DNA from: Rhodobacterales bacterium 32-67-9
GTDB lineage: Bacteria; Pseudomonadota; Alphaproteobacteria; Rhodobacterales; Rhodobacteraceae
DNA length: 64,000 nt
Direction: 5' to 3'
NCBI GenBank assembly: GCA_002280515.1
Contig: NCEA01000004.1
Location: 1 to 64,000 of the forward strand
This document shows positions 1 through 64,000 of this stretch, piece after piece. Numbering within the stretch: the stretch's first letter is position 1; every line of letters starts with the position of its first letter. Under the pieces are notes generated by a model that saw nothing but the letters and a program-made list of their open reading frames with translations, had not been told where the DNA came from and made no database searches. Position numbers and translations under genes: made by a program.

Positions 1-54
1 GCCCATCCGGTTCAGCCCGCGCTTGCGGGCCTTCTTCAGGTCCGGTGTGCTCAT
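1..54 (-). CDS. Partial gene, N-terminus only (unknown product)
   Basis: An ATG on the minus strand at 54 opens a frame that runs off the window edge. It encodes the 18 residues MSTPDLKKARKRGLNRMG, a basic start. The ATG overlaps the TGA of the upstream acyltransferase in an ATGA junction, so the two genes are probably translationally coupled and belong to the same exopolysaccharide-type operon. The fragment is too short to name a family. Confidence 0.5.
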   Translation of the reverse strand, partial: MSTPDLKKARKRGLNRMG

Positions 55-1127
55 TCTTTCGGACCTCCTGCAGCGACCGCGCGCGAAGTCTCCTGTGCCT
101 CCAGCCGCCTGCCGAACATCATCAGCGGCGCCTCGAACCACGTGAACGACATCCAGGCCGCGACATAAGTCGCCACCAGACACAAAGGTCCCATGATCCA
201 GAACGACGGTGTCGCGATGCCAAGCCTCCCGACCGCCATGAACAGCGCGTAGAGAAAGAAGAAGTGGAAGAGGTAGATGAAGTAGGAATAGAGTCCCACC
301 CGCGCAGCAGCGTCCAGAACCCGCCCGCGCAGGCCGCTGAGCAGCGTTTCGCACGCGGCGATCGTGGTGCAGGTCGCCATCGTCACAGTCGTGAACAGCG
401 CGGCCGATCCGACCGGTCCGCCCGACTTCCACACGGCGATCGCAACGATCGTGCCGACCGCCAGCATTGCCCAGAGATGCCGGACCCGCCCGATCAGCAC
501 CGCGACCAGCCCACCGCTCGCGATGCTGTCGAGCCGCGCCAGTGGGAAGTAGTAAATGTTCTCGTACCCGCCCGCGTAGAGCTGGACGCGGAGCAGAAAT
601 GGCGCAATCGCAAGGAATATGAGGATTGCCGTGAAGGATCGTCTGAACAGGAATGCGGACAGACCGAAGAGTATATAGGCGAACTCCTCGACCGACAGTG
701 ACCAGGTGATCGTGTACGGCACGCTATCCGGCCCGGTGAGGAATGCGAACCAACCCGTCAGGAAAAGATAGGCCACCCAAATCCGGTCTAGGGTTTCCGC
801 CTCGTACCGGGTGACCGTCGCGGCAACGAAGAAGATCGTAACCGCGACAAAGTAGAGGGGCACGATGCGGAACACCCGGCGTAGAACGAACGCCTTGATC
901 GATCCGCGCCCGCTATGGCCGAGCAGGAAGCGGGTAATAAGGAACCCGCTCAGCGGATAGAAGATGTCGACGCCGAGAAAGCCGTAACGCAGGAATTGCC
1001 GGGCCACCGCGTCCAGTTCCTCCACTGGGTAACGCGTGGCGACATGGAAAAGCACGACCATCGTGACCGCGATGGCGCGGATCGTGTCGAGTAGGTTTGA
1101 CCGATTGGCGAAAAGCGCAGGTTTCAT
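51..1127 (-). CDS. Acyltransferase family 3 membrane protein (polysaccharide O-acyltransferase)
   Basis: This 358-residue protein is a multi-pass inner-membrane acyltransferase of the acyltransferase_3 (OafA/ExoZ-like) family, which transfers acetyl or other acyl groups to surface sugars. The N-terminus carries the family's RAIAVTMVVLFHV segment with its conserved Arg and His (about residues 17-28). It is followed by a GVDIFYPLSGFLI motif near residue 52 and a TWSLSVEEFAYILF motif near residue 140; the rest alternates hydrophobic helices and short loops. The start ATG overlaps the stop of the polymerase-like gene upstream (ATGA), and its own stop overlaps the next start, so three genes appear to be one operon. 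The acceptor sugar cannot be read from the sequence. Confidence 0.85.
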   Translation of the reverse strand: MKPALFANRSNLLDTIRAIAVTMVVLFHVATRYPVEELDAVARQFLRYGFLGVDIFYPLSGFLITRFLLGHSGRGSIKAFVLRRVFRIVPLYFVAVTIFFVAATVTRYEAETLDRIWVAYLFLTGWFAFLTGPDSVPYTITWSLSVEEFAYILFGLSAFLFRRSFTAILIFLAIAPFLLRVQLYAGGYENIYYFPLARLDSIASGGLVAVLIGRVRHLWAMLAVGTIVAIAVWKSGGPVGSAALFTTVTMATCTTIAACETLLSGLRGRVLDAAARVGLYSYFIYLFHFFFLYALFMAVGRLGIATPSFWIMGPLCLVATYVAAWMSFTWFEAPLMMFGRRLEAQETSRAVAAGGPKE

Positions 1128-2560
1128 CGTTGTCCTTTTTCAGCCCGCTGCCGGGCAATCGGGGTTGCATCCCTGCGGGAAAGCTCGGGAGCAAAGCGGG
1201 AATAGGCCGGCCCGGACCTTCGGTTGTCGTCGGCAGGCGGGGGCGATTCGTCGTCCGGCGCGTCATGTGCGGCGAGCAGGAAGACCCCGCTACCGATCAT
1301 GAACATCACGAGCGAGGCAACCTCGCTCCAGACATAAACTGTCGCGAGCGTCAGTGTCAGACTGACCAGCATGATCCCCCAGCCGAGGCGAGCGTTAGAC
1401 AGCTCTCCACCCGGCTTGAAGGCACGTTTGCCGACGCCGACCAGTCCGGTGACGACGGCGGCGAACAGGAACAGGAAGGCCGGCAATCCGAAGATCAGTG
1501 CGAGTGCAAGCCAGAAGTTGTCGAGACTGCCCGTCATCCAGGACGGAAGGTCCCACTGCCGGAAACCGATCCCGAACAAAGGCGTTTTGGCAATCTGCGT
1601 CATTCCGTATTCGAACAGGATGAAACGCACATTTGCCGTCGAGGCCGAGAAGGTCAGCAGGGACATCAAGGCGACAATTCCCGGTCTGTTGGAGCCGAGT
1701 TCGATAACCGTGTACGAGATGGTGAATAACAACCCGAAATAGAGCCAGCGCCGCTCGACATTTCGGAAAAGATGCGCATAGAAGATGAGGCCGACCTGTG
1801 CCAGAGCCGATAGAAGCGGTCCACTCGACACCGACATGACGCAGCTTGCGATGATTACAAGCGTCCCCGCCCAGCGACGGAATCCGGAAATCACGCCCCT
1901 TAGACCGACGAAATAGACCGACAGCGCCAGAGAGCAGAACAGTCCGTAGTGAATCGGGTGGGCAAAGACGAACTGCACCCGGTCCATCCCCATCCGGCGC
2001 ATGTAATTGACGTCCTTCACGCTCTTCACGCCGGGTATCTGCTCGAACAGATAGGGAAGCACGAATTTCCCGGTGATGGTCTCGTAGACCGCGAAGGGGA
2101 AGCTTATGATGACGAAAGCCGCCAGCACCTTGGCCATCCACTGAAAATCCGCGGCCGAACGGATCGTCGCGCGGCCGGCCAGATATCCGCCGAGGAAGAT
2201 GATCGAATTTGATCCGGCGTACTGCAGCGCGATCCGCGGATCGTGGATGAACGGCACGAAGGTGCGCCAAGCCATGTAACCCAGGATCAGCCAGTCGATA
2301 CATGTGACCTTGCCGTATTGCCCGCGCATCAGATTGAAAAGCTGGATCGGCATCAGCACGAGAAACAGCGCCCGTGACGGCGACATCACCCAGGTGCCCA
2401 GGTTGAACGTCACCGGCAGCATCAGCGTGATCAGCGCGAAGGTGGCCAGAACCGGCCGCCCCGACGCGGCGGTCGCCGGTCGTGTGCCGCGCATCTCTCG
2501 CGCTGGAATTCTGACAGTCGTGTCGCTCAAGTCGGCGGGTTTCCTGCTAATTCTATCCAA
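1124..2560 (-). CDS. Polysaccharide polymerase / O-antigen ligase-like membrane protein
   Basis: The 478-residue protein has about ten or more hydrophobic segments between residues 35 and 430, and polar ends: a basic, Thr-rich N-terminus and a proline- and Arg-rich C-terminal tail of about 50 residues. The layout (long central periplasmic-type loop, motifs such as FAHPIHYGLFCSL and SNRPGIVALMSLLTFSAS) fits the Wzy/WaaL class that polymerises or ligates polysaccharide repeat units. It is the first gene of a minus-strand operon with the acyltransferase and faces a divergent glycosyltransferase across 271 bp. The family call rests on topology and neighbours, because these proteins share little sequence; a specific Wzy versus ligase role is not resolved. 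Confidence 0.7.
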   Translation of the reverse strand: MDRISRKPADLSDTTVRIPAREMRGTRPATAASGRPVLATFALITLMLPVTFNLGTWVMSPSRALFLVLMPIQLFNLMRGQYGKVTCIDWLILGYMAWRTFVPFIHDPRIALQYAGSNSIIFLGGYLAGRATIRSAADFQWMAKVLAAFVIISFPFAVYETITGKFVLPYLFEQIPGVKSVKDVNYMRRMGMDRVQFVFAHPIHYGLFCSLALSVYFVGLRGVISGFRRWAGTLVIIASCVMSVSSGPLLSALAQVGLIFYAHLFRNVERRWLYFGLLFTISYTVIELGSNRPGIVALMSLLTFSASTANVRFILFEYGMTQIAKTPLFGIGFRQWDLPSWMTGSLDNFWLALALIFGLPAFLFLFAAVVTGLVGVGKRAFKPGGELSNARLGWGIMLVSLTLTLATVYVWSEVASLVMFMIGSGVFLLAAHDAPDDESPPPADDNRRSGPAYSRFAPELSRRDATPIARQRAEKGQR

Positions 2561-2831
2561 TGACTAAATGAGGGCATTGCGGCTGTCCATCGCGGCGCCG
2601 GGACTGGCGGATTCCCGCCATTCTCCAGATGGCTTGTCACGATTGCGACGACAATCGGTGGCCACGGGCAGGATCGGCGCCGCCGGGGAACCGCCGGTCA
2701 GTCCGCAGCAGCGCATCCGCTTTTCATTTTTCTGTCATGGCATTAGACCGAATCTATAGTGGCGAGCACTTCCTTTGAAACGATCTTAGTTCGCCATACC
2801 CGCGTCATGGAAGCTATGCGTTAATCGCTTG
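2561..2831. promoter_or_regulatory. Divergent intergenic control region of the polysaccharide genes
   Basis: This 271-bp gap separates the minus-strand polymerase operon from the plus-strand glycosyltransferase and holds no credible gene. It contains a 6-bp inverted repeat CGATTG/CAATCG at 2640-2657 with a 6-nt spacer, which could be an operator. A TATAGT hexamer at 2755-2760 is a plausible -10 element for the glycosyltransferase, with only a weak -35 (TCTGTC) 18 bp upstream. The stretch 2720-2830 is visibly more AT-rich than the flanking genes, as expected for a promoter. Confidence 0.35.
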
Positions 2832-3989
2832 ATGCTAGACTGTGCATTTCCGCGACGGGTGGTCCGGGCCTTGATGACGATGCCTTGCGAGGATGTCGGC
2901 GTCGGACGGACCTGCCGGTCGATCCTTTCCGCCTCTGCCGCGGATGGTCTTTTGACTGAGTTCTTCACCTCGGCGCTGCGCGGCGCCCGCCCAACCGGCC
3001 TGTCGGTGCGCACCGCGATGCCCGGGCCGCTTTCACGGGCACCGTTCGCGCTCGCCCGGAGACTTGCCGAGCCGGTGCTGCATCGGCGGTTTCTGGCGTC
3101 TCTCCAAGAGGGTGACATCGCGTATCTCTGGCCGTCGACGCCGGTCGGGATCTACGAACGCCTTGCCCGGCGTGGCGTTCCGATCGCTGTGGAATCGGTG
3201 AACACGCGGATGGCGGCGGCGAAGCCTATTCTTGATGCCGCCTATGCGGCCCTTGGTCTGCCGCCCGGGCATGACATCACTGACGCGCGGATCGCCGACC
3301 AGAATCGCCGGCATGCGCTTTGCACCGCAATCTTCGCGCCCAGCCCCGTGACCGAACGCGCGTTCGCCGGTACTGCGGTCGCCGACCGGATCATCCCGTC
3401 GAGCTACGGGACATGGGTACCGGAGAGATTGCCTGTGCGCCCCCAGAAAACTCCCGGCGCGCCGGTTGTCTTCGTCTTCGTTGGAGCGGTCTGCGTCCGC
3501 AAGGGTGCCCACCTGCTTCTGGAGGCATGGCGGAAACCGCCCGTTGGGGCCGTCTTGCGGCTTGTCGGCGATGTCGAGCCGGCGATCCGTGCCCGCTTCG
3601 CCGACGTGCTCGACAGCGAGAGTGTGTCCTGCGTCGGGTTCACCCGCAAGGTCTCGGCAGAGCTGTTCGGCGCCGATGTCGCCCTTCTCCCCTCGCTGGA
3701 AGAGGGCGACCCGATTGCCACCTACGAAGCGGCCGCCCACGGCTTGCCGGTCATCGCCTCGGAACCGGGCGCAGGTCGGATCGGGGCCGAGACCGGGGTG
3801 ATCAGCATCGTGGATCCCAACGATATCGAGGCGCTCCGCGCCCGGATCGCAGATTTTACCGCATCCGAGGAGTTGCGGCGCGACCGGGGCGCCGCGGCGC
3901 GGCAGGCGGCCCTGGGATACGACTGGTCGCGGGTCGGCCCGCTCCGGTTCGTCCGCCTCTTCGAAAAGCTCGGCCTGACCCGTCGATGA
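2832..3989 (+). CDS. GT4-family glycosyltransferase
   Basis: This 385-residue cytosolic glycosyltransferase has a GT-B fold of the GT4 group. The C-terminal donor-binding half contains VFVFVGAVCVRKGAHLLLEAW (from about residue 213) and the diagnostic EX7E motif EEGDPIATYEAAAHGLPVIAS (about 294-314) that contacts the nucleotide-sugar. The N-terminal half is less conserved. The ATG at 2832 follows an in-frame TTG; another ATG lies at 2874 and cannot be excluded. The gene diverges from the polymerase/acyltransferase operon, so it probably adds a sugar to the same surface polysaccharide. The sugar is unknown. Confidence 0.85.
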   Translation: MLDCAFPRRVVRALMTMPCEDVGVGRTCRSILSASAADGLLTEFFTSALRGARPTGLSVRTAMPGPLSRAPFALARRLAEPVLHRRFLASLQEGDIAYLWPSTPVGIYERLARRGVPIAVESVNTRMAAAKPILDAAYAALGLPPGHDITDARIADQNRRHALCTAIFAPSPVTERAFAGTAVADRIIPSSYGTWVPERLPVRPQKTPGAPVVFVFVGAVCVRKGAHLLLEAWRKPPVGAVLRLVGDVEPAIRARFADVLDSESVSCVGFTRKVSAELFGADVALLPSLEEGDPIATYEAAAHGLPVIASEPGAGRIGAETGVISIVDPNDIEALRARIADFTASEELRRDRGAAARQAALGYDWSRVGPLRFVRLFEKLGLTRR

Positions 3990-4029
3990 CGGCCCGGGGG
4001 CGGTCCGCGAGGACGACGGGCACCCGCCG

Positions 4030-4947
4030 CTAGAAATCCGTTCCTTGCGGACCGATGTGGCGCTCTCCGCGCACTTCGGCCAGCTCCACCTGCCGCTGCC
4101 GTTCGCGAAAACGAGCGCGGTCGTCGACCGTGTAATCGTGGATGCAGGCAGGGCAAGACACGCCGTCCTCGTAGTCGCGGTGGTGAAGATCTTCCGGCGC
4201 CAGCGGACGTCGGCATGCATGGCACATCCGGTGGCCCGTCTCGACCAGCCCGTGACCGACGCCGACCCGCTGGTCGAAGACGAAGCAGGCGCCTTGCCAC
4301 TTGCTTGACTCCGCCGGCACCTCCTCCAGATATTTCAGGATGCCGCCCTTGAGGTGAAACACCTCCTCCACGCCCTCCTTCAGTAGGAAGTTCGTCGATT
4401 TCTCGCAGCGGATGCCTCCGGTGCAGAACATCGCCACCCGCTTGTTGCCGAAGCGCCCGGCATTCGCGCGCCACCAGGCGGGAAATTCGCGGAAGCTTTT
4501 CGTGCCAGGGTCGATGGCGCCCTCGAAGGTGCCGATAGCGATCTCGTAGTCATTGCGGGTGTCGATCACAACGACATCCTCGGATGCGATCAGATCGTTC
4601 CAGTCCGCCGGCGCGAAATAGCGGCCGACCGCGCCCGTCGGATCGACTTCCGGCTCGCCCATCGTCACGATCTCGCGCTTGAGGCGGACCTTCATCCGCC
4701 CGAACGGCATGGCCGTCGCCCGGCTTTCCTTCCAGTCGAGATCGGCGCAACCCGGCAGCGCCCGGATATGGGCGAGAACCGCGTTGATCCCGCCGCGCGT
4801 GCCGGCGATGGTGCCGTTGATCCCCTCCCGCGCGAGGAGCAGCGTACCCCGCACCCCCCCTGCCTCACACGCCGTCAGAAGGCCCGGGCGCAACGCGGCC
4901 GGATCGGAAAAGGGCGTGAATTTGTAAAGCGCGGCGACGGTGAACAT
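4030..4947 (-). CDS. trhO: tRNA uridine(34) hydroxylase TrhO (rhodanese-domain, UPF0176)
   Basis: TrhO (YceA) hydroxylates uridine at the wobble position of tRNA as the first step of 5-(carboxy)methoxyuridine formation. The 305-residue protein has the family layout: an N-terminal domain with [14 protein letters not shown], a central rhodanese domain with the active-site loop [12 protein letters not shown], and a Cys-rich C-terminal tail (CHACRRPL... [10 protein letters not shown]) ending in a basic helix. The ATG at 4947 is chosen because it starts [13 protein letters not shown], the usual N-terminus; an in-frame ATG at 5013 would run back into the Hsp70-like gene. It lies 37 bp downstream of that gene on the same strand and converges on the glycosyltransferase. 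Confidence 0.93.
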
Positions 4948-4984
4948 GGGCGCGGTGATACGGGCCGCCGCCGTCACAGGCAAG

Positions 4985-6217
4985 TCAGTCCGCGTCGGCG
5001 GTACAAAGGGCAAGCCCCCTCACCACGGCCGTAAAGACATCGGAGCGTTCGACCCCGGCCCCCGGAAGCGCGGCCCGCACCTCTGCCTCGATCCCTGAGA
5101 GAAGGCTCGACCCGCCGACGAAGATCACCCGCCCGACCCGGTCGCCGCCGATACCCGCCAGCGCGAGAACCTCGCCGACCGCCGTCCGGATCGATCGGGC
5201 CGAGGGGTGGAGTGCGCAGACAAGCTCCGTCGCGGTCAGCACTGGCCGCAATCCCTGCTCCACGAGGCCAAGGTCGATCCCGGCCTCCGTTCCGCCATTC
5301 GCGCCGATCTTCGCGGCTTCGACGGCGAATGCGACATCGTGGCCGATCTCGTTTTCGATCACCCGGACAAGGCGGTTCAGGCGCTGCGGCTCCACCGCCA
5401 GCCGAGCCATGCCCTTGACGTTCCGCAAGGTCGCGGGCCCGTAGAGAAAGGCGATCTTCTCCCAACCCGCTAGGTCGTGGAAGAGGGCGCGCGGCACGTC
5501 ATGCAGGCCCGGCCCGATCTCGTTGCGCAACGCGCCGCCGAGACCGAGAAGTGGCATGACCTTCTCGAGGCTCAGCGCCTTGTCGAAGTCGGTGCCGCCC
5601 AGCCGGATGCCGTGGCTCGCGAGGATCTGCACCGCGCCGCCCCGGCTTTCGAACAGAGTAAAGTCCGACGTGCCGCCGCCAATATCGACGATCAGCCCGA
5701 TGCCACGCCCCGGTCCGGCGGCGCGGGCCGCCGCTTCGGGTTCGTTGACGAAGCGGATCTCGTCAAAGCCCGCGGCATGATAGCATTCCTTCAGATCAGC
5801 CTCGGCCTGCGCGTTGCGGCACGGATCGGCGCTGTGAAACCGCACCGGCCGGCCGGCGGCAACGCGCCGGAACGAAACGCCCTCGGCCGCTTCCGCCCGC
5901 TCGCGGATTTCCGCCAGGAACTCCGTGATGATCTCCAGCAGGGTCAGGCGGCGGTTGAGGAACTGCCGCCGTTCCCGCGCGAGCGGAGTTCCAAGGATGC
6001 TCTTCAGCGCCCGCATGAACCGCCCTTCCTTTCCGTCGATCATCGACCGCACGGCGGCGCTGCCGAAGACCGTGTGGCGCGCGCCGTAGTCGAGGAAGAT
6101 CGCCGTTGGCAGCGTTTCCTGCCCCGCCTCCAACGGCACGATCCGCGACCGCCCGTCGGTGAGGATCGCGGCGGCGGTGTTCGACGTGCCGAAATCGATG
6201 CCGATTGCGGAGGACAT
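4985..6217 (-). CDS. Hsp70-like ATPase (YegD family)
   Basis: The 410-residue protein keeps only the actin/Hsp70-type ATPase fold. Phosphate-1 motif [12 protein letters not shown] is at residues 6-17, the phosphate-2 motif [14 protein letters not shown] lies near residue 170, and the adenosine motif [12 protein letters not shown] is near the C-terminus. No substrate-binding and lid domains follow, which is typical of YegD-like proteins rather than DnaK. The ATG at 6217 is chosen because GIDFGTS must be near the N-terminus; the open frame continues upstream only as antisense of pncA/pncB. It diverges from pncA over 135 bp and is probably cotranscribed with trhO. Its client is unknown. Confidence 0.88.
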
Positions 6218-6352
6218 TGGGAAACCTGCGAAGGACGTATGGGAGGCGCGCGTGTAGCAAAGCCGGCGCCATGCCGCAAGGCGAAGCGGCGGCGCCCATT
6301 GACCTGACGCCGGGCGCGGCCTAGCAACGAAGAGTGCCAAAGGGAGGGAGCC

Positions 6353-6961
6353 ATGCGCCCGAATTTCGAAGCCCTGATCGTCATCGACGTGCAAAACGAT
6401 TTCTGCCCCGGCGGCGCCTTGGCGGTGGCCGGGGGCGACGCGATCGTTCCGGCCATCAATGCCCTTATGGGGGACTTCGCGGTGAAGGTCCTGACCCAGG
6501 ACTGGCACCCGGCCGACCATGCTTCCTTCGCTGCAAACCACCCCGGCGCCGCACCCTTCTCGATGACTGAGATGCCCTACGGCCCCCAGGTTCTCTGGCC
6601 CGCCCATTGCATCCAGGGCACGCACGGCGCGGCGTTCCACGGCGGCCTTGCGACCGATCCGGCCGACCTGATCGTCCGCAAGGGCTTTCGCCCCGCGATC
6701 GACAGTTACTCGGCCTTCTTCGAGAACGACCATGAAACGCCGACCGGACTGGACGGCTACCTGAAGTCGCGCGGCGTGACCGACCTGACCCTCGTCGGCC
6801 TCGCCACCGATTTCTGCGTCGCCTATTCGGCAATCGACGCGGCCGGTCTCGGCTATACCGTGACGGTTCTCGAAAGCGCCTGCCGGGCCATCGACCTTGA
6901 CGGAACGCTCGCCGATGCGCGCGACAGGATGCGCGCGGCCGGCGTGCGGTTGGTGGCCTGA
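6353..6961 (+). CDS. pncA: Nicotinamidase PncA
   Basis: PncA hydrolyses nicotinamide to nicotinate and ammonia in the NAD salvage pathway. The 202-residue protein is an isochorismatase-fold hydrolase. It has the Asp nucleophile partner in ALIVIDVQNDFCPGG at the N-terminus, the metal-site region TQDWHPADHASF near residue 45, and the catalytic Cys in LATDFCVAYSAIDA near residue 150. A good ribosome site (AGGGAGG) precedes ATG 6353. Its stop abuts the ATG of pncB, so the two consecutive salvage enzymes are almost certainly cotranscribed and coupled. Confidence 0.95.
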   Translation: MRPNFEALIVIDVQNDFCPGGALAVAGGDAIVPAINALMGDFAVKVLTQDWHPADHASFAANHPGAAPFSMTEMPYGPQVLWPAHCIQGTHGAAFHGGLATDPADLIVRKGFRPAIDSYSAFFENDHETPTGLDGYLKSRGVTDLTLVGLATDFCVAYSAIDAAGLGYTVTVLESACRAIDLDGTLADARDRMRAAGVRLVA

Positions 6962-8254
6962 ATGGTCGATATCGCAACCCGCGTCTACAACCACGCCTTC
7001 AAGATCGACCCGATTGTCCGGTCGCTCATCGACACCGATTTCTACAAGCTCCTGATGTGCCAGTCGGTGCTCCGCAACCGGCCCGACACCAACGTCACCT
7101 TCTCGCTTATCAACCGAACCACCGCGATCCCGCTTGCCGACCTGATCGACGAGGGCGAACTGCGCGAGCAACTCGACCATGCCCGCTCGATCTCGCTCAG
7201 CCGGGGCGAGAGCACCTGGCTGCGCGGCAACACCTTCTACGGCAAGCGGCAGATGTTCTCCTCGTCCTTCATGGAATGGTTCGAGGCGCTGCGCCTGCCG
7301 CCCTATCACCTCGAACGCAAGGGCGATCAGTACGAACTCACCTTCGAGGGCAAGTGGCCCGAGGTGATGCTGTGGGAAATCCCCGCGCTGGCGATCCTGA
7401 TGGAACTGCGCTCCCGCGCGGTGCTGGCGACGATGGGCAAGTTCGAGTTGCAGGTTCTCTACGCCCGCGCCATGACCCGGCTTTGGGAAAAGATCGAGCG
7501 TCTGCGCGCGATCAAGGGGCTGAGGATCGCCGATTTCGGCACCCGCCGCCGGCACAGCTTCCTCTGGCAGGACTGGTGCGTACAGGCGATGGCCGAGGGG
7601 TTGGGCGACGCTTTCGTAGGTACCTCAAACTGCCGCATCGCCATGCGCCGCGACATCGAGGCGATCGGCACCAACGCGCATGAACTGCCGATGATCTATT
7701 CCGCCCTCACCAACAGCGACGCCGAGCTGCGCGAGGCGCCCTACAAGGTTCTCGCCGACTGGCATGAGGAACACGACGGCAATCTCCGGATCATCCTGCC
7801 CGACACCTACGGCACCGAGGGTTTCCTGGAACACGCGCCCGACTGGCTGGCCGGCTGGACCGGGATTCGCATCGATTCCGGTGATCCTGCCACCGGCGCG
7901 GAGACCGCGATCCGCTGGTGGACCGAACGTGGCGAGGATCCGCGCAAGAAGCTGGTGATCTTCTCCGACGGCCTCGACGTCGCGAAGATCGAGGAACTGC
8001 ACGCCCAATTCGCGGGTAGGGTCAAGGTCTCCTTCGGCTGGGGCACGCTCCTGACCAACGATTTCCGCGGCTTCGTGCCCAACGACGGGCTTGCCCCCTT
8101 CAGCCTCGTCTGCAAGGCGGTCTCCGCCGACGGACGGCCGACGGTCAAGCTGTCGGACAACCCCAACAAGGCGATGGGACCGAAGGACGAGATCGCGCGC
8201 TACAAACGGATCTTCGGCGTCGGCGCGCAGGAAAAGCTCGACGTCGTCGTCTGA
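6962..8254 (+). CDS. pncB: Nicotinate phosphoribosyltransferase PncB
   Basis: PncB joins nicotinate to PRPP to give nicotinate mononucleotide, using ATP. The 430-residue length matches the family. Recognisable blocks are LIDTDFYKLLMCQSVL near residue 20, ADFGTRRRHSFLWQ near residue 190, TSNCRIAMRRDIEAIGTNAHE near 220 and the phosphate-binding FGWGTLLTNDF near 350. The ATG follows the pncA stop with no gap. Together pncA and pncB make a complete nicotinamide-to-NaMN module. Confidence 0.96.
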   Translation: MVDIATRVYNHAFKIDPIVRSLIDTDFYKLLMCQSVLRNRPDTNVTFSLINRTTAIPLADLIDEGELREQLDHARSISLSRGESTWLRGNTFYGKRQMFSSSFMEWFEALRLPPYHLERKGDQYELTFEGKWPEVMLWEIPALAILMELRSRAVLATMGKFELQVLYARAMTRLWEKIERLRAIKGLRIADFGTRRRHSFLWQDWCVQAMAEGLGDAFVGTSNCRIAMRRDIEAIGTNAHELPMIYSALTNSDAELREAPYKVLADWHEEHDGNLRIILPDTYGTEGFLEHAPDWLAGWTGIRIDSGDPATGAETAIRWWTERGEDPRKKLVIFSDGLDVAKIEELHAQFAGRVKVSFGWGTLLTNDFRGFVPNDGLAPFSLVCKAVSADGRPTVKLSDNPNKAMGPKDEIARYKRIFGVGAQEKLDVVV

Positions 8255-8296
8255 CCCTGCTGCCATCCATCCATCCCGCAACTTTCGGAGTCCGAT

Positions 8297-9418
8297 ATGA
8301 TATCCGCCCATGCACGCACGCCAGCCGAAAAGCCCCGAGCCCGCGCGCTCGGCCTGTCGGTGGAAGGCACGCCGGGGCCGCTGAACGCGATCACCGACGT
8401 GCCCGGCGTGGCGGTTGGCTATACGACGCTGATCGAAGGGCAGGGGCCTCTGGTTCCGGGTCACGGGCCGGTGCGCACCGGCGTCACCGCGATCCTGCCG
8501 CGCTCTCTGGACGATCTCCAGACCCCGGTCTTCGCCGGCTATCACAGCTTCAACGGCAACGGAGAACTGACGGGCGCCCACTACATCGCCGAGGCCGGCA
8601 AGATCTCGCTTCCCGTCACCATCACCAACACGAACTCCTGCGGTGTCGCCCGCGACGCGACGATCCGCTGGGCCACGCAGGCTTTTGCGGGCGCGTTCGA
8701 TGAGGATTTTGCCCTGCCGGTGGCGGCCGAGACCTATGACGGCTTCCTGAACGACATCAACGGCTTTCACGTAACGGCCGAGCATGTCTTCGCCGCGATC
8801 GAAAGCGCGACCTCGGGGCCGGTGGAAGAGGGCAGCGTCGGCGGCGGCACCGGCATGAAGTGCTTCGGCTTCAAGGCGGGATCCGGCACGGCGTCGCGGA
8901 TCGTCCCCTTTGCCGGGCAGGACTACATGCTCGGCGCATTCGTTCAGGCGAACTTCGGCGCGCGTGAGGACCTGACCGTGCTGGGGCGGAGGATCGGCGC
9001 CGCGTTCGACGGCTGGCAGATGCGCCGGCGAACCCCGGACCGTTCGCTCAGTTCCATCATCGCGGTGATCGCGACCGACGCGCCCTTCCTGCCGCACCAG
9101 TTGCGGCGCCTTGCCCAGCGCGCGACGGTCGGGGTCGCGCGGATGGGCGGGATTGGCCGCCACGGCTCGGGTGACATCTTCCTCGCCTTCTCGACCGCGA
9201 ACCGCGAGATTTCGGGCGGCACCGCGCCGGGTCTTCTTCAATCGGACTGGGTCCCCGACGAGCACATCGACGGCTTCTTCGAGGCGGCGGCGCAGTCGGT
9301 GGAGGAAGCGATCCTCAACAGCATGGTCGCCAATGCGGACATGGAGGGGCGCGACGGCAATTTTGTCCCCGCGATCCCGCACGACCGGCTGGCCGAATTG
9401 CTGGGATTAAACGTCTAG
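8297..9418 (+). CDS. P1-family peptidase (DmpA/BapA-type aminopeptidase)
   Basis: The 373-residue protein belongs to peptidase family S58, N-terminal nucleophile hydrolases that self-cleave into alpha and beta chains and act as D-/L-aminopeptidases or beta-peptidases. Family blocks are NAITDVPGVAVGYTTL (about 33), GELTGAHYIAEAG (about 93), TNTNSCGVARDATIRWA (about 113), a GGGTGMKCFGFKAGSGTASR block (about 182), and IIAVIATDAPFLPHQLRRLA (about 254). By alignment from memory the nucleophile is Ser253; here the residue before it is Ser252, whereas Gly or Asn is usual. The gene starts 42 bp after pncB and could share its transcript, although no functional link to NAD salvage is known. Confidence 0.9.
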   Translation: MISAHARTPAEKPRARALGLSVEGTPGPLNAITDVPGVAVGYTTLIEGQGPLVPGHGPVRTGVTAILPRSLDDLQTPVFAGYHSFNGNGELTGAHYIAEAGKISLPVTITNTNSCGVARDATIRWATQAFAGAFDEDFALPVAAETYDGFLNDINGFHVTAEHVFAAIESATSGPVEEGSVGGGTGMKCFGFKAGSGTASRIVPFAGQDYMLGAFVQANFGAREDLTVLGRRIGAAFDGWQMRRRTPDRSLSSIIAVIATDAPFLPHQLRRLAQRATVGVARMGGIGRHGSGDIFLAFSTANREISGGTAPGLLQSDWVPDEHIDGFFEAAAQSVEEAILNSMVANADMEGRDGNFVPAIPHDRLAELLGLNV

Positions 9419-9501
9419 ATTGTCGGAGACCTATTGGGTTCAGTGCCAGCGGCCCAGTTTCGACGCCAACGGGCGAAGGCATCCCGCTGCACGAACATGG
9501 C

Positions 9502-9783
9502 TCACCCTCCGAACTTCCGCGACGACGTCAGGTGTCGCAAGAGTGCCCGCGGAAGGGTCAGCAACGCGGTGAGCAAAGGCAGGTAGTTCCCCGCACGAAG
9601 CCGTGTGTCGTCGATCTGCCTTTGGCTCAGCCCTCCGGTCGTGACCGCATACAAGGTCGCGTCCACGTCATTCCCGGCAGCAGAAACGGCGAGAGGAACG
9701 AGCCGCCCCGCCAGCGGCGGGATCACCCAACGGGTCCGTCGAAGAACGGCGCAATCGGATATTTTCGGATTGCCGCGAGGCAT
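9502..9783 (-). CDS. Possible small protein at the end of the ABC-transporter operon (unknown)
   Basis: The 371-bp stretch 9419-9789 holds no gene I recognise. A 93-residue minus-strand frame starts 6 bp past the stop of the transporter ATPase, and a GGAGG lying inside the ATPase's last codons is 10 nt before its ATG, so translational coupling is possible. The product begins MPRGNPKISD and has a mildly hydrophobic stretch (about 15-40), then a polar centre and a Leu-rich basic end. An overlapping plus-strand frame at 9532-9825 is equally open, so coding is uncertain. It may be a remnant or non-coding. Confidence 0.25.
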   Translation of the reverse strand: MPRGNPKISDCAVLRRTRWVIPPLAGRLVPLAVSAAGNDVDATLYAVTTGGLSQRQIDDTRLRAGNYLPLLTALLTLPRALLRHLTSSRKFGG

Positions 9784-9789
9784 TCTGCC

Positions 9790-10887
9790 CTATTCCTCCA
9801 TGACCAGATGGCCGTCCTCGTATGACCAGTGGGCCACCAGTTCCTGACCGATCTGCAACGGCAGATTTGCCAGATCCTCGTGGCTCTTCTGGATGCGGAT
9901 TTCCTGCCCGTCAGCGGTTTCCAGATAGATCGTGGCGGTCGCTCCGATGAATTCCTCGCCGATCATCCGAACGGGAAGGGTATTCACACGACCGGACGGG
10001 GGCGTCACGGCAAGATCGGTTTTCGTGTCGAGAACGGTCAGGGTCGCTGTTTGTCCGGCCGCGACGGGTTGCGGCATGCCCGCAGCACTGAGGCGCAATG
10101 CGCCCGCAGGGGTGTCGAGAGTGACCACACCGCCATCGCTCCCCGAAACCTTGCCGGTGAACATGTTCGACGACCCGAGGAAGCCGGCGACGAACCGCGT
10201 CCGGGGCGTGCGGTAGATTTCCTTCGGTGTGCCGATCTGCTCGATCTTGCCGCGACTCATGATCACGACCCTGTCGGCCATCGAGAAGGCCTCGGACTGG
10301 CTGTGCGTCACGTAGACGAAGGTGATGCCGGTCTCGCGCTGGAGGTTCTTCAGGACCGACTGCATCCGCACCTTGAGCGCTGCATCAAGCGCGGAAAGCG
10401 GCTCATCGAGAAGCAGGATCTCGGGTTCCACGACCAGGGAACGGGCCAGTGCCACGCGCTGCCGCTGGCCGCCCGAAAGTTGCGAGATGTTGCGGCTGGC
10501 GAACTCGGTGATCTGCATCCGGTCAAGCCACTGCTCGGCCTTGCGGCGACGCTCGGCCTTGCCGACGCCGCGCATCTTCAGCGCGAACTCGACATTCTCG
10601 ATCACGTTCAGGAACGGGAACAGCGCCAGGCTCTGCCAGACCATCGGCGTATCCCGGCTCCAGGTCGGCAAGTCGTTGATCGGCTTGCCGGAGAGGCGGA
10701 TCACGCCTTCGCTGGGGGCTTCGAGCCCTGCCAGCATGCGAAGCGTCGTCGTCTTGCCGCAACCCGACGATCCCATGATCGCGAGGAACTCTCCTTTGCC
10801 GATTTCGAAGTCCATGCGCTGCACGGCGACGAACTCGCCGAAGCGCTTGACCACGCCCTCGAAGGAAACAAGCGTGTCGTTCTTCAT
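9790..10887 (-). CDS. ABC transporter ATPase, spermidine/putrescine (PotA) type
   Basis: This 365-residue cytoplasmic ATPase would drive an importer. Walker A GSSGCGKTTTLRML is at about residues 39-52, the signature LSGGQRQRVALARSL at about 137, Walker B EILLLDEPLSAL at about 155, and the H-loop YVTHSQSEA at about 193. A C-terminal OB-fold/TOBE region follows (FVAGFLGSSNMFTGKV onward), as in the PotA/FbpC group. It starts 3 bp after the stop of the preceding permease gene. The four-gene order solute-binding protein, permease, permease, ATPase is complete. The substrate is inferred from the neighbouring creatininase and creatinase to be a guanidino compound such as creatinine or creatine; polyamine is the default alternative. 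Confidence 0.92.
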   Translation of the reverse strand: MKNDTLVSFEGVVKRFGEFVAVQRMDFEIGKGEFLAIMGSSGCGKTTTLRMLAGLEAPSEGVIRLSGKPINDLPTWSRDTPMVWQSLALFPFLNVIENVEFALKMRGVGKAERRRKAEQWLDRMQITEFASRNISQLSGGQRQRVALARSLVVEPEILLLDEPLSALDAALKVRMQSVLKNLQRETGITFVYVTHSQSEAFSMADRVVIMSRGKIEQIGTPKEIYRTPRTRFVAGFLGSSNMFTGKVSGSDGGVVTLDTPAGALRLSAAGMPQPVAAGQTATLTVLDTKTDLAVTPPSGRVNTLPVRMIGEEFIGATATIYLETADGQEIRIQKSHEDLANLPLQIGQELVAHWSYEDGHLVMEE

Positions 10888-10890
10888 GCT

Positions 10891-11730
10891 TTACTCCTGT
10901 TCGTCCGCGCCGGGACGGGCCTTGGCGCCGCGACCCGTCAGAAGTATCTGGGCGAGGATCACGAGCGTCATGGATGTGACGAAAACGAAGGTGCCGATGG
11001 CGTTGATCCGCGGGCTGACCTGGCCCTGCAGGAAGCCGAGCACCTTGACGGGCAAAGTCTCGTTCAGGCCCGAGACGAACCAGGCGATGGCGAACTCGTC
11101 GAAGGAGACCGCCATGGTGATGAAAAGCGCGCCGAAGATCGCGGGTTTGGCGAAGGGGATGATGACGTGCCGCATCGCCGCCCATTCGGAGGCGCCGAGG
11201 TTCCAGGCCGCCGCCTCAAGGTCCGGATCCATCTGGCTGAGCCGCAGCCGGATGATCGCCATCGCGAAGGGCGCGCAGATCACGACATGGGCGATGATGA
11301 CGGAGAGAGCATTGCCCGACAGGTTGATGCGCGAGAGATAGGCGAGCATGGCCAGCCCGAGGATCACGACCGGAATCGTCGGCGGCAGAAGCGCCAGCGC
11401 GAGGTAGACCTGCTTGCCGAAGAACCGGTAACGGAAATCGGTGTAGGCGGCCCCGAACCCGAGAGCCGTGGCGACGACGCCGACGATCACACCGACAAAC
11501 AACGTGTTGCGAAGGCCCTGCCAGACCAGCGGGTCCGAGGCGACGGCCCGATACCATTCGAGCGAGAACTGCCCGAGCGGAATCGAGGGAAACCGGTCCG
11601 AGTTGAACGAAAAGACGAAGCTCGCGGCAATCGGCGCGAAGACGAAGGCATAGCTGAGGACGATGTAGGCCAGAAGCGCGACATCGACGGCCCGGTTCCT
11701 GTTGATGCTGGCGGTGTCCTTGTCGCTCAT
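10891..11730 (-). CDS. ABC transporter permease (PotC type)
   Basis: The 279-residue inner-membrane protein has about six hydrophobic helices. The cytoplasmic EAA loop that docks on the ATPase is EAAAWNLGASEWAAMRHVIIP in its normal place in the C-terminal half. The start ATG 11730 is chosen because it overlaps the stop of the upstream permease as ATGA; the frame stays open further upstream but only inside that gene. It is the second membrane subunit of the PotB/PotC-like pair. Confidence 0.92.
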   Translation of the reverse strand: MSDKDTASINRNRAVDVALLAYIVLSYAFVFAPIAASFVFSFNSDRFPSIPLGQFSLEWYRAVASDPLVWQGLRNTLFVGVIVGVVATALGFGAAYTDFRYRFFGKQVYLALALLPPTIPVVILGLAMLAYLSRINLSGNALSVIIAHVVICAPFAMAIIRLRLSQMDPDLEAAAWNLGASEWAAMRHVIIPFAKPAIFGALFITMAVSFDEFAIAWFVSGLNETLPVKVLGFLQGQVSPRINAIGTFVFVTSMTLVILAQILLTGRGAKARPGADEQE

Positions 11731-12572
11731 TTCGTGCGCCCCTTGTAGGCAAAGCGGACTGCGGCGAAGGCCACGGCCATAAGCGTGCCGATCATGGTCA
11801 GTGCGATGACGGCCGCACGCGGCCACTGCTGACCCGATTTCGTCGTGTCGGTGATCAGGATCGACAAAGTCGTCGGGTCGCCGCCACCAAGGTAGATCGG
11901 GCTGACGAAGTCACCGAAGCTGAGGATGAAAGCGAACAGCGCCGCGATGACGAGACCGACCCGCGCCGACGGGATGATGACCGCGAAGACGGTGCGCAAA
12001 CGGCCACAGCGCAGGTTGTGCGCCGCCTCGATCAGGGTCCGGTCGATGAAGGCGAGGCTGAAAAGCTGCAAGAGTACGACAAGCGGGAAGGTCAGGGTGA
12101 GATAACCGATCATCGTCGCGCCGACGGTATTCAGAAGGCCGTAGGGGCCAAGGCCGACCCAGCCGAGCATCACGTTGATGATGCCGGCGTCCGACAGGAA
12201 GATCTGCCAGGAGTAGACGCGGACAAGGTAGCTGGTGAAGAACGGGATCACCATCAGGAAGACCGCCCAACGCCGCCCAGTCTCCGAGAGTTTGAAGGCA
12301 ATCGCATAGGAACAGGGGAACGCGAGGGCGCTGACCAAGGCGGCGGCGGCGGCCGACATGGCGAACGTGATGCCGTAGGCTTGCCAGAAGAGCGGGCGGC
12401 CGTACATCGTGACCCAGTTCACGGCGTCGATATCCGGCTGCATGCGGAAGTTCTTCACCGTCCAGAAGCTGAGCGCGACGAGAAACACCAGCGGAAAGAC
12501 AAAGAACAACAACTGCCAGATCAGGAGTGGCAGCGAGAAGGTCAAACCGTAGAGGGTGAGGGATCGGCGCAT
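11727..12572 (-). CDS. ABC transporter permease (PotB type)
   Basis: The 281-residue inner-membrane subunit has a first helix at residues 8-35 and five more. Its EAA loop reads EAAHNLRCGRLRTVFAVIIPS, keeping the EAA and the hydrophobic end but with Arg-Cys-Gly-Arg in place of the common Gly-Ala-Ser run. The last helix lies near the C-terminus before the basic end YKGRTK. It is separated from the solute-binding protein gene by a strong hairpin at 12603-12630, which probably lowers its expression relative to the binding protein. Confidence 0.92.
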   Translation of the reverse strand: MRRSLTLYGLTFSLPLLIWQLLFFVFPLVFLVALSFWTVKNFRMQPDIDAVNWVTMYGRPLFWQAYGITFAMSAAAAALVSALAFPCSYAIAFKLSETGRRWAVFLMVIPFFTSYLVRVYSWQIFLSDAGIINVMLGWVGLGPYGLLNTVGATMIGYLTLTFPLVVLLQLFSLAFIDRTLIEAAHNLRCGRLRTVFAVIIPSARVGLVIAALFAFILSFGDFVSPIYLGGGDPTTLSILITDTTKSGQQWPRAAVIALTMIGTLMAVAFAAVRFAYKGRTK

Positions 12573-12602
12573 TCAAAAAGCCCCAGGGCGAAGGAAAGAA
12601 AC

Positions 12603-12630
12603 GGGCCGGCGGGGGAGCATCCGCCGGCCC
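12603..12630 (-). terminator. Intra-operon hairpin between binding-protein and permease genes
   Basis: A perfect 10-bp inverted repeat (GGGCCGGCGG / CCGCCGGCCC) encloses an 8-nt loop in the 67-bp gap after the binding-protein stop. Read on the minus strand it is followed by a T-rich run (GTTTCTTTCCTT). It can act as a partial terminator or as a 3' stabiliser of the binding-protein mRNA, which would give the usual excess of binding protein over membrane subunits. Confidence 0.7.
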
Positions 12631-12639
12631 TGAGGACAC

Positions 12640-13764
12640 TCAGGCGCCCTTGTATTCGGACCAGAAATCGTTCCAGTCTTCGAGGCTTTGCTGCACCGGC
12701 CACTGCCGGTATTTGATACGGCCGGCGCGGATCATGTCGATCACGTTGCCGGCGTCCTTGGTCATGCCCTGACGCTTCGCTTCGTCCGGGTTTTCGGTCT
12801 GCAGCACCTCCCAGCCCTTCTGGTTGGGGATGAGCGCGGGATAGGCGGCCATCTGGGCCGACTTCGCCTGACCCTTGGCCGAGGTGATGTACTGGATCCA
12901 CTTCTTCGCCAGATCGGCTTTCTGCGAACCCTTGCCGATCGAGAAACATTCCGACCACTGCAGACCGCCCTCTTCCGGGATGACCGAGCGGACCTTGGCG
13001 CCATTCTTCTCCAGCACGCCGGTGATCCAGTCGCCGATCCCGGCGAAGGCCAGCATCTGGCCGTCGTTCAAGGACGAGAAGGTGCCGCCATAGTCGAAGA
13101 AACCGCCGATCTGGGGCCGGAGCGACATGGTCTTGTCCTGGACCGCCTGCCAGGCGGCCCCGTCGATGTCGTAGGGATTTGCGTTTCCGCTCAGGAGGCT
13201 CATCTGACCGAGGTTCGGCAGATGCCAGTCGAAATGGCCGACCTTGCCCGCCAGCTTTTCGTTCCAGAAGACATTGTAGCTCGACGCTTCCGCTTCGGTC
13301 AGCGCATCCGTGTTGTAGGCGACACCGAGGAAACCGAACCGGGTGACGAGCGAGAAGAGCTTGCCGTCGCTCCAGTTGCCGGGGAAGTTCTGGAACTCGG
13401 GGAAGTAATCGGAAATGGCGTAGTCGTTCGGATCAAGCTCCTCGACATATCCCGCCTCGTTCAGCGCCTGGACATATTCGGCATCCGACAGGATCACGTC
13501 ATAGGTGCCGGCCGGCGATTGCGAGATGAGCCCCAGCATGTTGTCGCCGCCGGTGTAGTATTTCGGCACGAACTTGACGTTGTTCTCGGCCTCGAACTCG
13601 GCGACGATATCCGGCTCCGCGTGGCCGTACCAGGCGAGCATCGTCAACTCGGTCGGCGCCGCGAACGCGCGACGCGACAGCATCGGTGTCGCGAGCACGG
13701 CCGCGCCCGTGGCGAGCAGCGATCTGCGAGTGAAACCAATGTTCGGGGCTGTTGTTTTCGGCAT
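12640..13764 (-). CDS. ABC transporter solute-binding protein (PotD type), Tat-exported
   Basis: The 374-residue periplasmic binding protein starts with a twin-arginine signal (TRRSLLATGAAVLATPML... then a cleavage-like AFA near residue 37) and continues as a PotD/PotF-like extracellular binding fold: LTMLAWYGHAEPDIV, YDVILSDAEYVQALNEAGYVEELD, LPNLGQMSLLSGNANPYD, FAGIGDWITGVLEKNG. ATG 13764 is preferred over the in-frame ATG at 13791 because AGGGAGA precedes it at a normal distance. It heads the four-gene transporter operon. Its promoter region carries the putative LysR site at 13833-13851. Ligand inferred from context, not from residues. Confidence 0.9.
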   Translation of the reverse strand: MPKTTAPNIGFTRRSLLATGAAVLATPMLSRRAFAAPTELTMLAWYGHAEPDIVAEFEAENNVKFVPKYYTGGDNMLGLISQSPAGTYDVILSDAEYVQALNEAGYVEELDPNDYAISDYFPEFQNFPGNWSDGKLFSLVTRFGFLGVAYNTDALTEAEASSYNVFWNEKLAGKVGHFDWHLPNLGQMSLLSGNANPYDIDGAAWQAVQDKTMSLRPQIGGFFDYGGTFSSLNDGQMLAFAGIGDWITGVLEKNGAKVRSVIPEEGGLQWSECFSIGKGSQKADLAKKWIQYITSAKGQAKSAQMAAYPALIPNQKGWEVLQTENPDEAKRQGMTKDAGNVIDMIRAGRIKYRQWPVQQSLEDWNDFWSEYKGA

Positions 13765-13832
13765 GTTAATCTCCCTGTTATGCGCCAGCATTCATCTTTT
13801 CGCTTACGCTAGGCGAAGGAACCGCAGGTACA

Positions 13833-13851
13833 AAATCGGTTATTGAAATCG
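13833..13851 (-). promoter_or_regulatory. Putative LysR-type operator upstream of the transporter operon
   Basis: The 19-mer AAATCGGTTATTGAAATCG (plus-strand reading) matches the site in front of creatinase at 14 of 19 positions. On the minus strand its end coincides with the first base of a predicted -35 TTGTAC, followed by a 16-bp spacer and TAGCGT. It lies 69 bp upstream of the binding-protein ATG. This is the typical place for an activating LysR-family site. Confidence 0.45.
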
Positions 13852-13985
13852 CAGGATTTGCAGCCCTTATGACGCTGCCGAACCTGCTGCGGCCAAAGGT
13901 AATGCCGCGTTCGCCGATAAGGCGCGCGTCCTGAGACAGGCCACGAGACTTTGACGCGCCGGCCTGCCGGACCGCCATGTCACGC

Positions 13986-14873
13986 CTACAGCGGCCTGAC
14001 GTTGGAACCGACACTGTCGAGACCCGCCACGAGATCGCTGACAAGTTGCAGGCCGGCCACCGAAAGGCGTGGATGCTTGTAAAAGAGACCCACCCTCAAC
14101 GGTTCGAGCGGCGGGAACCCTTCGGCTTCGTCGAGGACGCGCATCCCCGGCAGCATCGTGGCCTTGGTCAGCGCGGTCACGCACAATCCGTTGAGTACGG
14201 CGTTCTGAAGGCCGGAAATGCCCGGCCCGGTATAGACGATGCGCCAACGCCGTTCGGCGGCGTCAAGCGCCTGAATCATCCGCGCCCGGTAGTCGCAGCC
14301 CTCGGGATGCGCGCCCAAAGGTACGGGGCGGTGTGCGACATTCTTGAACTCTTCGGCGGCGGCCCAGATGGGTTGTTCGCCCCAGGCGCGCGACAGGTAC
14401 GGCATTCGCGTGTTGGGCATCATCGCGACAATGACGTCGAGATCGTCCGCCCTCAGGTGCTGATGAAGCTCCCGGCTGAGATCGCAGTGGATTTCAAGCT
14501 CCACATCCGGGTGTTCCTGGCTGAAGCCGGTGATCGCGCGTTGCAGGAAGGCGACAGCATAGTCCGTCGGCAGCCCGATCCGAAGAACGCCGGTCTTGTC
14601 GGAACGGTGGAAATAGCTCACCGCCTCGTCATTGATCCGGATCATCTCGCGCGCGTAACTCAGGAGCGCTTCGCCGGCGGACGTCGGCTGGATGGTGCGA
14701 CCTTCCTGCGAGAGAAGCGGCGCCCGGACCAGTTCCTCGAGCCGTCGGATCTGAAGCGAGATCGCCGGCTGGCTTCGTCCCAGAAGCGCCCCCGCCTTGG
14801 AATGACCGCCAAGCTCGACCACAGCGATGAAGGTCCGAAGGAGATCTGTCGGAAGGTTGGTGATGGCGGCCAT
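13986..14873 (-). CDS. LysR-family transcriptional regulator of the creatinine genes
   Basis: The 295-residue protein has the LysR winged helix-turn-helix at its N-terminus (LLRTFIAVVELGGHSKAGALLGRSQPAISLQIRRLEEL, residues 9-46) and a periplasmic-binding-like effector domain from about residue 90 (GVLRIGLPTDYAVAFLQRAI). ATG 14873 is chosen because it places the HTH at the usual distance; upstream in-frame codons run into the intergenic control region. It diverges from creatininase over 97 bp and lies just upstream of the transporter operon on the same strand. Local control of transporter, creatininase and creatinase is inferred from a shared upstream motif. The coinducer is unknown; creatinine or creatine is a reasonable guess. 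Confidence 0.9.
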   Translation of the reverse strand: MAAITNLPTDLLRTFIAVVELGGHSKAGALLGRSQPAISLQIRRLEELVRAPLLSQEGRTIQPTSAGEALLSYAREMIRINDEAVSYFHRSDKTGVLRIGLPTDYAVAFLQRAITGFSQEHPDVELEIHCDLSRELHQHLRADDLDVIVAMMPNTRMPYLSRAWGEQPIWAAAEEFKNVAHRPVPLGAHPEGCDYRARMIQALDAAERRWRIVYTGPGISGLQNAVLNGLCVTALTKATMLPGMRVLDEAEGFPPLEPLRVGLFYKHPRLSVAGLQLVSDLVAGLDSVGSNVRPL

Positions 14874-14894
14874 GTATTTGCGCCTGAAATCGAG

Positions 14895-14913
14895 GGATTG
14901 GGACAATCTATTT
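14895..14913 (+). promoter_or_regulatory. Putative LysR-type operator between lysR and creatininase
   Basis: A match (13 of 19 positions to the creatinase copy) to the shared motif is present on the minus strand. It contains a perfect dyad GATTG-GGA-CAATC at 14896-14908. Toward creatininase it directly abuts a possible -35 (TTCTTA or overlapping TTTCTT) with a 16-bp spacer to a T-rich -10. It lies 57 bp upstream of the creatininase ATG and 21 bp upstream of the lysR ATG, so one site could serve activation and autoregulation. Confidence 0.5.
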
Positions 14914-14970
14914 TTCTTATGGATGGCCGGCAACGTATTTTTTGGGCGAACACCTTTCGCAGGAGCAGTC

Positions 14971-15747
14971 ATGCCTCTCAGCAGCGCCTTCGCCTCCGAA
15001 CTGACCTGGCCCGACTATGACGTGGCCGTGCGGAACGGTCAGACGCCGATCCTGATCCCCATCGGCTCGATGGAGCAACACGGGCATCACATGCCGCTGC
15101 ATGTGGACGTGCTGCTGCCGACCGAGTTCGCCCGCCGCGTCGCGCTGGAAATTGGCGCCCTCGTCGCGCCGCCCTTTACCTACGGCTACAAGTCGCACCA
15201 GAAATCGGGGGGCGGCAACCATCTGCCCGGCACGACGAGCCTCGACGGCGCGACGCTGGTCGCCGCACTCAAGGATGTCGTCAAGGAATTCGCCCGTCAC
15301 GGCGTCCGAAAGATCTGCCTCGTCAACGGGCATTTCGAGAATTCCTGGTTCATCGTCGAGGGAATCGATCTCGCGCTGCGCGAGCTGCGCTGGGACGGGA
15401 TCACTGACGTCAAGGTCGTCGTCCTCTCCTACTGGGACTTCGTCCACAAGGAGGCCATAGCCCGGCTCTATCCCGGCGGCTTCCCCGGCTGGGACGTGGA
15501 GCACGGCGGGGTTCTGGAAACCTCGCTGATGCTGGCGCTGCATCCTGAACACGTCCACCTCGACCGCGCCGTGGACCACCCGCCCGCGACCTTCCCGCCC
15601 TATGATGTCTACCCGGTCAAGCGCGAATGGACGCCCTCGTCCGGCACCCTGTCGTCACCGAAGGAGGCCTCGGTGGAAAAGGGGCATATCCTCCTCGACG
15701 TCTGCACCACCGGCATCGTCGGCGCGCTGCGGGTCGAGTTCGGCTGA
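14971..15747 (+). CDS. crnA: Creatininase (creatinine amidohydrolase, EC 3.5.2.10)
   Basis: The enzyme opens the creatinine ring to creatine, reversibly. The 258-residue protein resembles Pseudomonas creatininase along its length: LTWPDYDVAV, SMEQHGHHMPLHVDVLLPTE, YGYKSHQKSGGGNHLPGTTS, LVNGHFENSWFIVEGIDLALREL, VVLSYWDFV, VEHGGVLETSLMLAL and DHPPATFPPYDV. The metal ligands of that enzyme are kept as Glu35, His37, Asp46, His121 and Glu123. The Tyr-Lys-Ser-x-Gln-Lys-Ser-Gly-Gly-Gly block is specific to true creatininases within the wider family. AGGAG precedes ATG 14971. It diverges from lysR and converges on creatinase. Confidence 0.94.
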   Translation: MPLSSAFASELTWPDYDVAVRNGQTPILIPIGSMEQHGHHMPLHVDVLLPTEFARRVALEIGALVAPPFTYGYKSHQKSGGGNHLPGTTSLDGATLVAALKDVVKEFARHGVRKICLVNGHFENSWFIVEGIDLALRELRWDGITDVKVVVLSYWDFVHKEAIARLYPGGFPGWDVEHGGVLETSLMLALHPEHVHLDRAVDHPPATFPPYDVYPVKREWTPSSGTLSSPKEASVEKGHILLDVCTTGIVGALRVEFG

Positions 15748-15772
15748 TCGATCTTCCTCGACTGAGACCTTG

Positions 15773-15794
15773 GGGGGCTTCGGCCCCCTTTTCT
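15773..15794 (+). terminator. Rho-independent terminator after creatininase
   Basis: A GGGGGC / GCCCCC stem closed by a TTCG tetraloop is followed by TTTTCTTTT. It lies 25 bp past the creatininase stop, in the 116-bp gap between two convergent genes. Confidence 0.85.
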
Positions 15795-15819
15795 TTTGCA
15801 CCCCACCCGGGAATGCGAA

Positions 15820-15844
15820 AAGGGGCCGGATGACCCGGCCCCTT
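15820..15844 (-). terminator. Rho-independent terminator after creatinase
   Basis: A perfect 10-bp stem AAGGGGCCGG / CCGGCCCCTT with a 5-nt loop sits 20 bp past the creatinase stop. Read on the minus strand it ends in a TTTT run. Back-to-back with the creatininase terminator, it insulates the convergent pair. Confidence 0.75.
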
Positions 15845-15863
15845 CGGTCTGCCCTTCGAAAAA

Positions 15864-17078
15864 TCAGTTCCGGATCACGTTGTGTTCCGGGCCGAACGGG
15901 AAGCCGGTGATGTTCTCGGCCCCGTCCTCGGTCACGATCAGGATGTCGTGCTCCCGGTAGCCGCCGGCGCCGGGCACGCCTTCGGGCAGCATGACCATCG
16001 GTTCCATCGACACCACCATTCCGGGCTTCAGTTCCGTCTCGATGTCCTCGCGAAGCTCGACCCCGGCTTCGCGTCCATAGTAGTGGCTGAGGACACCGAA
16101 GGAGTGGCCATAGCCGAAGGAGCGGTATTTCAGCAGATCCCATTGCCGGTACATGTGGTTGAGTTCCAGCGCGATCTCGTTGCACTTGGCCCCCGGCTTG
16201 ATCAGTTCAAGCCCGCGGCGGTGGACGGCCACGTTCTTCTCCCAGATGTCGAGGCTCGCGTCATCGACATGGTCGCAGAAGAGCGTCCGCTCCAGCGCGG
16301 TATAGTAGCCGAAGATCATCGGGAAAGTGTTGAGCGACAGGATATCGCCGGACTCGATCTTCTTGTTGGTGACCGGGTTGTGCGCGCCGTCGGTATTGAT
16401 GCCGGACTGGAACCAGGTCCAGGTGTCCATGAGTTCCACGAAAGGGAAGGAATTCGCAATCTCGCGGATCATCGCGTTGGTGGACGCGATGGCCACCTCG
16501 TGCTCGGGAACGCCCGCGCCGATTGCAGCGGCGCAGGCCGCGCCGCCGACATCGCAGATGCGCGCGCCGGTCCGGATCAGCGTGTGCTCTTCCGCCGACT
16601 TGATCGAGCGCATCCACATCGAGGGTTGCCCGATGTCGACGAACTCGACACCCGGAAGGGCCGCTTCCAATGCCTTGCGGTAGTCAAGGTGGACATGGTC
16701 GAACTCGATCCCCAGCCGCTTGACGCCCGGCGTCAGCTGGCGCACCGCGCGATAGAAGTTGTCGCGCCGCCAGTCGGTATAAGTGATGTTGTTGCCGAAG
16801 CTGCGGCGCCAGGGCTGGCCGCCGTCGATGCCGGCCGAGATGGTGGTGGCGGCATTCTGGGTGATGACCATGCCATACTTGCGGCCGAAATAGCAGTAGA
16901 GCCAGCCGGAATAGTAGTTGATGCAATGGTACGAGGTGAAGAGCGCCGCATCGACGTTGTTCTCCGCCATCCATCTGCGCACATCGTCCTGCCGCCTTTG
17001 CATTTCGGCGTCCGAGAAGGGCGAATAGTCCTTGTCGCCGTTGTGCCATTCCATAACGTGGAGCATGTCGTCGGTCAT
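15864..17078 (-). CDS. creA: Creatinase (creatine amidinohydrolase, EC 3.5.3.3)
   Basis: Creatinase hydrolyses creatine to sarcosine and urea. The 404-residue protein has the M24 'pita-bread' fold and matches the Pseudomonas putida enzyme block by block: DAALFTSYHCINYYSGWLYC, SAGIDGGQPWRRSFG, SIKSAEEHTLIRTGARI, MDTWTWFQSGINTDGAHNP, ILSLNTFPMIFGYYTALERTL, FGYGHSFGVLSHYYGREAG and GMVVSMEPMVMLPEGVPGAGG. His233 falls at the catalytic base (His232 in P. putida) and Glu263 at the conserved active-site Glu. Metal ligands of M24 aminopeptidases are absent, as expected for creatinase. It is transcribed toward creatininase; its upstream gap carries a copy of the shared operator motif. Confidence 0.96.
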   Translation of the reverse strand: MTDDMLHVMEWHNGDKDYSPFSDAEMQRRQDDVRRWMAENNVDAALFTSYHCINYYSGWLYCYFGRKYGMVITQNAATTISAGIDGGQPWRRSFGNNITYTDWRRDNFYRAVRQLTPGVKRLGIEFDHVHLDYRKALEAALPGVEFVDIGQPSMWMRSIKSAEEHTLIRTGARICDVGGAACAAAIGAGVPEHEVAIASTNAMIREIANSFPFVELMDTWTWFQSGINTDGAHNPVTNKKIESGDILSLNTFPMIFGYYTALERTLFCDHVDDASLDIWEKNVAVHRRGLELIKPGAKCNEIALELNHMYRQWDLLKYRSFGYGHSFGVLSHYYGREAGVELREDIETELKPGMVVSMEPMVMLPEGVPGAGGYREHDILIVTEDGAENITGFPFGPEHNVIRN

Positions 17079-17141
17079 CTGATGGGCCTTTCCTGTGGTC
17101 TAACCGCTGGCGAAAGCGTAGCGGCGGCCGTGCGACGACAG

Positions 17142-17160
17142 AAATTTGTTATCGCAATCG
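17142..17160 (-). promoter_or_regulatory. Putative LysR-type operator upstream of creatinase
   Basis: AAATTTGTTATCGCAATCG (plus reading) is the best-looking copy of the shared motif. On the minus strand it ends on the first base of a candidate -35 TCTGTC, with a 16-bp spacer to TACGCT, the same geometry as at the transporter promoter. It lies 64 bp upstream of the creatinase ATG. The rest of the 227-bp gap 17079-17305 holds no gene. Confidence 0.5.
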
Positions 17161-17305
17161 AACCATTTGCGCTTCTTCTTGCCGTAGGTCCGCGCCACGG
17201 GGTTCCCGGCACGGCGCCGAACCTTGTCCGGGAAACCGGCCTCTGCGTTCGTCTCGATGCCTGCAAGGGACCGTGACGCCGGGCTTTTCGGCCCGCCCCG
17301 CCCCC

Positions 17306-18718
17306 TTACCTGCGTGCCGGGATCGGCGGCGTGACTTCGGGCGGCATCGGGCAGCGGTAGGGTTCCCGCGCCAGATGCGCCGCGTGTTCGGCCTTCGCCG
17401 CGGCCAGCAATGCGGGCCGCTCGAAAAGGTCGCGCCCGGTGGTCGCCATGACCTTCGCGGCATGGACCATACCCTTGTGCGCCGCCGGCGCCTTGCCCTG
17501 CGCGGTCAGTTGCCACGAATGGAACGGCGTTCCGATGGCGCAGGTCGCGACCCAGGCCTGCACCGTCGGCACCGCCCAACTTACATCACCCACATCCGTC
17601 GATCCCATCGCCGCTTGCGGCGCCGCGTCCAACGGCACGACGAAATCGCAAAGGGTCAGAGCCGGATCGACCGGCCGGCCGGTGCGGCGGAAGGTGTCTG
17701 CGATATGTTCCTCGGTCAGGGTCGCACGGATCGCCTCGGCGAAGGGGATGTCGGACGCATCGAAATCTGGCGCGCCGAGACGGTCCATGTTGGCCTGCAT
17801 CGCCTCCTCCAGCACCCGGTTGCCGAGCAGGTCCGAGACCGCCGAGACGACCTTCGCCTCCACCGTCGTCTCGGTCATCAGGGCCGCCCCTTCCGCGATC
17901 TTGCGCACCCGCTCCACCAGCCCGTTGAGGTCGCGCAGTCGCCGGGTCCGGATCAACTGCCGCACCGTCGCCTTTGCCGGCACCACGTTCGGCGCCATGC
18001 CGCCGGCATCGAGATAGGCGTAATGCACCCGGGCATCGTCGGGCATGTGTTCGCGCAGATAGTTGACGCCGACATTCATCAGCTCCACCGCGTCGAGTGC
18101 GGAGCGCCCCAGTTCCGGCGATCCTGCCGCATGGGCGGCACGGCCGTGGAAGGTGAAGTCGATGCGGGTATTGGCCAGAGAATTCGCCTCGAACACCCCG
18201 GTGTAATCCGCCGGATGCCAGCTGATCGCCGCATCCACGTCGTCGAAGAGGCCCGCGCGCACCATGAAGGTCTTGGCCGCGCCGCCTTCCTCGGCCGGGC
18301 AGCCGTAATAGCGGACCCGTCCCGGTAGGCGCTTTTCGGCCAGCCAGTCGCGCAAGGCTACCGCAGCCATCAACGCCGCCGAGCCGAGAAGGTTGTGCCC
18401 GCAGCCATGGCCGAACCGCCCCAAGGGACGCTCTTCTGCCACGCCCGGCTCCTGGCCCAGTTCCGGCAGCGCGTCGTATTCGCCGAGGATCGCGATCACT
18501 GGCCCGCCGGCGCCCCATTCGCCCATCACCGCCGTCGGAATTCCGGCTAGGTCGCGGCTGATCCGAGCGCCCGTGGCCTCCAGCATCTCGGTATGGGCGG
18601 CGCAGCTTTCATATTCGGTATAGGCGACTTCCGGGGTGTCGAAGACGCGGTCCGCCAACCCGGTGAACGCACCCCGGTGCGCCTCGACGATATCCCAAAG
18701 CCTGTCGCTGTTCTTCAT
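17306..18718 (-). CDS. M20-family amidohydrolase (AbgB-like)
   Basis: The 470-residue metallohydrolase is closest to the AbgB/p-aminobenzoyl-glutamate utilization B group of peptidase family M20D. Key parts are ILGEYDALPELGQEPG (about 75), the metal-binding GRFGHGCGHNLLGSAA (about 101), the Glu-Glu of YGCPAEEGGAAKTFM (about 137), ISWHPADYTG (about 165) and a dimerisation domain with FHGRAAHAAGSPELGRSALD (about 190). The metal ligand His near residue 434 lies in PFHSWQLTAQG. It diverges from the TetR-family gene over 132 bp, so that regulator may control it. The substrate is unknown; an N-acylated or amide-linked guanidino compound or amino acid would fit the island but is inference. Confidence 0.85.
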   Translation of the reverse strand: MKNSDRLWDIVEAHRGAFTGLADRVFDTPEVAYTEYESCAAHTEMLEATGARISRDLAGIPTAVMGEWGAGGPVIAILGEYDALPELGQEPGVAEERPLGRFGHGCGHNLLGSAALMAAVALRDWLAEKRLPGRVRYYGCPAEEGGAAKTFMVRAGLFDDVDAAISWHPADYTGVFEANSLANTRIDFTFHGRAAHAAGSPELGRSALDAVELMNVGVNYLREHMPDDARVHYAYLDAGGMAPNVVPAKATVRQLIRTRRLRDLNGLVERVRKIAEGAALMTETTVEAKVVSAVSDLLGNRVLEEAMQANMDRLGAPDFDASDIPFAEAIRATLTEEHIADTFRRTGRPVDPALTLCDFVVPLDAAPQAAMGSTDVGDVSWAVPTVQAWVATCAIGTPFHSWQLTAQGKAPAAHKGMVHAAKVMATTGRDLFERPALLAAAKAEHAAHLAREPYRCPMPPEVTPPIPARR

Positions 18719-18812
18719 GGCTAACCTCCGCTATACGGCCCCCAGACTGCCGCGTTCGCGCTTTGGGCGCCAGATGCGAATCCCCCTTGCGGGCGATTGC
18801 GGTTCGGTCAAA

Positions 18813-18826
18813 TATACAAACGTATA
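18813..18826. promoter_or_regulatory. Putative TetR-family operator in divergent promoter
   Basis: TATAC-AAAC-GTATA is a 14-bp inverted repeat with perfect 5-bp arms in the 132-bp gap between the M20 amidohydrolase and the tetR gene. It stands out as the only AT-rich part of the gap and lies 25 bp before the tetR ATG, overlapping where its -10 should be. That is the classic position for autorepression. Confidence 0.5.
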
Positions 18827-18850
18827 ATTCAATGCGGAGCACTTGCCGGC

Positions 18851-19489
18851 ATGCCCTCCCAGCGGCGCAAATTCACCAGGGAAGAGCCCGAGAGCCGTCG
18901 CGCCGACCTCATCGCGGCGACGCTCGACCTCATGGCTGATGCCGGGCCGGCAGAGACGACGGTGCGCGCCATCGCCGAGGAGGCGGGACTGTCGCAGGGC
19001 ATGATCCGGCACCATTTCTCGTCCAAGGAAGACCTGATCAACGCCGCCTACCAGGCGCATATGGCCGGCCAGCTTGAAGGCAGCGAACGCTCGGTCGCCG
19101 GCGATACGGCTAGGGCGCGGCTTGCCCGCTTCGTCACCGCCTCGCTGACCTCGCCGGTCGTCGACCCGCGCGCGCTGTCGCTCTGGGCGGCCTTCATTCA
19201 CATGGTCCGGCGCGATCCGGCGATGCGCGCGACGCATGAAGAGAATTACCTTGCCTATCGCGACAGGCTGGAGGCGCTGGTCGCCGCCACCCTGGCCGAA
19301 TCCGGGCGGACCGCAACATCGGAAGAGTTGCGCCGTCTCGCGATTGCCTGCAACGCGGTGATCGACGGTCTCTGGCTCGAAGGCGGGGCGTTGCCCGATG
19401 CCTTCGCGGCGGGAGAGATCGAGGCGATCGGCCGCGCGTCCGTCGCAGCACTTCTCGGCCTGCCGCTCGACGATGGAACAGAAGAATGA
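18851..19489 (+). CDS. TetR/AcrR-family regulator (BetI-like)
   Basis: The 212-residue repressor has an N-terminal TetR HTH (RADLIAATLDLMADAG... TTVRAIAEEAGLSQGMIRHHFSSKEDLINAAYQAHM, residues 16-67). The C-terminal ligand-binding domain is of the BetI_C type, with ALSLWAAFIHMVRRDP and the WLEGG segment. ATG 18851 is preferred over an upstream in-frame codon because the HTH then starts at the usual distance. Its stop overlaps the aminotransferase ATG (ATGA), so it is cotranscribed with aruH-aruI. It probably represses this operon and the divergent M20 gene through the palindrome at 18813-18826. Confidence 0.88.
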   Translation: MPSQRRKFTREEPESRRADLIAATLDLMADAGPAETTVRAIAEEAGLSQGMIRHHFSSKEDLINAAYQAHMAGQLEGSERSVAGDTARARLARFVTASLTSPVVDPRALSLWAAFIHMVRRDPAMRATHEENYLAYRDRLEALVAATLAESGRTATSEELRRLAIACNAVIDGLWLEGGALPDAFAAGEIEAIGRASVAALLGLPLDDGTEE

Positions 19490-20676
19490 GATACGCACCG
19501 ATCATCGACCGGCTCGCCGGGCTCGGCGGCGCCAAGTGGGAACTGCATGCCGCAGCCGTCGAGATGCGGCGGTCGGGCCGTGACGTCATCGACATGACGA
19601 TCGGCAATCCCGACGTGCCGGCGCCGCAGACGCTGGTCGACCGTGCGACGGAGGCGATGCGGTCGGGCCGGACCGAATATTCGACCGGGCGCGGGGAGGA
19701 GACTTTGCGCGCGGCCCTTGCCGACCGTTATACCCAGCGTACAGGGCGGCCCGTCGGCATGGATCAGGTGCTGTGCTTTCCCGGTACCCAGACCGCGCTC
19801 TACACCGTGATGATGGGCGTGGCCGGGCCGGGGACCGAAGTGCTGGTCGGCGACCCGATGTATGCGACCTACGAAGCGGTGATCCGAGCCAGCGGCGCGG
19901 AGCCGGTGCCAGTTCCGCTGCGCCCAGCGAACGACTTTCGCATCGCCGCCGAGGATATCGCCGCGCGGATCACCGAACGCAGCCGGGCAATCCTTCTCAA
20001 CACCCCGCACAATCCGACCGGCGCGGTGCTGACCGCCGCCGATATCGACGCGATCGGGGCAGTGGCAAGGGAGCACGACCTCTGGATCGTCTCGGACGAG
20101 GTCTACGAGGAACTGGTCTTCGACGGCATCGCCTTCGTCTCGCCCTTTGACAGGGCGGCGTTCGCGGACCGCACCGTCTGCGTTGCCTCGATCTCGAAGT
20201 CCCATGCCGCGCCGGGGTTCCGGTCCGGCTGGTCCGTCAGCTCGGCGGAATGCGCGGAGCGTCTGCTGCCGCTTTCTGAAACCATACTCTTTGGCAACCA
20301 GCCCTTCATCGCCGACATGACGGCCGCAGCGGTCGCCGAACCTTCTTCAGTCGCCGCCGGAATGCGCAGCCGTTTCGCGGCGCGGGTGAAGTATCTCGAC
20401 GACCGGCTGACGCAGGAAACCGTGCTTCGGGTGCATCGGCCAGAGGCGGGGATGTTTGCGCTGATCGACGTGTCTGCCACAGGGCAGGGCGACCGCGACT
20501 ATGCGCTCGGCCTTCTCCACTCGGGCGGGGTCGCGGTGATGCCGGGGTCCGCCTTCGGCGACACGCTGAAGGGCTGGGTCCGGCTGGCGCTGACGGTGGA
20601 TGACGCGCGGTTCCGCGACGCCTGCGACCGGATCGTCGCCCATGCGCTGGCTTTGAGAGAGGGAGAGCGGGCATGA
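19486..20676 (+). CDS. aruH: Aminotransferase, probable arginine:pyruvate transaminase (AruH-like)
   Basis: The 396-residue class I/II PLP-dependent aminotransferase starts MRYAPIIDRLAGLGGAKWELH, like Pseudomonas aeruginosa AruH (MRYSDFTQRIAG...). PLP-contact elements are NTPHNPTGAVL (about 172), SDEVYEELVFDG (about 203), the Schiff-base Lys238 in ASISKSHAAPGFRSGW, and a C-terminal Arg in KGWVRLALT. AruH transfers the amino group of arginine to pyruvate giving 2-ketoarginine and alanine. It overlaps tetR upstream and the AruI-like gene downstream by 4 bp, a coupling that strongly supports the arginine role. A broader specificity is possible. Confidence 0.78.
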   Translation: MRYAPIIDRLAGLGGAKWELHAAAVEMRRSGRDVIDMTIGNPDVPAPQTLVDRATEAMRSGRTEYSTGRGEETLRAALADRYTQRTGRPVGMDQVLCFPGTQTALYTVMMGVAGPGTEVLVGDPMYATYEAVIRASGAEPVPVPLRPANDFRIAAEDIAARITERSRAILLNTPHNPTGAVLTAADIDAIGAVAREHDLWIVSDEVYEELVFDGIAFVSPFDRAAFADRTVCVASISKSHAAPGFRSGWSVSSAECAERLLPLSETILFGNQPFIADMTAAAVAEPSSVAAGMRSRFAARVKYLDDRLTQETVLRVHRPEAGMFALIDVSATGQGDRDYALGLLHSGGVAVMPGSAFGDTLKGWVRLALTVDDARFRDACDRIVAHALALREGERA

Positions 20677-22250
20677 CCACGGTCGGCGAAGCGCTGGTGA
20701 AAGCCCTGGAATCACGCGGAGTCCGTGTCGTCTTCGGCATCCCCGGCGTGCATACGGTGGAGCTTTACCGTGGCCTCTCCGGCTCCTCGATCCGTCATGT
20801 CACGCCCCGCCACGAACAGGGCGCGGGCTTCATGGCCGACGGTTACGCCCGCGTCTCGGGTCAGCCCGGCGTCGCCTTCGTGATCACCGGTCCGGGGCTG
20901 ACCAACACGCTGACGCCGATGGGGCAGGCGCGGGCGGATTCGGTGCCGATGCTGGTGCTTTCCGGCGTCAACCGGCGCGATACGCTGGGTAAGGGACTTG
21001 GCCACCTGCACGAACTGCCCGACCAGAACGGCATGGCCGCGCTGGTGGCCTTGTCGTCCGAACGGGTGGAAGAACCCCCGGCCCTCGGCCCCGTGCTCGA
21101 CCGGGCTTTCGCGGGCTTCAATGGCGGCCGGCCCGGCCCGCGCCATATCGAGGTGCCAATCGACGTGATGGCACTTCCTGCCGAGCCTGTGGCGCCGCAG
21201 GCTACACCCGCCCCGACGCTTCCCGCCCCCGATCTCATCGCTGACGCCACGGCGCGGCTGGCACGGGCCAGCACCCCGCTGATCCTTGTCGGAGGCGGGG
21301 CGAAACGCGCGGGGGATTCCCTTCGTCTTCTGTCCGAGGCGCTCGACGCGCCGGTTGTCCAGACGGTGAACGGGCGCGGCCTGATGCACGGCCACCCTCT
21401 CACCGTGCCGGCGAGCCCGAGTCTGGAGCCGGTTCGCGACCTCATCCGCGGTGCCGATATCGTGCTCGCCATCGGCACGGAATTCGGCCCCACCGATTAC
21501 GACATGTACGGGCGCGGCGGCCTGCCCTGGCCGAAAGAGCTGATCCGGGTGGAGATCGACGCGGCGCAGCTTGCCCGTCACCCCGCCGACCTCGCGCTTC
21601 AGGGCCATGCCGAGGCGATCCTGCCGGCGCTGGTCGCCCTGCTGCCCGGCAGGCGCGCCACCGACGGCGCGGCACGGGCCGAAGCCGCCCGCACCGGCGC
21701 ATGGGTGGCACTCGATGAGACGACGCGCGCCCAGATCGCGATCCTCAACACGGTGCGTAATACCCTGCCGGGATCAATCTTCGTCGGCGATTCCACGCAA
21801 GCGATCTACGCCGGAAACCTCTATTACGACCACGACCGGCCCGGCGGCTGGTTCAACGCCGCGACCGGCTTCGGCGCGCTCGGCTTCGCGATCCCGGCGG
21901 CCATCGGCGCCGCTCTTGCCGCGCCGGACGCGCCGGTGATCTGCCTGTCCGGCGACGGTGGTGCTCAGTTTACTCTGCCGGAGTTGATGACGGCGGTGGA
22001 TGAACGCCTGCCGATCATCTTCCTGATCTGGAACAATCGCGCCTATGGCGAGATTGCCGCGTCGATGGAGGCGGTCGGTGTCGAGGTTATCGGCTGCCAC
22101 CCGACCCCGCCCGATTTCGAGGCCGTCGCGCGGTCTTGCGGCATGCCCTACCGGCGGACCGGGATGTCGCCCGCAGATGTCGCCACCACGCTGCGCGGTT
22201 CTTGGCCCGCAGCCGGGCCAGTGATGATCGAAATTGACGCGGGGCGCTGA
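20673..22250 (+). CDS. aruI: ThDP-dependent 5-guanidino-2-oxopentanoate decarboxylase (AruI)
   Basis: AruI decarboxylates 2-ketoarginine to 4-guanidinobutyraldehyde in the arginine transaminase pathway. The 525-residue protein has the three-domain ThDP fold. Its N-terminal part (FGIPGVHTVELYRGL, then RHEQGAGFMADGYARVSG with the cofactor-activating Glu48, then FVITGPGLTN) closely follows P. aeruginosa AruI. The ThDP/Mg motif is CLSGDGGAQFTLPEL ... FLIWNNRAYGEI in the C-terminal domain, preceded by FNAATGFGALGFAIPAAIGAAL. General acetolactate synthases lack the GVHTxELYRGL block. It follows the AruH-like gene with an ATGA overlap and converges on the LOG gene 2 bp away. Confidence 0.85.
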   Translation: MTTVGEALVKALESRGVRVVFGIPGVHTVELYRGLSGSSIRHVTPRHEQGAGFMADGYARVSGQPGVAFVITGPGLTNTLTPMGQARADSVPMLVLSGVNRRDTLGKGLGHLHELPDQNGMAALVALSSERVEEPPALGPVLDRAFAGFNGGRPGPRHIEVPIDVMALPAEPVAPQATPAPTLPAPDLIADATARLARASTPLILVGGGAKRAGDSLRLLSEALDAPVVQTVNGRGLMHGHPLTVPASPSLEPVRDLIRGADIVLAIGTEFGPTDYDMYGRGGLPWPKELIRVEIDAAQLARHPADLALQGHAEAILPALVALLPGRRATDGAARAEAARTGAWVALDETTRAQIAILNTVRNTLPGSIFVGDSTQAIYAGNLYYDHDRPGGWFNAATGFGALGFAIPAAIGAALAAPDAPVICLSGDGGAQFTLPELMTAVDERLPIIFLIWNNRAYGEIAASMEAVGVEVIGCHPTPPDFEAVARSCGMPYRRTGMSPADVATTLRGSWPAAGPVMIEIDAGR

Positions 22251-22252
22251 GC

Positions 22253-23119
22253 TCAGCAGCCGTCCTGAAAGGCCGAGATGATCTCCACCGCCTCTTCGGC
22301 GGTATCGACATAGGTGAAGAGCGACAGGTCGTCCTCGGAAATCGTGCCGGCCCTGGCCAGCGCCTTCCAGTTGATCACGCTGTCCCAGAAATCCCGGCCG
22401 AACAGCAGGAACGGCACCCGCTTCATCCGCCCGGTCTGGATCAGTGTCAGGCTCTCGAACATCTCGTCGAAGGTGCCGAAACCGCCCGGAAAGATGCAGA
22501 TCGCCCGCGCCCGCATCAGGAAATGCATCTTTCGGATCGCGAAGTAGTGGAAGTTGAAGCAGAGGTCCGGCGTCACATAGGAATTCGGCGCCTGTTCGTG
22601 CGGCAGAACAATGTTGAGCCCGATGGAATGTCCTCCCGCGTCGGCTGCGCCGCGATTGCCCGCCTCCATGATGCCGGGACCGCCGCCGGTGACGATGACG
22701 TTCTCGCGCCCGTAACTCTCCATGCTCCTCTCGGTCATGATCCGGGCCAGCTTGCGCGCTTCCTCGTACCAGTGGGACAGGGCCATGGCGCCCTTGCCCG
22801 CCTCGGTCTTGGCGCCGCCGGCTGTCTCGATCAAAGGTTCCTCGATCCGCTCGGCAGTGCCGGTCGGATCGGGTATGCGGGCACTGCCCATGAGCACGAT
22901 CGTCGATTCTATGCCACGTTCATCCATGATCATCTGCGGCTTGAGAAGTTCAAGCTGCAGGCGGACCGGGCGGAGTTCCTCGCGACACATGAAGTCGTGG
23001 TCGGTGAAGGCCAGCCGGTAGGCCGGCGCACGCGTCTGGGCGGTATCGGGGATACGGTCGGCGGCCTCAACGTCCTGATGACTGTGACGGAAGCGGTGGC
23101 TGCGCGGATCTTCGTTCAT
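22253..23119 (-). CDS. LOG-family protein (nucleotide 5'-monophosphate phosphoribohydrolase)
   Basis: The 288-residue protein belongs to the LOG/TIGR00730 family, whose characterised members cleave cytokinin riboside or purine monophosphates to base and ribose 5-phosphate. The signature FPGGFGTFDEMFESLTLIQTGR is near residue 215, and the nucleotide-binding VTGGGPGIMEAGNRGA near residue 140. An N-terminal extension of about 75 residues before STIVLMGSARIPDP marks it as the long bacterial subgroup. GAGGACAG precedes ATG 23119. It diverges from dapD over 166 bp. Confidence 0.88.
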   Translation of the reverse strand: MNEDPRSHRFRHSHQDVEAADRIPDTAQTRAPAYRLAFTDHDFMCREELRPVRLQLELLKPQMIMDERGIESTIVLMGSARIPDPTGTAERIEEPLIETAGGAKTEAGKGAMALSHWYEEARKLARIMTERSMESYGRENVIVTGGGPGIMEAGNRGAADAGGHSIGLNIVLPHEQAPNSYVTPDLCFNFHYFAIRKMHFLMRARAICIFPGGFGTFDEMFESLTLIQTGRMKRVPFLLFGRDFWDSVINWKALARAGTISEDDLSLFTYVDTAEEAVEIISAFQDGC

Positions 23120-23219
23120 ACTGTCCTCGGGTCTCTAATCGTTCCAGACCTAACGGTTTTGGGCGGGGCAGGCCAGCATCGCCGCGCCAAATGGCGAAAC
23201 TGTGACGCGCAAGGTCGCA

Positions 23220-23248
23220 TTGCCTCAAGGGCCGCCGCACCCTATAGG
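23220..23248 (+). promoter_or_regulatory. Candidate sigma70-type promoter of dapD
   Basis: TTGCCT at 23220-23225 and TATAGG at 23243-23248 are spaced by exactly 17 bp, 38 bp before the dapD ATG. The -10 sits in a 10-bp palindrome CCCTATAGGG (23240-23249), which might also bind a regulator. Confidence 0.45.
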
Positions 23249-23285
23249 GCAACTTCACGCGCAATCAGCCCCCGGGGAGACGCCG

Positions 23286-24113
23286 ATGTCCAATGCCGCA
23301 CTCGAGACCGCCATCGAAGCCGCCTGGGAGGCGCGCGACCAGATCACGCCCGCGACGACCGGCGAGGCGCGCGAAGCGATCGAAGACACACTGAACGCGC
23401 TCGACAGCGGCAAGCTGCGCGTGGCCGAACGTCAGGCGGACGGCACCTGGCACGTCAACCAGTGGGCCAAGAAGGCGGTTCTTCTCGGCTTCCGCATCAA
23501 GGACATGGAAATCCAGAGCGGCGGCCCGCAGGGCAGCGGCTGGTGGGACAAGGTCGATTCGAAATTCACCGGCTGGGGCGAGAACCAGTGGCGCGCGGCG
23601 GGCTTCCGCGCGGTGCCGAGCTGCGTGGCCCGCAAGTCTGCCTTCATCGCCAAGGGCGTGGTGCTGATGCCCTCCTTCGTCAATCTCGGCGCCTATGTTG
23701 ACGAAGGCACGATGGTCGATACCTGGGCCACGGTGGGTTCCTGTGCCCAGATCGGCAAGAACGTCCACCTCTCCGGCGGCGTCGGCATCGGCGGCGTGCT
23801 GGAGCCGATGCAGGCCGGCCCGACGATCATCGAGGACAACTGCTTCATCGGCGCGCGCTCCGAAGTGGTCGAAGGCTGCATCGTCCGCGAAGGCTCTGTC
23901 CTCGGCATGGGCGTCTTCATTGGCAAGTCGACCAAGATCGTCGACCGCGAGACCGGCGCGGTGACCTACGGCGAGGTGCCGGCGGGATCGGTCGTCGTCG
24001 CGGGCTCCATGCCCTCGAAGAACGGCATCAACCTTTACTGCGCGGTGATCGTGAAGCGTGTGGACGCCCAGACGCGGTCGAAGACCTCGATCAACGAGCT
24101 TCTGCGTGACTGA
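23286..24113 (+). CDS. dapD: Tetrahydrodipicolinate N-succinyltransferase DapD
   Basis: DapD transfers succinyl from succinyl-CoA to tetrahydrodipicolinate in lysine/meso-DAP synthesis. The 275-residue enzyme has an alpha-helical N-terminus, [27 protein letters not shown], and a left-handed beta-helix of hexapeptide repeats from about residue 105 ([39 protein letters not shown]... [10 protein letters not shown]). ATG 23286 is chosen because it starts the conserved helix; longer in-frame starts fall in the promoter. DapC, the next pathway enzyme, is encoded at 29.9 kb. Confidence 0.97.
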
Positions 24114-24453
24114 TCCGGCGAAACCGACGAAGGAAAAGCGCCCGCAGCAGGTGTTCACCCTTGTCGTCGAGGTCGGGCGGAAAGCCGGCGACGGTCTGCC
24201 CAAGAGTGCCACCGGCGCCGCGCTGATGGTCTATGCCTCGGGCGTGGACGAGGCCGAGGCGGTGCGCGAGACGGTGGCGGTGCTGAAAGAGGCCGACCTC
24301 GCGCCGCTCGACGTGACGGGCTACGGAACGTTCGACGAGCGGGTCGCGCAAGGCCACGAAATCGAGGACGACGAACGCGCGCTGATGGACAAGGCCCTGG
24401 CCGAGAACGCGGTCATCGTGGCGCAGGTGACACCGTTCTTCGACAAGGCCTGA
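24106..24453 (+). CDS. Conserved-looking hypothetical protein coupled to dapD
   Basis: This 115-residue protein is read from a GTG that overlaps the dapD stop by 8 bp; the only in-frame ATG upstream lies deep inside dapD. The sequence has a basic, Pro/Lys-rich start, then a beta-strand-like [15 protein letters not shown], a central [36 protein letters not shown] and an acidic end. The alternation of strand and amphipathic helix suggests a small alpha/beta domain. I do not recognise the family. Third-position GC is that of its neighbours, so the frame is credible. Confidence 0.7.
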
Positions 24454-24480
24454 CCGCCCACATTCCGGCAGGTGACGGAT

Positions 24481-24513
24481 GCCTCCGGCGGGGATATTTC
24501 GGGCAAGATGAAG
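24481..24513 (+). repeat. Interspersed repeat, copy 1 (GGGGATATTT type)
   Basis: GCCTCCGGCGGGGATATTTC followed by GGGCAAGATGAAG. It resembles 61751-61783 and, inverted, 56879-56906. It lies between genes, shortly downstream of a stop codon. Confidence 0.5.
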
Positions 24514-24596
24514 CGGTGGGATCGAGACGGGATGCCTCTTGGCCTTTTGGTCCGTCGCGCTCATATAGGGGGCAACTGGAGAACAAGGGGGCGGCG

Positions 24597-25505
24597 ATGC
24601 TCGAATTCGGTCAGGCAAAGGATGCGGCGGTCGGTGGCGATCTCATCCGCGACGTGAACGAGGCCAGCTTCATGGCCGATGTCATCGAGGCGAGCAAGGA
24701 AGTGCCGGTCATCGTCGATTTCTGGGCACCGTGGTGCGGCCCGTGCAAGACGCTTGGCCCCGCTCTCGAAGCGGCGGTGACGGCGGCCAAGGGCAAGGTC
24801 CGCATGGCCAAAGTCAATGTGGACGAGAACCAGATGATCGCCGGGCAACTCCGCATCCAGTCGATACCGACGGTCTACGCCTTCTGGCAGGGCAAGCCAG
24901 TGGACGGGTTCCAGGGCGCGATCCCCGGATCGGAGATCAAGGCCTTCGTCGACAAGCTGGCGGCGCTGGCCGGTGACGGCGGCCTCGGCGAGGCGCTTGA
25001 TGCGGCCGAAGCGATGCTGGCCGAAGGCGCGGCCGTCGATGCCGCCGAAACCTTCGCGGCGATCCTTGGAGAAGAGCCGGAGAACGCCCGCGCCTACAGC
25101 GGCCTGATCCGTGCCCATCTGGCGCTCGGCAACGAGGAACAGGCCGAGGGGCTTTTGGCGGGCGTGCCGGCCTCGATCTCCACCGCTGCGGAGATCGAGG
25201 CGGCGCGCGCGCAGCTCGCGCTCCTGAAGCAGGCGGCGAAGGCGGGGCCGGTGGCGGAGCTTCTCGACCGGGTGCTCGCGCGTCCCGACGATCATCAGGC
25301 GCGCTTCGACCTTGCCCAGGCGCTCCACGCCGCCGGCAAGATCGAAGGCGCGGTCGAGGAGTTGCTGGAGCTGATCAGGCGCGACCGCGAGTGGAACGAG
25401 GGCGCCGCGAAGAAGCAGCTCTTCACCATCTTCGAAGCGCTGAAGCCCAATGACCCGGTGGCGCTCAAGGGGCGGCGGAAACTCTCGTCGCTGCTCTTTG
25501 CCTGA
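24597..25505 (+). CDS. Thioredoxin-TPR protein (CnoX/YbbN-like)
   Basis: The 302-residue protein has an N-terminal thioredoxin domain with the intact active site WAPWCGPCKTLGP (about residue 45) and cis-Pro in QSIPTVYAFWQG. The C-terminal half is made of TPR-like helices (LGEALDAAEAMLAEGAAVDAAETF, ARAYSGLIRAHLALGNEEQAEGLL and more). This is the CnoX/YbbN layout, chaperone-redoxin proteins that hold unfolded substrates and can pass them to GroEL or DnaK. Whether it is redox-active cannot be decided, but WCGPC is the active form. ATG 24597 starts MLEFGQAKDAA, 143 bp after the hypothetical gene. Confidence 0.88.
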   Translation: MLEFGQAKDAAVGGDLIRDVNEASFMADVIEASKEVPVIVDFWAPWCGPCKTLGPALEAAVTAAKGKVRMAKVNVDENQMIAGQLRIQSIPTVYAFWQGKPVDGFQGAIPGSEIKAFVDKLAALAGDGGLGEALDAAEAMLAEGAAVDAAETFAAILGEEPENARAYSGLIRAHLALGNEEQAEGLLAGVPASISTAAEIEAARAQLALLKQAAKAGPVAELLDRVLARPDDHQARFDLAQALHAAGKIEGAVEELLELIRRDREWNEGAAKKQLFTIFEALKPNDPVALKGRRKLSSLLFA

Positions 25506-25532
25506 ACAAAGCCACCCGTTAGGATCGTGGCC

Positions 25533-26171
25533 ATGATACTGCATGGCGATCTGCCGTCGAAAATCCCGCTCTTCCCGCTTCCGGGGGCGCTTCTGTTGCC
25601 GCGCGCGCGGCTGCCGCTGCAGATATTCGAGCCGCGCTACCTCGCGATGCTCGAGGAGGTGCTGAAGACACCCGACCGGCTGATCGGCATGATCCAGCCG
25701 CGCCCCGGCCCCGACGGCGCCCCGCGCCTTGCCCGGATCGGCTGCGCCGGACGGGTGATTGCGTTTTCGGAAACCGACGACGGGCGCTACATGATCACCC
25801 TTGCCGGGATCTCGCGGTTCCGTCTCGGCCGCGAAATATCGGGGTTTGCCCCCTATCTCTCCGGCGAGGTGAGCTGGGACGATTTCGCCCGCGACAGGGG
25901 GGGCGCCGAGGCGGATACAGGCTTCGATCGCACCGCGTTCCTGAAACTCCTCCGCCGCTATTTCATCGCCGAGCAGCTTTCCACCGACTGGGAGAGCCTG
26001 AAGGAGGCGGAGGACGAGCTCCTGATCAATTCGCTCGCCATGCTCTGCCCGTTCGAACCGGAGGACAAGCAGGCGCTTCTTGAGGCGCCGACGCTCGAGA
26101 CCCGGCGTGAAACGCTGGTGACTCTGATGGAATTCGCTCTCCGGGGCGGTGGCGACGAGGTGTTGCAATGA
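25533..26171 (+). CDS. Lon N-terminal (LON/PUA-like) domain protein
   Basis: The 212-residue protein consists of the LON substrate-binding domain alone: [34 protein letters not shown] at the start, then [34 protein letters not shown]. There is no AAA or protease part. Stand-alone LON proteins are common in alphaproteobacteria and have no settled function. ATG 25533 is chosen over the GTG at 25527, two codons upstream. The stop overlaps the next ATG (ATGA). Confidence 0.88.
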
Positions 26172-26350
26172 GCGATGAGGTAAAGCCCGACCGGAGGATG
26201 CTGGAGGCGCTGGTTTGCCCGCTGACGCAGGCGCCACTCACCTACGACGCCGAGGCGCAGGAGCTGATCTCCAAGCCGGCGAAGCTCGCCTTTCCGATCC
26301 GGGGCGGCATTCCGGTGATGCTGGTCGACGAGGCGCGGCAGATCGAGTGA
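26168..26350 (+). CDS. Trm112-family small protein
   Basis: The 60-residue protein matches the Trm112/YcaR fold: [17 protein letters not shown], then [28 protein letters not shown]. The usual zinc pair CPxC is reduced to one Cys (CPLT), as in many alphaproteobacterial members, so metal binding is unlikely. Eukaryotic Trm112 activates methyltransferases; the bacterial role is unclear. It overlaps the Lon-N gene and converges on the ubiH-like gene across 33 bp. Confidence 0.9.
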
Positions 26351-26383
26351 TGCGGCGCGGTGGCAGGTTTGCCTCGCCACAGG

Positions 26384-27610
26384 CTACAGCGGCTTGCCCT
26401 GCAGCAGCCTTGGCGGAGTGCCGGCGATTCCCGCCGCCTGCCGGATGAAGGCACGACGCAGGCCGGGGAGCGCGCCGACCACGCCCATGCCGAAGTCGCG
26501 CGCCGCGCGCAGAAGCGGATTGTCGTTCGAGAACAGCCGGTTGACCCCGTCCATGCCAAGCGCGAGCGTAGTCGCATCGAACCGCCGCCAGGTCTGGTAG
26601 CGGTCCAGCACGTCCGCGGCACCAATATCCTCCCCGCGTCGATGGGCGTCGACAAGCACTTCTGCGAGCGCGCCGACGTCGCGGAACCCGAGGTTGAGGC
26701 CTTGCCCGGCGATCGGGTGGACGCCGTGCGCGGCGTCTCCGACAAGGGCGAGGCGGTCGGCGATGTAGCTTACGGCGAGGGTCAGGTTCAGCGGATAGCT
26801 GAACCGGCCGCCGGCCAGTTCGATCGTCCCGAGGAAATCTCCGAAACGCGGCCGCAGCAGGTCGAGGAACGCCTCGTCGTCGAGGGCCGCGATGGCGTTT
26901 GCCTGTGCGTCCGCCTCGCTCCACACGATCGACGACCGGTTCCCCTTCAACGGCAGGATCGCGAGCGGCCCCGAGGGCATGAAGAACTGGTGCGCGATGC
27001 CGTTATGGGGTTTCTCATGCGCCACCGCGCAGACCAGCGCGGTCTGACCGTATCCCCAGCCGTTCCGGGTGATGCCCGCCCTTTGCGCCGTGCCCGATTG
27101 CCGCCCGTCGCAGCCGGCGAGAACCCGGCCGGTCAGGCGCCGCCCGTCCGACAGCGTCACCGTGACCCCGGCCGGCCCGGCCTCCTGTGCGGTCACGGTC
27201 GTGGCAGGCAGGTGGGTGATGCGCGGCTCTTCCTGCATTGCGGCAAGGAAGGCCACGTAGAGATGGCGGTCCTCGACCATGAAGCCCATCGGGCCTTCTT
27301 CTATCTCCGCCGCCTCGAAATGCAGGAAGAACGGCGATGGCCCCTCGCCCGGTCGCCCGTCCGATGTCTTGATTTCCAGCATCGGCTGGGCCTCGGGCGC
27401 GACCTGGTCCCAGACCCCGATCGCGGTCAGGAGGCGCTTGGAGGCGATGGCGAGCGCATAGGCGCGGCCGTCGAAATTCGCCTCGGCCCGGGCGCGAGCT
27501 GGCTGGGCGTCGATCACCGCGACCGAGAGCCCCGCCTGCGCCAGCGCGAGCGCAAGGGCCGGACCGTTCAGCCCGCCTCCGGTGATGATCACATCCGCAT
27601 CGTATTCCAT
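26384..27610 (-). CDS. UbiH/UbiF-family FAD-dependent monooxygenase (ubiquinone biosynthesis)
   Basis: The 408-residue flavoprotein hydroxylates the ubiquinone ring in the inner-membrane Coq complex. The FAD dinucleotide motif VIITGGGLNGPALALALAQAG is at residues 7-27, the middle DG motif in VLAGCDGRQSGTAQRAGI near 168, and the family motif LALVGDAAHGVHPIAGQGLNLGFRDV near 288. ATG 27610 puts the FAD fold at the N-terminus. The position hydroxylated (C5, C6 or C1) cannot be assigned from this sequence alone. Upstream is a 188-bp gap before the YdeI-like gene. Confidence 0.88.
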   Translation of the reverse strand: MEYDADVIITGGGLNGPALALALAQAGLSVAVIDAQPARARAEANFDGRAYALAIASKRLLTAIGVWDQVAPEAQPMLEIKTSDGRPGEGPSPFFLHFEAAEIEEGPMGFMVEDRHLYVAFLAAMQEEPRITHLPATTVTAQEAGPAGVTVTLSDGRRLTGRVLAGCDGRQSGTAQRAGITRNGWGYGQTALVCAVAHEKPHNGIAHQFFMPSGPLAILPLKGNRSSIVWSEADAQANAIAALDDEAFLDLLRPRFGDFLGTIELAGGRFSYPLNLTLAVSYIADRLALVGDAAHGVHPIAGQGLNLGFRDVGALAEVLVDAHRRGEDIGAADVLDRYQTWRRFDATTLALGMDGVNRLFSNDNPLLRAARDFGMGVVGALPGLRRAFIRQAAGIAGTPPRLLQGKPL

Positions 27611-27798
27611 GCCCGCCAGTATCCCCGCCCGTGCGGGATTGTCCATGCGCAGCGGTGCCGCACGGGAGGCATGGCGGTCGGCTCTGTGGGACGAAGCGGG
27701 TGTTGCCATCGAGGCGCGAAGGAACGCGTCCGACACTCGGGTGGGCAACGCGTTGACCCGATGCCTCCCTCGGCTAGACTGGCGGAAGGAGGCGCGCG

Positions 27799-28419
27799 AT
27801 GATCACCGAGATCGAAGATTTCTTCACCAGGGGCTGCGGTCGTTGCGCCCGGTTCGATACGCCCGACTGCTCCACCCGGCGCTGGGCCGACGGTCTGGCA
27901 GCGCTCCGCCGGATCTGCCTCGGCGCGGGGCTGACGGAAACGGTGAAGTGGGGCCATCCCTGCTACATGCACGCAGGCCGCAACGTGGCCCTGATCGGCG
28001 CCTTCCGCGAGGATTTCCGCCTGACCTTCTTCGAGCCGGCGCTCCTGACGGATCCGCAGCGCATTCTCGAACGGCAGGGGCCGAACAGTCGCCACCCCGG
28101 TACGGTTCGTTTCCGGTCCGACGCCTACCTCGCCGCGCGCGAACCCGCGCTGCGTGCCTGTCTGGCCGAGGCGATGGCCCATGCCGCCGCCGGCCTTCGC
28201 GCGCCGAAGGAGGCGGCCGATGCTGACCTGCCCGAGGAACTGGCGGAGGCGCTCGACAGCGATCCGGAACTGGCCGAGGCGTTTCATGCGCTGACACCGG
28301 GACGGCGGCGCAGCTACGCCATCGCGCTGAACGCCGCCAAGGCCGCCGCAACGCGCATCCGCCGCATCGAGCGTTTCCGTGACCGGATCCTTGCGGGCAA
28401 GGGCGCCAACGAACGCTAG
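27799..28419 (+). CDS. YdeI/OmdA-like DUF1801-type protein with Cys-rich N-terminus
   Basis: The 206-residue protein has a DUF1801-like core (LRRICLGAGLTETVKWGHPCYMHAGRNVALIGAFREDFRLTFF) and the C-terminal YdeI/OmdA helix pair (LPEELAEALDSDPELAEAFHALTPGRRRSYAIALNAAK...TRIRRIERFRDRILAGKG). An unusual N-terminus, TRGCGRCARFDTPDCSTRRW, carries three Cys in 12 residues. E. coli YdeI relatives are linked to envelope and peptide stress, but the molecular function is not known. Confidence 0.85.
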   Translation: MITEIEDFFTRGCGRCARFDTPDCSTRRWADGLAALRRICLGAGLTETVKWGHPCYMHAGRNVALIGAFREDFRLTFFEPALLTDPQRILERQGPNSRHPGTVRFRSDAYLAAREPALRACLAEAMAHAAAGLRAPKEAADADLPEELAEALDSDPELAEAFHALTPGRRRSYAIALNAAKAAATRIRRIERFRDRILAGKGANER

Positions 28420-28478
28420 CCCCGCTTTCCAACCCCGCGTTGCCGCGCTACCGTCGCTGCGAAACCACGGAGGCAGGC

Positions 28479-29807
28479 ATGGCGGAATGGCGGCAGATGA
28501 GCGCGGGCGACCTTGGCCGGGCGATCGGACAGGGCGAGATCGACCCCGAGGAACTGACGGCGGCGTTCCTCGACGCGATCCGTGCGCACACGTACCGTGA
28601 CCGCATCTACGCGCGGATGACCGAGGACCGGGCGCTGGCGGAAGCGGCGGCGGCGTCGAAGCGGGCGAAGGCCGGTCTGCGGCTTTCGCCGCTCGACGGG
28701 GTGCCGATCTCGTGGAAGGATCTCTTCGACACGGCGGGCGTGGCGACCGAGGCGGGCTCGCGGCTCCTTGAAGGCCGGGTGCCTGACGCAGATGCGGAGG
28801 TGTTGCGGACCGCGACGGCGCAGGGCCTCGTCTGCCTCGGCAAGACCCATATGACCGAACTGGCATTCTCCGGACTCGGCCTCAATCCGATGACTGCGAC
28901 ACCACCCAACGTCAACGATCCGGCGCTGGTGCCCGGCGGCTCGTCCTCCGGTGCCGCGACATCGGTCGGGTTCGGGCTGGCGGCGGCCGGCATCGGCTCC
29001 GACACCGGCGGATCGGTCCGCATCCCCGCCGCCTGGAACGACCTTGTGGGGCTCAAGACCACCTCCGGCCGGCTCTCGCTGAACGGTGTCGTGCCGCTGG
29101 TCGAAAGTTTCGACACCGTCGGGCCGTTGACCCGCACGGTCGAGGATGCGGCCCTCCTTCTTGCCGCCCTCGAAGGCTCCAAACCCGCTGACCTGACCGG
29201 CGCGACGCTGAACGGCGCCCGCTTCCTCGTCCTCGACAACGTCGCCCAGGACGACATCCGCCCCGAACCGCGCGCGGGCTTCACCCATGCGCTCGAACGG
29301 CTGAAGGACGCCGGCGCGACCCTCACCCACGGCGCCATCCCCGAGCTTGCCGACGCGATGGGCCTTTCCGGCATCCTCTTCACGACCGAGGCCTACGCCA
29401 CCTGGCGGCGCGAGATCGAGGCGGTGCCGGAGAAGATGTTCGGCCCCGTCCGCGACCGCTTCCGCGCGGGCGCGGCCCATTCCGGCGCCGATTTCGTCGC
29501 CGCCTGGCGCTGGCTGAAGGCGATCCGCGCGGTCTGGGCGGAACGCACGGCCTCCTATGACGCGGTCCTCGTGCCGACTTCGGTGACGCTGCCGCCGAAC
29601 GCCGACAGGCTGATGGCCGACACCGACTATTTCGTCACCGAGAACCTCCTCGCACTGCGCAATACCCGGATCGGTAACCTCATGGGATTGTCGGCCCTGA
29701 CACTGCCGACCGGGCTGCCGATGACCGGGATCATGCTCATGGGTCGCCCGATGGGAGAGGAAAGGCTGCTCAGGATCGGGGCGGCGGCCGAAACCGCGCT
29801 GCGCTGA
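28479..29807 (+). CDS. Amidase-signature family amidase
   Basis: The 442-residue enzyme has the complete amidase-signature catalytic triad: Lys80 in GVPISWKDLFDTAG, Ser155 in PGGSSSGAATSVGFG, and nucleophile Ser179 in GSDTGGSVRIPAAWN. It lacks features that would mark GatA (no neighbouring gatB/gatC), so it is a stand-alone amidase of unknown substrate. ATG 28479 follows GGAGG. A 126-bp gap with a candidate promoter separates it from dapC. Confidence 0.9.
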   Translation: MAEWRQMSAGDLGRAIGQGEIDPEELTAAFLDAIRAHTYRDRIYARMTEDRALAEAAAASKRAKAGLRLSPLDGVPISWKDLFDTAGVATEAGSRLLEGRVPDADAEVLRTATAQGLVCLGKTHMTELAFSGLGLNPMTATPPNVNDPALVPGGSSSGAATSVGFGLAAAGIGSDTGGSVRIPAAWNDLVGLKTTSGRLSLNGVVPLVESFDTVGPLTRTVEDAALLLAALEGSKPADLTGATLNGARFLVLDNVAQDDIRPEPRAGFTHALERLKDAGATLTHGAIPELADAMGLSGILFTTEAYATWRREIEAVPEKMFGPVRDRFRAGAAHSGADFVAAWRWLKAIRAVWAERTASYDAVLVPTSVTLPPNADRLMADTDYFVTENLLALRNTRIGNLMGLSALTLPTGLPMTGIMLMGRPMGEERLLRIGAAAETALR

Positions 29808-29861
29808 GGGCCAAAAAGCCACAATCGGCAGGCTCCAGCCCCCGGAAAGCATTGCTTTTTC

Positions 29862-29890
29862 TGGACCCGCGCGCGCGACCCCGCTAATCT
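29862..29890 (+). promoter_or_regulatory. Candidate promoter of dapC-ftsK
   Basis: TGGACC at 29862-29867 and TAATCT at 29885-29890 are 17 bp apart, 43 bp before the preferred dapC ATG. Just upstream AAAGC-ATT-GCTTT with a T run may end the amidase transcript. Confidence 0.3.
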
Positions 29891-29933
29891 GCGGCAAAAC
29901 GGGGCATGAATGACCCCGATGATTGAGGCAGAA

Positions 29934-31124
29934 ATGGCGTTTCCAGAGCGGTTTTCGAACCTGCCAGATTACGCGTTCCCGCGTCTGCGGAAGTTGCTCG
30001 ACACCCACGCGGCGGGTGGCGAGCCCATTGCCATGACCATCGGCGAGCCGCGCCACGCGATCCCCGACTTCGTCGCCCCCACGCTCGCCGCCCATGTGAA
30101 CGAGTTCGGGCAGTATCCCCCGAACGAAGGCACGCCGGGCCTTCTTGCCGCCATCGCCGGCTGGCTCCGCCTGCGTTACGGGGCCGATCTCGGGCCCGAA
30201 CGGATCATGGTCCTGAACGGCACCCGCGAAGGGCTCTTCGACGCCTGCATGGCGCTTTGCCCCGAGGTCAAGAACGGCCGCCAGCCTGTCGTGCTGATGC
30301 CGAACCCGTTCTACCAGCCCTATGCCGCCGCGGCCCTCTCGGTCGGCGCCGAACCTGTCTATGTCCCGGCCACGGCGGCGACCGGGTTCCTGCCGGATTA
30401 CGCCGCACTGCCGGCCGACATCCTCGACCGCACCGCGCTCGCCTATCTCTGCTCGCCCGCGAACCCGCAAGGCGCGGTCGCCTCGCGCGACTATCTCGCC
30501 GAGGTGCTGCGGCTGGCGGAGAGGCACGACTTCATCCTTCTCTCCGACGAATGCTATTCCGAGATCTGGCGCGACCATCCGCCCGTCGGCGCGCTTCAGG
30601 TCGCCGACGAGATCGGCGCCGACCCCGAGCGGGTCGCGGTCTTCCATTCGCTTTCGAAACGCTCGAACCTGCCGGGCCTGCGCTCCGGATTCGTCGCCGG
30701 CGGGGCCGGGGCCATCGCCCGCTTCCGGCAACTGCGCGCCTATGGCGGAGCGCCCTTGCCGTTGCCGGTGCAGCGCGTTTCCGAGAAGGCTTGGGGCGAC
30801 GAAACGCATGTCGACGTCAGCCGTGCGCTCTATCAGGAAAAATTCCGCATCGCCGACAAGATCTTTGCCGGCATGCAAGGGTATCAGGGACCGGAGGGCG
30901 GGTTCTTCCTCTGGTTGCCGGTCCCCGAGTCCGTCGGTGACGGCGAGGCGGCCGCGCTGAAGCTCTGGCGCGAAACCGGGGTGCGCGTGCTCCCCGGCGC
31001 CTATCTTGCCCGCGAGGTCGCGGGCCATAATCCGGGGAAGGGTTACATCCGTGTCGCGATGGTAGCCCCAAAAGAAGAAATGCGGCGCGGGCTGACGATG
31101 CTCCGCGACTGCCTCTACGGTTGA
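29934..31124 (+). CDS. dapC: Succinyldiaminopimelate aminotransferase-like enzyme DapC
   Basis: The 396-residue PLP enzyme fits DapC, which converts N-succinyl-2-amino-6-ketopimelate to N-succinyl-LL-diaminopimelate with glutamate. Blocks: [21 protein letters not shown] at the start, [52 protein letters not shown], the Schiff-base region [21 protein letters not shown], and a C-terminal [11 protein letters not shown] 29934 is favoured because GAGG lies 5 nt upstream; ATGs at 29910 and 29919 are in frame. It precedes ftsK by 14 bp. The dapD gene lies 6 kb upstream on the same strand. Confidence 0.88.
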
Positions 31125-31138
31125 GGGACGAGGGACAT

Positions 31139-34057
31139 ATGGCATCCTACCAGGCAAGACAGCGCGATCCGCTTCTGGACCAGAACATTCAGGCCGCGAT
31201 CGAGAGGCGCGGGAAAGAGCTTCTTGGCGCCGCGCTGATCGTTCTGGCGGTGCTGACCGCGATGATGCTGGCAAGCTATTCGCCCGATGATCCTTCCTGG
31301 CTCGCTGCGACTGACGAGCCTGCGCAAAACCTTCTCGGCCGCTTCGGCGCCGCCATCGCCTCGCCGCTCTTCGTCATCGCCGGGCACGGGTCGTGGGGGA
31401 TCGCGGTGGTCTTCGCGGCCTGGGGCCTGCGCTTCATGCTCCATCGTGGCGAGGAACGCGCGCTCGGCCGGGTGATCTTCGCCCCCATCGCCGTCGCACT
31501 GATGTCGGTCTATGCCTCGACCATGCTGGCGGGCCCCGACTGGGCGCACAGCTTCGGTCTTGGCGGACTTTTCGGCGATACGATCCTCGGGGCGATCCTT
31601 GGGGTGGCGCCGGTCTCGGCGACGCTCGGGCTCAAGGTGATGTCGGTCCTCGTGGGGGCCGGCACGCTCGTCATGGCGCTCTTCGTCCTTGGCTTCGACA
31701 TGCGCGAAGTGAAGGCGATCGGGCGCTTCCTTCTGGTCGGTTCGATCGTCGCCTATGATTGGCTGCTGCGCACTCTCGGACGTGGCGCCGTCGCGTCGCT
31801 GCATGGCGCAAAGGCGCTTCAGGACCGGAACCGTGCCCGCCGCGAGGCGGCGCTGGAACGGGCCGGGGACGAGGCCACCTGGGCCGGGGCGCAGAGGTTG
31901 GATGTCGTCGCAGACGCGCCGCGACGTGGTGCGCAGGTTTTGCGCGCCGATCCGCGCTTTGCCGACCCGATGGTGTCGGAACGGCCCCCGGTCCGCGAAA
32001 AGCGCGGCCTTTTCGCCCGCGTGACCGAGCTTGCCCGCCGCCAGGCCGAACCCGACTATATGGACGATCCCGAACCGGAACTGATCGAGCCGCACCTCTC
32101 GCGTTGGGCCCGCAACGCCGAGGCGCCGTCCGAGGACCGCATCAAGGCGCGTATCGCCGATGCGGTGAAATCCCGCGGCGCCCATGCCGTTGCGGCGGAC
32201 CCCGTGCTGCGCGCCGAACCCCCTCTGACCGCGATGGCCGCAGCCCGACTGGGCACCGCCGCTGCCGTGGCGACTGCTTCCGCCGAGCCGCGCTTCATGC
32301 CGGCCGCGCGCCTGCCCGGCGGCAATGTCTTCACCCCTGAGGACGAACCTGTCGGCGCCCCGCTGACGGCCGAACCCCTCTTCGACACCGAAGACGGCTT
32401 CGACCACAACGTCTTCGCCGATCTCGACGGCGATGCCATAGCGGCTTCCCACAAGCCGATCGTCCAGCACGCCGCCCGCAAGGCGCCCGCGCCCTCGCGC
32501 CAGGCCCTCGCCGAAGCCCAGCCGCGCCTCAGGTTCGAGGAAACCGCCGCCGAGTACGAGGTGCCGCCGCTTTCGCTGCTGGCCAGCCCCTCTTCCGTCC
32601 AGCGCCGCCCGCTTTCCGACGAGTCGCTCGAGGAAAACGCGCGGATGCTCGAAAGCGTCCTCGACGACTACGGCGTGAAGGGAGAGATCGTCTCGGTCCG
32701 CCCCGGCCCGGTCGTCACCATGTACGAACTGGAACCGGCGCCCGGCCTCAAGGCCTCTCGCGTCATCGGCCTCGCCGACGACATCGCGCGGTCGATGTCG
32801 GCGCTCTCCGCCCGCGTCTCCACCGTCCCCGGTCGCACCGTGATCGGCATCGAACTGCCGAACGCCTTCCGCGAAAAGGTCGTGCTGCGCGAAATCCTCT
32901 CCGCCCGCGACTTTGGCGACTCGGGCTTGCGCCTGCCGCTCGCCCTCGGCAAGGACATCGCCGGCGAACCCGTCATCGCCAACCTCGCCAAGATGCCCCA
33001 CCTGCTGATCGCCGGCACCACCGGCTCGGGCAAATCCGTCGCCATCAACACGATGATCCTCTCGCTCCTCTACAAGCTCACGCCCGAGGAATGCCGGCTC
33101 ATCATGATCGACCCGAAGATGCTGGAACTTTCCGTCTACGACGGCATCCCGCATCTCCTCTCCCCCGTCGTCACCGACCCGAAGAAGGCCGTCGTCGCCC
33201 TCAAATGGACCGTGGGCGAGATGGAGGAGCGGTATCGCAAGATGTCCAAGATGGGGGTGCGCAACATCGAGGGCTACAACGGCCGCGTCCGCGAGGCCCT
33301 CGCCAAGAACGAGATGTTCAAGCGCACCATCCAGACCGGCTTTGACGAGGAAACCGGCGACCCGGTTTTCGAGACCGAGGAATTCGAACCGAAGACCATT
33401 CCTTACATCGTCGTCATCGTCGACGAGATGGCCGACCTGATGATGGTGGCGGGCAAAGAGATCGAGGCCTGCATCCAGCGCCTCGCCCAGATGGCCCGCG
33501 CCTCCGGCATCCACCTCATCATGGCGACGCAGCGGCCCTCGGTCGATGTCATCACCGGCACGATCAAGGCCAACTTCCCGACCCGGATCTCGTTCCAGGT
33601 CACCTCCAAGATCGACAGCCGCACCATTCTCGGAGAGATGGGCGCCGAGCAGCTTCTTGGCATGGGCGACATGCTCTACATGGCCGGCGGCTCCCGCATC
33701 ACCCGCATCCACGGGCCGTTCGTCAGCGATGAGGAGGTCGAGGAGATCGTCAACCACCTCAAGTCCTACGGGCCCCCGGAATACATGTCCGGCGTGGTCG
33801 AGGGCCCGGACGAGGACAAGGAGAGCGAGATCGACCTCGTCCTCGGCCTCGGCGGCGACGGCGGTGAGGATGCCTTGTACGATCAGGCCGTGCAGGTCGT
33901 GCTGCGCGACCGGAAAGTGTCGACCTCGTATATCCAGAGGAAGCTCGGCATCGGTTACAACAAGGCCGCAAGGCTGGTGGAGCAGATGGAGGACCAGGGC
34001 GTGGTGTCGGCCGCGAACCATGTGGGGAAACGGGAAATCCTCGTCCCCGAACAATAA
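31139..34057 (+). CDS. ftsK: DNA translocase FtsK
   Basis: FtsK pumps DNA at the septum and activates XerCD recombination at dif. The 972-residue protein has an N-terminal membrane domain with about four helices (residues 25-195), a long low-complexity Pro/Ala/Glu-rich linker to about 500, and the motor domain with Walker A GTTGSGKS (626-633), Walker [17 protein letters not shown] and [15 protein letters not shown]-terminal winged-helix gamma domain ([33 protein letters not shown]) reads KOPS sites. A nearly full-length open frame on the opposite strand is a GC-rich shadow. A palindromic repeat starts 6 bp after the stop. Confidence 0.97.
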
Positions 34058-34063
34058 CCGTAA

Positions 34064-34084
34064 GGTGCGCATTCATTGCGCACC
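34064..34084. repeat. Palindromic repeat copy 1 / ftsK terminator
   Basis: GGTGCGCA-TTCAT-TGCGCACC, perfect 8-bp arms, starts 6 bp after the ftsK stop. It has the same GGTGCG...CGCACC frame as 34499-34520 and is probably both a repeat copy and a transcription end. Confidence 0.55.
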
Positions 34085-34106
34085 CCACGCCGCCCTTGGA
34101 GCACCA

Positions 34107-34346
34107 ATGATCTTCACCAAACTCTGCCGAATTGTTGCTTTTCTTGCCATTGTCTCCGGCATCATACTGGTTGGCATGGGTGCCATTCTGGCTACTAGTA
34201 ACGAACCCGGTACCGACCTTTCCCCGATCATCGGGCGCCGTAGCACTGGCCAAGTTATCGACAGAGGTTTTTATATAATCCTCGTAGGGATCGTCCTGGG
34301 CACCCTCTCAGACATCAGCCGAGCCTTGCAATCCAAACTCGGCTGA
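34107..34346 (+). CDS. Small two-helix membrane protein, hypothetical
   Basis: The 79-residue protein has a hydrophobic helix at residues 9-29 (IVAFLAIVSGIILVGMGAILA), a polar loop NEPGTDLSPIIGRRSTGQVIDRG, and a second helix at about 54-66 (FYIILVGIVLGTLS) before the polar end. TTGGAG precedes ATG 34107. The base composition is visibly less GC-rich than its neighbours, with Ile and Leu codons such as ATA and TTG that are rare here, which suggests recent acquisition. It sits between palindromic repeats just after ftsK. I do not recognise a characterised family. Confidence 0.65.
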   Translation: MIFTKLCRIVAFLAIVSGIILVGMGAILATSNEPGTDLSPIIGRRSTGQVIDRGFYIILVGIVLGTLSDISRALQSKLG

Positions 34347-34400
34347 CCGTAGGGCGAGGTTCACCCCGCCACCGGTCTCAACGTTCGCACTCCACCCCGC

Positions 34401-34432
34401 GGGCAGCGCCCGACCCTGGGTGGGCGCTGCCC
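34401..34432. repeat. 11-bp inverted repeat in repeat-rich gap
   Basis: GGGCAGCGCCC and GGGCGCTGCCC are perfect complements around a 10-nt loop. The stretch 34347-34519 has no plausible gene and holds this hairpin and two palindromic repeat copies, so it looks like a small repeat island between two convergent transcription units. Confidence 0.6.
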
Positions 34433-34462
34433 GGCGTTGCCGCCGGGCGGAGCAAGCCGTAG

Positions 34463-34482
34463 GGTGTGTGCTCGCACGCACC
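34463..34482. repeat. Palindromic repeat copy 2 (degenerate)
   Basis: GGTGTGTGC-TC-GCACGCACC is an imperfect palindrome (one T:G mismatch), preceded by GTAG like the other copies. It lies 16 bp from copy 3. Confidence 0.45.
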
Positions 34483-34498
34483 ACTCCCTCGCCGCAAA

Positions 34499-34520
34499 GG
34501 GTGCGTGAAATCACGCACCC
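34499..34520. repeat. Palindromic repeat copy 3
   Basis: GGGTGCGTGA-AA-TCACGCACCC has perfect 10-bp arms. Its right end is CCCTAC, forming the stop codon of a possible small minus-strand gene, so it could serve as that gene's terminator. Confidence 0.6.
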
Positions 34521-34651
34521 TACCTCCCCAACCGCGAATCCCTCAACGCGGTCAGCCCCTTCACCTTCTCGCGCTCCCCGTCCTCCCGCGCTGCTTCGAC
34601 CGCCGCCTCGGGATCGAAGACCTCGCGGCGGAGCGCATAGACCCTCGCCAC
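34520..34651 (-). CDS. Possible small protein downstream of the AlkB-like gene
   Basis: A 43-residue frame from GTG 34651 (TTG 34672 is an alternative) reads VARVYALRREVFDPEAAVEAAREDG and onward to RDSRLGR. Its charged, helix-like composition looks protein-like, and it ends in a terminator-like palindrome. It starts 23 bp after the AlkB-like stop on the same strand. The start codon is non-standard and no family is recognised. Confidence 0.3.
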   Translation of the reverse strand: MARVYALRREVFDPEAAVEAAREDGEREKVKGLTALRDSRLGR

Positions 34652-34674
34652 TCCTGCAACCCCATACCCCAACC

Positions 34675-35817
34675 CTAGCTCGCCCCCTTCGGCATCGGCA
34701 GGCGGCCGGAGTTGTAGTCCGACCAGTCGGCGATGTCGGGGTAGTAGGCCTTGCGCCAGGCGCGGACGCGGGGGTTCATGCGGCGGCGCCAGAGCGGCGG
34801 GATCATCGCGAGCGCGGTCATCGCCGGATAGCCGAGGGGAAGCTGCGGCGCCTCGTCGGCCGAATAGGTCTGCAACAGCGGAAAGCGGCGGTCGGGCCTG
34901 AAATGGTGGTCGGAATGGCGCTGAAGGTTGATCAGCATCCAGTTCGTCACCCTGTGGTCGGCATTCCAGGAATGGCGCGGCAGGACATGCTCGTATTTCC
35001 CGTCGCCGAAGTGGCGCCGGGTCAGGCCGTAATGCTCGACATAGTTCACAAGCTCCAGCTGCCAGACCGCGACGAAGGCCTGCCAGACGAAAAGCCCGAG
35101 GCCGGCCCAGCCGCCGAGTGCCAGGGCAAGGCCGAGTGCCGCGAGCTGAAGCGCGCCGTAGCGCCAGAACGGGTTTGACGGATGGAGGTTTGGCCGGCCG
35201 GCGCGGGCGAGCATCTGCGCCTCGGCCCGCCAGGCCGAACCGGGGCCTTCGGCGAGAACCCGGGCGAAGGCCCGGTGGAACCCTTCGTTGTAGCGCGCTG
35301 TCACCGCGTCGCGCGGGGTGCCGACATAGCGGTGATGCACCAGAAGATGCTCGCTCCGGAAATGGCTGTAGAGCACGGTGGCAAGCAGAAGGTCGCCGAG
35401 CCAGCGTTCGACCCGGCTCTTCTGGTGCATCAGTTCGTGCGCATAGGTGATGCCGACCGAGCCGGAGATCACCCCGACACCGAAGAAGAGCACGATCTTT
35501 TCCCAAGGCCCGAGGTGATCCGAACCGGTGACATACCAGATCAGCCCGTAAAGTGTCGCGGCCTGGAGAGGGAACCAGATCAGGGTGATGAGCCGGTACC
35601 AGAAAAGATCGCTCTCCGGTGTGCCGGTGTCGGGATTGTCGCGATTGAGCCCGGCGGCGGCGTCGAGGATCGTGGTGACGACCCAGCCGTAAAGCGGCAA
35701 GAGCCAGACTGTCCAGCCACCCGCCGCCGCGCCGATGACGGCGAGGGGAATCAGGACCAGAGACAGCCAGAAGGGCAGGGCCGAAGCCAGTCGAGAGATG
35801 GGGGCGGGGCCGGGCAT
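34675..35817 (-). CDS. AlkB-type alkane 1-monooxygenase / membrane di-iron hydroxylase
   Basis: The 380-residue inner-membrane protein carries the histidine boxes of AlkB-type hydroxylases: HELMHQ near residue 126, EHLLVHHRYVGTPRDAVTA near 154, NYVEHYGLTRR near 256 and LQRHSDHH near 296. About six hydrophobic helices surround them. Relative to canonical AlkB, HELxHK has Gln for Lys and EHxRGHH has Leu-Leu-Val in the variable positions, so it may act on a substrate other than medium-chain alkanes. ATG 35817 starts MPGPAPISRLASALPF. No rubredoxin gene is next to it; electron supply must come from elsewhere. It follows mutY by 53 bp. Confidence 0.85.
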   Translation of the reverse strand: MPGPAPISRLASALPFWLSLVLIPLAVIGAAAGGWTVWLLPLYGWVVTTILDAAAGLNRDNPDTGTPESDLFWYRLITLIWFPLQAATLYGLIWYVTGSDHLGPWEKIVLFFGVGVISGSVGITYAHELMHQKSRVERWLGDLLLATVLYSHFRSEHLLVHHRYVGTPRDAVTARYNEGFHRAFARVLAEGPGSAWRAEAQMLARAGRPNLHPSNPFWRYGALQLAALGLALALGGWAGLGLFVWQAFVAVWQLELVNYVEHYGLTRRHFGDGKYEHVLPRHSWNADHRVTNWMLINLQRHSDHHFRPDRRFPLLQTYSADEAPQLPLGYPAMTALAMIPPLWRRRMNPRVRAWRKAYYPDIADWSDYNSGRLPMPKGAS

Positions 35818-35870
35818 CGGGTTCCGTTTCGTCGTTCCGGGGCGAAGTCTAGCCGGGCCGACGCGAGGGC

Positions 35871-36932
35871 TCAATCGTCGTGCAGGGCCGCCGCGGCAAG
35901 GTCATACACTTTCCGCATCAGCGTCGGCAGGTCAGAGGGACGGAAGTCCCCGGGCGCGAGGAACTGGCCGGCGCCGGCCGCTGTGGCGTCGGGCAGCCGC
36001 GCGGTCATGACCGAAAGCCGCAGGTGGAAATGGGTGAAGGTGTGGCGGACCTCGCCCGGCGCGCTTCTCCAGTCGGCGGGCATCGGCGGCGCGGGCGCCG
36101 GCTCCGCCTCGGCCCAGCCGGTACCGGGCCAGCCGAGCATGCCGCCGAGCAGCACACTCTCCGGCCGGCGCTCGACGAGGACCGCGCCATCGTCGCGCTG
36201 CCCGACATAGGCGATGCCGTGCCGGATGGGCTTGGCCTTCTTCGGGGTCTTGCGGGGCAGGCCTGTAGCGATGCCTTCCCGCTCCGCCTTGCAGGCGGGG
36301 CGCAGCGGGCAGATGCCGCAGGCGGGGGATTTTGGGGTGCAGATCGTGGCGCCGAGATCCATCATCGCCTGCGCGTGATCGCCGGGCCGGTCGGCCGGCG
36401 TCAGCCGCGCGGCGAGCGCAGTCAGATCCGGCTTGGCTGCCGGCAACGGCGTTTCCACGGCGAAGAGCCGGGCAATGACACGTTCGACATTGCCGTCTAC
36501 CACCGCCGCCGGCTCGTCATGGGCGATGGCCGCGATCGCTGCCGCCGTATAGGGGCCGATGCCGGGCAGCAGCAGCAGCCCGTCGCGGCTTTCCGGGAAC
36601 TGGCCGCCGTGGTCGCCTGCCACCACGCGGGCGCATTTGAGGAGGTTTCGGGCACGGGCGTAGTAACCAAGCCCCGCCCATTCGGCCATCACATCCCCGT
36701 CTTCCGCCGCAGCCAGCGCCGCGACGTCGGGCCAGCGTTCGGTGAAACGGCGGAAATAGTCGCGGACGGCGGCGACGGTCGTCTGTTGCAACATGATCTC
36801 CGACAGCCAGACCCGATAGGGGTCGGGCCTGACACCCGCACGCCGCTCCTCCGGCCCGACGCGCCAGGGCAGGGCCCGGGCGTGCCGGTCGTACCAGTCG
36901 AGCAGCGCCCTGCCGATTTCCTCGTCACGCAA
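35871..36932 (-). CDS. mutY: A/G-specific adenine DNA glycosylase MutY
   Basis: MutY removes adenine mispaired with 8-oxoguanine. The 353-residue enzyme has the HhH-GPD core with WLSEIMLQQTTVAAV, the helix-hairpin-helix LLPGIGPYTAAAIAAIA, and the catalytic Asp in AAVVDGNVERVIAR. The four Cys of the 4Fe-4S cluster are in CTPKSPACGICPLRPAC (C-x6-C-x2-C-x5-C). A C-terminal NUDIX-like 8-oxoG recognition domain follows (VLLGGMLGWPGTGW, HTFTHFHLRLSV). It diverges from dciA over 84 bp. Confidence 0.96.
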   Translation of the reverse strand: MRDEEIGRALLDWYDRHARALPWRVGPEERRAGVRPDPYRVWLSEIMLQQTTVAAVRDYFRRFTERWPDVAALAAAEDGDVMAEWAGLGYYARARNLLKCARVVAGDHGGQFPESRDGLLLLPGIGPYTAAAIAAIAHDEPAAVVDGNVERVIARLFAVETPLPAAKPDLTALAARLTPADRPGDHAQAMMDLGATICTPKSPACGICPLRPACKAEREGIATGLPRKTPKKAKPIRHGIAYVGQRDDGAVLVERRPESVLLGGMLGWPGTGWAEAEPAPAPPMPADWRSAPGEVRHTFTHFHLRLSVMTARLPDATAAGAGQFLAPGDFRPSDLPTLMRKVYDLAAAALHDD

Positions 36933-37016
36933 TCTTTATGTCCCCGTTTCCCTCAATCCGGTGGGCAAGACCCTGCCGCCCGCATAAGATAGAGCCTGAT
37001 ACGGGAAAGGACAGGG

Positions 37017-37544
37017 ATGAGCGTCACGTCCTCTGAACCGAAGCGCCGCCGCCGCGGGTTCGAGCCTGCAGCGGGCCTTCTGAAGGATCGCATCCGCGAA
37101 GCGGGCGAATCGCGCGGCTTCGCCGTGACCCGGCTGCTGACCCATTGGGCAGAGGTCGTGGGCGAGGAGGTCGCCGCGATGGCCCGTCCGGTAAAGGTCG
37201 GCTATGGCCGGGAAGGCTTCGGGGCGACGCTGACACTCCTGACCACGGGGGCGGCGGCGCCGATCCTCCAGATGCAATTGCCGAAGATCCGCGAGAAGGT
37301 GAACGCCTGCTACGGGTACAACGCGATCTCGCGGGTGGTAGTCACCCAGACCGCGCCGGTGGGATTCGCCGAAGGGCAGGTGGCCTTTGATCCGGCCCCG
37401 CGCCCGGCTCCGCCACCGCCCGACCCTGCGATCCTTCGGCAATCCGCCGCCCTCTCGGGCGAGGTGCGCGACGAAGCGCTGCGGCTGGCGCTTGAAGCTT
37501 TGGGCGAAAAGGTCTTATCTCGCCCCCGACTGAAGAAAGGCTGA
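37017..37544 (+). CDS. dciA: DciA-type DUF721 protein (helicase loader)
   Basis: The 175-residue protein has an N-terminal DUF721 domain (LLTHWAEVVGEEVAAMARPVKVGYG ... LTLLTTGAAAPILQMQLPKIREKVNACYGYNAISRVVV). In bacteria without DnaC or DnaI this family (DciA) interacts with the DnaB replicative helicase. A Pro-rich segment (RPAPPPPDP) links it to a short helical tail. It lies 4 bp before the dsbA-like gene and diverges from mutY. Confidence 0.8.
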   Translation: MSVTSSEPKRRRRGFEPAAGLLKDRIREAGESRGFAVTRLLTHWAEVVGEEVAAMARPVKVGYGREGFGATLTLLTTGAAAPILQMQLPKIREKVNACYGYNAISRVVVTQTAPVGFAEGQVAFDPAPRPAPPPPDPAILRQSAALSGEVRDEALRLALEALGEKVLSRPRLKKG

Positions 37545-37548
37545 CCTC

Positions 37549-38220
37549 ATGTCCAAGACATTCCTCTTTGCCGGCGCGGTGGCGCTGGCCGCTGCCGGCG
37601 GCGCGTTCTGGATGAGCCGCAGCGGCACCGCCCTGCCGCCGTCGCTTTCCACTGCGGCCGTGGCACAGGAAACAACCGCAGCGTCCGAGGCGGCGGCGAT
37701 CCCCGACATGGTGCTTGGCCAGGCCGAGGCGCCGGTCGAGGTGATCGAATATGCCTCGTTCACCTGCCCGCACTGCGCGAACTTTCACGACACGGTACTC
37801 GGCAAGCTCAAGGCCGACTATATCGAGACCGGCAAGATCCGCTTCGTCTACCGCGAGGTCTATTTCGACAAGTTCGGCCTTTGGGCCGCGATGGTGGCGC
37901 GCTGCGGCGGTCCGGAGAAGTATTTCCCGATTTCCGACATGATCTACGAAACGCAGAAGGACTGGCTTGCCCCCGGCGAGGCGGCGGGCATCGCCGACAA
38001 CCTGCGCAAGATCGGGCTGAAGGCCGGGCTGGGCGCCGATCAGGTCGATGCCTGCATGAAGGACAACGATGCGGCCAAGGCGATGGTCGCGACCTATCAG
38101 GCCAACGCGACGAAGGACGAGATCAACTCCACCCCCTCCTTCGTCATCGACGGGGAGAAGTATTCCAACATGTCTTACGAGGATTTCGCCAAGATCCTCG
38201 ACGAGAAACTGGCGAACTGA
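37549..38220 (+). CDS. DsbA-family thiol-disulfide protein (thioredoxin-fold)
   Basis: The 223-residue protein has an N-terminal hydrophobic segment (residues 4-20; signal peptide or membrane anchor) and a DsbA/DsbG-like thioredoxin domain from about 50. The redox site is CPHC at 73-76 in VIEYASFTCPHCANFHD. The cis-Pro is in STPSFVIDGEKYSN near the end. The inserted helical domain (AARCGG...AMVATYQANATKDEIN) is typical. It should act in the periplasm on disulfides of exported proteins. It follows dciA closely and precedes a CoA-transferase by 4 bp. Confidence 0.92.
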   Translation: MSKTFLFAGAVALAAAGGAFWMSRSGTALPPSLSTAAVAQETTAASEAAAIPDMVLGQAEAPVEVIEYASFTCPHCANFHDTVLGKLKADYIETGKIRFVYREVYFDKFGLWAAMVARCGGPEKYFPISDMIYETQKDWLAPGEAAGIADNLRKIGLKAGLGADQVDACMKDNDAAKAMVATYQANATKDEINSTPSFVIDGEKYSNMSYEDFAKILDEKLAN

Positions 38221-38224
38221 CCCG

Positions 38225-39370
38225 ATGACTCCGCTCGCCGGGCTGAAGGTCGTCGAACTGGCGCGGATTCTGGCTGGCCCCTGGGCCGGCCAAACCCTTG
38301 CCGACCTCGGGGCTGAGGTAATCAAGGTGGAAGCGCCCGAAGGCGATGACACCCGCCGCTGGGGGCCCCCGTTCATCGAGCGGCCCGGGCCGAATGGCGT
38401 CGACCGGTCGGCCGCTTATTTCCATGCGTGCAACCGGGGCAAGAAATCAGTGATCGCCGATTTCCGGACCGAGGATGGGCAGGCCGTGGTCCGCGACCTC
38501 GTCAAGGACGCCGATATCCTCATCGAGAATTTCAAGGTCGGGGGCCTCGCGAAATACGGGCTCGACTATCCGAGCCTTAGCAAGGTCAACCCGCGGCTCA
38601 TCTATTGCTCGATCACCGGGTTCGGGCAGGACGGTCCCTATGCCCATAGGGCGGGCTACGACTACATCATCCAGGGCATGTCCGGGCTGATGAGCGTGAC
38701 CGGCGAACCGGACGGCCAGCCGCAGAAGGTCGGCGTCGCGGTTACCGACATCTTCACTGGCGTCTACGCGGCGACCGCGATCCTCGCGGCCGTGCACCAG
38801 CGCGGCGTCACCGGCGAAGGGCAGCATATCGACATGGCGCTTTTCGACGTGGCGACGAGTGTCATGGCCAATCAGGCGATGAACTACCTCGCCTCGGGCA
38901 CGGCGCCGATGCGGATGGGCAACGCGCATCCGAACATCGTGCCCTATTCGGTTTTCGATTGCGCCGACGGCTGGATCATCATCGCGACCGGGAACGACGG
39001 GCAATACCGGCGGCTCTGCAAGGTGCTGGGGCTGGAGGCTTTGGCCGAGGCGCCGGACTACCTGACCAATGCCGACCGCATCGCCAATCGCGCCGCGCTG
39101 ACCGCGGCGATCACCGCGAAGACCGCCGGCTGGAAGAAGGCCGACCTGCTCGCGGCCTGCGAGGCCGAGGGCGTGCCGGCCGGCCCGATCAACGACATGG
39201 GCGAGGTCTTTGCCGACCCGCAGATCGTCGCGCGGGGCATGCGGGTCGAGCTTGACGGCGTGCCGGGGGTGCGGTCGCCCTTCACCTTCTCGGGCGCCGA
39301 TCTGGCTTTGACGCGACCGTCGCCCAAGCTTGGCGCGGATGGTGCCAGCGGTGGAGCCGCTAAGGGTTGA
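38225..39370 (+). CDS. CaiB/BaiF family III CoA-transferase
   Basis: The 381-residue enzyme has the family III fold: GLKVVELARILAGPWAGQTLADLGAEVIKVE at the N-terminus, DTRRWGPPF, then NRGKKSVIADFRTEDGQAVVRDLVKDADILIENFKVGGLAKYGLDY. The catalytic Asp is in GVAVTDIFTGVYAATAIL. These enzymes move CoA between carboxylic acids via an enzyme-aspartyl anhydride; the acyl pair here is unknown. It probably shares a transcript with the dsbA-like gene and converges on lpxK. Confidence 0.9.
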   Translation: MTPLAGLKVVELARILAGPWAGQTLADLGAEVIKVEAPEGDDTRRWGPPFIERPGPNGVDRSAAYFHACNRGKKSVIADFRTEDGQAVVRDLVKDADILIENFKVGGLAKYGLDYPSLSKVNPRLIYCSITGFGQDGPYAHRAGYDYIIQGMSGLMSVTGEPDGQPQKVGVAVTDIFTGVYAATAILAAVHQRGVTGEGQHIDMALFDVATSVMANQAMNYLASGTAPMRMGNAHPNIVPYSVFDCADGWIIIATGNDGQYRRLCKVLGLEALAEAPDYLTNADRIANRAALTAAITAKTAGWKKADLLAACEAEGVPAGPINDMGEVFADPQIVARGMRVELDGVPGVRSPFTFSGADLALTRPSPKLGADGASGGAAKG

Positions 39371-39377
39371 CCGGCAC

Positions 39378-39395
39378 GGTGGGTTTCAACCCACC
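39378..39395. repeat. Palindromic repeat copy 4 / bidirectional terminator
   Basis: GGTGGGTT-TC-AACCCACC, perfect 8-bp arms, in the 32-bp gap between convergent genes. It is related in form to copies at 34.1 and 34.5 kb and is placed to end both transcripts. Confidence 0.55.
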
Positions 39396-39402
39396 CTGCG
39401 CC

Positions 39403-40401
39403 TCAGATGCCGAGGGTGCCGAGGGCCGCGTCAAGCGCGGACCAATCCTCAAGATCCAGCCGTACCGGCACACTGAGCACGTTCGGACGAAACTCCTGCG
39501 GAAGCCGCACGGCATCCTTTTCGGTCGTCACGAGCTGGGCGCCGAGGCTGGCCGCCTCGCTTTCCAGCCGGTGCAGGATCGCCGGTGTCAGCGGCTGGTG
39601 ATCGTCAAGCGGCACGGCGCGCAGGATCTCGGCACCAAGATCGCGGAGGGTGACGAAGAACTTCTCCGGATGGCCGATACCGGCGAAGGCGAGAACCTTG
39701 AGGCCGGGCCAGTCCATGCCCGTCGGAAGCGGTGTGAGCGCGCCCTTTAGCCGGGGCAGCGTGACCGATGGCCCCCAGGACCGGGTGAATTCATCCTGCG
39801 CCTGGGCCAGGCCGACAGTGAGGAGGAAGTCGGCGCGGGCAAGGCCTGCCGCGACCGGTTCGCGCAAGGGGCCGGCGGGCAGGCAGCGGCCGTTGCCGAA
39901 GCCGCGCCCGGCATCGGCGACGACGATGGACAGATCCTTTTCCAGCGCCGGGTTCTGGAACCCGTCGTCGAGCAGGATCGCCTGCGCCCCTGCCGCCACG
40001 GCCGCTTGCGCCCCGGCGGCGCGGTCGCGGGCGATCCATGTCGGTGTGAACCCGGCGAGCAGGAGCGGTTCGTCGCCGACTTCGTCCGCCTCGTGCACGC
40101 GTTCGTCGACGCGGGCGGGGCCGGTCAGGGTTCCGCCATGGCCGCGGCTGACCACATGGGCGGTGATCCCGCGCGCGGCGAGGCGCTGCACGATGGCGAT
40201 CACCGCCGGGGTCTTGCCGGTGCCGCCCGCTTCGAGATTGCCGACGCAGATCACTGGAACGCCGACCCGCAATCCCGGCCCGGCGGCGACCCGCCGCGCC
40301 GTGGCGGCGGCGTAGAGCCAGCCGAGCGGGGCGAGCAGCCGGGCACGCCAAGCCGGCCGGTCGGGCTCCGTGTACCAGAAGTCCGGTGCGCGAAAAGCCA
40401 T
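39403..40401 (-). CDS. lpxK: Tetraacyldisaccharide 4'-kinase LpxK
   Basis: LpxK phosphorylates the 4' position of the lipid A precursor at the inner membrane. The 332-residue protein begins [13 protein letters not shown] and a membrane-associated helix, then P-loop [44 protein letters not shown] and [10 protein letters not shown], all family landmarks. Its ATG shares one base with the waaA stop (TGATG), so waaA-lpxK is a coupled lipid A/Kdo operon. Confidence 0.95.
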
Positions 40402-41630
40402 CAGGCGGCCGCCTTGCCGGCCCCGGCGCGGAGCGTCGAGAGCACCACTTCGGCCACCCGTTCCGTCACCTCTGCGCCACCGGACGAGGCCGCCCAGGCA
40501 TTGTGGGCAAGCGTCGCGGCCTTGTCGGGGGCGATGAGGTCGGCGACCGCGTCGGCGAGTGCGGCCGGCGTCGGCACGAGCCGTGCCGCGCGTGCCTCGG
40601 TCAGCCGCGCATAGGCGTCGGGATAGGGGCCAGGATGCGGCCCGTGCAGGATCGCCGAGCCGAGCGCCGCCGGTTCGAACGGGCTGCGCCCGCCGCCGCC
40701 GGGCGCCAGAGTGCCGCCCATGAACGTCACCGGAGAGAGGCGATACCAGAGCCCAAGCTCGCTCTCGCCGTCGGCGACGAAGACCTGAACCTCGGGCTCC
40801 GGCTCTTCGTCGCGGGCCCGCAGGGCCGCCGTCCAGCCGTCCCGCGTGATGCGCTCGGCGATGCCGGGCCCGCGGGACGGATCGGCGGGCACCAGGATCA
40901 GGAGCATCCGGTGCGCAAGCCGCATCGCATGGGCATGGGCGGCGAGCACTGCCTCCTCCTCGGCCTCCGGGCAGGCGACGGCAAGCCAGACCGGGCGGGT
41001 CTGCAACAACTCGGCCAGGGCCGCCCGCTCGGCTTCGTTGCCCGAAAGCGGTTCGGTCGTTTCCTCGATCCGGCCGGCCACGTCGACGTGCAGCAACCGG
41101 CCACCGATGGCGTGGAGCCGGGCCGCGGTATCGGGGTCCTGCGCGAGGATGCGGTCGAACCGGGCGAGGAGCGACCCGGCCATGCCGCGCCGCCAGCGCC
41201 AGTGCGCGGCGGCTCCCGGCGTCAGCCTGATATCCGCGAGGACGAGCGGAATCCGCCGCTCATGTACCTCGGCGATCAGCGCCGGCGGCAGGCTCGACCC
41301 GGCGAGTAGGAGGAGGTCGGGCCGCCAGTGGTCAAGGAAGGGCCGCAGGACTGGCAACCGGTCCGGCGGCAGGACATCCGTGAGCGTCCCTGCCGGAAAC
41401 CCGCCGGCATTCGGAGCCTGGGTGTCTTCGGACGTGATCAGGAACCGCAGGTCGGGCCGTTCCCGTACAAGCTGACGGGACAGTTGGGCGAGGCTGCGAA
41501 GCACGGCGCCCTGGCCGAGATGGAGCCAGACGAGTACGCCGTCGCCCCGGTCCGCACGGGGCGGCAACGGCCCGGGACCGCCCCGCGCGGCGGCCATGAG
41601 ATAAAGCGCGAGGGCAAGCGACCGTCCCAT
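40401..41630 (-). CDS. waaA: Kdo transferase WaaA (KdtA)
   Basis: WaaA transfers Kdo from CMP-Kdo to lipid A precursor at the inner membrane. The 409-residue GT30-type enzyme has a short N-terminal segment with [16 protein letters not shown], the conserved [27 protein letters not shown], a C-terminal Rossmann with [18 protein letters not shown] and the acceptor/donor region [32 protein letters not shown]. The classical HGASVGE box of WaaA reads [11 protein letters not shown] here, which is divergent. It is followed by lpxK. Confidence 0.85.
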
Positions 41631-41642
41631 CGCCGCTTCAGC

Positions 41643-41888
41643 TCAGGACCCGAGTTCCTCGGTCGGGCCCGCTTCGGTATCCTCGTCCCTCAGCCGGTGG
41701 ATATGGGCGATGAAGTAGCGGGTATGAGCGTCGTCGACGGTGCGCTGGGCCTCGGACTTCCAGGCATCATAGGCGGATTCGTAATTGGGGAAGACACCGA
41801 CGACATGGATCTTCTCGGGGTCCTTGAAGACGGTCCGGGTCGGATCTGTCAACTCTCCGCCGAAGACGAGGTGAAGGCGTTGGGTCAT
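41643..41888 (-). CDS. DUF4170 protein
   Basis: The 81-residue soluble protein matches DUF4170: LHLVFGGELTDPTRTVFKDPEKIHVVGVFPNYESAYDAWKSEAQRTVDDAHTRYFIAHIHRL. Function is not known. In alphaproteobacteria it is usually placed directly before waaA and lpxK, as it is here (12-bp gap), which hints at a role near lipid A. Confidence 0.9.
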   Translation of the reverse strand: MTQRLHLVFGGELTDPTRTVFKDPEKIHVVGVFPNYESAYDAWKSEAQRTVDDAHTRYFIAHIHRLRDEDTEAGPTEELGS

Positions 41889-42057
41889 GGGGTACTCCGA
41901 GATGTGTCCGACGGTTCGGGTCCACCCTATGCGATGGGGCAGGGCGCCTCAAGGCGGCGCGGCCGGTTGGTGACCGCGAGGCACGATTGATGCGCGTCAA
42001 CGCGGCGATGGCGAAACCGTGCTTTTGTGTTCTCGTCGAAAGGAGGAAAGCAAGGTC

Positions 42058-43785
42058 ATGCCGAAATATGGGTCGAGCGGGCGATCGTGGTCTGTCTGGG
42101 TCGCGCTTGTCGCGGTTTCGGTGGCGTTCGTGCTGCGTCTTCACGATCTCGACCTGCGGACGATCAGCCATCCCGAGGTCTATGTGCCCGGCATTCCGCT
42201 GCCGACCGAAATTTCGGTGCCGCCGCCGCGCCTGACACTCCGCGAGGCGATCACGATGCATTTCCATGACGAGCCGCATCCGATGGGCTGGTATCTTGCG
42301 ATGTTCGGCTGGACCCAGATTGCCGGCGTTTCGGAATGGGCGCTGCGGTTCCCCAGCGCGGTCTTCGGCGCGGTCTCGGTCTGGGTTTCCTTCCTCGTCG
42401 GGCGGCGGGCATTCGGGCCGGCAGCCGGGGCGCTTGCCGCGGTGCTGCTGGCGCTCCACGGTTTCCACCTCTTCTGGAGCCAGGTGGCGCGGATGTATGC
42501 GGCGGGCGCCTTTTGGGGACTTGTCTCGGCCGCGCTCCTCCTCGCCTTTGTCTATGGCGAGCGGTGGCGAGGCTGGATCGGCGCTTTCTATGTGGCAAGC
42601 CTTGTCGCCGGGGCGCAGACGATCGAACTGATGTGGCCTGTCATCGGCATGCAGATCCTCTGGGCCGGGCTGGTCCTGCCGAGCGCGGTGCCGTTTCGCC
42701 CGGCAGCGCTCTGGCGTCTGCCGTTCGCGGGGGTGCATCCGGCGATCCAGTTGCAGGCGGTGGCGTTGATGCTCTCGGCGCCCGAGCTTCTGCATTCGGC
42801 CTACCGGATGCGTCCGGGGGCGGTCGAGGAACAGGGGCTGACCTTCCTTGAAGAATATACGTCGTTCGGATTTCTCTTCGGACACGATGTCGCGGCCATC
42901 CCGACGCTCGCGATACCGGGCCCGGCGGCGGCGGTGCTTCTCGCGATTGCGGTCGGGACGCTGATCTTGGCGTTTCGGGTGCCGGCGGTGTGCCAGCGCC
43001 CGACGCCGGCGGCGGGCGATTTGCCCCGTTGGCTGCCGTTCGGCGCGGCTGCGAGCATGACCGTGCTGATGGTGTGGATGGCGCTCATCGCGCATCGCCG
43101 GACCGGAGCACTTCTGATCGTGAGTGCAGGGCCGGTTCTGGCCCTGGCGCTCCCCGTCGTGGTCCGCGCGGTGGAGGCGGGGCTGCGCCGTTGGTCAAGA
43201 TTCGAACCGTGGCGGCGCCAAGTCGCCGGACCGCGCCTTCTGGTCTGGCTGGTGGCCGTTGTGGCGCCCGTGATCCTTTTCGTTCTCTCCGCCAAGGTGG
43301 CGATTCTGGCGAGCCGCGCCTTTCTGGTCTTCGTGCCGTTTCTCGTCATTCTCGCCGCGGGATCGGTAACGGGGATCGCCCGGGTCTGGCCGCGCCGGGC
43401 GGCGGCGGTCGCGCTGGTCGCGCTCTTCGCCGCAAGTGTGCCCTACTCGTTCGAAAAGCCCGGCAGTCCGCGCGACTACAAGGCGCTGGTCGCGGGGATG
43501 CGGCCCCAGTTGCGGGCCGATGACCTCATCTTCGTCCTCGACAAACGGTGGGAGGAGGCGCCGCTCTACTACTACCTGCCGGATGCCCGCTACATCCACA
43601 TCGACTATCCCGCGGCCCTTCTGGCCGACCCCGGGGCGCGGGTCTGGCTGGTGACCTGGCCCTCGCCGTTTCGGCCGGTGATCGACGATGCCCGGAGGGA
43701 GGCGCTTGCCAGCTACGGAAAGGTCGGAGTGGTGACGGCACTGCGTGCCTCGGCCGAGCTGTTCCTGCCGCCGGCGGTGGAGTGA
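42058..43785 (+). CDS. GT39-like membrane glycosyltransferase
   Basis: The 575-residue protein is predicted to have a GT-C fold with about ten transmembrane helices. The early region has RLHDLDLRTISHPEVYVPG and HPMGWYLAMFGWTQIAGVSEWALRFPSAVFGAVSVW, typical of ArnT/GT39 proteins that use polyprenyl-phosphate sugars, followed by RMYAAGAFWGLVSAAL. The C-terminal part from about 480 is soluble (KALVAGMRPQLRADDLIFVLDKRWEEAPLYYYLPDA). AGGAGG sits 11 nt before ATG 42058. It lies against the strand of its neighbours, between cysQ and DUF4170; the acceptor is unknown but lipid A or an exopolysaccharide is likely. Confidence 0.78.
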   Translation: MPKYGSSGRSWSVWVALVAVSVAFVLRLHDLDLRTISHPEVYVPGIPLPTEISVPPPRLTLREAITMHFHDEPHPMGWYLAMFGWTQIAGVSEWALRFPSAVFGAVSVWVSFLVGRRAFGPAAGALAAVLLALHGFHLFWSQVARMYAAGAFWGLVSAALLLAFVYGERWRGWIGAFYVASLVAGAQTIELMWPVIGMQILWAGLVLPSAVPFRPAALWRLPFAGVHPAIQLQAVALMLSAPELLHSAYRMRPGAVEEQGLTFLEEYTSFGFLFGHDVAAIPTLAIPGPAAAVLLAIAVGTLILAFRVPAVCQRPTPAAGDLPRWLPFGAAASMTVLMVWMALIAHRRTGALLIVSAGPVLALALPVVVRAVEAGLRRWSRFEPWRRQVAGPRLLVWLVAVVAPVILFVLSAKVAILASRAFLVFVPFLVILAAGSVTGIARVWPRRAAAVALVALFAASVPYSFEKPGSPRDYKALVAGMRPQLRADDLIFVLDKRWEEAPLYYYLPDARYIHIDYPAALLADPGARVWLVTWPSPFRPVIDDARREALASYGKVGVVTALRASAELFLPPAVE

Positions 43786-43801
43786 GCGACGCGTCCGCCG
43801 G

Positions 43802-44620
43802 TCAGGCGCCGACGAGCGCGCCCTGAAGGTCGCGCCAGAGCGCCTCGGGCGCTGCGATGACGCCGGCGGCTTGCGGAACCGGCGTGTTGTAGGCGATGGC
43901 GCGGCCGGCGCGGTCGGTCACCCGCGCCCCTGCCTGCCGGGCGATGAGGTCGCCGGCGGCGATGTCCCATTCCCAGGTCGGGCGCAACGTCAGCATCGCG
44001 TCGAAGCGTCCCTCGGCGACAAGGCAGAGCCGCCAGGCGAGCGAGGCGCGGAATTCGCGCCGGAAAGGCGGTGGCGTGCCGTTCTTCCAATGCGCGGGCG
44101 CAAGGCTCGGTTTCGAGGTCAGGAGGGTCGCGCCGTCGGTTCGGGTGCGGGCCGAGGCGCGGATCGGTTGGCCGTTCAGCATCGCCACACCACCCTGCGT
44201 CGCGGCATAAAGCGCGTCCTTCATCGGCAGGTAGACGACGGCAGCGGTGATCGCACCCTCCTCGGCCACGGCGAGCGAATGGGCAAAGCTCGTATCGCCG
44301 TCGATGAAGGCGCGGGTTCCGTCGATCGGATCGACGATGAAGCTGCGCGACTGGCCGAGCCGGGCGGGGTCGTCCGGGGTTTCCTCCGACAGCCATCCGT
44401 AATCGGGCCGCGCGGAGCCAAGTTCCGCGTGCAGCATCGCGTTGACGGCAAGGTCGGCCTCGGTCACCGGGCCGGCGCCGCCGGGCTTGTCCCAGACCTC
44501 GGGCCGCTGGCGCCAGAACCGCCGGGCGATCTCTCCCGCCGCCTTGGCCGCCTCGGTCAGAAGCGCGAGGTCACGCGCCGGCAAGGGTGAGGCCTTCGAC
44601 CAGAAGCGAGGGCACGACAT
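43802..44620 (-). CDS. cysQ: 3'(2'),5'-bisphosphate nucleotidase CysQ / inositol monophosphatase family
   Basis: CysQ hydrolyses PAP to AMP, in sulfur assimilation. The 272-residue protein has the Mg-dependent phosphatase motifs WLSEETPDD, FIVDPIDGTRAFIDG (Asp-Pro-Ile-Asp-Gly-Thr) and the C-terminal WEWDIAAGDLIARQAGARVTD. The ATG at 44620 overlaps pmbA by 50 bp; a TTG at 44584 would give a more usual N-terminus, LPARDLALLTEAAKAAGEIA, so the start is uncertain. Order pmbA-cysQ is common in alphaproteobacteria. Confidence 0.85.
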   Translation of the reverse strand: MSCPRFWSKASPLPARDLALLTEAAKAAGEIARRFWRQRPEVWDKPGGAGPVTEADLAVNAMLHAELGSARPDYGWLSEETPDDPARLGQSRSFIVDPIDGTRAFIDGDTSFAHSLAVAEEGAITAAVVYLPMKDALYAATQGGVAMLNGQPIRASARTRTDGATLLTSKPSLAPAHWKNGTPPPFRREFRASLAWRLCLVAEGRFDAMLTLRPTWEWDIAAGDLIARQAGARVTDRAGRAIAYNTPVPQAAGVIAAPEALWRDLQGALVGA

Positions 44621-45917
44621 GGCTCAGATGCGCCCTTGCGTCGTTCGCGGGGGTGATCCGCAAAAGCATGTCGCGCAGGTTGCCGGCGATGGTGCATTCG
44701 TTGACCGGATAGGCGATCTGGCCGTTCTCGACCCAGAAGCCGGAGGCGCCGCGCGAATAGTCGCCCGTCGTTGAATTGATCGACGAGCCGATCATCGAGG
44801 TGATGACAAGGCCGGTTCCCATCTCCTCCAGCAATTGTTCGCGGCTATGGTCGCCCTGCGTCAGCGCGATGTTGGAAATGCTGGGTGCAGGGGGCGAGGA
44901 GGTGCCGCGCGTCGCCGAGGCGGTGGAGGTCAGCCCGAGCTTCCGGGCGGTGCCAAGGTCGAGCGTCCAGCCCAGCAGGATGCCATCGCGCACGACGTCG
45001 CGCGCCTCGGTCGCCAGCCCCTCGGCGTCGAAGGGGCGGGAGCCGGAGATGCGCGGGCGGTGCGGGTTCTCATAGATCGAAAGCCCCTTCGGCAGCACCT
45101 GTTCGCCCATCGCGTCGCGCAGCCAGGACGAACCGCGCACGATGGCGCTGCCGTTGATCGCTGACAGGAGATGGCCGATGAGGCCGGCGGCAATGCGTTC
45201 GTCGAACAGGACCGGGTACGCGCCGGTCTTCGGCTTGCGCGCACCGGCACGTTCGACGGCGCGGGTGCCGGCGAGGCGACCGATCTCTTCGGCCGAGGGC
45301 AGGTCGTGCTGGTAGGTCCGGCTTTCGGCGGCCCAGTCGCGCTCCATCTTCAGCCCGTCGCCGGAAATCGCCACGGCGGAGGTGGAGCGCGAGGTGCGTC
45401 CGTAGCCGCCGGCGAAGCCGTTGGTTGCCGCCAGAAATATCCTGCGGCGAGCGTAGCTCGCCGATGCCGACTGGCACTGGCTTACGCCCCTGACGGCAAG
45501 CGCCGCCGCCTCGGCCCGGCGGGCATCGTCTTCGAGCGCTGCGGGCCCCGGTTCGGGCGCGCGGTCGACCAGATCGAGCGCGCCAAGATCCCAGGCGCTG
45601 GCAAGCTCGGCCCTGTCCGCAAGCCCGAGGGTCGGATCCTCGGGCGCCTCCCTTGCCATCGCCACGGCACGCTCTGCCATTTCCGCGATGGTGCGCGTCG
45701 ACGCGTCGGAGGCCGAGACGCAGGCCTGACGCTTGCCGACGAGAACCCGCAGGCCGATCTCGATCCCCTCGGAGCGCTCGGCCTGTTCCAGCGTTCCCGC
45801 GCGCACGTCGACGGACACGGATGTGCCATCGACCGCGATCGCATCCGCGGCGCTGGCGCCGGCCGTCTTCGCGGCGGCAAGCAGCGCCTCGGTCAGTGGG
45901 GCGAGACGGTCGGGCAT
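44571..45917 (-). CDS. pmbA: TldD/PmbA-family metalloprotease PmbA
   Basis: PmbA (TldE) pairs with TldD to form a cytoplasmic Zn-protease. The 448-residue protein has the N-terminal VDVRAGTLEQAERSEGIEIGLRVLVGKRQACVSASD and the C-terminal SINSTTGDYSRGASGFWVENGQIAYPVNECTIAGNLRDML. It lacks the HExxxH motif found in TldD, as expected for the PmbA subunit. ATG 45917 starts MPDRLAPL. Downstream cysQ overlaps it. Confidence 0.93.
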   Translation of the reverse strand: MPDRLAPLTEALLAAAKTAGASAADAIAVDGTSVSVDVRAGTLEQAERSEGIEIGLRVLVGKRQACVSASDASTRTIAEMAERAVAMAREAPEDPTLGLADRAELASAWDLGALDLVDRAPEPGPAALEDDARRAEAAALAVRGVSQCQSASASYARRRIFLAATNGFAGGYGRTSRSTSAVAISGDGLKMERDWAAESRTYQHDLPSAEEIGRLAGTRAVERAGARKPKTGAYPVLFDERIAAGLIGHLLSAINGSAIVRGSSWLRDAMGEQVLPKGLSIYENPHRPRISGSRPFDAEGLATEARDVVRDGILLGWTLDLGTARKLGLTSTASATRGTSSPPAPSISNIALTQGDHSREQLLEEMGTGLVITSMIGSSINSTTGDYSRGASGFWVENGQIAYPVNECTIAGNLRDMLLRITPANDARAHLSHVVPSLLVEGLTLAGA

Positions 45918-45983
45918 GGGAGCGGTCCTGCTAGGGTTGCGGTCGACTAGCACGTAGTCCGGCAACGGGCAGGGCGCAAGGGT

Positions 45984-46011
45984 GGCAAGGCGGGGGACCA
46001 CCCGCCTTGCC
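45984..46011 (-). terminator. Strong hairpin after the DUF2125 gene
   Basis: GGCAAGGCGGG / CCCGCCTTGCC, perfect 11-bp arms with a 6-nt loop, 15 bp past the stop. No T tract follows on the minus strand, so it may be a stability hairpin or rely on Rho. Confidence 0.6.
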
Positions 46012-46025
46012 GGTGTCGTTCCGGC

Positions 46026-47516
46026 CTACTGGATCTGCTGGCCGTTGGCGAAGACGCTGCCGCCTTCCTTGAACTCGATCTTCGAGGTCAGCGTATCCTC
46101 GCCGGTGGGCACCGCGAAGAGGCCCATCATCATCCGGGCGCCCATCGCCTGATCCTCGGGCACGAACCCCATCGCGACAAGCTTGTCGATCAGGCCGTTG
46201 CCGCCGATGAGCTGGAGGTCGACCGAGCCGACGGGAATCGGCATTCCGGCCGAGTTGTCGAAGGTCATCGCGCCGTTGCCCGTCAGTTCGGCGCCGACGG
46301 CCGCGACCTTGAGTTCGTTGATGTCGAGCGTCTCGACCTCACCCGGCGGGGCGTTGACAATGGTTTCCGCCTCTTTCGGGTCGAAGATGTTCACCAGCAT
46401 CTTCGCCGCGCCCTTGATGTCGAGGATCAGTGTCGCCGGATCGCGCGGAAGCTGGCTTGCCGGGTCGAACATCGACCAGAGTCCATCGGACACCTCAAGA
46501 TCGACGAGTTTGACCAGTAGCCCGAAGGGCTGCGCTGTATCCCCCTTGGCGACCGGCAGGGTCAGGTCGAACGCCGATTGCGCCAGCGAAAGGTCGATCG
46601 GCACCGGGAAGGCCGACATCTGCATCGACACATTGGAATCGCGCCCCTCGCCGCCATAGGCCAGACCGTCCTTCGACATCTTGAAGTGCAGCGAGCCGCC
46701 GCCACCCGTCGACTGGACGTTCACCGTTTCCTCGCCGTCCTTGAAGTCCATGACATATCCGCCGCCGGTATAGCCGAACGTCCCGTCCATCGAGAGCCCG
46801 GCCTGAAGGGCGGCATTCATGTCGGCCATGTCGATCCCGTCCGGAATCGCGGCCGAGGATGTCCCCGCAAGCCCGGTGAGCGTGCCCGAGGCCGAGAAGT
46901 CGCCCTTGCCCTCCGGGTCCTGTGCCGCGATCTTGAAATCGACTTTCTCGGCCTTCATGTCCGAGGTAAGCGCCCGTCCACCGTCGCTGATCATGCGGTA
47001 GCTGCCGGAATTGCCGGTCAGGGTCGCATTGAGGGTCAGCGGTACCTCGGCCCCGTCCACCGTCATCCCGTCGATGACGATGGCCATTTCCGGCGCGGTG
47101 AAATCGTAGGTCGTGTCCCCGGCAATGCCGGAGACAATCACCGACAGCCCGCTCTGGGTGATCTTTACCCCCATGTCGACGGGTTCACCGGTTTCCGGCT
47201 TGGTCAGGACCATCACCGGGATTTCGTCGGACATGGTTACTTCGACCCGGCCGTCGCCAAGCTCCTTCAGCCGGATTTCCGCGATGGTCGCCGAAAGGCC
47301 GCCTTCTGGCGTCTGCGTCGCGAAGACGGCGTCGGTGACGACCAGCGTGTCGCCCTCCATGCCCTTCGAGCCCGCGGTGACCGACTGACCGAGATCGGCG
47401 TAGTAGTCCGCCATGCCCTGCCAGACCTCCTCGGCCGTCACATCGGCACGCAGCGCCGCGGAGCCGAGCAGGAAGGCGGATAGCGTGACCGCGCCAAGAC
47501 CTGTCCATTGTTTCAT
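46026..47516 (-). CDS. DUF2125 exported protein
   Basis: The 496-residue protein has a signal peptide (MKQWTGLGAVTLSAFLLGSAALRA, cleavage probably near 24) and then a beta-rich, Gly/Asp/Thr-rich body matching DUF2125, a family confined largely to Rhodobacterales and relatives. Its repeating beta-strand pattern (TYDFTAPEMAIVIDGMTVDG, TNSGSYRMISDGG) resembles the AsmA/YdbH-type proteins of the envelope. The function is unknown; periplasm or outer membrane location is inferred from the signal. ATG 47516 gives the signal peptide. Confidence 0.85.
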   Translation of the reverse strand: MKQWTGLGAVTLSAFLLGSAALRADVTAEEVWQGMADYYADLGQSVTAGSKGMEGDTLVVTDAVFATQTPEGGLSATIAEIRLKELGDGRVEVTMSDEIPVMVLTKPETGEPVDMGVKITQSGLSVIVSGIAGDTTYDFTAPEMAIVIDGMTVDGAEVPLTLNATLTGNSGSYRMISDGGRALTSDMKAEKVDFKIAAQDPEGKGDFSASGTLTGLAGTSSAAIPDGIDMADMNAALQAGLSMDGTFGYTGGGYVMDFKDGEETVNVQSTGGGGSLHFKMSKDGLAYGGEGRDSNVSMQMSAFPVPIDLSLAQSAFDLTLPVAKGDTAQPFGLLVKLVDLEVSDGLWSMFDPASQLPRDPATLILDIKGAAKMLVNIFDPKEAETIVNAPPGEVETLDINELKVAAVGAELTGNGAMTFDNSAGMPIPVGSVDLQLIGGNGLIDKLVAMGFVPEDQAMGARMMMGLFAVPTGEDTLTSKIEFKEGGSVFANGQQIQ

Positions 47517-47590
47517 AATCAAGCCTGCCTTGTGTTCAAATGCGTGCCACAGCATCCGCTCACCGCAGGGGGCGGTCAAGGGTCACCGGG

Positions 47591-47609
47591 GGATGGAATT
47601 CCTCCATCC
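47591..47609. promoter_or_regulatory. 7-bp inverted repeat before the enoyl-CoA hydratase gene
   Basis: GGATGGA-ATTCC-TCCATCC, perfect arms, centred 56 bp before the hydratase ATG in a 139-bp divergent gap. It could be an operator for the hydratase or a hairpin; it is not otherwise explained. Confidence 0.35.
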
Positions 47610-47655
47610 GATGCTGTTACAGGGGAACAATCGGGCGATTTGAAGGCGGTGGCGC

Positions 47656-48270
47656 ATGATCCGGCTGGAGAAGGAGGACGGGCTTTGGCGGGTGGTGATC
47701 GCGCGCGAGGCGAAGGCGAATTCGCTGACCCGCGACATGCTGACGGAACTGGCCGGGATCGCCGAGGCCGCGGGGCGCGAACCGGCGCGGGCATTGGTCC
47801 TGACCGGCGAGGGCAAGGTCTTTTCGGCCGGAGCCGACCTTGACGAGGCGCGGGCCGGCCTTGCCACCGATCCGGTCTGGGAACGTCTGTCGGGCGCCAT
47901 TGCGGGCCTGCCCTGCCTGACCATCGCGGCGCTGAACGGCACGCTCGCTGGCGGCGCCTTCGGCATGGTGCTTGCCTGCGACCTCAGGATCGCGGTCGCG
48001 GGCGCGAAGTTCTTCTACCCTGTCATGAAGCTCGGTTTCCTGCCGCAGCCGTCGGACCCGGCCCGGCTAGCCGCGCTGGTCGGGCCCGCCAGGGCGAAGA
48101 TGATCCTGATGGCGGGGCAGAAGATCGGGGCCGACGAGGCACTGGCCTGGGGGCTCGTCGACCGGATCGTCGCGCCGGACGCACTTGCCGCGACTGTCGC
48201 GGCGCTGGTCGCCGACACGCTCGGCGCCACGGCCGCGCACGCGGCGGGGATCAAGGCGCTTCTGCGCTGA
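47656..48270 (+). CDS. Short enoyl-CoA hydratase/isomerase family protein
   Basis: The 204-residue crotonase-fold protein includes the oxyanion-hole regions KVFSAGADLDE near residue 54 and LNGTLAGGAFGMVLACDLRIAVAGAKFFYPVMKLGF near 94-128. It is shorter than the usual 255-260 residues because the C-terminal oligomerisation helices are reduced, though the end (ALAWGLVDRIVAPDAL) is in place. The catalytic Glu pair of hydratases is not clear, so isomerase or another crotonase reaction is possible. It converges on gdx across 6 bp. Confidence 0.85.
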   Translation: MIRLEKEDGLWRVVIAREAKANSLTRDMLTELAGIAEAAGREPARALVLTGEGKVFSAGADLDEARAGLATDPVWERLSGAIAGLPCLTIAALNGTLAGGAFGMVLACDLRIAVAGAKFFYPVMKLGFLPQPSDPARLAALVGPARAKMILMAGQKIGADEALAWGLVDRIVAPDALAATVAALVADTLGATAAHAAGIKALLR

Positions 48271-48276
48271 GCCGGG

Positions 48277-48597
48277 TCAGTGGCCGGATACCAGTTTCAA
48301 CCCGATGATCCCGACCAGGATGAGCCCGATGCAGGCCAGGCGCAGCAGGTCCGATGGCTCGTTGAAAAGGAGGATACCGAGGGCGACGGTCCCGAGGGTC
48401 CCGATGCCGGTCCAGACCGCATAGGCGGTGCCCATCGGCAGAGTCCGGAGCGCGAGCGCGAGAAAGACCATGCTGGCGACGATCGCGACAGAGGTCAGGA
48501 CACTTGGCCACAGCCGCGTGAATCCTTCAGTATACTTAAGCCCAACCGCCCAGCCGACCTCCATAAGGCCGGCAATCAACAAATAGAACCAGGACAA
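48277..48597 (-). CDS. gdx: Guanidinium exporter Gdx (SugE, SMR family)
   Basis: The 106-residue, four-helix SMR transporter exports guanidinium in exchange for protons. It matches the Gdx (SugE) subgroup: [26 protein letters not shown] with the coupling Glu13, [20 protein letters not shown] with the subgroup-defining [11 protein letters not shown], and [22 protein letters not shown] at the end. The start is TTG, with GGAGG five bases upstream. I see no guanidine-I, -II or -III riboswitch in the short upstream gap, so control must be different. The nearby catabolism of guanidino compounds on the same chromosome makes this activity relevant. Confidence 0.88.
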
Positions 48598-48633
48598 TCT
48601 CGCCTCCGCAGCTGTCTGACCCGAGGACGCTAC

Positions 48634-48649
48634 GCCGCCTGCGGGCGGC
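48634..48649 (-). terminator. Short hairpin after the HNH gene
   Basis: GCCGCC-TGCG-GGCGGC, a perfect 6-bp GC stem, 3 bp past the HNH stop on the minus strand. No T run follows; it might end or separate the HNH and gdx transcripts. Confidence 0.4.
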
Positions 48650-48651
48650 CT

Positions 48652-48966
48652 TCAATGCCGGTTCTTCGGCCGTCGCGGCCCTGGTACGCGCGACACGAAA
48701 CCCGGCGGCCGTCCGGCGACCCAGCGGACGAAGGCTGCGATGCGGGGATGGGTGCGCAGCGCCTCGACCGTCGGGTAATCGCGGGCAAGTTCGGCTTCGG
48801 TCAGCGAGGCGTGGATCTCGGCATGGCAGATCGCGTGAAGCAATACCGTCTCGCCGCCCTTGCCGCCCTTCAGGCGTGGCACAAGGTGATGCCGGCTTTG
48901 CACGACATCGGGCGGAATCGGGCGCCCGCAAAGCGCGCAGATCGGATCGCTCTCGTCCGGATGCAA
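48652..48966 (-). CDS. Small HNH-endonuclease-like protein
   Basis: The 104-residue protein has a zinc-ribbon-like CALC (ICALCGRPIPPDVVQSRHHLVPRLKGGKGGETVLLHAICHAEIHASLTEAELA), where HH, the downstream His of ICHAEIHA and Cys residues fit an HNH nuclease core. The start is TTG 48966, with AAGGGGGAA upstream; no in-frame ATG fits. The C-terminal tail is basic (PGPRRPKNRH). DNA cleavage is predicted from family; the target is unknown. It diverges from the MscS gene. Confidence 0.78.
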   Translation of the reverse strand: MHPDESDPICALCGRPIPPDVVQSRHHLVPRLKGGKGGETVLLHAICHAEIHASLTEAELARDYPTVEALRTHPRIAAFVRWVAGRPPGFVSRVPGPRRPKNRH

Positions 48967-49039
48967 CGGGCTTCCCCCTTGTCTCCACGCGGCTTTCTTG
49001 CCAGAGGATGTGTCCAAAGAGCAAGCCCAAGGAAAGCCA

Positions 49040-50353
49040 ATGGACGGCCAGCCGGAAATCGTCACGAAGGCGCTCGCCTACGTTCAGGACGGATGGGATC
49101 TGGCACTCAGCTGGATGACAAGCCCAGCCGCGTGGTCGCAGTTCGCGCTGCTCGTCCTGTCGTGGGGGCTGTCGGTCTTTGTCTCGCGCCGCTTCGGGCC
49201 GCGTATCCAGGCGTTCGTCGGGCCGAAGGACGGCGCCCGGGGGCCGGTCGCGGCGCTGCGCCGTTTCGCATTGCGGTTCCTGCCCCTGCTCTTGCCGCTC
49301 TTGGCCTACGGGTTCACCGCGATCGGCGAGGCCTTCACGCGCTCGGTCTTCGGGTCCGGCGCGGTGATCGCCTTCGGCAAGCGGGTCTTCCTGTTCCTTG
49401 CCGCCCGGATCTTCGCGACGAAGATCCTGCGCGATCCGTTCCTCAGGCTGCTCGCCCGCTACGTGCTGATCCCTGTCGCGGCGCTTTACGCGCTGGGCCT
49501 GACCGACGAGGCGGCGCTCTGGCTCGAAAGCCTGAAGGTCGAGCTGGGGAACATCACCGTCTCGATGGCCGCGCTGATCCGGGGCGCGATCGCCGGAAGC
49601 CTGCTCTTCTGGCTCGGGTCGTGGTCGAACCGGCAGAGCTCCGATTACATCAAGTCGCAGGAGGAACTGCGGCCGGCGACCCGCGAACTGGCCGCGAAGG
49701 CCGCAGAGATCGCGATCTTCGGCGTTGCCTTCCTGCTGCTGCTCAACATCATGGGGATCGACCTGACGACCGTCGCGGTCCTCGGCGGCGCGCTCGGTGT
49801 CGGGATCGGCCTCGGCCTCCAGCAGATCGCCGCGAATTTCATCTCGGGCATCATCTTGCTGATCGAGGGACAGACGACCGTCGGCGATTATGTGGAACTG
49901 GATGGCGGAGAGGCGGGGACCATCGTCAGGATGACCGCGCGGGCCTGTATCCTCGAAACCTTCGATGGCAAGTGGATCGTGGTGCCGAACGAGCATTTCA
50001 TCACCACGCGGGTGGTGAACTTCTCCGATCAAGGCAGCGCCAACCGCTACGAGGTCGCGTTCTCGGTCAGCTACGACACCGATATCAACCTGGTGCCCGA
50101 AATCATCGCGACCGCCGTCGCGGCCCTTCCCTTCGTCCTCGCCAAGCCCGAGGCGCCGGATTGCGAGCTGAAGGGCTTCGGTGAATCGGGGATCGACTTC
50201 GTCGTTGAATACTGGGTCAACGGCATCGACGACGGGCGCAACAAATATGCCAGCCAGGTTCTGTTCGCCGTGTGGAACGCCCTCAAGGCTGCGGGAATCG
50301 AAATCCCCTACCCGCACCGCGTTGTCGAATTGAAGGGCGGATTGCCGAAATGA
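49040..50353 (+). CDS. MscS-family small-conductance mechanosensitive channel
   Basis: The 437-residue channel has hydrophobic helices from about residue 30 to 240. The pore helix and beta domain are LGVGIGLGLQQIAANFISGIILLIEGQTTVGDYVELDG. The C-terminal vestibule has VPNEHFITTRVVNFSDQGSANRYEVAFSVSYDTDINLVPEII and VEYWVNG. It opens under membrane tension to release osmolytes on down-shock. ATG 49040 follows AAGGAAAG. The stop overlaps the flavoprotein ATG (ATGA). Confidence 0.93.
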   Translation: MDGQPEIVTKALAYVQDGWDLALSWMTSPAAWSQFALLVLSWGLSVFVSRRFGPRIQAFVGPKDGARGPVAALRRFALRFLPLLLPLLAYGFTAIGEAFTRSVFGSGAVIAFGKRVFLFLAARIFATKILRDPFLRLLARYVLIPVAALYALGLTDEAALWLESLKVELGNITVSMAALIRGAIAGSLLFWLGSWSNRQSSDYIKSQEELRPATRELAAKAAEIAIFGVAFLLLLNIMGIDLTTVAVLGGALGVGIGLGLQQIAANFISGIILLIEGQTTVGDYVELDGGEAGTIVRMTARACILETFDGKWIVVPNEHFITTRVVNFSDQGSANRYEVAFSVSYDTDINLVPEIIATAVAALPFVLAKPEAPDCELKGFGESGIDFVVEYWVNGIDDGRNKYASQVLFAVWNALKAAGIEIPYPHRVVELKGGLPK

Positions 50354-51513
50354 CCGACGCGCTTGTCATCGGTGCCGGTCCTGCCGGGCTGATGGCGGCG
50401 GAGGCCTTGACCGCAGCCGGGCGGCAGGTGGTACTCTGCGAAGGCAAGCCTTCGCCGGCCCGCAAGTTCCTGATGGCCGGCAAGTCGGGCCTGAACCTGA
50501 CCAAGGACGAACCGCTCGCGGATTTCTGCGGCCGCTACGACGCGGACTGGCTGCGGCCCATCCTGGAGGCGTTCGGGCCGGAGGCCGTCATGGGCTGGGC
50601 GCGGGATCTTGGGCAGGAGGTGTTCACCGGATCATCGGGGCGGGTTTTCCCGGCGGCGATGAAGGCCTCGCCGCTGTTGCGGGCCTGGCTCGCGCGGCTC
50701 GGGCAGGCGGGTGTCCAACTGCGAACCCGTTGGCGCTGGGCGGGGTTCGAGGGCGACGGTTTCGCCTTCGACACACCAGAGGGGCGGCAGCTGATCCGCC
50801 CTCGGGTCACGGTTCTGGCGCTCGGGGGCGCAAGCTGGTCGCGGCTCGGCTCCGACGCGGCCTGGGTGCCGTGGCTTGGCGCGCGGGGCGTCGGGATCAC
50901 CCCGTTCCAGCCGGCCAACATGGGCCTCCGGGTCGACTGGTCCGCCCAGATGCAGCGGTTCTTCGGCCAGCCGGTCAAAGGCGCCGCACTGATCGCGGGA
51001 GGGCAGGTCGAACGCGGAGAATTCGTGATCTCGGTGCGCGGGATCGAGGGCGGCGGCGTCTACGCGGTGTCGCGCGCGGTTCGTGGTGGCGCACCCCTCT
51101 ATCTTGACCTCCTGCCGGGGCGCAGCCCGGTCGAGGTTGCGGGGCGGCTCGCGAAAGGGCCGGGCAAAGAGACGGTGGCGAACTGGTTGCGGAAGATGCT
51201 GAAGCTCGACCCGGCCCGGATCGCCCTCTTGCAGGAATGGGGCCGGCCGCTGCCGAAGGGCGAGGCGCTGGCTCGCCTGATCAAGGCGCTGCCGGTGCGC
51301 CATTTCGGCCCGCGCCCGATTGACGAGGCGATCTCTTCCGCCGGCGGCATCTCGCGGGAAAGCCTGACCGAAGGGCTGGAACTGACGACACTGCCGGGCG
51401 TCTTCGCCGCCGGCGAGATGCTTGACTGGGAGGCGCCGACGGGCGGCTATCTTCTAACTGCCTGCCTCGCGACCGGCCTCTGGGCCGGGCGGGCGGCGGC
51501 GGAACGGCGCTGA
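50350..51513 (+). CDS. HI0933-family NAD(P)/FAD-dependent oxidoreductase
   Basis: The 387-residue flavoprotein has the Rossmann motif ALVIGAGPAGLMAAEALTAAGRQVVLCE at the start. The KFLMAGKSGLNLTKDEP segment that follows is a HI0933-family hallmark, as are GQEVFTGSSGRVFPAAMKA and the C-terminal GVFAAGEMLDWEAPTGGYLLTACLATGLWAGRAAA. Its substrate is not known. It is coupled to the MscS gene by a 4-bp overlap. Confidence 0.9.
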   Translation: MTDALVIGAGPAGLMAAEALTAAGRQVVLCEGKPSPARKFLMAGKSGLNLTKDEPLADFCGRYDADWLRPILEAFGPEAVMGWARDLGQEVFTGSSGRVFPAAMKASPLLRAWLARLGQAGVQLRTRWRWAGFEGDGFAFDTPEGRQLIRPRVTVLALGGASWSRLGSDAAWVPWLGARGVGITPFQPANMGLRVDWSAQMQRFFGQPVKGAALIAGGQVERGEFVISVRGIEGGGVYAVSRAVRGGAPLYLDLLPGRSPVEVAGRLAKGPGKETVANWLRKMLKLDPARIALLQEWGRPLPKGEALARLIKALPVRHFGPRPIDEAISSAGGISRESLTEGLELTTLPGVFAAGEMLDWEAPTGGYLLTACLATGLWAGRAAAERR

Positions 51514-51635
51514 CCGAAGTCGGACACGCGGCAGCGGGGCGCTGATCGGCGGTGGCAACCGATGTCCACGTCTCAAGACGCGGCCGGATGTGATAAGATC
51601 CTGACTTCGGAACAGCAGATCTGTCGGAGGAAAAC

Positions 51636-51899
51636 ATGAAGACTCTGATGCTTGCGATACCGTTGGTTTCCATCGTGGCGGCCTGCGAGACGCCCGAAGA
51701 ACGCGCCGTCGGAACCGGCGCCCTTGCCGGCGCCGCGTTGGGCGCGGCGGTCGCCGATGACGGCGACCGCGCCGAAGGAGCGCTGATCGGCGGCGCGGCG
51801 GGCGCGGTTGTCGGCGGCCTGATTGGCCAGGCGCAGCAGCCGGGCGACTGCGTGTACCAGGACCGTTACGGCAACCGCTATGTCGCCGCCTGCCCGTAA
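51636..51899 (+). CDS. Glycine-zipper lipoprotein, hypothetical
   Basis: The 87-residue protein has a lipoprotein signal with lipobox VAAC at Cys17. A glycine/alanine-rich zipper (GTGALAGAALGAAVADDGDRAEGALIGGAAGAVVGGLIGQA) follows, a feature of small outer-membrane-associated lipoproteins. The end, CVYQDRYGNRYVAACP, has two Cys. CGGAGG lies upstream of ATG 51636 and the 122-bp gap before it can hold a promoter. The function is unknown. Confidence 0.8.
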   Translation: MKTLMLAIPLVSIVAACETPEERAVGTGALAGAALGAAVADDGDRAEGALIGGAAGAVVGGLIGQAQQPGDCVYQDRYGNRYVAACP

Positions 51900-51997
51900 G
51901 GCGCGCACCGCCGCAATTCGCGATTCACGCGGATCTGACCCCGGTCCTTGTGGTTCGGGTTCCGCTGCCCGATGTCCCGGCGTGACCCAGCGGCGCC

Positions 51998-52585
51998 TCA
52001 GCGCGCCATGGCCCGGATATAGGCCGGCCGCTTGCGCATCCGCTCAAGATAGCTCGTGAGCTTGTGCTCCACAATCGGGAACTTCGCCCCGAGCGCCCAA
52101 TTGCCGCAATGGGTCAGGATGATGTCGGGCACCGTCATGATGTCGCCCATCAGGAACGGTCCTTCGCCCATGCGGTGGACCAGCGTCTTCTGGCTGCGCT
52201 CGAATTCCCAGCGGAGCGTGTTCTTGATCGCGGCGTGGCGCAGTTCCTCGGGCAGGATGAAGCTGTGGCGCGCCGCCATCCATAGAGCAGCGTCGAATTC
52301 GTCGAGCAGGAACTGCGTGAGGCTGTCTTGCCGGGCGCGGTCAAGCGTGCCGGCCCGGTGGGTCAGTTTGCCGTGCTTGTCCGCGAGATACTGGATGATC
52401 GCCGTCGAATCGGTGATCGGTGTGCCGTCCTCGATCAGGACCGGAATCTTGCCGGCCGGATTGAAGGCGGTCACCCCTTCGGAGCGCGGCGGGGCCGGGA
52501 CGTGGTCGTAGGCAGCCTCCAGTTCCTCCAGCATCCAAAGGACGCGCGCCGCGCGGCTCTTGACGGTTCCGATGACGGTATACAT
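51998..52585 (-). CDS. Glutathione S-transferase family protein
   Basis: The 195-residue protein has the N-terminal thioredoxin-like domain (MYTVIGTVKSRAARVLWMLEELEAAYDHVPAPP, then NPAGKIPVLIEDGTPITDSTAIIQYLADKHG with the conserved cis-Pro and the Asp-Ser glutathione contact) and a helical C-terminal half (GEGPFLMGDIMTVPDIILTHCGNWA). It should bind glutathione; the substrate is unknown. ATG 52585 gives the usual N-terminus. Confidence 0.9.
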   Translation of the reverse strand: MYTVIGTVKSRAARVLWMLEELEAAYDHVPAPPRSEGVTAFNPAGKIPVLIEDGTPITDSTAIIQYLADKHGKLTHRAGTLDRARQDSLTQFLLDEFDAALWMAARHSFILPEELRHAAIKNTLRWEFERSQKTLVHRMGEGPFLMGDIMTVPDIILTHCGNWALGAKFPIVEHKLTSYLERMRKRPAYIRAMAR

Positions 52586-52665
52586 GGACGGGCTCCGCTG
52601 AGGGTTGGCGCATGGAGCCACGCGGACGCTGCGGGCGCAAGTGGCGGATGCAGGGCCGGCGTGGT

Positions 52666-53688
52666 TCAGCGCCGGTTGAGCATCGCGAGGCGGATCAACG
52701 CCCGTTCCATCACCGCCATCGCCGGCGCGCGCGAGGCGGAGCGGAGCGTGAGATCGGTATCGGTGAGGATGCCGAGCGCGGTTTCCAGCCGATGCATGCC
52801 CCAGCTTTGCGCCTGCCGCAACATCCGGTCGCGACGCGGGCCGAAGACCGGCGGGCGCATCCGCGCGATTCCCTCGGCCGGTCCGCCGGGGGCCGAGGCC
52901 GCAGTATGGAGCGTCCGGAAATGGCGCATCGCGGCAATAGAGAGCGAGACCGGGTTCACCCCCTGGCCTTCGAGCCGCCGCATCAACGGACCGACATCGC
53001 CCGAGCGCGCCTCGGCCACGGCATGAAGGACGTCGTCGACCTCCGCCTCGATCGTCGAGGGGGCGCAGGCGGCGACATCGGCGGGGCTGAGCGGCGCGGC
53101 ATCACCGAACTTGTAAAGCGCGATCTTCTCCACCGTCTGGCGGAAATCGCCGGGATCGAGGTCGCGGGCGAGGGCCAGAAGATCGGTCATCGCCTCGCGC
53201 CCGATCTCCTTCAGGCCGGCCCTGGTCAGCGTCGCCTCGATTTCCTCTCGGCTCGGCGGATCGTCGTAGATGCCGATGGCATATGCGTTCGGATGGTCTT
53301 CGAAAGCCTTTCTCAGGGCCGAGGATTTGCCGAGGCTGCCGGCCGTCACCACCAGCATCGCGTCGCCTTGCGTCCAGCCGGCAAGCGCGCCTTTCAGGAC
53401 CGGGGCCGCCGCGTCGCCCGCCTCCTCGACGAAGGCGACGCGCGGGCCGGGGAAGAACCCCTGCGCCCGCATAGCGTCGTCGACGAGCGCGGGGTCTTTC
53501 CTCAGATCGCCGCCGGGGATGCGGGTCAGGCGCATTTCCGCCTCTCCCTCGGGCCCGATCAGTGCCACGATCACCTCCTGTCGCTTCAGCGCCACCCGCA
53601 TCGCGTCGGCGCCGAAGATCAGGAGGCCGGCGCGCTGAGGCTCCGGCGCCGCGAAAAACCGTGTCGCGGCCGCGCCGGCAAGCTTCAT
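52666..53688 (-). CDS. holA: DNA polymerase III delta subunit HolA
   Basis: HolA is the wrench of the clamp loader that opens the beta sliding clamp. The 340-residue protein matches the holA family, with LIFGADAMRVALKRQEVI near the N-terminus, the middle TAGSLGKSSALRKAFED, and the helical C-terminal part (AEVDDVLHAVAEARSGDVGPLMRRLEGQGVNPVSLSIAAMRHFRTLH). ATG 53688 overlaps the lptE stop (ATGA). The order leuS-lptE-holA is typical of proteobacteria. Confidence 0.92.
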   Translation of the reverse strand: MKLAGAAATRFFAAPEPQRAGLLIFGADAMRVALKRQEVIVALIGPEGEAEMRLTRIPGGDLRKDPALVDDAMRAQGFFPGPRVAFVEEAGDAAAPVLKGALAGWTQGDAMLVVTAGSLGKSSALRKAFEDHPNAYAIGIYDDPPSREEIEATLTRAGLKEIGREAMTDLLALARDLDPGDFRQTVEKIALYKFGDAAPLSPADVAACAPSTIEAEVDDVLHAVAEARSGDVGPLMRRLEGQGVNPVSLSIAAMRHFRTLHTAASAPGGPAEGIARMRPPVFGPRRDRMLRQAQSWGMHRLETALGILTDTDLTLRSASRAPAMAVMERALIRLAMLNRR

Positions 53689-54182
53689 GCGCCGTTCCAC
53701 TCGGCCGAGGTCGCGATCAGCCGTGTGACGATCTGGTCCGCCAGAAGCCGCATCAGCCGGGCATGGGCATCGGCCTCGGACGCGGCCGTGGCCACCGATG
53801 TGCCGAAGGCCGAATAGGCGGTGAAGGAGGAGACCTTGCCGGAACTCAGCGCCGCGCCGGTGCCTTCGTCATGTAGAGTGAAGGCAATGGTTCCGATCAC
53901 CTGATAGCGGTTGATCGTGTTGTCGGGTGCGATCGCCTGCCCCTCGGTCTTGGTCTCGATCCGGTAGGAGAGCCGGTACTCCGGCGCGCGGGTCCGTCCG
54001 AGCCGCTCCTCGAGCCGCGCGACGAGGTCGAAGCTGTCCTTGTCGGTGGGCGCATCGACCGTCACCCGGCCCAGAAGCCCCGCTGCCGGCCCGCCCGGCG
54101 CATAGGCCGGCGTGAATCCGCAGGCGGCCAGTGGCAGGGCCGCGAGAAGGTAAAGGATGGCGCGGCGGTCAGATGACGACAT
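53685..54182 (-). CDS. lptE: LPS-assembly lipoprotein LptE
   Basis: LptE is the outer-membrane lipoprotein that plugs LptD and moves lipopolysaccharide to the cell surface. The 165-residue protein has a signal with the lipobox LAAC at Cys21. The typical LptE body follows: [58 protein letters not shown] 54182 overlaps the end of leuS by 14 bp. The neighbouring leuS and holA genes support the call. Confidence 0.9.
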
Positions 54183-56808
54183 TGACGATGCGGCCCGGTA
54201 CGACGATGAGCTTTTTCGGCGCGGCGCCGGCAAGCGCCTTTGCCACAGCTTCGTCGGCCAGAACGAGCTTTTCAACCTCGGATGCGACCATGTCCTTCGG
54301 CACGCTGATTTCCGCGCGCCGTTTGCCGTTGATCTGGATCGGCAGGATCACCTCGTCCTCGACCAGGAGCGCCGGATCAGCCTTCGGCCACGGCGCCACC
54401 GCCACCAGCCCCTCGCCACCGAGCATCGACCAGATGTCCTCCGCCAGATGTGGGACCATCGGCGACATGAGCTGGGCAAGCGTGCGCATCGCGATCCGTT
54501 TGGTCGCCGCCGAAGCGTCGGATTTCGCGAAGGTATTGGTGAATTCGTAGAGCTTGGCCACCGCCTTGTTGAAGGCAAATCCCTCGATCCCTGCCGTCAC
54601 GTCGGCGATGGTGCGGTGCATGGATTTGACAAGCGCCTGATCCTGGGCCGTATCCGTTCCTCCCCGCACGTCGATCTCGGAGGCGAGGCGCCAGACCCGG
54701 GCGAGGTGTTTCTGCGTCGCATCGGCGCCCGAGGCCGTCCATTCCACGTCGCGTTCCGGCGGGCTGTCGGACATCACGAACCAGCGCGCGGTGTCGGCGC
54801 CGTAGCGGGCGATGATGTCCATCGGGTCGACGACGTTCTTCTTCGACTTCGACATCTTGATGACGGGCCCGATCTCGACCGGCGTGCCGTCGGCGAGCGT
54901 CGCGCCCTCGGCCGTGCGCGTCACCTCGTCCGGCGTGTGCCAGACCGGGCGGCCGTCCTTGCTGCGGGTCGCATAGGTCTCATGCGTCACCATGCCTTGG
55001 GTGAAGAGCGCGTCGAAGGGCTCGATCGCCTTCGCCGGCAGGTGGCCGCAGATATGCATCGCCCGGGCGAAGAAGCGCGAATACAGGAGATGCAGGATCG
55101 CATGCTCAATCCCGCCGATATACTGGTCGACGTTCATCCAGTAGTCGGCGTCCGCCATCACTGTCGGCGTCGCCGCGCGCGGCGCGGTGAAACGGGCGAA
55201 GTACCAGGACGAATCGACGAACGTGTCCATCGTGTCGGTCTCGCGCCGGGCATGTCCGCCGCAGGCCGGGCAGGCGCAGTCGCGCCATGTCGGGTGCCGG
55301 TCGAGCGGGTTGCCCGGCTGGTCGAAGCTCACGTCGTCGGGCAGGCGGATCGGCAGGTTCTCCTTCCGCTCCGGCACCACGCCGCAGGCGGCGCAGTGCA
55401 CCACCGGGATCGGGCAGCCCCAGTAGCGCTGGCGGCTGATGCCCCAGTCGCGCAGGCGGAACTTCGTCACGCCCTGCCCGTAGCCCGCCGCCTCGGCATG
55501 GGCGATGGCGGCGTCGATGGCTGCTTCGCCGGAACGCTCGACTGCAAAGCCTGTGATTTGGCCGACGGCTTCGCGCCAACGTTCGACGTCACTCGGCGGA
55601 AGGGATAGTTTAGAATTTCTTTCAAACCAGAGTTCCAATGGTCGAGTGTAGCGCACCTTCTCGGACTTCTGCGGCACGAAAGGTTCCGCGCCGATGTCCC
55701 AGCCGCCGTCCAGCGGCAGGAAGGTATCGACGATGGGCAGCCCGTACTTGCGGCAGAAATCGTGGTCGCGCTGGTCATGGCCGGGGCAGCCGAAGATCGC
55801 GCCGGTGCCGTAGTCCATGAGGATGAAGTTCGCGATCCAGACCGGGATTTCCCAAGTGGGATCAATCGGATGGCGCACCTTCAGTCCGGTGTCGAAGCCA
55901 AGCTTCTCGGCCGTCTCGATGGCTTCTTCGGTGGTGCCGCCCTTCCGCGCCTCGGCGCAGAAGGCCGCGACCTCGGGCCGTTCGGCCTCCAGCGCCCGGG
56001 CCAGCGGGTGGTCCGGCGAGATGCCGAGGAACGAGGCCCCCATCAGCGTGTCGGGCCGCGTCGTATAGACCTCGATCCGGTCCATGCCGGCATGCGGCGC
56101 GGTCAGCGACCATCCCATCTGCAGGCCCCGGCTCTTGCCGATCCAGTTGGCCTGCATCAGCCGCACCTTCTCGGGCCAGTCCTTCAGCCCGTCGAGCGCC
56201 TCCAGAAGCTCGCCCGCGAAATCCGAGATGCGGAAGAACCACTGCGTCAGTTCGCGCCGCTCCACCTCGGCGCCGGAGCGCCATCCCTTGCCGTCGATGA
56301 CCTGTTCGTTCGCCAGCACGGTCATGTCGACCGGGTCCCAGTTCACCACCGCGTTCTTGCGGTAGACGAGGCCCTTGTCCATGAAGTCGATGAACATCGA
56401 CTGCTGCTGGCCGTAGTACTCCGGATCGCAGGTGGCGAATTCACGGGACCAGTCAATCGACAGGCCCAATGGCTTCATCTGCTCGCGCATCTGCGCGATG
56501 TTGCCGTAGGTCCAGTCCTTCGGATGGCCGCCCCGTTCCATCGCCGCGTTCTCGGCCGGCATCCCGAAGGCGTCCCAGCCCATCGGGTGCAGCACACTGA
56601 ATCCACAGGACGACTTGTAGCGCGCCACCACGTCGCCCATCGTGTAGTTGCGCACATGGCCGATATGGATGCGCCCGGAGGGGTAGGGGAACATCTCAAG
56701 CACATAGTACTTCGGCCGGGCCGGGTCGCGCCGGGCGGTGAAGCAGCCGGCCTTGTCCCAGGCCTCTTGCCATTTCGGTTCGATCTCGGCGGGGTCGTAA
56801 CGCGACAT
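54169..56808 (-). CDS. leuS: Leucyl-tRNA synthetase
   Basis: LeuRS charges tRNA-Leu. The 879-residue class I synthetase has the HIGH motif as HIGH at 48-51 ([16 protein letters not shown]) and KMSKS at 651-655. The CP1 editing domain holds [22 protein letters not shown] and the D-containing [19 protein letters not shown] Cys-rich insertion [12 protein letters not shown] ... [31 protein letters not shown] is the zinc module. Start ATG 56808 is the usual [19 protein letters not shown]. Confidence 0.97.
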
Positions 56809-56878
56809 CTCATGTTCCTCGGCGCTTGGCCCGCCGGTTATACAAGCGCCGCGCGCGAGGTCCAGAGTTTCCCTCGCC

Positions 56879-56906
56879 CGTCTTCTGTTCTGAAATACCT
56901 CGGGGT
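56879..56906 (-). repeat. Interspersed repeat, copy 3 (minus strand, diverged)
   Basis: Read on the minus strand it is ACCCCGAGGTATTTCAGAAC followed by AGAAGACG, a diverged relative of the copies at 24481 and 61751. A CCGGGGC / GCCCCGG hairpin lies next to it, and together they fill much of the 147-bp gap between leuS and the DUF3576 gene. Confidence 0.4.
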
Positions 56907-56955
56907 CCGGGGCAGCGCCCCGGTCGTGCCGCCACCGCCCGCCGGACGGTTGAGG

Positions 56956-57543
56956 TCAGAGCTTGCTGTCGCGGATCCTGAGCTGACGCGCGCGGGTCAG
57001 GATCGCATCCTCGACCGCCCGTGCGGTGGCCGGATCGACCGGACCCGCCTTCGACATCAGCGCGACCTTCAGCGAGCGCGCGTCAAGTGCCGGGTCCTGC
57101 ACGTAGATCGTCGCCCGGTAGGCGCGCCCGCCGCCCGGCGGCGTGCCAAAGCCGGTGACGATGACGCCGGAGAACGGATCGACCGACTGGATCGGCAGGA
57201 AATCAAGCACTTCGAGCGAGGCCTGCCAGAGATACTTGTTCACTTCGACGGTATTGTTGGGGTCGGTCGAATCCCTGAAGAGGTCGAAGAAGCGCGAGCG
57301 GTTCCGGTTGGCCGCGGCACTTTCGGTCCGCGACTTCGACTTGGTCGCGAGCCCTTCGTTCGTCCCCCTCTGCCTGGCGAGGGCTTGCTGGCGCGCCTCT
57401 TCGGTCGCCACGACATCCTCGGACGTGGGGGGCGCTTTTCGCCGGAAAAGCCCGCTGTCGCCGGACCCGATGCCACCGCAGGAGGACAGTGTCGCCACAA
57501 TCCCCGCGAGAATCGTCCCGCGCATCACGTTCCGGACTATCAT
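56956..57543 (-). CDS. DUF3576 lipoprotein
   Basis: The 195-residue protein has a lipoprotein signal (lipobox LSSC, Cys22). A low-complexity polar region (SEDVVATEEARQQALARQRG) follows, then the DUF3576 domain: VNKYLWQASLEVLDFLPIQSVDPFSGVIVTGFGTPPGGGRAYRATIYVQDPALDARSLKVALMSK. It is typical of alphaproteobacteria, where it follows leuS in many genomes. Its function is unknown, and an envelope location is inferred. Confidence 0.88.
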   Translation of the reverse strand: MIVRNVMRGTILAGIVATLSSCGGIGSGDSGLFRRKAPPTSEDVVATEEARQQALARQRGTNEGLATKSKSRTESAAANRNRSRFFDLFRDSTDPNNTVEVNKYLWQASLEVLDFLPIQSVDPFSGVIVTGFGTPPGGGRAYRATIYVQDPALDARSLKVALMSKAGPVDPATARAVEDAILTRARQLRIRDSKL

Positions 57544-57799
57544 GACCTACCCCCGGGCTGCCCTGTCCGCTGTCTAGCCGACGCTCCCCGCGTGAACAAG
57601 GCTTTTCAGGCTGCGGGGTTCCGGGCGATTCCGGACCGGCCCGACGCGACTGTGGCAAGACTGCACCATCGCCCCGGCCACGTCCCGGCCGCCCCGTCCT
57701 TTCCGTTGCAATGGGCCGGCCAAGGGCGGAAATAGGGGCATACCCAATTTGGATTCTCCTGAGTTGGGCCTGCCTTTAAGATCAACGAGGGAATACGAA

Positions 57800-58762
57800 A
57801 TGAAAAAGATCCTTCTCGCCTCGACCGCTCTCGTCGGCTTCGCCGGCGCTGCGGCTGCGGAAATCTCCCTGTCGGGCTACGCCGAAATCGGTATCGACGG
57901 CGGCAACCTGGGTTACGAGACCCAGTTCCACAACGACTGGCAAGTGAACTTCAACTTCTCGAGCACGATGGACTCGGGCGTCGAATTCGGTGGCAAGGTC
58001 CAGATCGAGGAATCGAACTCGCCGGCCGCGATCAACGGCGCCGTCACCAGCGACGACGAAGCCTTCTGGGTTTCGGGTGCGTTCGGCAAGGTTACGCTCG
58101 GTGAAACCGACGGCGCCTTCGACTGGGCCCTCTCGGAAATCTACACCGGCACCGGTATTTCCGACGACCATTCGACCCACGCTGGCGCCTACTGGTTCAC
58201 CGGTCTCGACGCGACCTATGACAACCAGATCATGCGCTACGAGTACTCGTTCGGTGACTTCGCCGCTGCTCTGTCGGCCGAAATGGACGACACCGGGGTT
58301 GGCGACACCAACTACGCTCTCGGCGGCAAGTGGTCGGGCACGGTTTCGGGTCTCGATGTCGGCGTCGGCGTCGGCTACCAGGACAACGGCGTGAACAGCG
58401 TTTGGGGTCTGAGCGGTTCGGCCGGCTTCTCGAACGGCTTCTCGGTCGCTCTCGGCTATGCTGACCTCGACGGCACCTCGGACGCGGTTGGCAACGGCGT
58501 TCCGTCCGACAGCTGGTGGGGCGTTGGCGTGGCCTACACGCCTGCGACCATGAGCGCCCTGACCGTCGGTGTGAACTACGGTGAATACCAGGCGACCTCC
58601 GCTTCGGGTATGGCCGATCCGTCGGGCTGGGGCATTGTTGCGAACTACGATCTCGGTGGCGGCGCGGTTGCGATGGCCTCCTACGGTTCGAGCGACAACG
58701 GCGGCGCCGGGAACGGCCATGGCGACCAGACCTGGTCGCTCGGTCTCGGCATGTCCTTCTGA
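57800..58762 (+). CDS. Outer-membrane porin (Rhodobacter-type Gram-negative porin)
   Basis: The 320-residue porin has a signal peptide (MKKILLASTALVGFAGAAAA, cleaved near 20) and a body of short amphipathic strands starting EISLSGYAEIGIDGG, typical of 16-stranded Rhodobacter porins. It ends with Phe (WSLGLGMSF), the outer-membrane sorting signal. Codon use is strongly biased (TTC, GGC, TCG) and the region is less GC-rich than its neighbours, both signs of high expression. GAGGGAA is upstream of ATG 57800, and a strong terminator follows. Confidence 0.93.
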   Translation: MKKILLASTALVGFAGAAAAEISLSGYAEIGIDGGNLGYETQFHNDWQVNFNFSSTMDSGVEFGGKVQIEESNSPAAINGAVTSDDEAFWVSGAFGKVTLGETDGAFDWALSEIYTGTGISDDHSTHAGAYWFTGLDATYDNQIMRYEYSFGDFAAALSAEMDDTGVGDTNYALGGKWSGTVSGLDVGVGVGYQDNGVNSVWGLSGSAGFSNGFSVALGYADLDGTSDAVGNGVPSDSWWGVGVAYTPATMSALTVGVNYGEYQATSASGMADPSGWGIVANYDLGGGAVAMASYGSSDNGGAGNGHGDQTWSLGLGMSF

Positions 58763-58785
58763 TCTCACGATCAGAGATGCTTCGG

Positions 58786-58814
58786 AAAGAGCGGGCCTTG
58801 TGCCCGCTCTTTTC
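58786..58814 (+). terminator. Rho-independent terminator of the porin gene
   Basis: AAAGAGCGGGC-CTTGT-GCCCGCTCTTT, perfect 11-bp arms followed by T-rich DNA, starts 23 bp after the porin stop. Confidence 0.9.
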
Positions 58815-58902
58815 ATTTTCGGGGTGCTCCCAGGGTCAACTCGACATTGGCAGGGCCGGCCGATATGGTCCGCGCCGACGCGTATCTGGCTTGGAATAGA
58901 CG

Positions 58903-61068
58903 ATGACCGTGATGACCGGACCCGAAATCCAGACGGCCTATTCCAAGGCGCTGGAGCTTCACAAGAGCGGGCAACTCGAAGCGGCCCTGAAAGCCTATGG
59001 CGCCATCATCGACGCCAATCCGAGGATCGCCGAAGCGCAATTCCAAGTAGGCCGGATCTTTACGGCCATGAACCTGTTCGAACGTGCATTCCAGCATCTC
59101 AGGGCGGCAATCGCCCTGCGCCCGTCGGAAGGTGCCGTGTGGCAGGCTCTTGCCGACGCGGTGGCCCTTGGCGGCGATCCCGCGACCGAGGCCGAATTCC
59201 TGAGACACCTGAAGGTCGCTCCAGTGGCAATCGAAACCCGGATCGCGCTTCAGGACCGATTCGGCGCCCGGCGAAAAAACACTAAGCCCGCCACCGGAGG
59301 AATGAAACCGACCGACATCCGGCGCCTTCTGGCTCTGCTCGACGGTGGCCGCCATGCCGAGGCCGAACGCCTCGCGACGACGATGCTGCGCCTTCACCCG
59401 GCCTCCGCGCTCGCACTGAACATTCTCGCCACGGCGCAAGCGGTTCAGGGCAAGGCTGCGGCTGCCGAGGTGAATTTTCGCAAGGCAATTCAGGTCGACC
59501 CGACATATGCCGAAGCGCACGACAATCTTGGCCGCTTCCTGATCGACAGGAAGCGAGAGGATGAAGCGGTGCAGCACTTCCGCCACGCCGTGATGCTGGC
59601 GCCCGGACTGCCGTCGGCGCTGGTCAATCTGGCCACCAGCCTGACGCAGGCTGGACAGCCTGCGGCCGCGCTGACCCTGCTGGAACGGGCTATTGCGAGC
59701 GGCGCGGATGCGTCCCCCCTGCACATGGCGACGGGCAATGCCCATACCCGACTAAAGAATTTCGCCAAGGCCGAAGCGGCGTTCCAGCGTGCCATCGACG
59801 CCTCGAATGGTGGCACGCCCCAGATCGTCGCGTTACTGGCGCAGTCCCAGGCGAGACAAGGTCAGGACCGGCTGGCGATGGAGAATTACAACCGCGCACT
59901 TGCGCTCGACCCTGAGTCCCCGATCGCTACTGGCGGCAAGGCAACGCTCCTGCAGACTCTCGGTGAGTTCGATGAGGCGGAGGCGTTGTTCCGCAAGGGC
60001 TTCGAGATCGACCCTTTGAACGGTGAAAACTTCCGCGCCTTCATCATGTCGCACAAGACGCGGCCGAACGACCCGGTCATCGACATGATGGTCAGTCGCT
60101 ACGACGATCCGGCGATATCTCCTACGGACCGGATGAACATGGGCTTCGCGATTGCGAAAGCTCTCGAAGACGTCAAGGAGTACGACCGCGTGTTCCGTTA
60201 TCTCGAAAACGCGAACGCGCTGATGCGGAAGGCGGCACCATACAGCATCGGCCAGCGCTATGAGCAGGTTGCCCGGACCAAGGCGGCATTCTCCGAGATC
60301 GACTGGAAGAGAACGAAGATTGAAGGCACGACCGATTTCGCCCCGATCTTCATAACGGGGATGCCTCGTTCCGGAACGACGCTGATCGAACAGATCGTTG
60401 CCAGCCACTCCACCGTCACCGGAGGAGGCGAAATAGGTGAGTGCGCGCGCGCGGCTCAGCTTCTGATCACCGACCCGAAGCGTCCGTTGATAATGCATCC
60501 GCCGTCACTCGGCGATGTTGCCGGGCTCGGCCATGAGTTTGAAGCCTACATCCGCGAGCGGTTTCCCGACGCGGACCGGATCACCGACAAGTCGATCCAG
60601 ACCTACATGTATCTCGGCCTCGTGAAGCTCGCCATGCCGAAGGCGCGTTTCGTGATCGTGCGCCGGGACCCGCGGGACAACCTCCTGTCGATCTACAAGA
60701 ACAAGTTCCCCGACGACACGCACCTTTATGCCTACGACCAGCGCGACCTGGCCGCGTTCTATGGCACGTTCGTCGACATGATCGACTTCTGGCGCGAGAG
60801 GGTGCCGGACTGGTTCTACGAGGTGCAATACGAGGAACTGGTGGCCAACCCCGAGGTCGAGACGCGCAAGCTGATTGCCGCCTGCGGGCTGGAGTGGGAG
60901 GATGCCTGCCTCAGTTTCCACGAGAACAAGCGCAAGGTGGAGACATTGTCGGTCTACCAGGTGCGCCAGCCGATCTCGAGTGCCTCGGTCGCGCTCTGGC
61001 AGCGATACGAGAAGGAACTGAAGCCAATGCTCGACGCGCTGAAGGAAGGCGGGCATGTCGCTGACTGA
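58903..61068 (+). CDS. TPR-sulfotransferase fusion protein
   Basis: The 721-residue protein has TPR-like helical repeats over residues 10-400 (e.g. ALELHKSGQLEAALKAYGAII, AAEVNFRKAIQVDPTYAEAHDNLGRFLIDR, NYNRALALDPESPIAT). The C-terminal part is a sulfotransferase domain: P-loop TGMPRSGTTLIEQIVASH at about 486-503 for the PAPS 5'-phosphosulfate, and KARFVIVRRDPRDNLLSIYKNKFP for the 3'-phosphate. This layout is common in alphaproteobacteria. Targets (protein, glycan or lipid) are unknown. It overlaps yggS by 14 bp. Confidence 0.88.
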   Translation: MTVMTGPEIQTAYSKALELHKSGQLEAALKAYGAIIDANPRIAEAQFQVGRIFTAMNLFERAFQHLRAAIALRPSEGAVWQALADAVALGGDPATEAEFLRHLKVAPVAIETRIALQDRFGARRKNTKPATGGMKPTDIRRLLALLDGGRHAEAERLATTMLRLHPASALALNILATAQAVQGKAAAAEVNFRKAIQVDPTYAEAHDNLGRFLIDRKREDEAVQHFRHAVMLAPGLPSALVNLATSLTQAGQPAAALTLLERAIASGADASPLHMATGNAHTRLKNFAKAEAAFQRAIDASNGGTPQIVALLAQSQARQGQDRLAMENYNRALALDPESPIATGGKATLLQTLGEFDEAEALFRKGFEIDPLNGENFRAFIMSHKTRPNDPVIDMMVSRYDDPAISPTDRMNMGFAIAKALEDVKEYDRVFRYLENANALMRKAAPYSIGQRYEQVARTKAAFSEIDWKRTKIEGTTDFAPIFITGMPRSGTTLIEQIVASHSTVTGGGEIGECARAAQLLITDPKRPLIMHPPSLGDVAGLGHEFEAYIRERFPDADRITDKSIQTYMYLGLVKLAMPKARFVIVRRDPRDNLLSIYKNKFPDDTHLYAYDQRDLAAFYGTFVDMIDFWRERVPDWFYEVQYEELVANPEVETRKLIAACGLEWEDACLSFHENKRKVETLSVYQVRQPISSASVALWQRYEKELKPMLDALKEGGHVAD

Positions 61069-61714
61069 CATCCTGTCGCGGGTGCGCGAGGCGGAACGGG
61101 TGGCGGGGCGGGCCGAGGGGTCCGTCACGCTGATCGCGGTCTCCAAGGTGCAGCCGCTCGGGCGGATCGAGGCGGTTCTGGACGAAGGCCACCGGGTCTT
61201 CGGCGAGAATTACGTGCAGGAGGCCGCCGGGAAATGGCCGGCGCTCCGCGAACGGTTCGGCAAGGTAGAGCTGCACATGATCGGCCCCTTGCAGACCAAC
61301 AAGGCGAAACTCGCGGTCGAGCTTTTCGACGCGATCCATACCATTGACCGGCCGTCGCTGGCCGAAAAGCTCGCGCGGCTGGCCGAGGCGCGGGGGGCAT
61401 GCCCCGATCTCTTCGTGCAGGTCAATACCGGGGCGGAGCCGCAGAAGGCCGGTGTGCTCCCTGCCGACGCCGATGCCTTCGTCGCAGACTGCCGTGCCCT
61501 CGGCCTGCCGGTCCGCGGCCTCATGTGCATTCCGCCGGAAGGTGAGGACTCTGCCCCGCATTTCGCGATGCTCGCCGGAATGGCGGAGCGCAACGAGATC
61601 GCGGGTCTGTCGATGGGGATGAGCGCGGATTTCGAGGCGGCGATCGCGCTCGGCGCGACACATGTGCGCGTGGGGTCCGCCATATTCGGCGCGCGGGATT
61701 ACACGGCGCGCTGA
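61055..61714 (+). CDS. yggS: PLP homeostasis protein (YggS/PLPBP family)
   Basis: PLPBP proteins bind pyridoxal phosphate and balance vitamin B6 and amino-acid pools. The 219-residue protein has the PLP-Lys in LIAVSKVQP (Lys31), GENYVQEAAGKWP, LHMIGPLQTNKAK, HTIDRPSLAEKLA, and the phosphate-binding loops GLSMGMSADFEAAIALGATHVRVGSAIFGAR at the end. It overlaps the sulfotransferase gene by 14 bp, suggesting cotranscription. Confidence 0.95.
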   Translation: MSLTDILSRVREAERVAGRAEGSVTLIAVSKVQPLGRIEAVLDEGHRVFGENYVQEAAGKWPALRERFGKVELHMIGPLQTNKAKLAVELFDAIHTIDRPSLAEKLARLAEARGACPDLFVQVNTGAEPQKAGVLPADADAFVADCRALGLPVRGLMCIPPEGEDSAPHFAMLAGMAERNEIAGLSMGMSADFEAAIALGATHVRVGSAIFGARDYTAR

Positions 61715-61750
61715 AGGGGCTGTCTGCCCCTCTTGCCGCTATCGCGGCAA

Positions 61751-61783
61751 TTCCTCCCCGAGGGTATTTTCGGCAGGATGACG
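61751..61783 (+). repeat. Interspersed repeat, copy 2 (GAGGGTATTT type)
   Basis: TTCCTCCCCGAGGGTATTTT followed by CGGCAGGATGACG. It has the same layout as the copy at 24481-24513 (CCTCC ... GGGATATTT ... GATGAAG). It lies in the 70-bp gap between yggS and the convergent YkuD gene. Confidence 0.5.
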
Positions 61784-61784
61784 C

Positions 61785-62294
61785 TCAGAGGCGGTCGGGA
61801 ATGATGACGCGGGCTCCCGGTGCCGCGTGCCGGGCGATGAAGAGGAGATCGCGCCGCGCGAAGGCGAGGCAGCCGGCAGTCGGGTAGCCGGGCCGCCGCC
61901 ACTGGTGGATGAAAATCGCCGAGCCCTTGCCAGGCACCGCGTCGGGCCAGTTCCAGTCGAGCGGCAGGATCAGGTCGTAGAGCGGATCGCCGCGACGCAG
62001 GCGCTCCTGGCTTGGGCCGAAGGCCTTGCGGACAAGGTGGTTGTAGGCTGGATGTCCGGGGGCGTCGCACCAGCGGTCCTCGAGGTGGATCGGCTCCGCC
62101 CATGGGGGCAGGGTGTGGGCGGCGATCCGGTCGGGACGGAATAGGAGGCCGATGATCCGGTGGGTGCCGGCCGGCGTTGCGCCGTCGCCTTCGCGCTTGT
62201 CGGTGGCGATTCCAGAGCGGCCGATGCTGAGCGGGAAGATCCGGCCACAATACCGCAGACCGGCCGGCGTCAGGACGAGGTCGTCGGGGCTCAC
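61785..62294 (-). CDS. L,D-transpeptidase-like YkuD-domain protein
   Basis: The 169-residue protein has the YkuD fold with the catalytic region [23 protein letters not shown], holding the invariant His (in HQW) and Cys (in TAGCLAF). The fold starts at the N-terminus, without a clear signal peptide. Its precise role (peptidoglycan cross-linking or hydrolysis) is unresolved. It is coupled to ribA by a 4-bp overlap. Confidence 0.85.
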
Positions 62295-63379
62295 AGAAGG
62301 TGCCCGGATTTCTTCGCCTTGGTGGCGAGGTAGGCTTCGTTGTGGCGGCTCTGGCCGACCTTCAGCGGCACCCGTTCGGTCACGGTGATGCCCATCGCCT
62401 CCATCATCCGGATCTTCGCCGGGTTGTTGGTGAGGAGCCGGACGGCGGAGAAGCCGAGTTTCTTCAGGAGCGCCGCGCCGAGGCGGAAATCGCGCTCGTC
62501 ATCTTCGAAGCCAAGCCGGTGGTTGGCCTCGACCGTGTCGAAGCCCTGGTCCTGAAGTGAATAGGCGCGCATCTTGTTGGCAAGGCCGATGCCGCGGCCT
62601 TCCTGATTGAGGTAGAGCAGCACGCCCGCGCCTTCGGCCCCCATCTGGGCGAGGGCGGCCCTGAGCTGCGGCCCGCAATCGCATTTCAGGCTGCCGAGGA
62701 GGTCGCCGGTGAAGCAGGCCGAATGCAGCCGGGCGAGGACCGGCTTGTCGCGCGCCGGATGGCCGATCTCGATCGCGTAGTGTTCCTCGCCGCCGTCATC
62801 GGGGCGGAAGACGTGAAGCCGGCCGGCCTCGGCGGCCTCCATCGGCACGCGGGCGGAGACCACGGGGTGGATCGGGGCGGATTCGGACAGCGCGGGCGCG
62901 GCGCGGTCCCAGTCGATGAGGGTCAGCCCTTCGAACGCGGCGAGTGCCGGTGCGTCGGCTGCGGCGACGAGGACGGCGGCGGGCAGAAGGCGCGCGGATT
63001 TCGCGAGAGAAATGGCGGCGCGCGCCAGCGTCGGATCTCCGTCGCGGCGGCTTTGCAGTGGCCCCTTCATCGGCGAGCGCAGGTCGTCTGCCGGATCGGC
63101 GACCGCGGCGACCCAGGCCGGGCCGGCGTCTGGCGGCACGACCAGGCGGGCGAGGTCGCCGTCATAGGCGCGGGCTTTCAGCGTCTCGGCCCGCCGCTGG
63201 GTAATGGCGAGCGTCAGCGGCCCCATCGCCGAGAGGGCGGCGAAGCGCGCCGGATCGAGGGCCTCGGCGGCGAGCGCCAGCGCCGCGCTGCCGCCCGAGC
63301 AGAGCAGAACCGGCACGCCCATGCGCAGATCGGCGCGGGCGCGGTTCAGTCGTTCGACGATGTCGGGGCCGAGAGGCAT
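62291..63379 (-). CDS. ribA: GTP cyclohydrolase II RibA with degenerate N-terminal domain
   Basis: RibA opens GTP in the first step of riboflavin synthesis. The 362-residue protein has a C-terminal cyclohydrolase II domain with the zinc Cys cluster in [26 protein letters not shown] (about 217-242), [17 protein letters not shown], and [13 protein letters not shown]. The N-terminal 165 residues are RibB-like in position but lack the recognisable DHBP-synthase acidic motifs, so only GTP cyclohydrolase activity is likely. The ATG lies in a long inverted repeat (63378-63439). Confidence 0.9.
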
Positions 63380-63439
63380 GTTTCAATCCGGCTGGGTCGC
63401 TGCCCCCTAGATAGTCCGGCGCGTCACAAATTGAAACAT
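63378..63439 (-). promoter_or_regulatory. 10-bp inverted repeat overlapping the ribA start codon
   Basis: ATGTTTCAAT at 63378-63387 and ATTGAAACAT at 63430-63439 are perfect complements, 42 bp apart, one arm spanning the ribA ATG. In ribA mRNA the arms could pair and hide the start codon, if transcription begins upstream of 63439. Alternatively the two arms are half-sites of a protein operator. There is no FMN riboswitch. Confidence 0.45.
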
Positions 63440-63482
63440 TTGCCGCACACGCGACACGACCGCGTGAGATATCGGTGCCGTG

Positions 63483-63524
63483 ACTTGCCGAACCCCCCGC
63501 GCATGAGCATCTCATTCGGCAAGT
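63483..63524. promoter_or_regulatory. 10-bp inverted repeat upstream of the response regulator
   Basis: ACTTGCCGAA and TTCGGCAAGT are perfect complements with a 22-nt spacer, ending 16 bp before the response-regulator ATG. It may be an mRNA hairpin near the ribosome site (GGAGGG) or an operator. Confidence 0.45.
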
Positions 63525-63540
63525 AGCGGAGGGCAAGACG

Positions 63541-64000
63541 ATGGCCAACCTGAAGAAAATCCTGCTCGTCGACGATGACGAGGACCTGCGCGAGGCGCTG
63601 GCGGAGCAGCTCGTCTCGACCGAGGATTTCGATGTCTTCGAGGCCGGCACCGGCGCCGAAGGGATCGAGAAGGTCAAGGAAGGCATCTACGACCTCGTGA
63701 TCCTCGATGTCGGGCTGCCGGACACCGATGGGCGCGAGCTTTGCAAGAAGATGCGCAAGCAAGGCGTGAAGTGCCCGGTCCTGATGCTGACGGGCCATGA
63801 CGGCGACGCCGATACGATCCTCGGGCTGGATGCCGGCGCCAACGACTATGTGACGAAGCCCTTCAAGTTCCCGGTGCTGCTGGCCCGCATCCGGGCGCAG
63901 CTGCGCACCCACGAACAGTCCGAGGACGCGATCTTCCAGCTTGGACCCTATACGTTCAAGCCGGCGATGAAGATGCTGATCGATGAGCGCGACAGGAAGA
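63541..64000 (+). CDS. OmpR-type response regulator, partial at window edge
   Basis: The visible 153 residues hold a receiver domain with the acidic pocket Asp11-Asp13, phospho-acceptor Asp56 (LVILDVGLPDTDG), the switch Thr in VLMLTGHDG and the conserved Lys in NDYVTKPFKFPVLLARIRAQL. The start of a DNA-binding domain follows (FQLGPYTFKPAMKMLIDE), so it is a PhoB/OmpR-type transcription regulator. The partner kinase is not in this window. GGAGGG precedes ATG 63541. Confidence 0.88.
   Translation, partial: MANLKKILLVDDDEDLREALAEQLVSTEDFDVFEAGTGAEGIEKVKEGIYDLVILDVGLPDTDGRELCKKMRKQGVKCPVLMLTGHDGDADTILGLDAGANDYVTKPFKFPVLLARIRAQLRTHEQSEDAIFQLGPYTFKPAMKMLIDERDRK

Follow-up and report, generated by a model that had tools for sequence, protein, structure and literature searches.

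The creatinine/creatine cluster in the window (the whole analysed stretch of 64,000 nucleotides from Rhodobacterales bacterium 32-67-9) carries three copies of one conserved box, each preceding one unit of the cluster, i.e. the ABC transporter genes, the creatininase gene, which is divergent from the adjoining lysR, and the creatinase gene (Table 1). Very probably, they serve as operators for the LysR-type regulator encoded within the cluster, which would activate the genes that take up and degrade creatinine and creatine. A single LysR regulon had been proposed in the original prediction, and is supported by the conservation of the box in orthologous clusters, its rarity in the genome, and the fact that it tracks the lysR gene. 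In PDB, the creatinase matches all three distinct sequences that bear the name creatine amidinohydrolase (E 1.7e-260 to 4.1e-176). The family matches of the ABC transporter are polyamine-transporter-like and fall below the cut-off; judging from its co-location and shared box, it is likely a creatinine/creatine importer.

Table 1. Genes and predicted regulatory elements of the creatinine/creatine cluster (positions in the window)
Feature	Position	Strand	Basis
Two permeases and ATPase, same ABC transporter (PotB/C/A-like)	9790..12572	-	protein family matches
ABC transporter substrate-binding protein (PotD-like; SBP_bac_8)	12640..13764	-	protein family matches
Candidate -10 TAGCGT, transporter promoter	13806..13811	-	21 bp after box; TANNNT here in 95% of 42 sites
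Predicted LysR operator, ABC transporter unit	13833..13858	-	AAT-N6-GATTTCAATAACCGATTT; kept in orthologs
LysR-type regulator (LrhA-like; HTH_1 + LysR_substrate), presumed binder	13986..14873	-	protein family matches
Predicted LysR operator, creatininase	14888..14913	+	AAT-N6-GATTGGGACAATCTATTT; T14898-N11-A14910; kept in orthologs
Candidate lysR promoter TTGCCG-17-TAGATT	14905..14933	-	-10 (14905-14910) inside creatininase operator
Candidate -10 TATTTT, creatininase promoter	14936..14941	+	22 bp after box; TA here in 64% of 42 sites
Creatininase	14971..15747	+	TIGR04448 equivalog, 368 bits vs cut-off 235
Creatinase (creatine amidinohydrolase)	15864..17078	-	PDB 7yto, 867 bits over all 404 residues
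Candidate -10 TACGCT, creatinase promoter	17115..17120	-	21 bp after box; TANNNT here in 91% of 33 sites
Predicted LysR operator, creatinase	17142..17167	-	AAT-N6-GATTGCGATAACAAATTT; kept in orthologs

The coordinates originally given for the three sites are exact, i.e. 13833-13851 (AAATCGGTTATTGAAATCG), 14895-14913 (AAATAGATTGTCCCAATCC, read on the minus strand) and 17142-17160 (AAATTTGTTATCGCAATCG). The transporter and creatininase copies are identical at 12 of 19 positions. The match to the creatinase copy, reported as 13-14 positions, is indeed 13 for the creatininase copy but 15 for the transporter copy. With the 19-letter consensus of that prediction and up to 3 mismatches, 2 of the 3 copies were recovered in the window, where shuffles expect 0.07. 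Read towards the gene, all three sites share the 18-letter core GATTNNNAYAAYNNATTT, which was derived from these copies and lies 57, 63 and 68 bp from the ATG, in agreement with the 57-69 bp reported. The conserved element extends beyond the proposed 19 bp, which was too short, and consists of AAT-N6-ATT-N10-ATTT enclosing AT-N11-AT. The dyad GATTG-GGA-CAATC is present at 14896-14908, but is not kept at the transporter and creatinase promoters; AT-N11-AT occurs in nearly all sites, and the longer GATTG-N3-CAATC is seen only in the creatininase copy and in part of the orthologs. The weak CGATTGCG at 18794-18801 near tetR, already suspected to be a chance occurrence, gives no match when up to 3 mismatches are allowed and was rejected as a further box, being probably due to chance.

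The draft genome (3,718,328 bases, 93.6% complete) was scanned with consensus patterns rather than a weight matrix. GATTNNNAYAAYNNATTT gave 3 matches without mismatch, none with one and 32 with two mismatches, and the reversed pattern, used as control, gave 11 matches with up to two mismatches. The exact matches are the three cluster sites only, thus the box does not occur elsewhere at background frequency. The 26-letter pattern found one extra site with a single mismatch, C6:61927, at the start of a gene for an FAD-linked oxidase (Pfam FAD_binding_4 + FAD-oxidase_C), which we take to be GlcD-like. This site sits within a different palindrome, AATTGGT...ACCAATT, and was taken for the site of another regulator rather than a fourth member of the regulon. 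Three overlapping two-mismatch matches are located at C47:53827-53866, just past a distant LysR paralog. For sarcosine oxidase alpha, two genes pass the cut-off (C4:215268 and C32:40945) and a third falls just below it (C55:36052). None of the three has a box with up to two mismatches nearby, the nearest such site lying approximately 10 kb off on C4, so sarcosine oxidation seems to fall outside this regulon.

Conservation was examined in 66 named loci drawn from the best 80 of 142 relatives, which partly repeat other genomes sampled and include close relatives, so that the counts are not independent. Set 1 (41 loci, LysR 68-94% identical) is mostly Rhodobacterales and includes metagenome-assembled genomes (MAGs) labelled no more precisely than Proteobacteria, Pseudomonadota or Geminicoccaceae. 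Set 2 (25 loci, LysR 56-64% identical) is mostly Rhizobiales and includes Amaricoccus and an Acidobacteria MAG. Skipped were 7 of 41 and 3 of 25 loci for creatinase, 3 of 25 for the transporter and 1 of 25 for creatininase. The box was found before creatininase and the transporter, and usually creatinase, in Defluviimonas, Paracoccus, Rhodobacter, Mesorhizobium, Rhizobium and others. In the closest group, type A (the window and 13 clusters, 11 of which have creatinase alongside), the consensus from the window alone matched the three promoters with on average 1.17, 1.50 and 1.00 mismatches, compared to 5.2-5.3 for permuted consensuses with the same letters, none of which was as good in 2000 permutations; the window's closest ortholog, L049, was left out of this test. 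The two permease genes within the presumed operon stayed at background level, with 6.25 and 6.58 mismatches and 697 and 469 of 2000 permutations as good. Since orthologous sites are not independent samples, these permutation counts are not strict probabilities. The motif is thus conserved at all three promoters, as the original prediction required.

The box is weaker or not clear at some promoters. Type B clusters gave on average 1.86 mismatches for creatininase and 2.57 for creatinase, values equalled by 1 and 3 of 2000 permutations. Their transporter gene lies behind creatininase in a single run, for example in Roseovarius, and has no clear box there (5.50 mismatches in 6, with 98 of 2000 permutations as good; 4-7 mismatches in 10, a count that takes in L176-L180). 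Set 2 has a weak creatinase box, with 11 of 22 sites at up to 3 mismatches and 3 of 22 at 6, and set 1 has two creatinase outliers among 34, at 5 and 7 mismatches. The relative L093 has a poor transporter site (4 mismatches).

The position of the box relative to the promoter is fixed as well at most promoters. In most promoters of the orthologous clusters a -10 TA is found at an offset of 21-22 bp from the box; this count was restricted to sites with up to 4 mismatches, which excluded 2 of 35 and 3 of 22 creatinase sites. An exception are the creatininase promoters of set 2, where TA at this offset is not clear (29% of 24). An identical spacing to the -35 had been proposed, and this holds best when expressed as box to -10 (21, 21 and 22 bp), but the hexamers directly next to the box are poor -35 elements, in which only 1-3 of 6 positions agree with TTGACA for spacers of 16-18 (best 3, 2 and 3). 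T-N11-A occurs in 41 of 42 creatininase, 33 of 35 creatinase and 42 of 42 transporter promoters in the window and set 1, in 24 of 24, 17 of 22 and 22 of 22, respectively, in set 2, and in 12 of 12 creatininase and 12 of 12 creatinase promoters in type B, which has no transporter promoter in this count; these numbers are biased upward because both letters belong to the consensus that places the sites. MAFFT alignments showed the T-N11-A columns conserved in nearly all rows. Judging from the conserved -10, the centre of T-N11-A would lie near -43, closer to the promoter than in a typical LysR regulatory site, a point that speaks against the assignment. In several promoter classes another T-N11-A overlaps the first, displaced by 9 bp in the downstream direction.

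A related LysR (46-56% identical) is found beside BtpA-like and phosphoribosyltransferase-like genes in all 14 loci of a further group, type C, which retains the box (1 and 3 of 2000 permutations match equally well; L168, L169 and L171-L175 entered this test, and L167 and L181 were left out although they carry the type C enzyme genes). The box was not found at three creatininase homologs without this LysR. Among creatininases at least 75% identical in the order sample, 14 of 14, the window's included, adjoin this lysR or a relative. The box therefore tracks the lysR and not the creatinine enzymes, which supports its assignment as the operator of this LysR. The box might instead belong to a different regulator, or be an A/T-rich promoter element that no dedicated regulator recognises, with LysR acting elsewhere. 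It is indeed A/T-rich and lies just upstream of promoters, and LysR binding is a prediction, but this explanation is improbable, since the box follows lysR across gene contents, a general promoter element would recur in the genome, where the box is unique, and the permuted consensuses contain the same letters. A chance likeness of three A/T-rich promoter stretches could be entertained from the window, with its three sites and the limited identity of the creatininase copy to the other two, but dozens of clusters conserve the box at a fixed geometry, and this comparison leaves chance a negligible probability.

A more serious, yet unlikely, alternative is that LysR represses the three units until an effector lifts the repression. 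At each of the three promoters the box abuts the -35 region, so that a protein bound to it could stand in the way of polymerase, but -35 hexamers as poor as these are expected with activator-dependent promoters. Moreover, LysR regulators whose genes adjoin a catabolic target mostly act as activators. Both PltR, which is divergent from its target, and PnpM are described as activators (PMC3382589; PMC5603801). We therefore favour activation by the cluster's LysR. The regulator would bind an element of approximately 26-35 bp (an A/T-rich triplet, N6, ATT, N10 and ATTT, with AT-N11-AT inside) that ends at the position expected for the -35 hexamer. With creatinine, creatine or a related metabolite present, it would most likely recruit RNA polymerase to three otherwise weak promoters, inducing uptake by the ABC transporter, ring opening by creatininase, and cleavage to sarcosine and urea by creatinase. 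Because the -10 of the divergent candidate lysR promoter lies inside the creatininase copy, LysR probably limits its own synthesis. Among 42 loci (window and set 1), this promoter reads TTGC-N19/20-TAGATW in 21, is TATATA/TATAAA-like in 13 and differs in 8. In a blind scoring of -35/-10 pairs ahead of lysR, the proposed pair ranked first in the window and, shifted by one base, in L111, and was not the best in the other three loci shown.

These data provide a testable regulator, operator and regulon for creatinine/creatine breakdown in Alphaproteobacteria, and flag the ABC transporter as a likely importer. The regulator-promoter pair might be used to sense creatinine, provided that the inducer is confirmed, and the type C cluster is a lead into a further pathway. 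It is conceivable, though somewhat less likely than not when taken as a whole, that an Alphaproteobacteria-wide LysR subfamily uses one compact operator at the -35 region, centred near -43 and frequently followed by a second T-N11-A about one helical turn further downstream, rather than the two sites near -65 and -35 that are usual; that it controls two uptake-plus-enzyme modules with a PotD-like ABC transporter, one for creatinine/creatine and an undescribed one with BtpA-like and phosphoribosyltransferase-like genes; and that this transporter is the creatine/creatinine importer missing from marine relatives without the known MFS carrier. Roseobacter denitrificans is reported to grow on creatine without the known MFS carrier (PMC8864220).

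Among the matches listed, no LysR-type regulator was recognised in the literature on this pathway, and the predicted LysR control of creatinine/creatine genes, of an ordinary kind and well conserved, has apparently yet to be described. In Corynebacterium glutamicum, AmtR controls creT-crnA, so that creatinine/creatine genes, a transporter among them, are likewise under transcriptional control, but AmtR is a TetR-family nitrogen repressor with the site CTAT-N6-ATAG and the transporter is of the MFS type, whereas here a local LysR and an ABC system are found (PMC8864220). The sarcosine oxidase locus of Bacillus thuringiensis belongs to a neighbouring pathway and differs in the step and in its SoxR/Sigma54 control; the opening of the abstract mentions no LysR box (PMC4941409). 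Closest are the lys box of PltR (PMC3382589) and the site of PnpM (PMC5603801), which likewise have a regulator gene adjoining its target with one copy divergent, T-N11-A flanked by AT-N11-AT, a box just upstream of the promoter, and one box type over several units of one pathway. Their T-N11-A lies further upstream, at -74 to -53 for PltR (PMC3382589) and -80 to -64 for PnpM, with a typical LysR regulatory site at about -65 (PMC5603801), whereas that of the creatinine/creatine promoters would be centred near -43 and in several promoter classes is joined by the second overlapping copy.

The three copies of the motif lie exactly at the coordinates of the original prediction, which had described a 19-bp sequence shared by three promoters and read it as the activator site of one regulon. 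In the 3.7-Mb draft genome (93.6% complete), the core of this box, GATTNNNAYAAYNNATTT, gave three exact matches, none with one mismatch and 32 more with two, and a reversed-pattern control gave 11 matches at two or fewer mismatches. A longer pattern, consisting of the core and the upstream AAT, matched exactly only at the same three sites, with one other site at one mismatch and ten at two (control, 1). Since both patterns were derived from the three window sites, uniqueness alone is no test, and conservation is. Two other sites in the genome are included in the table; the palindrome, of which a similar copy is present in the same-genus genome G267, is probably the operator of another regulator.

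Box copies and other features (G000, the genome of the window; C, its contigs; L, fetched loci)
Feature	Position	Sequence or setting
Box copy, toward transporter	window 13833-13851	GATTTCAATAACCGATTT
Box copy, toward creatininase	window 14895-14913	GATTGGGACAATCTATTT
Box copy, toward creatinase	window 17142-17160	GATTGCGATAACAAATTT
Neighboring genes	window 17306-22250	M20 amidohydrolase divergent from BetI-like TetR gene, then aminotransferase and thiamine-diphosphate enzyme
Palindrome	G000:C6:61927-61952 (L014)	AATTGGT...ACCAATT, start of FAD-linked oxidase gene
Three overlapping box-like matches, two mismatches	G000:C47:53827-53866 (L032-L034)	directly upstream of distant LysR paralog
Related LysR beside BtpA-like and phosphoribosyltransferase-domain proteins	L055:8456-10786	example from L052-L058, L167-L169, L171-L175 and L181

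In the window, creatininase (TIGR04448, 368 bits; cut-off 235) forms a divergent pair with lysR, the best PDB match of creatinase spans all 404 residues, and the ABC transporter is PotABCD-like with NCBIfam scores under the cut-offs. The regulator is LrhA-like in sequence, yet scores 138 bits against a family cut-off of 530. None of the four neighboring genes from the M20 amidohydrolase onward had a match among the orthologous loci that were searched. A search for LysR relatives gave hits in 11 of the 248 genomes of the family and 7 of the 22 of the genus, and one for creatininase relatives in 18 of the 390 genomes of the order, the own genome being counted each time. The named loci, the best 80 of 142 relatives, include set 1, mostly Rhodobacterales (LysR identity 68-94%), and set 2, mostly Rhizobiales (56-64%). 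According to the gene maps, transporter, creatininase and creatinase are separate units in the window-like type A; in type B (e.g. Roseovarius) creatininase and transporter lie together in one direction, with creatinase downstream of lysR; and in type C, a related LysR and the transporter are present and creatininase and creatinase are absent from the fetched DNA.

When the type A loci other than the closest ortholog were scored with a consensus defined on the window copies, the mean best mismatches were 1.17 for creatininase (12 loci), 1.50 for creatinase (10) and 1.00 for the transporter (12). The average for permuted consensuses was 5.2-5.3, and none of 2000 matched the performance of the real one. 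The two permease genes of type A scored at the level of the permutations (6.25 and 6.58 mismatches; 697 and 469 of 2000 equally good). At two or fewer mismatches, the box occurred in set 1 before creatininase in 38 of 41 promoters, creatinase in 28 of 34 and the transporter in 40 of 41; at three or fewer, the set 2 counts were 24/24, 11/22 and 22/22, creatinase being the weakest class. The comparison of orthologous upstream regions shows the box to be conserved before all three units, and both the observation and the interpretation in the original prediction stand.

The box accompanies the regulator and the unit starts, as follows from types B and C, from homologs lacking this LysR, and from the adjacency of creatininase and LysR. 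In type B the region upstream of the transporter gene, which follows creatininase in the same orientation, carries no clear box: six loci averaged 5.50 mismatches, a value equalled or bettered by 98 of 2000 permutations, and 10 loci had between 4 and 7. Creatininase and creatinase of this type keep it, with 1.86 and 2.57 mismatches in seven loci each (1 and 3 of 2000 as good). In type C, with different genes around it, the box precedes both the transporter (mean 3.36; 1 of 2000) and the BtpA-like gene (2.64; 3 of 2000), the best match lying outside the aligned element in 2 of 14 regions per side as the alignments were read. Of four distant creatininase homologs, the three that were fetched, which have 44-48% identity and stand without this LysR, lacked the box, with a mean of 6.00 mismatches. 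In the order sample, all 14 creatininases with an identity of 75% or more, including that of the window, adjoin this LysR or a 47-94% relative. The L157 LysR (62% identity) has none of these genes alongside.

BtpA-like and phosphoribosyltransferase-domain genes occur in all 14 type C loci used, where the ABC transporter gene is PotD-like, BtpA scoring below the Pfam cut-off, and also in L167 and L181, where a transporter of the type C kind was unmatched beside LysR; the module perhaps serves nucleoside or nucleobase use. LysR homologs (48-86% identity) were also present on 14 plasmid records (H1-H14), among them records from Paracoccus, Mesorhizobium and Ensifer. The regulator, perhaps with the cluster, may therefore be mobile between replicons. 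Where given, plasmid annotations of close homologs read only 'LysR substrate-binding domain-containing protein' or 'LysR family transcriptional regulator'.

The alignments confirm a shared motif and extend it beyond the predicted 19 bp, to AAT (or TTAT/TCAT), six bases, ATT, ten bases and ATTT. Within it lies AT-N11-AT, in which T and A are eleven bases apart. Five promoter classes have another T-N11-A nine bases further downstream in 84-100% of their sites, unlike set 1 creatinase, set 1 transporter and type B creatinase. In set 1 and the window, the TA of the -10 lies 21 bases past ATTT in 91% of the 33 creatinase promoters and 95% of the 42 before the transporter. The distance of 21 recurs in type B in 100% of the 12 creatininase promoters and 75% of the 12 before creatinase, and in set 2 in 100% of the 22 transporter promoters and 79% of the 19 before creatinase. 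For creatininase the TA lies at 22 in 64% of 42 promoters of set 1 and the window, and in just 29% of 24 in set 2. The -35 hexamers share 1-3 of 6 positions with TTGACA. On the opposite strand, a candidate lysR promoter, TTGCCG-17-TAGATT, has its -10 within the creatininase box; among 42 loci this form occurred in 21, a TATATA-like form in 13 and others in 8, and in blind scoring it ranked best in the window, whereas in three of four further loci shown it did not.

Creatinine is converted to creatine, and this to sarcosine and urea, in two enzymatic steps. We propose that LysR would bind the three operators and activate creatinine uptake and this conversion, and that it probably restrains its own gene. 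The box pattern scan gave no site near the genome's genes for sarcosine oxidase alpha, so the regulon appears to be local. In the part of the pathway literature covered, from which subscription journals are mostly missing, we recognised no paper that names a LysR regulator for creatininase or creatinase. The LysR operator consensus is T-N11-A (PMC3382589, PMC5603801), which the box matches, and the box is most likely a new, well conserved case of a LysR-type operator.
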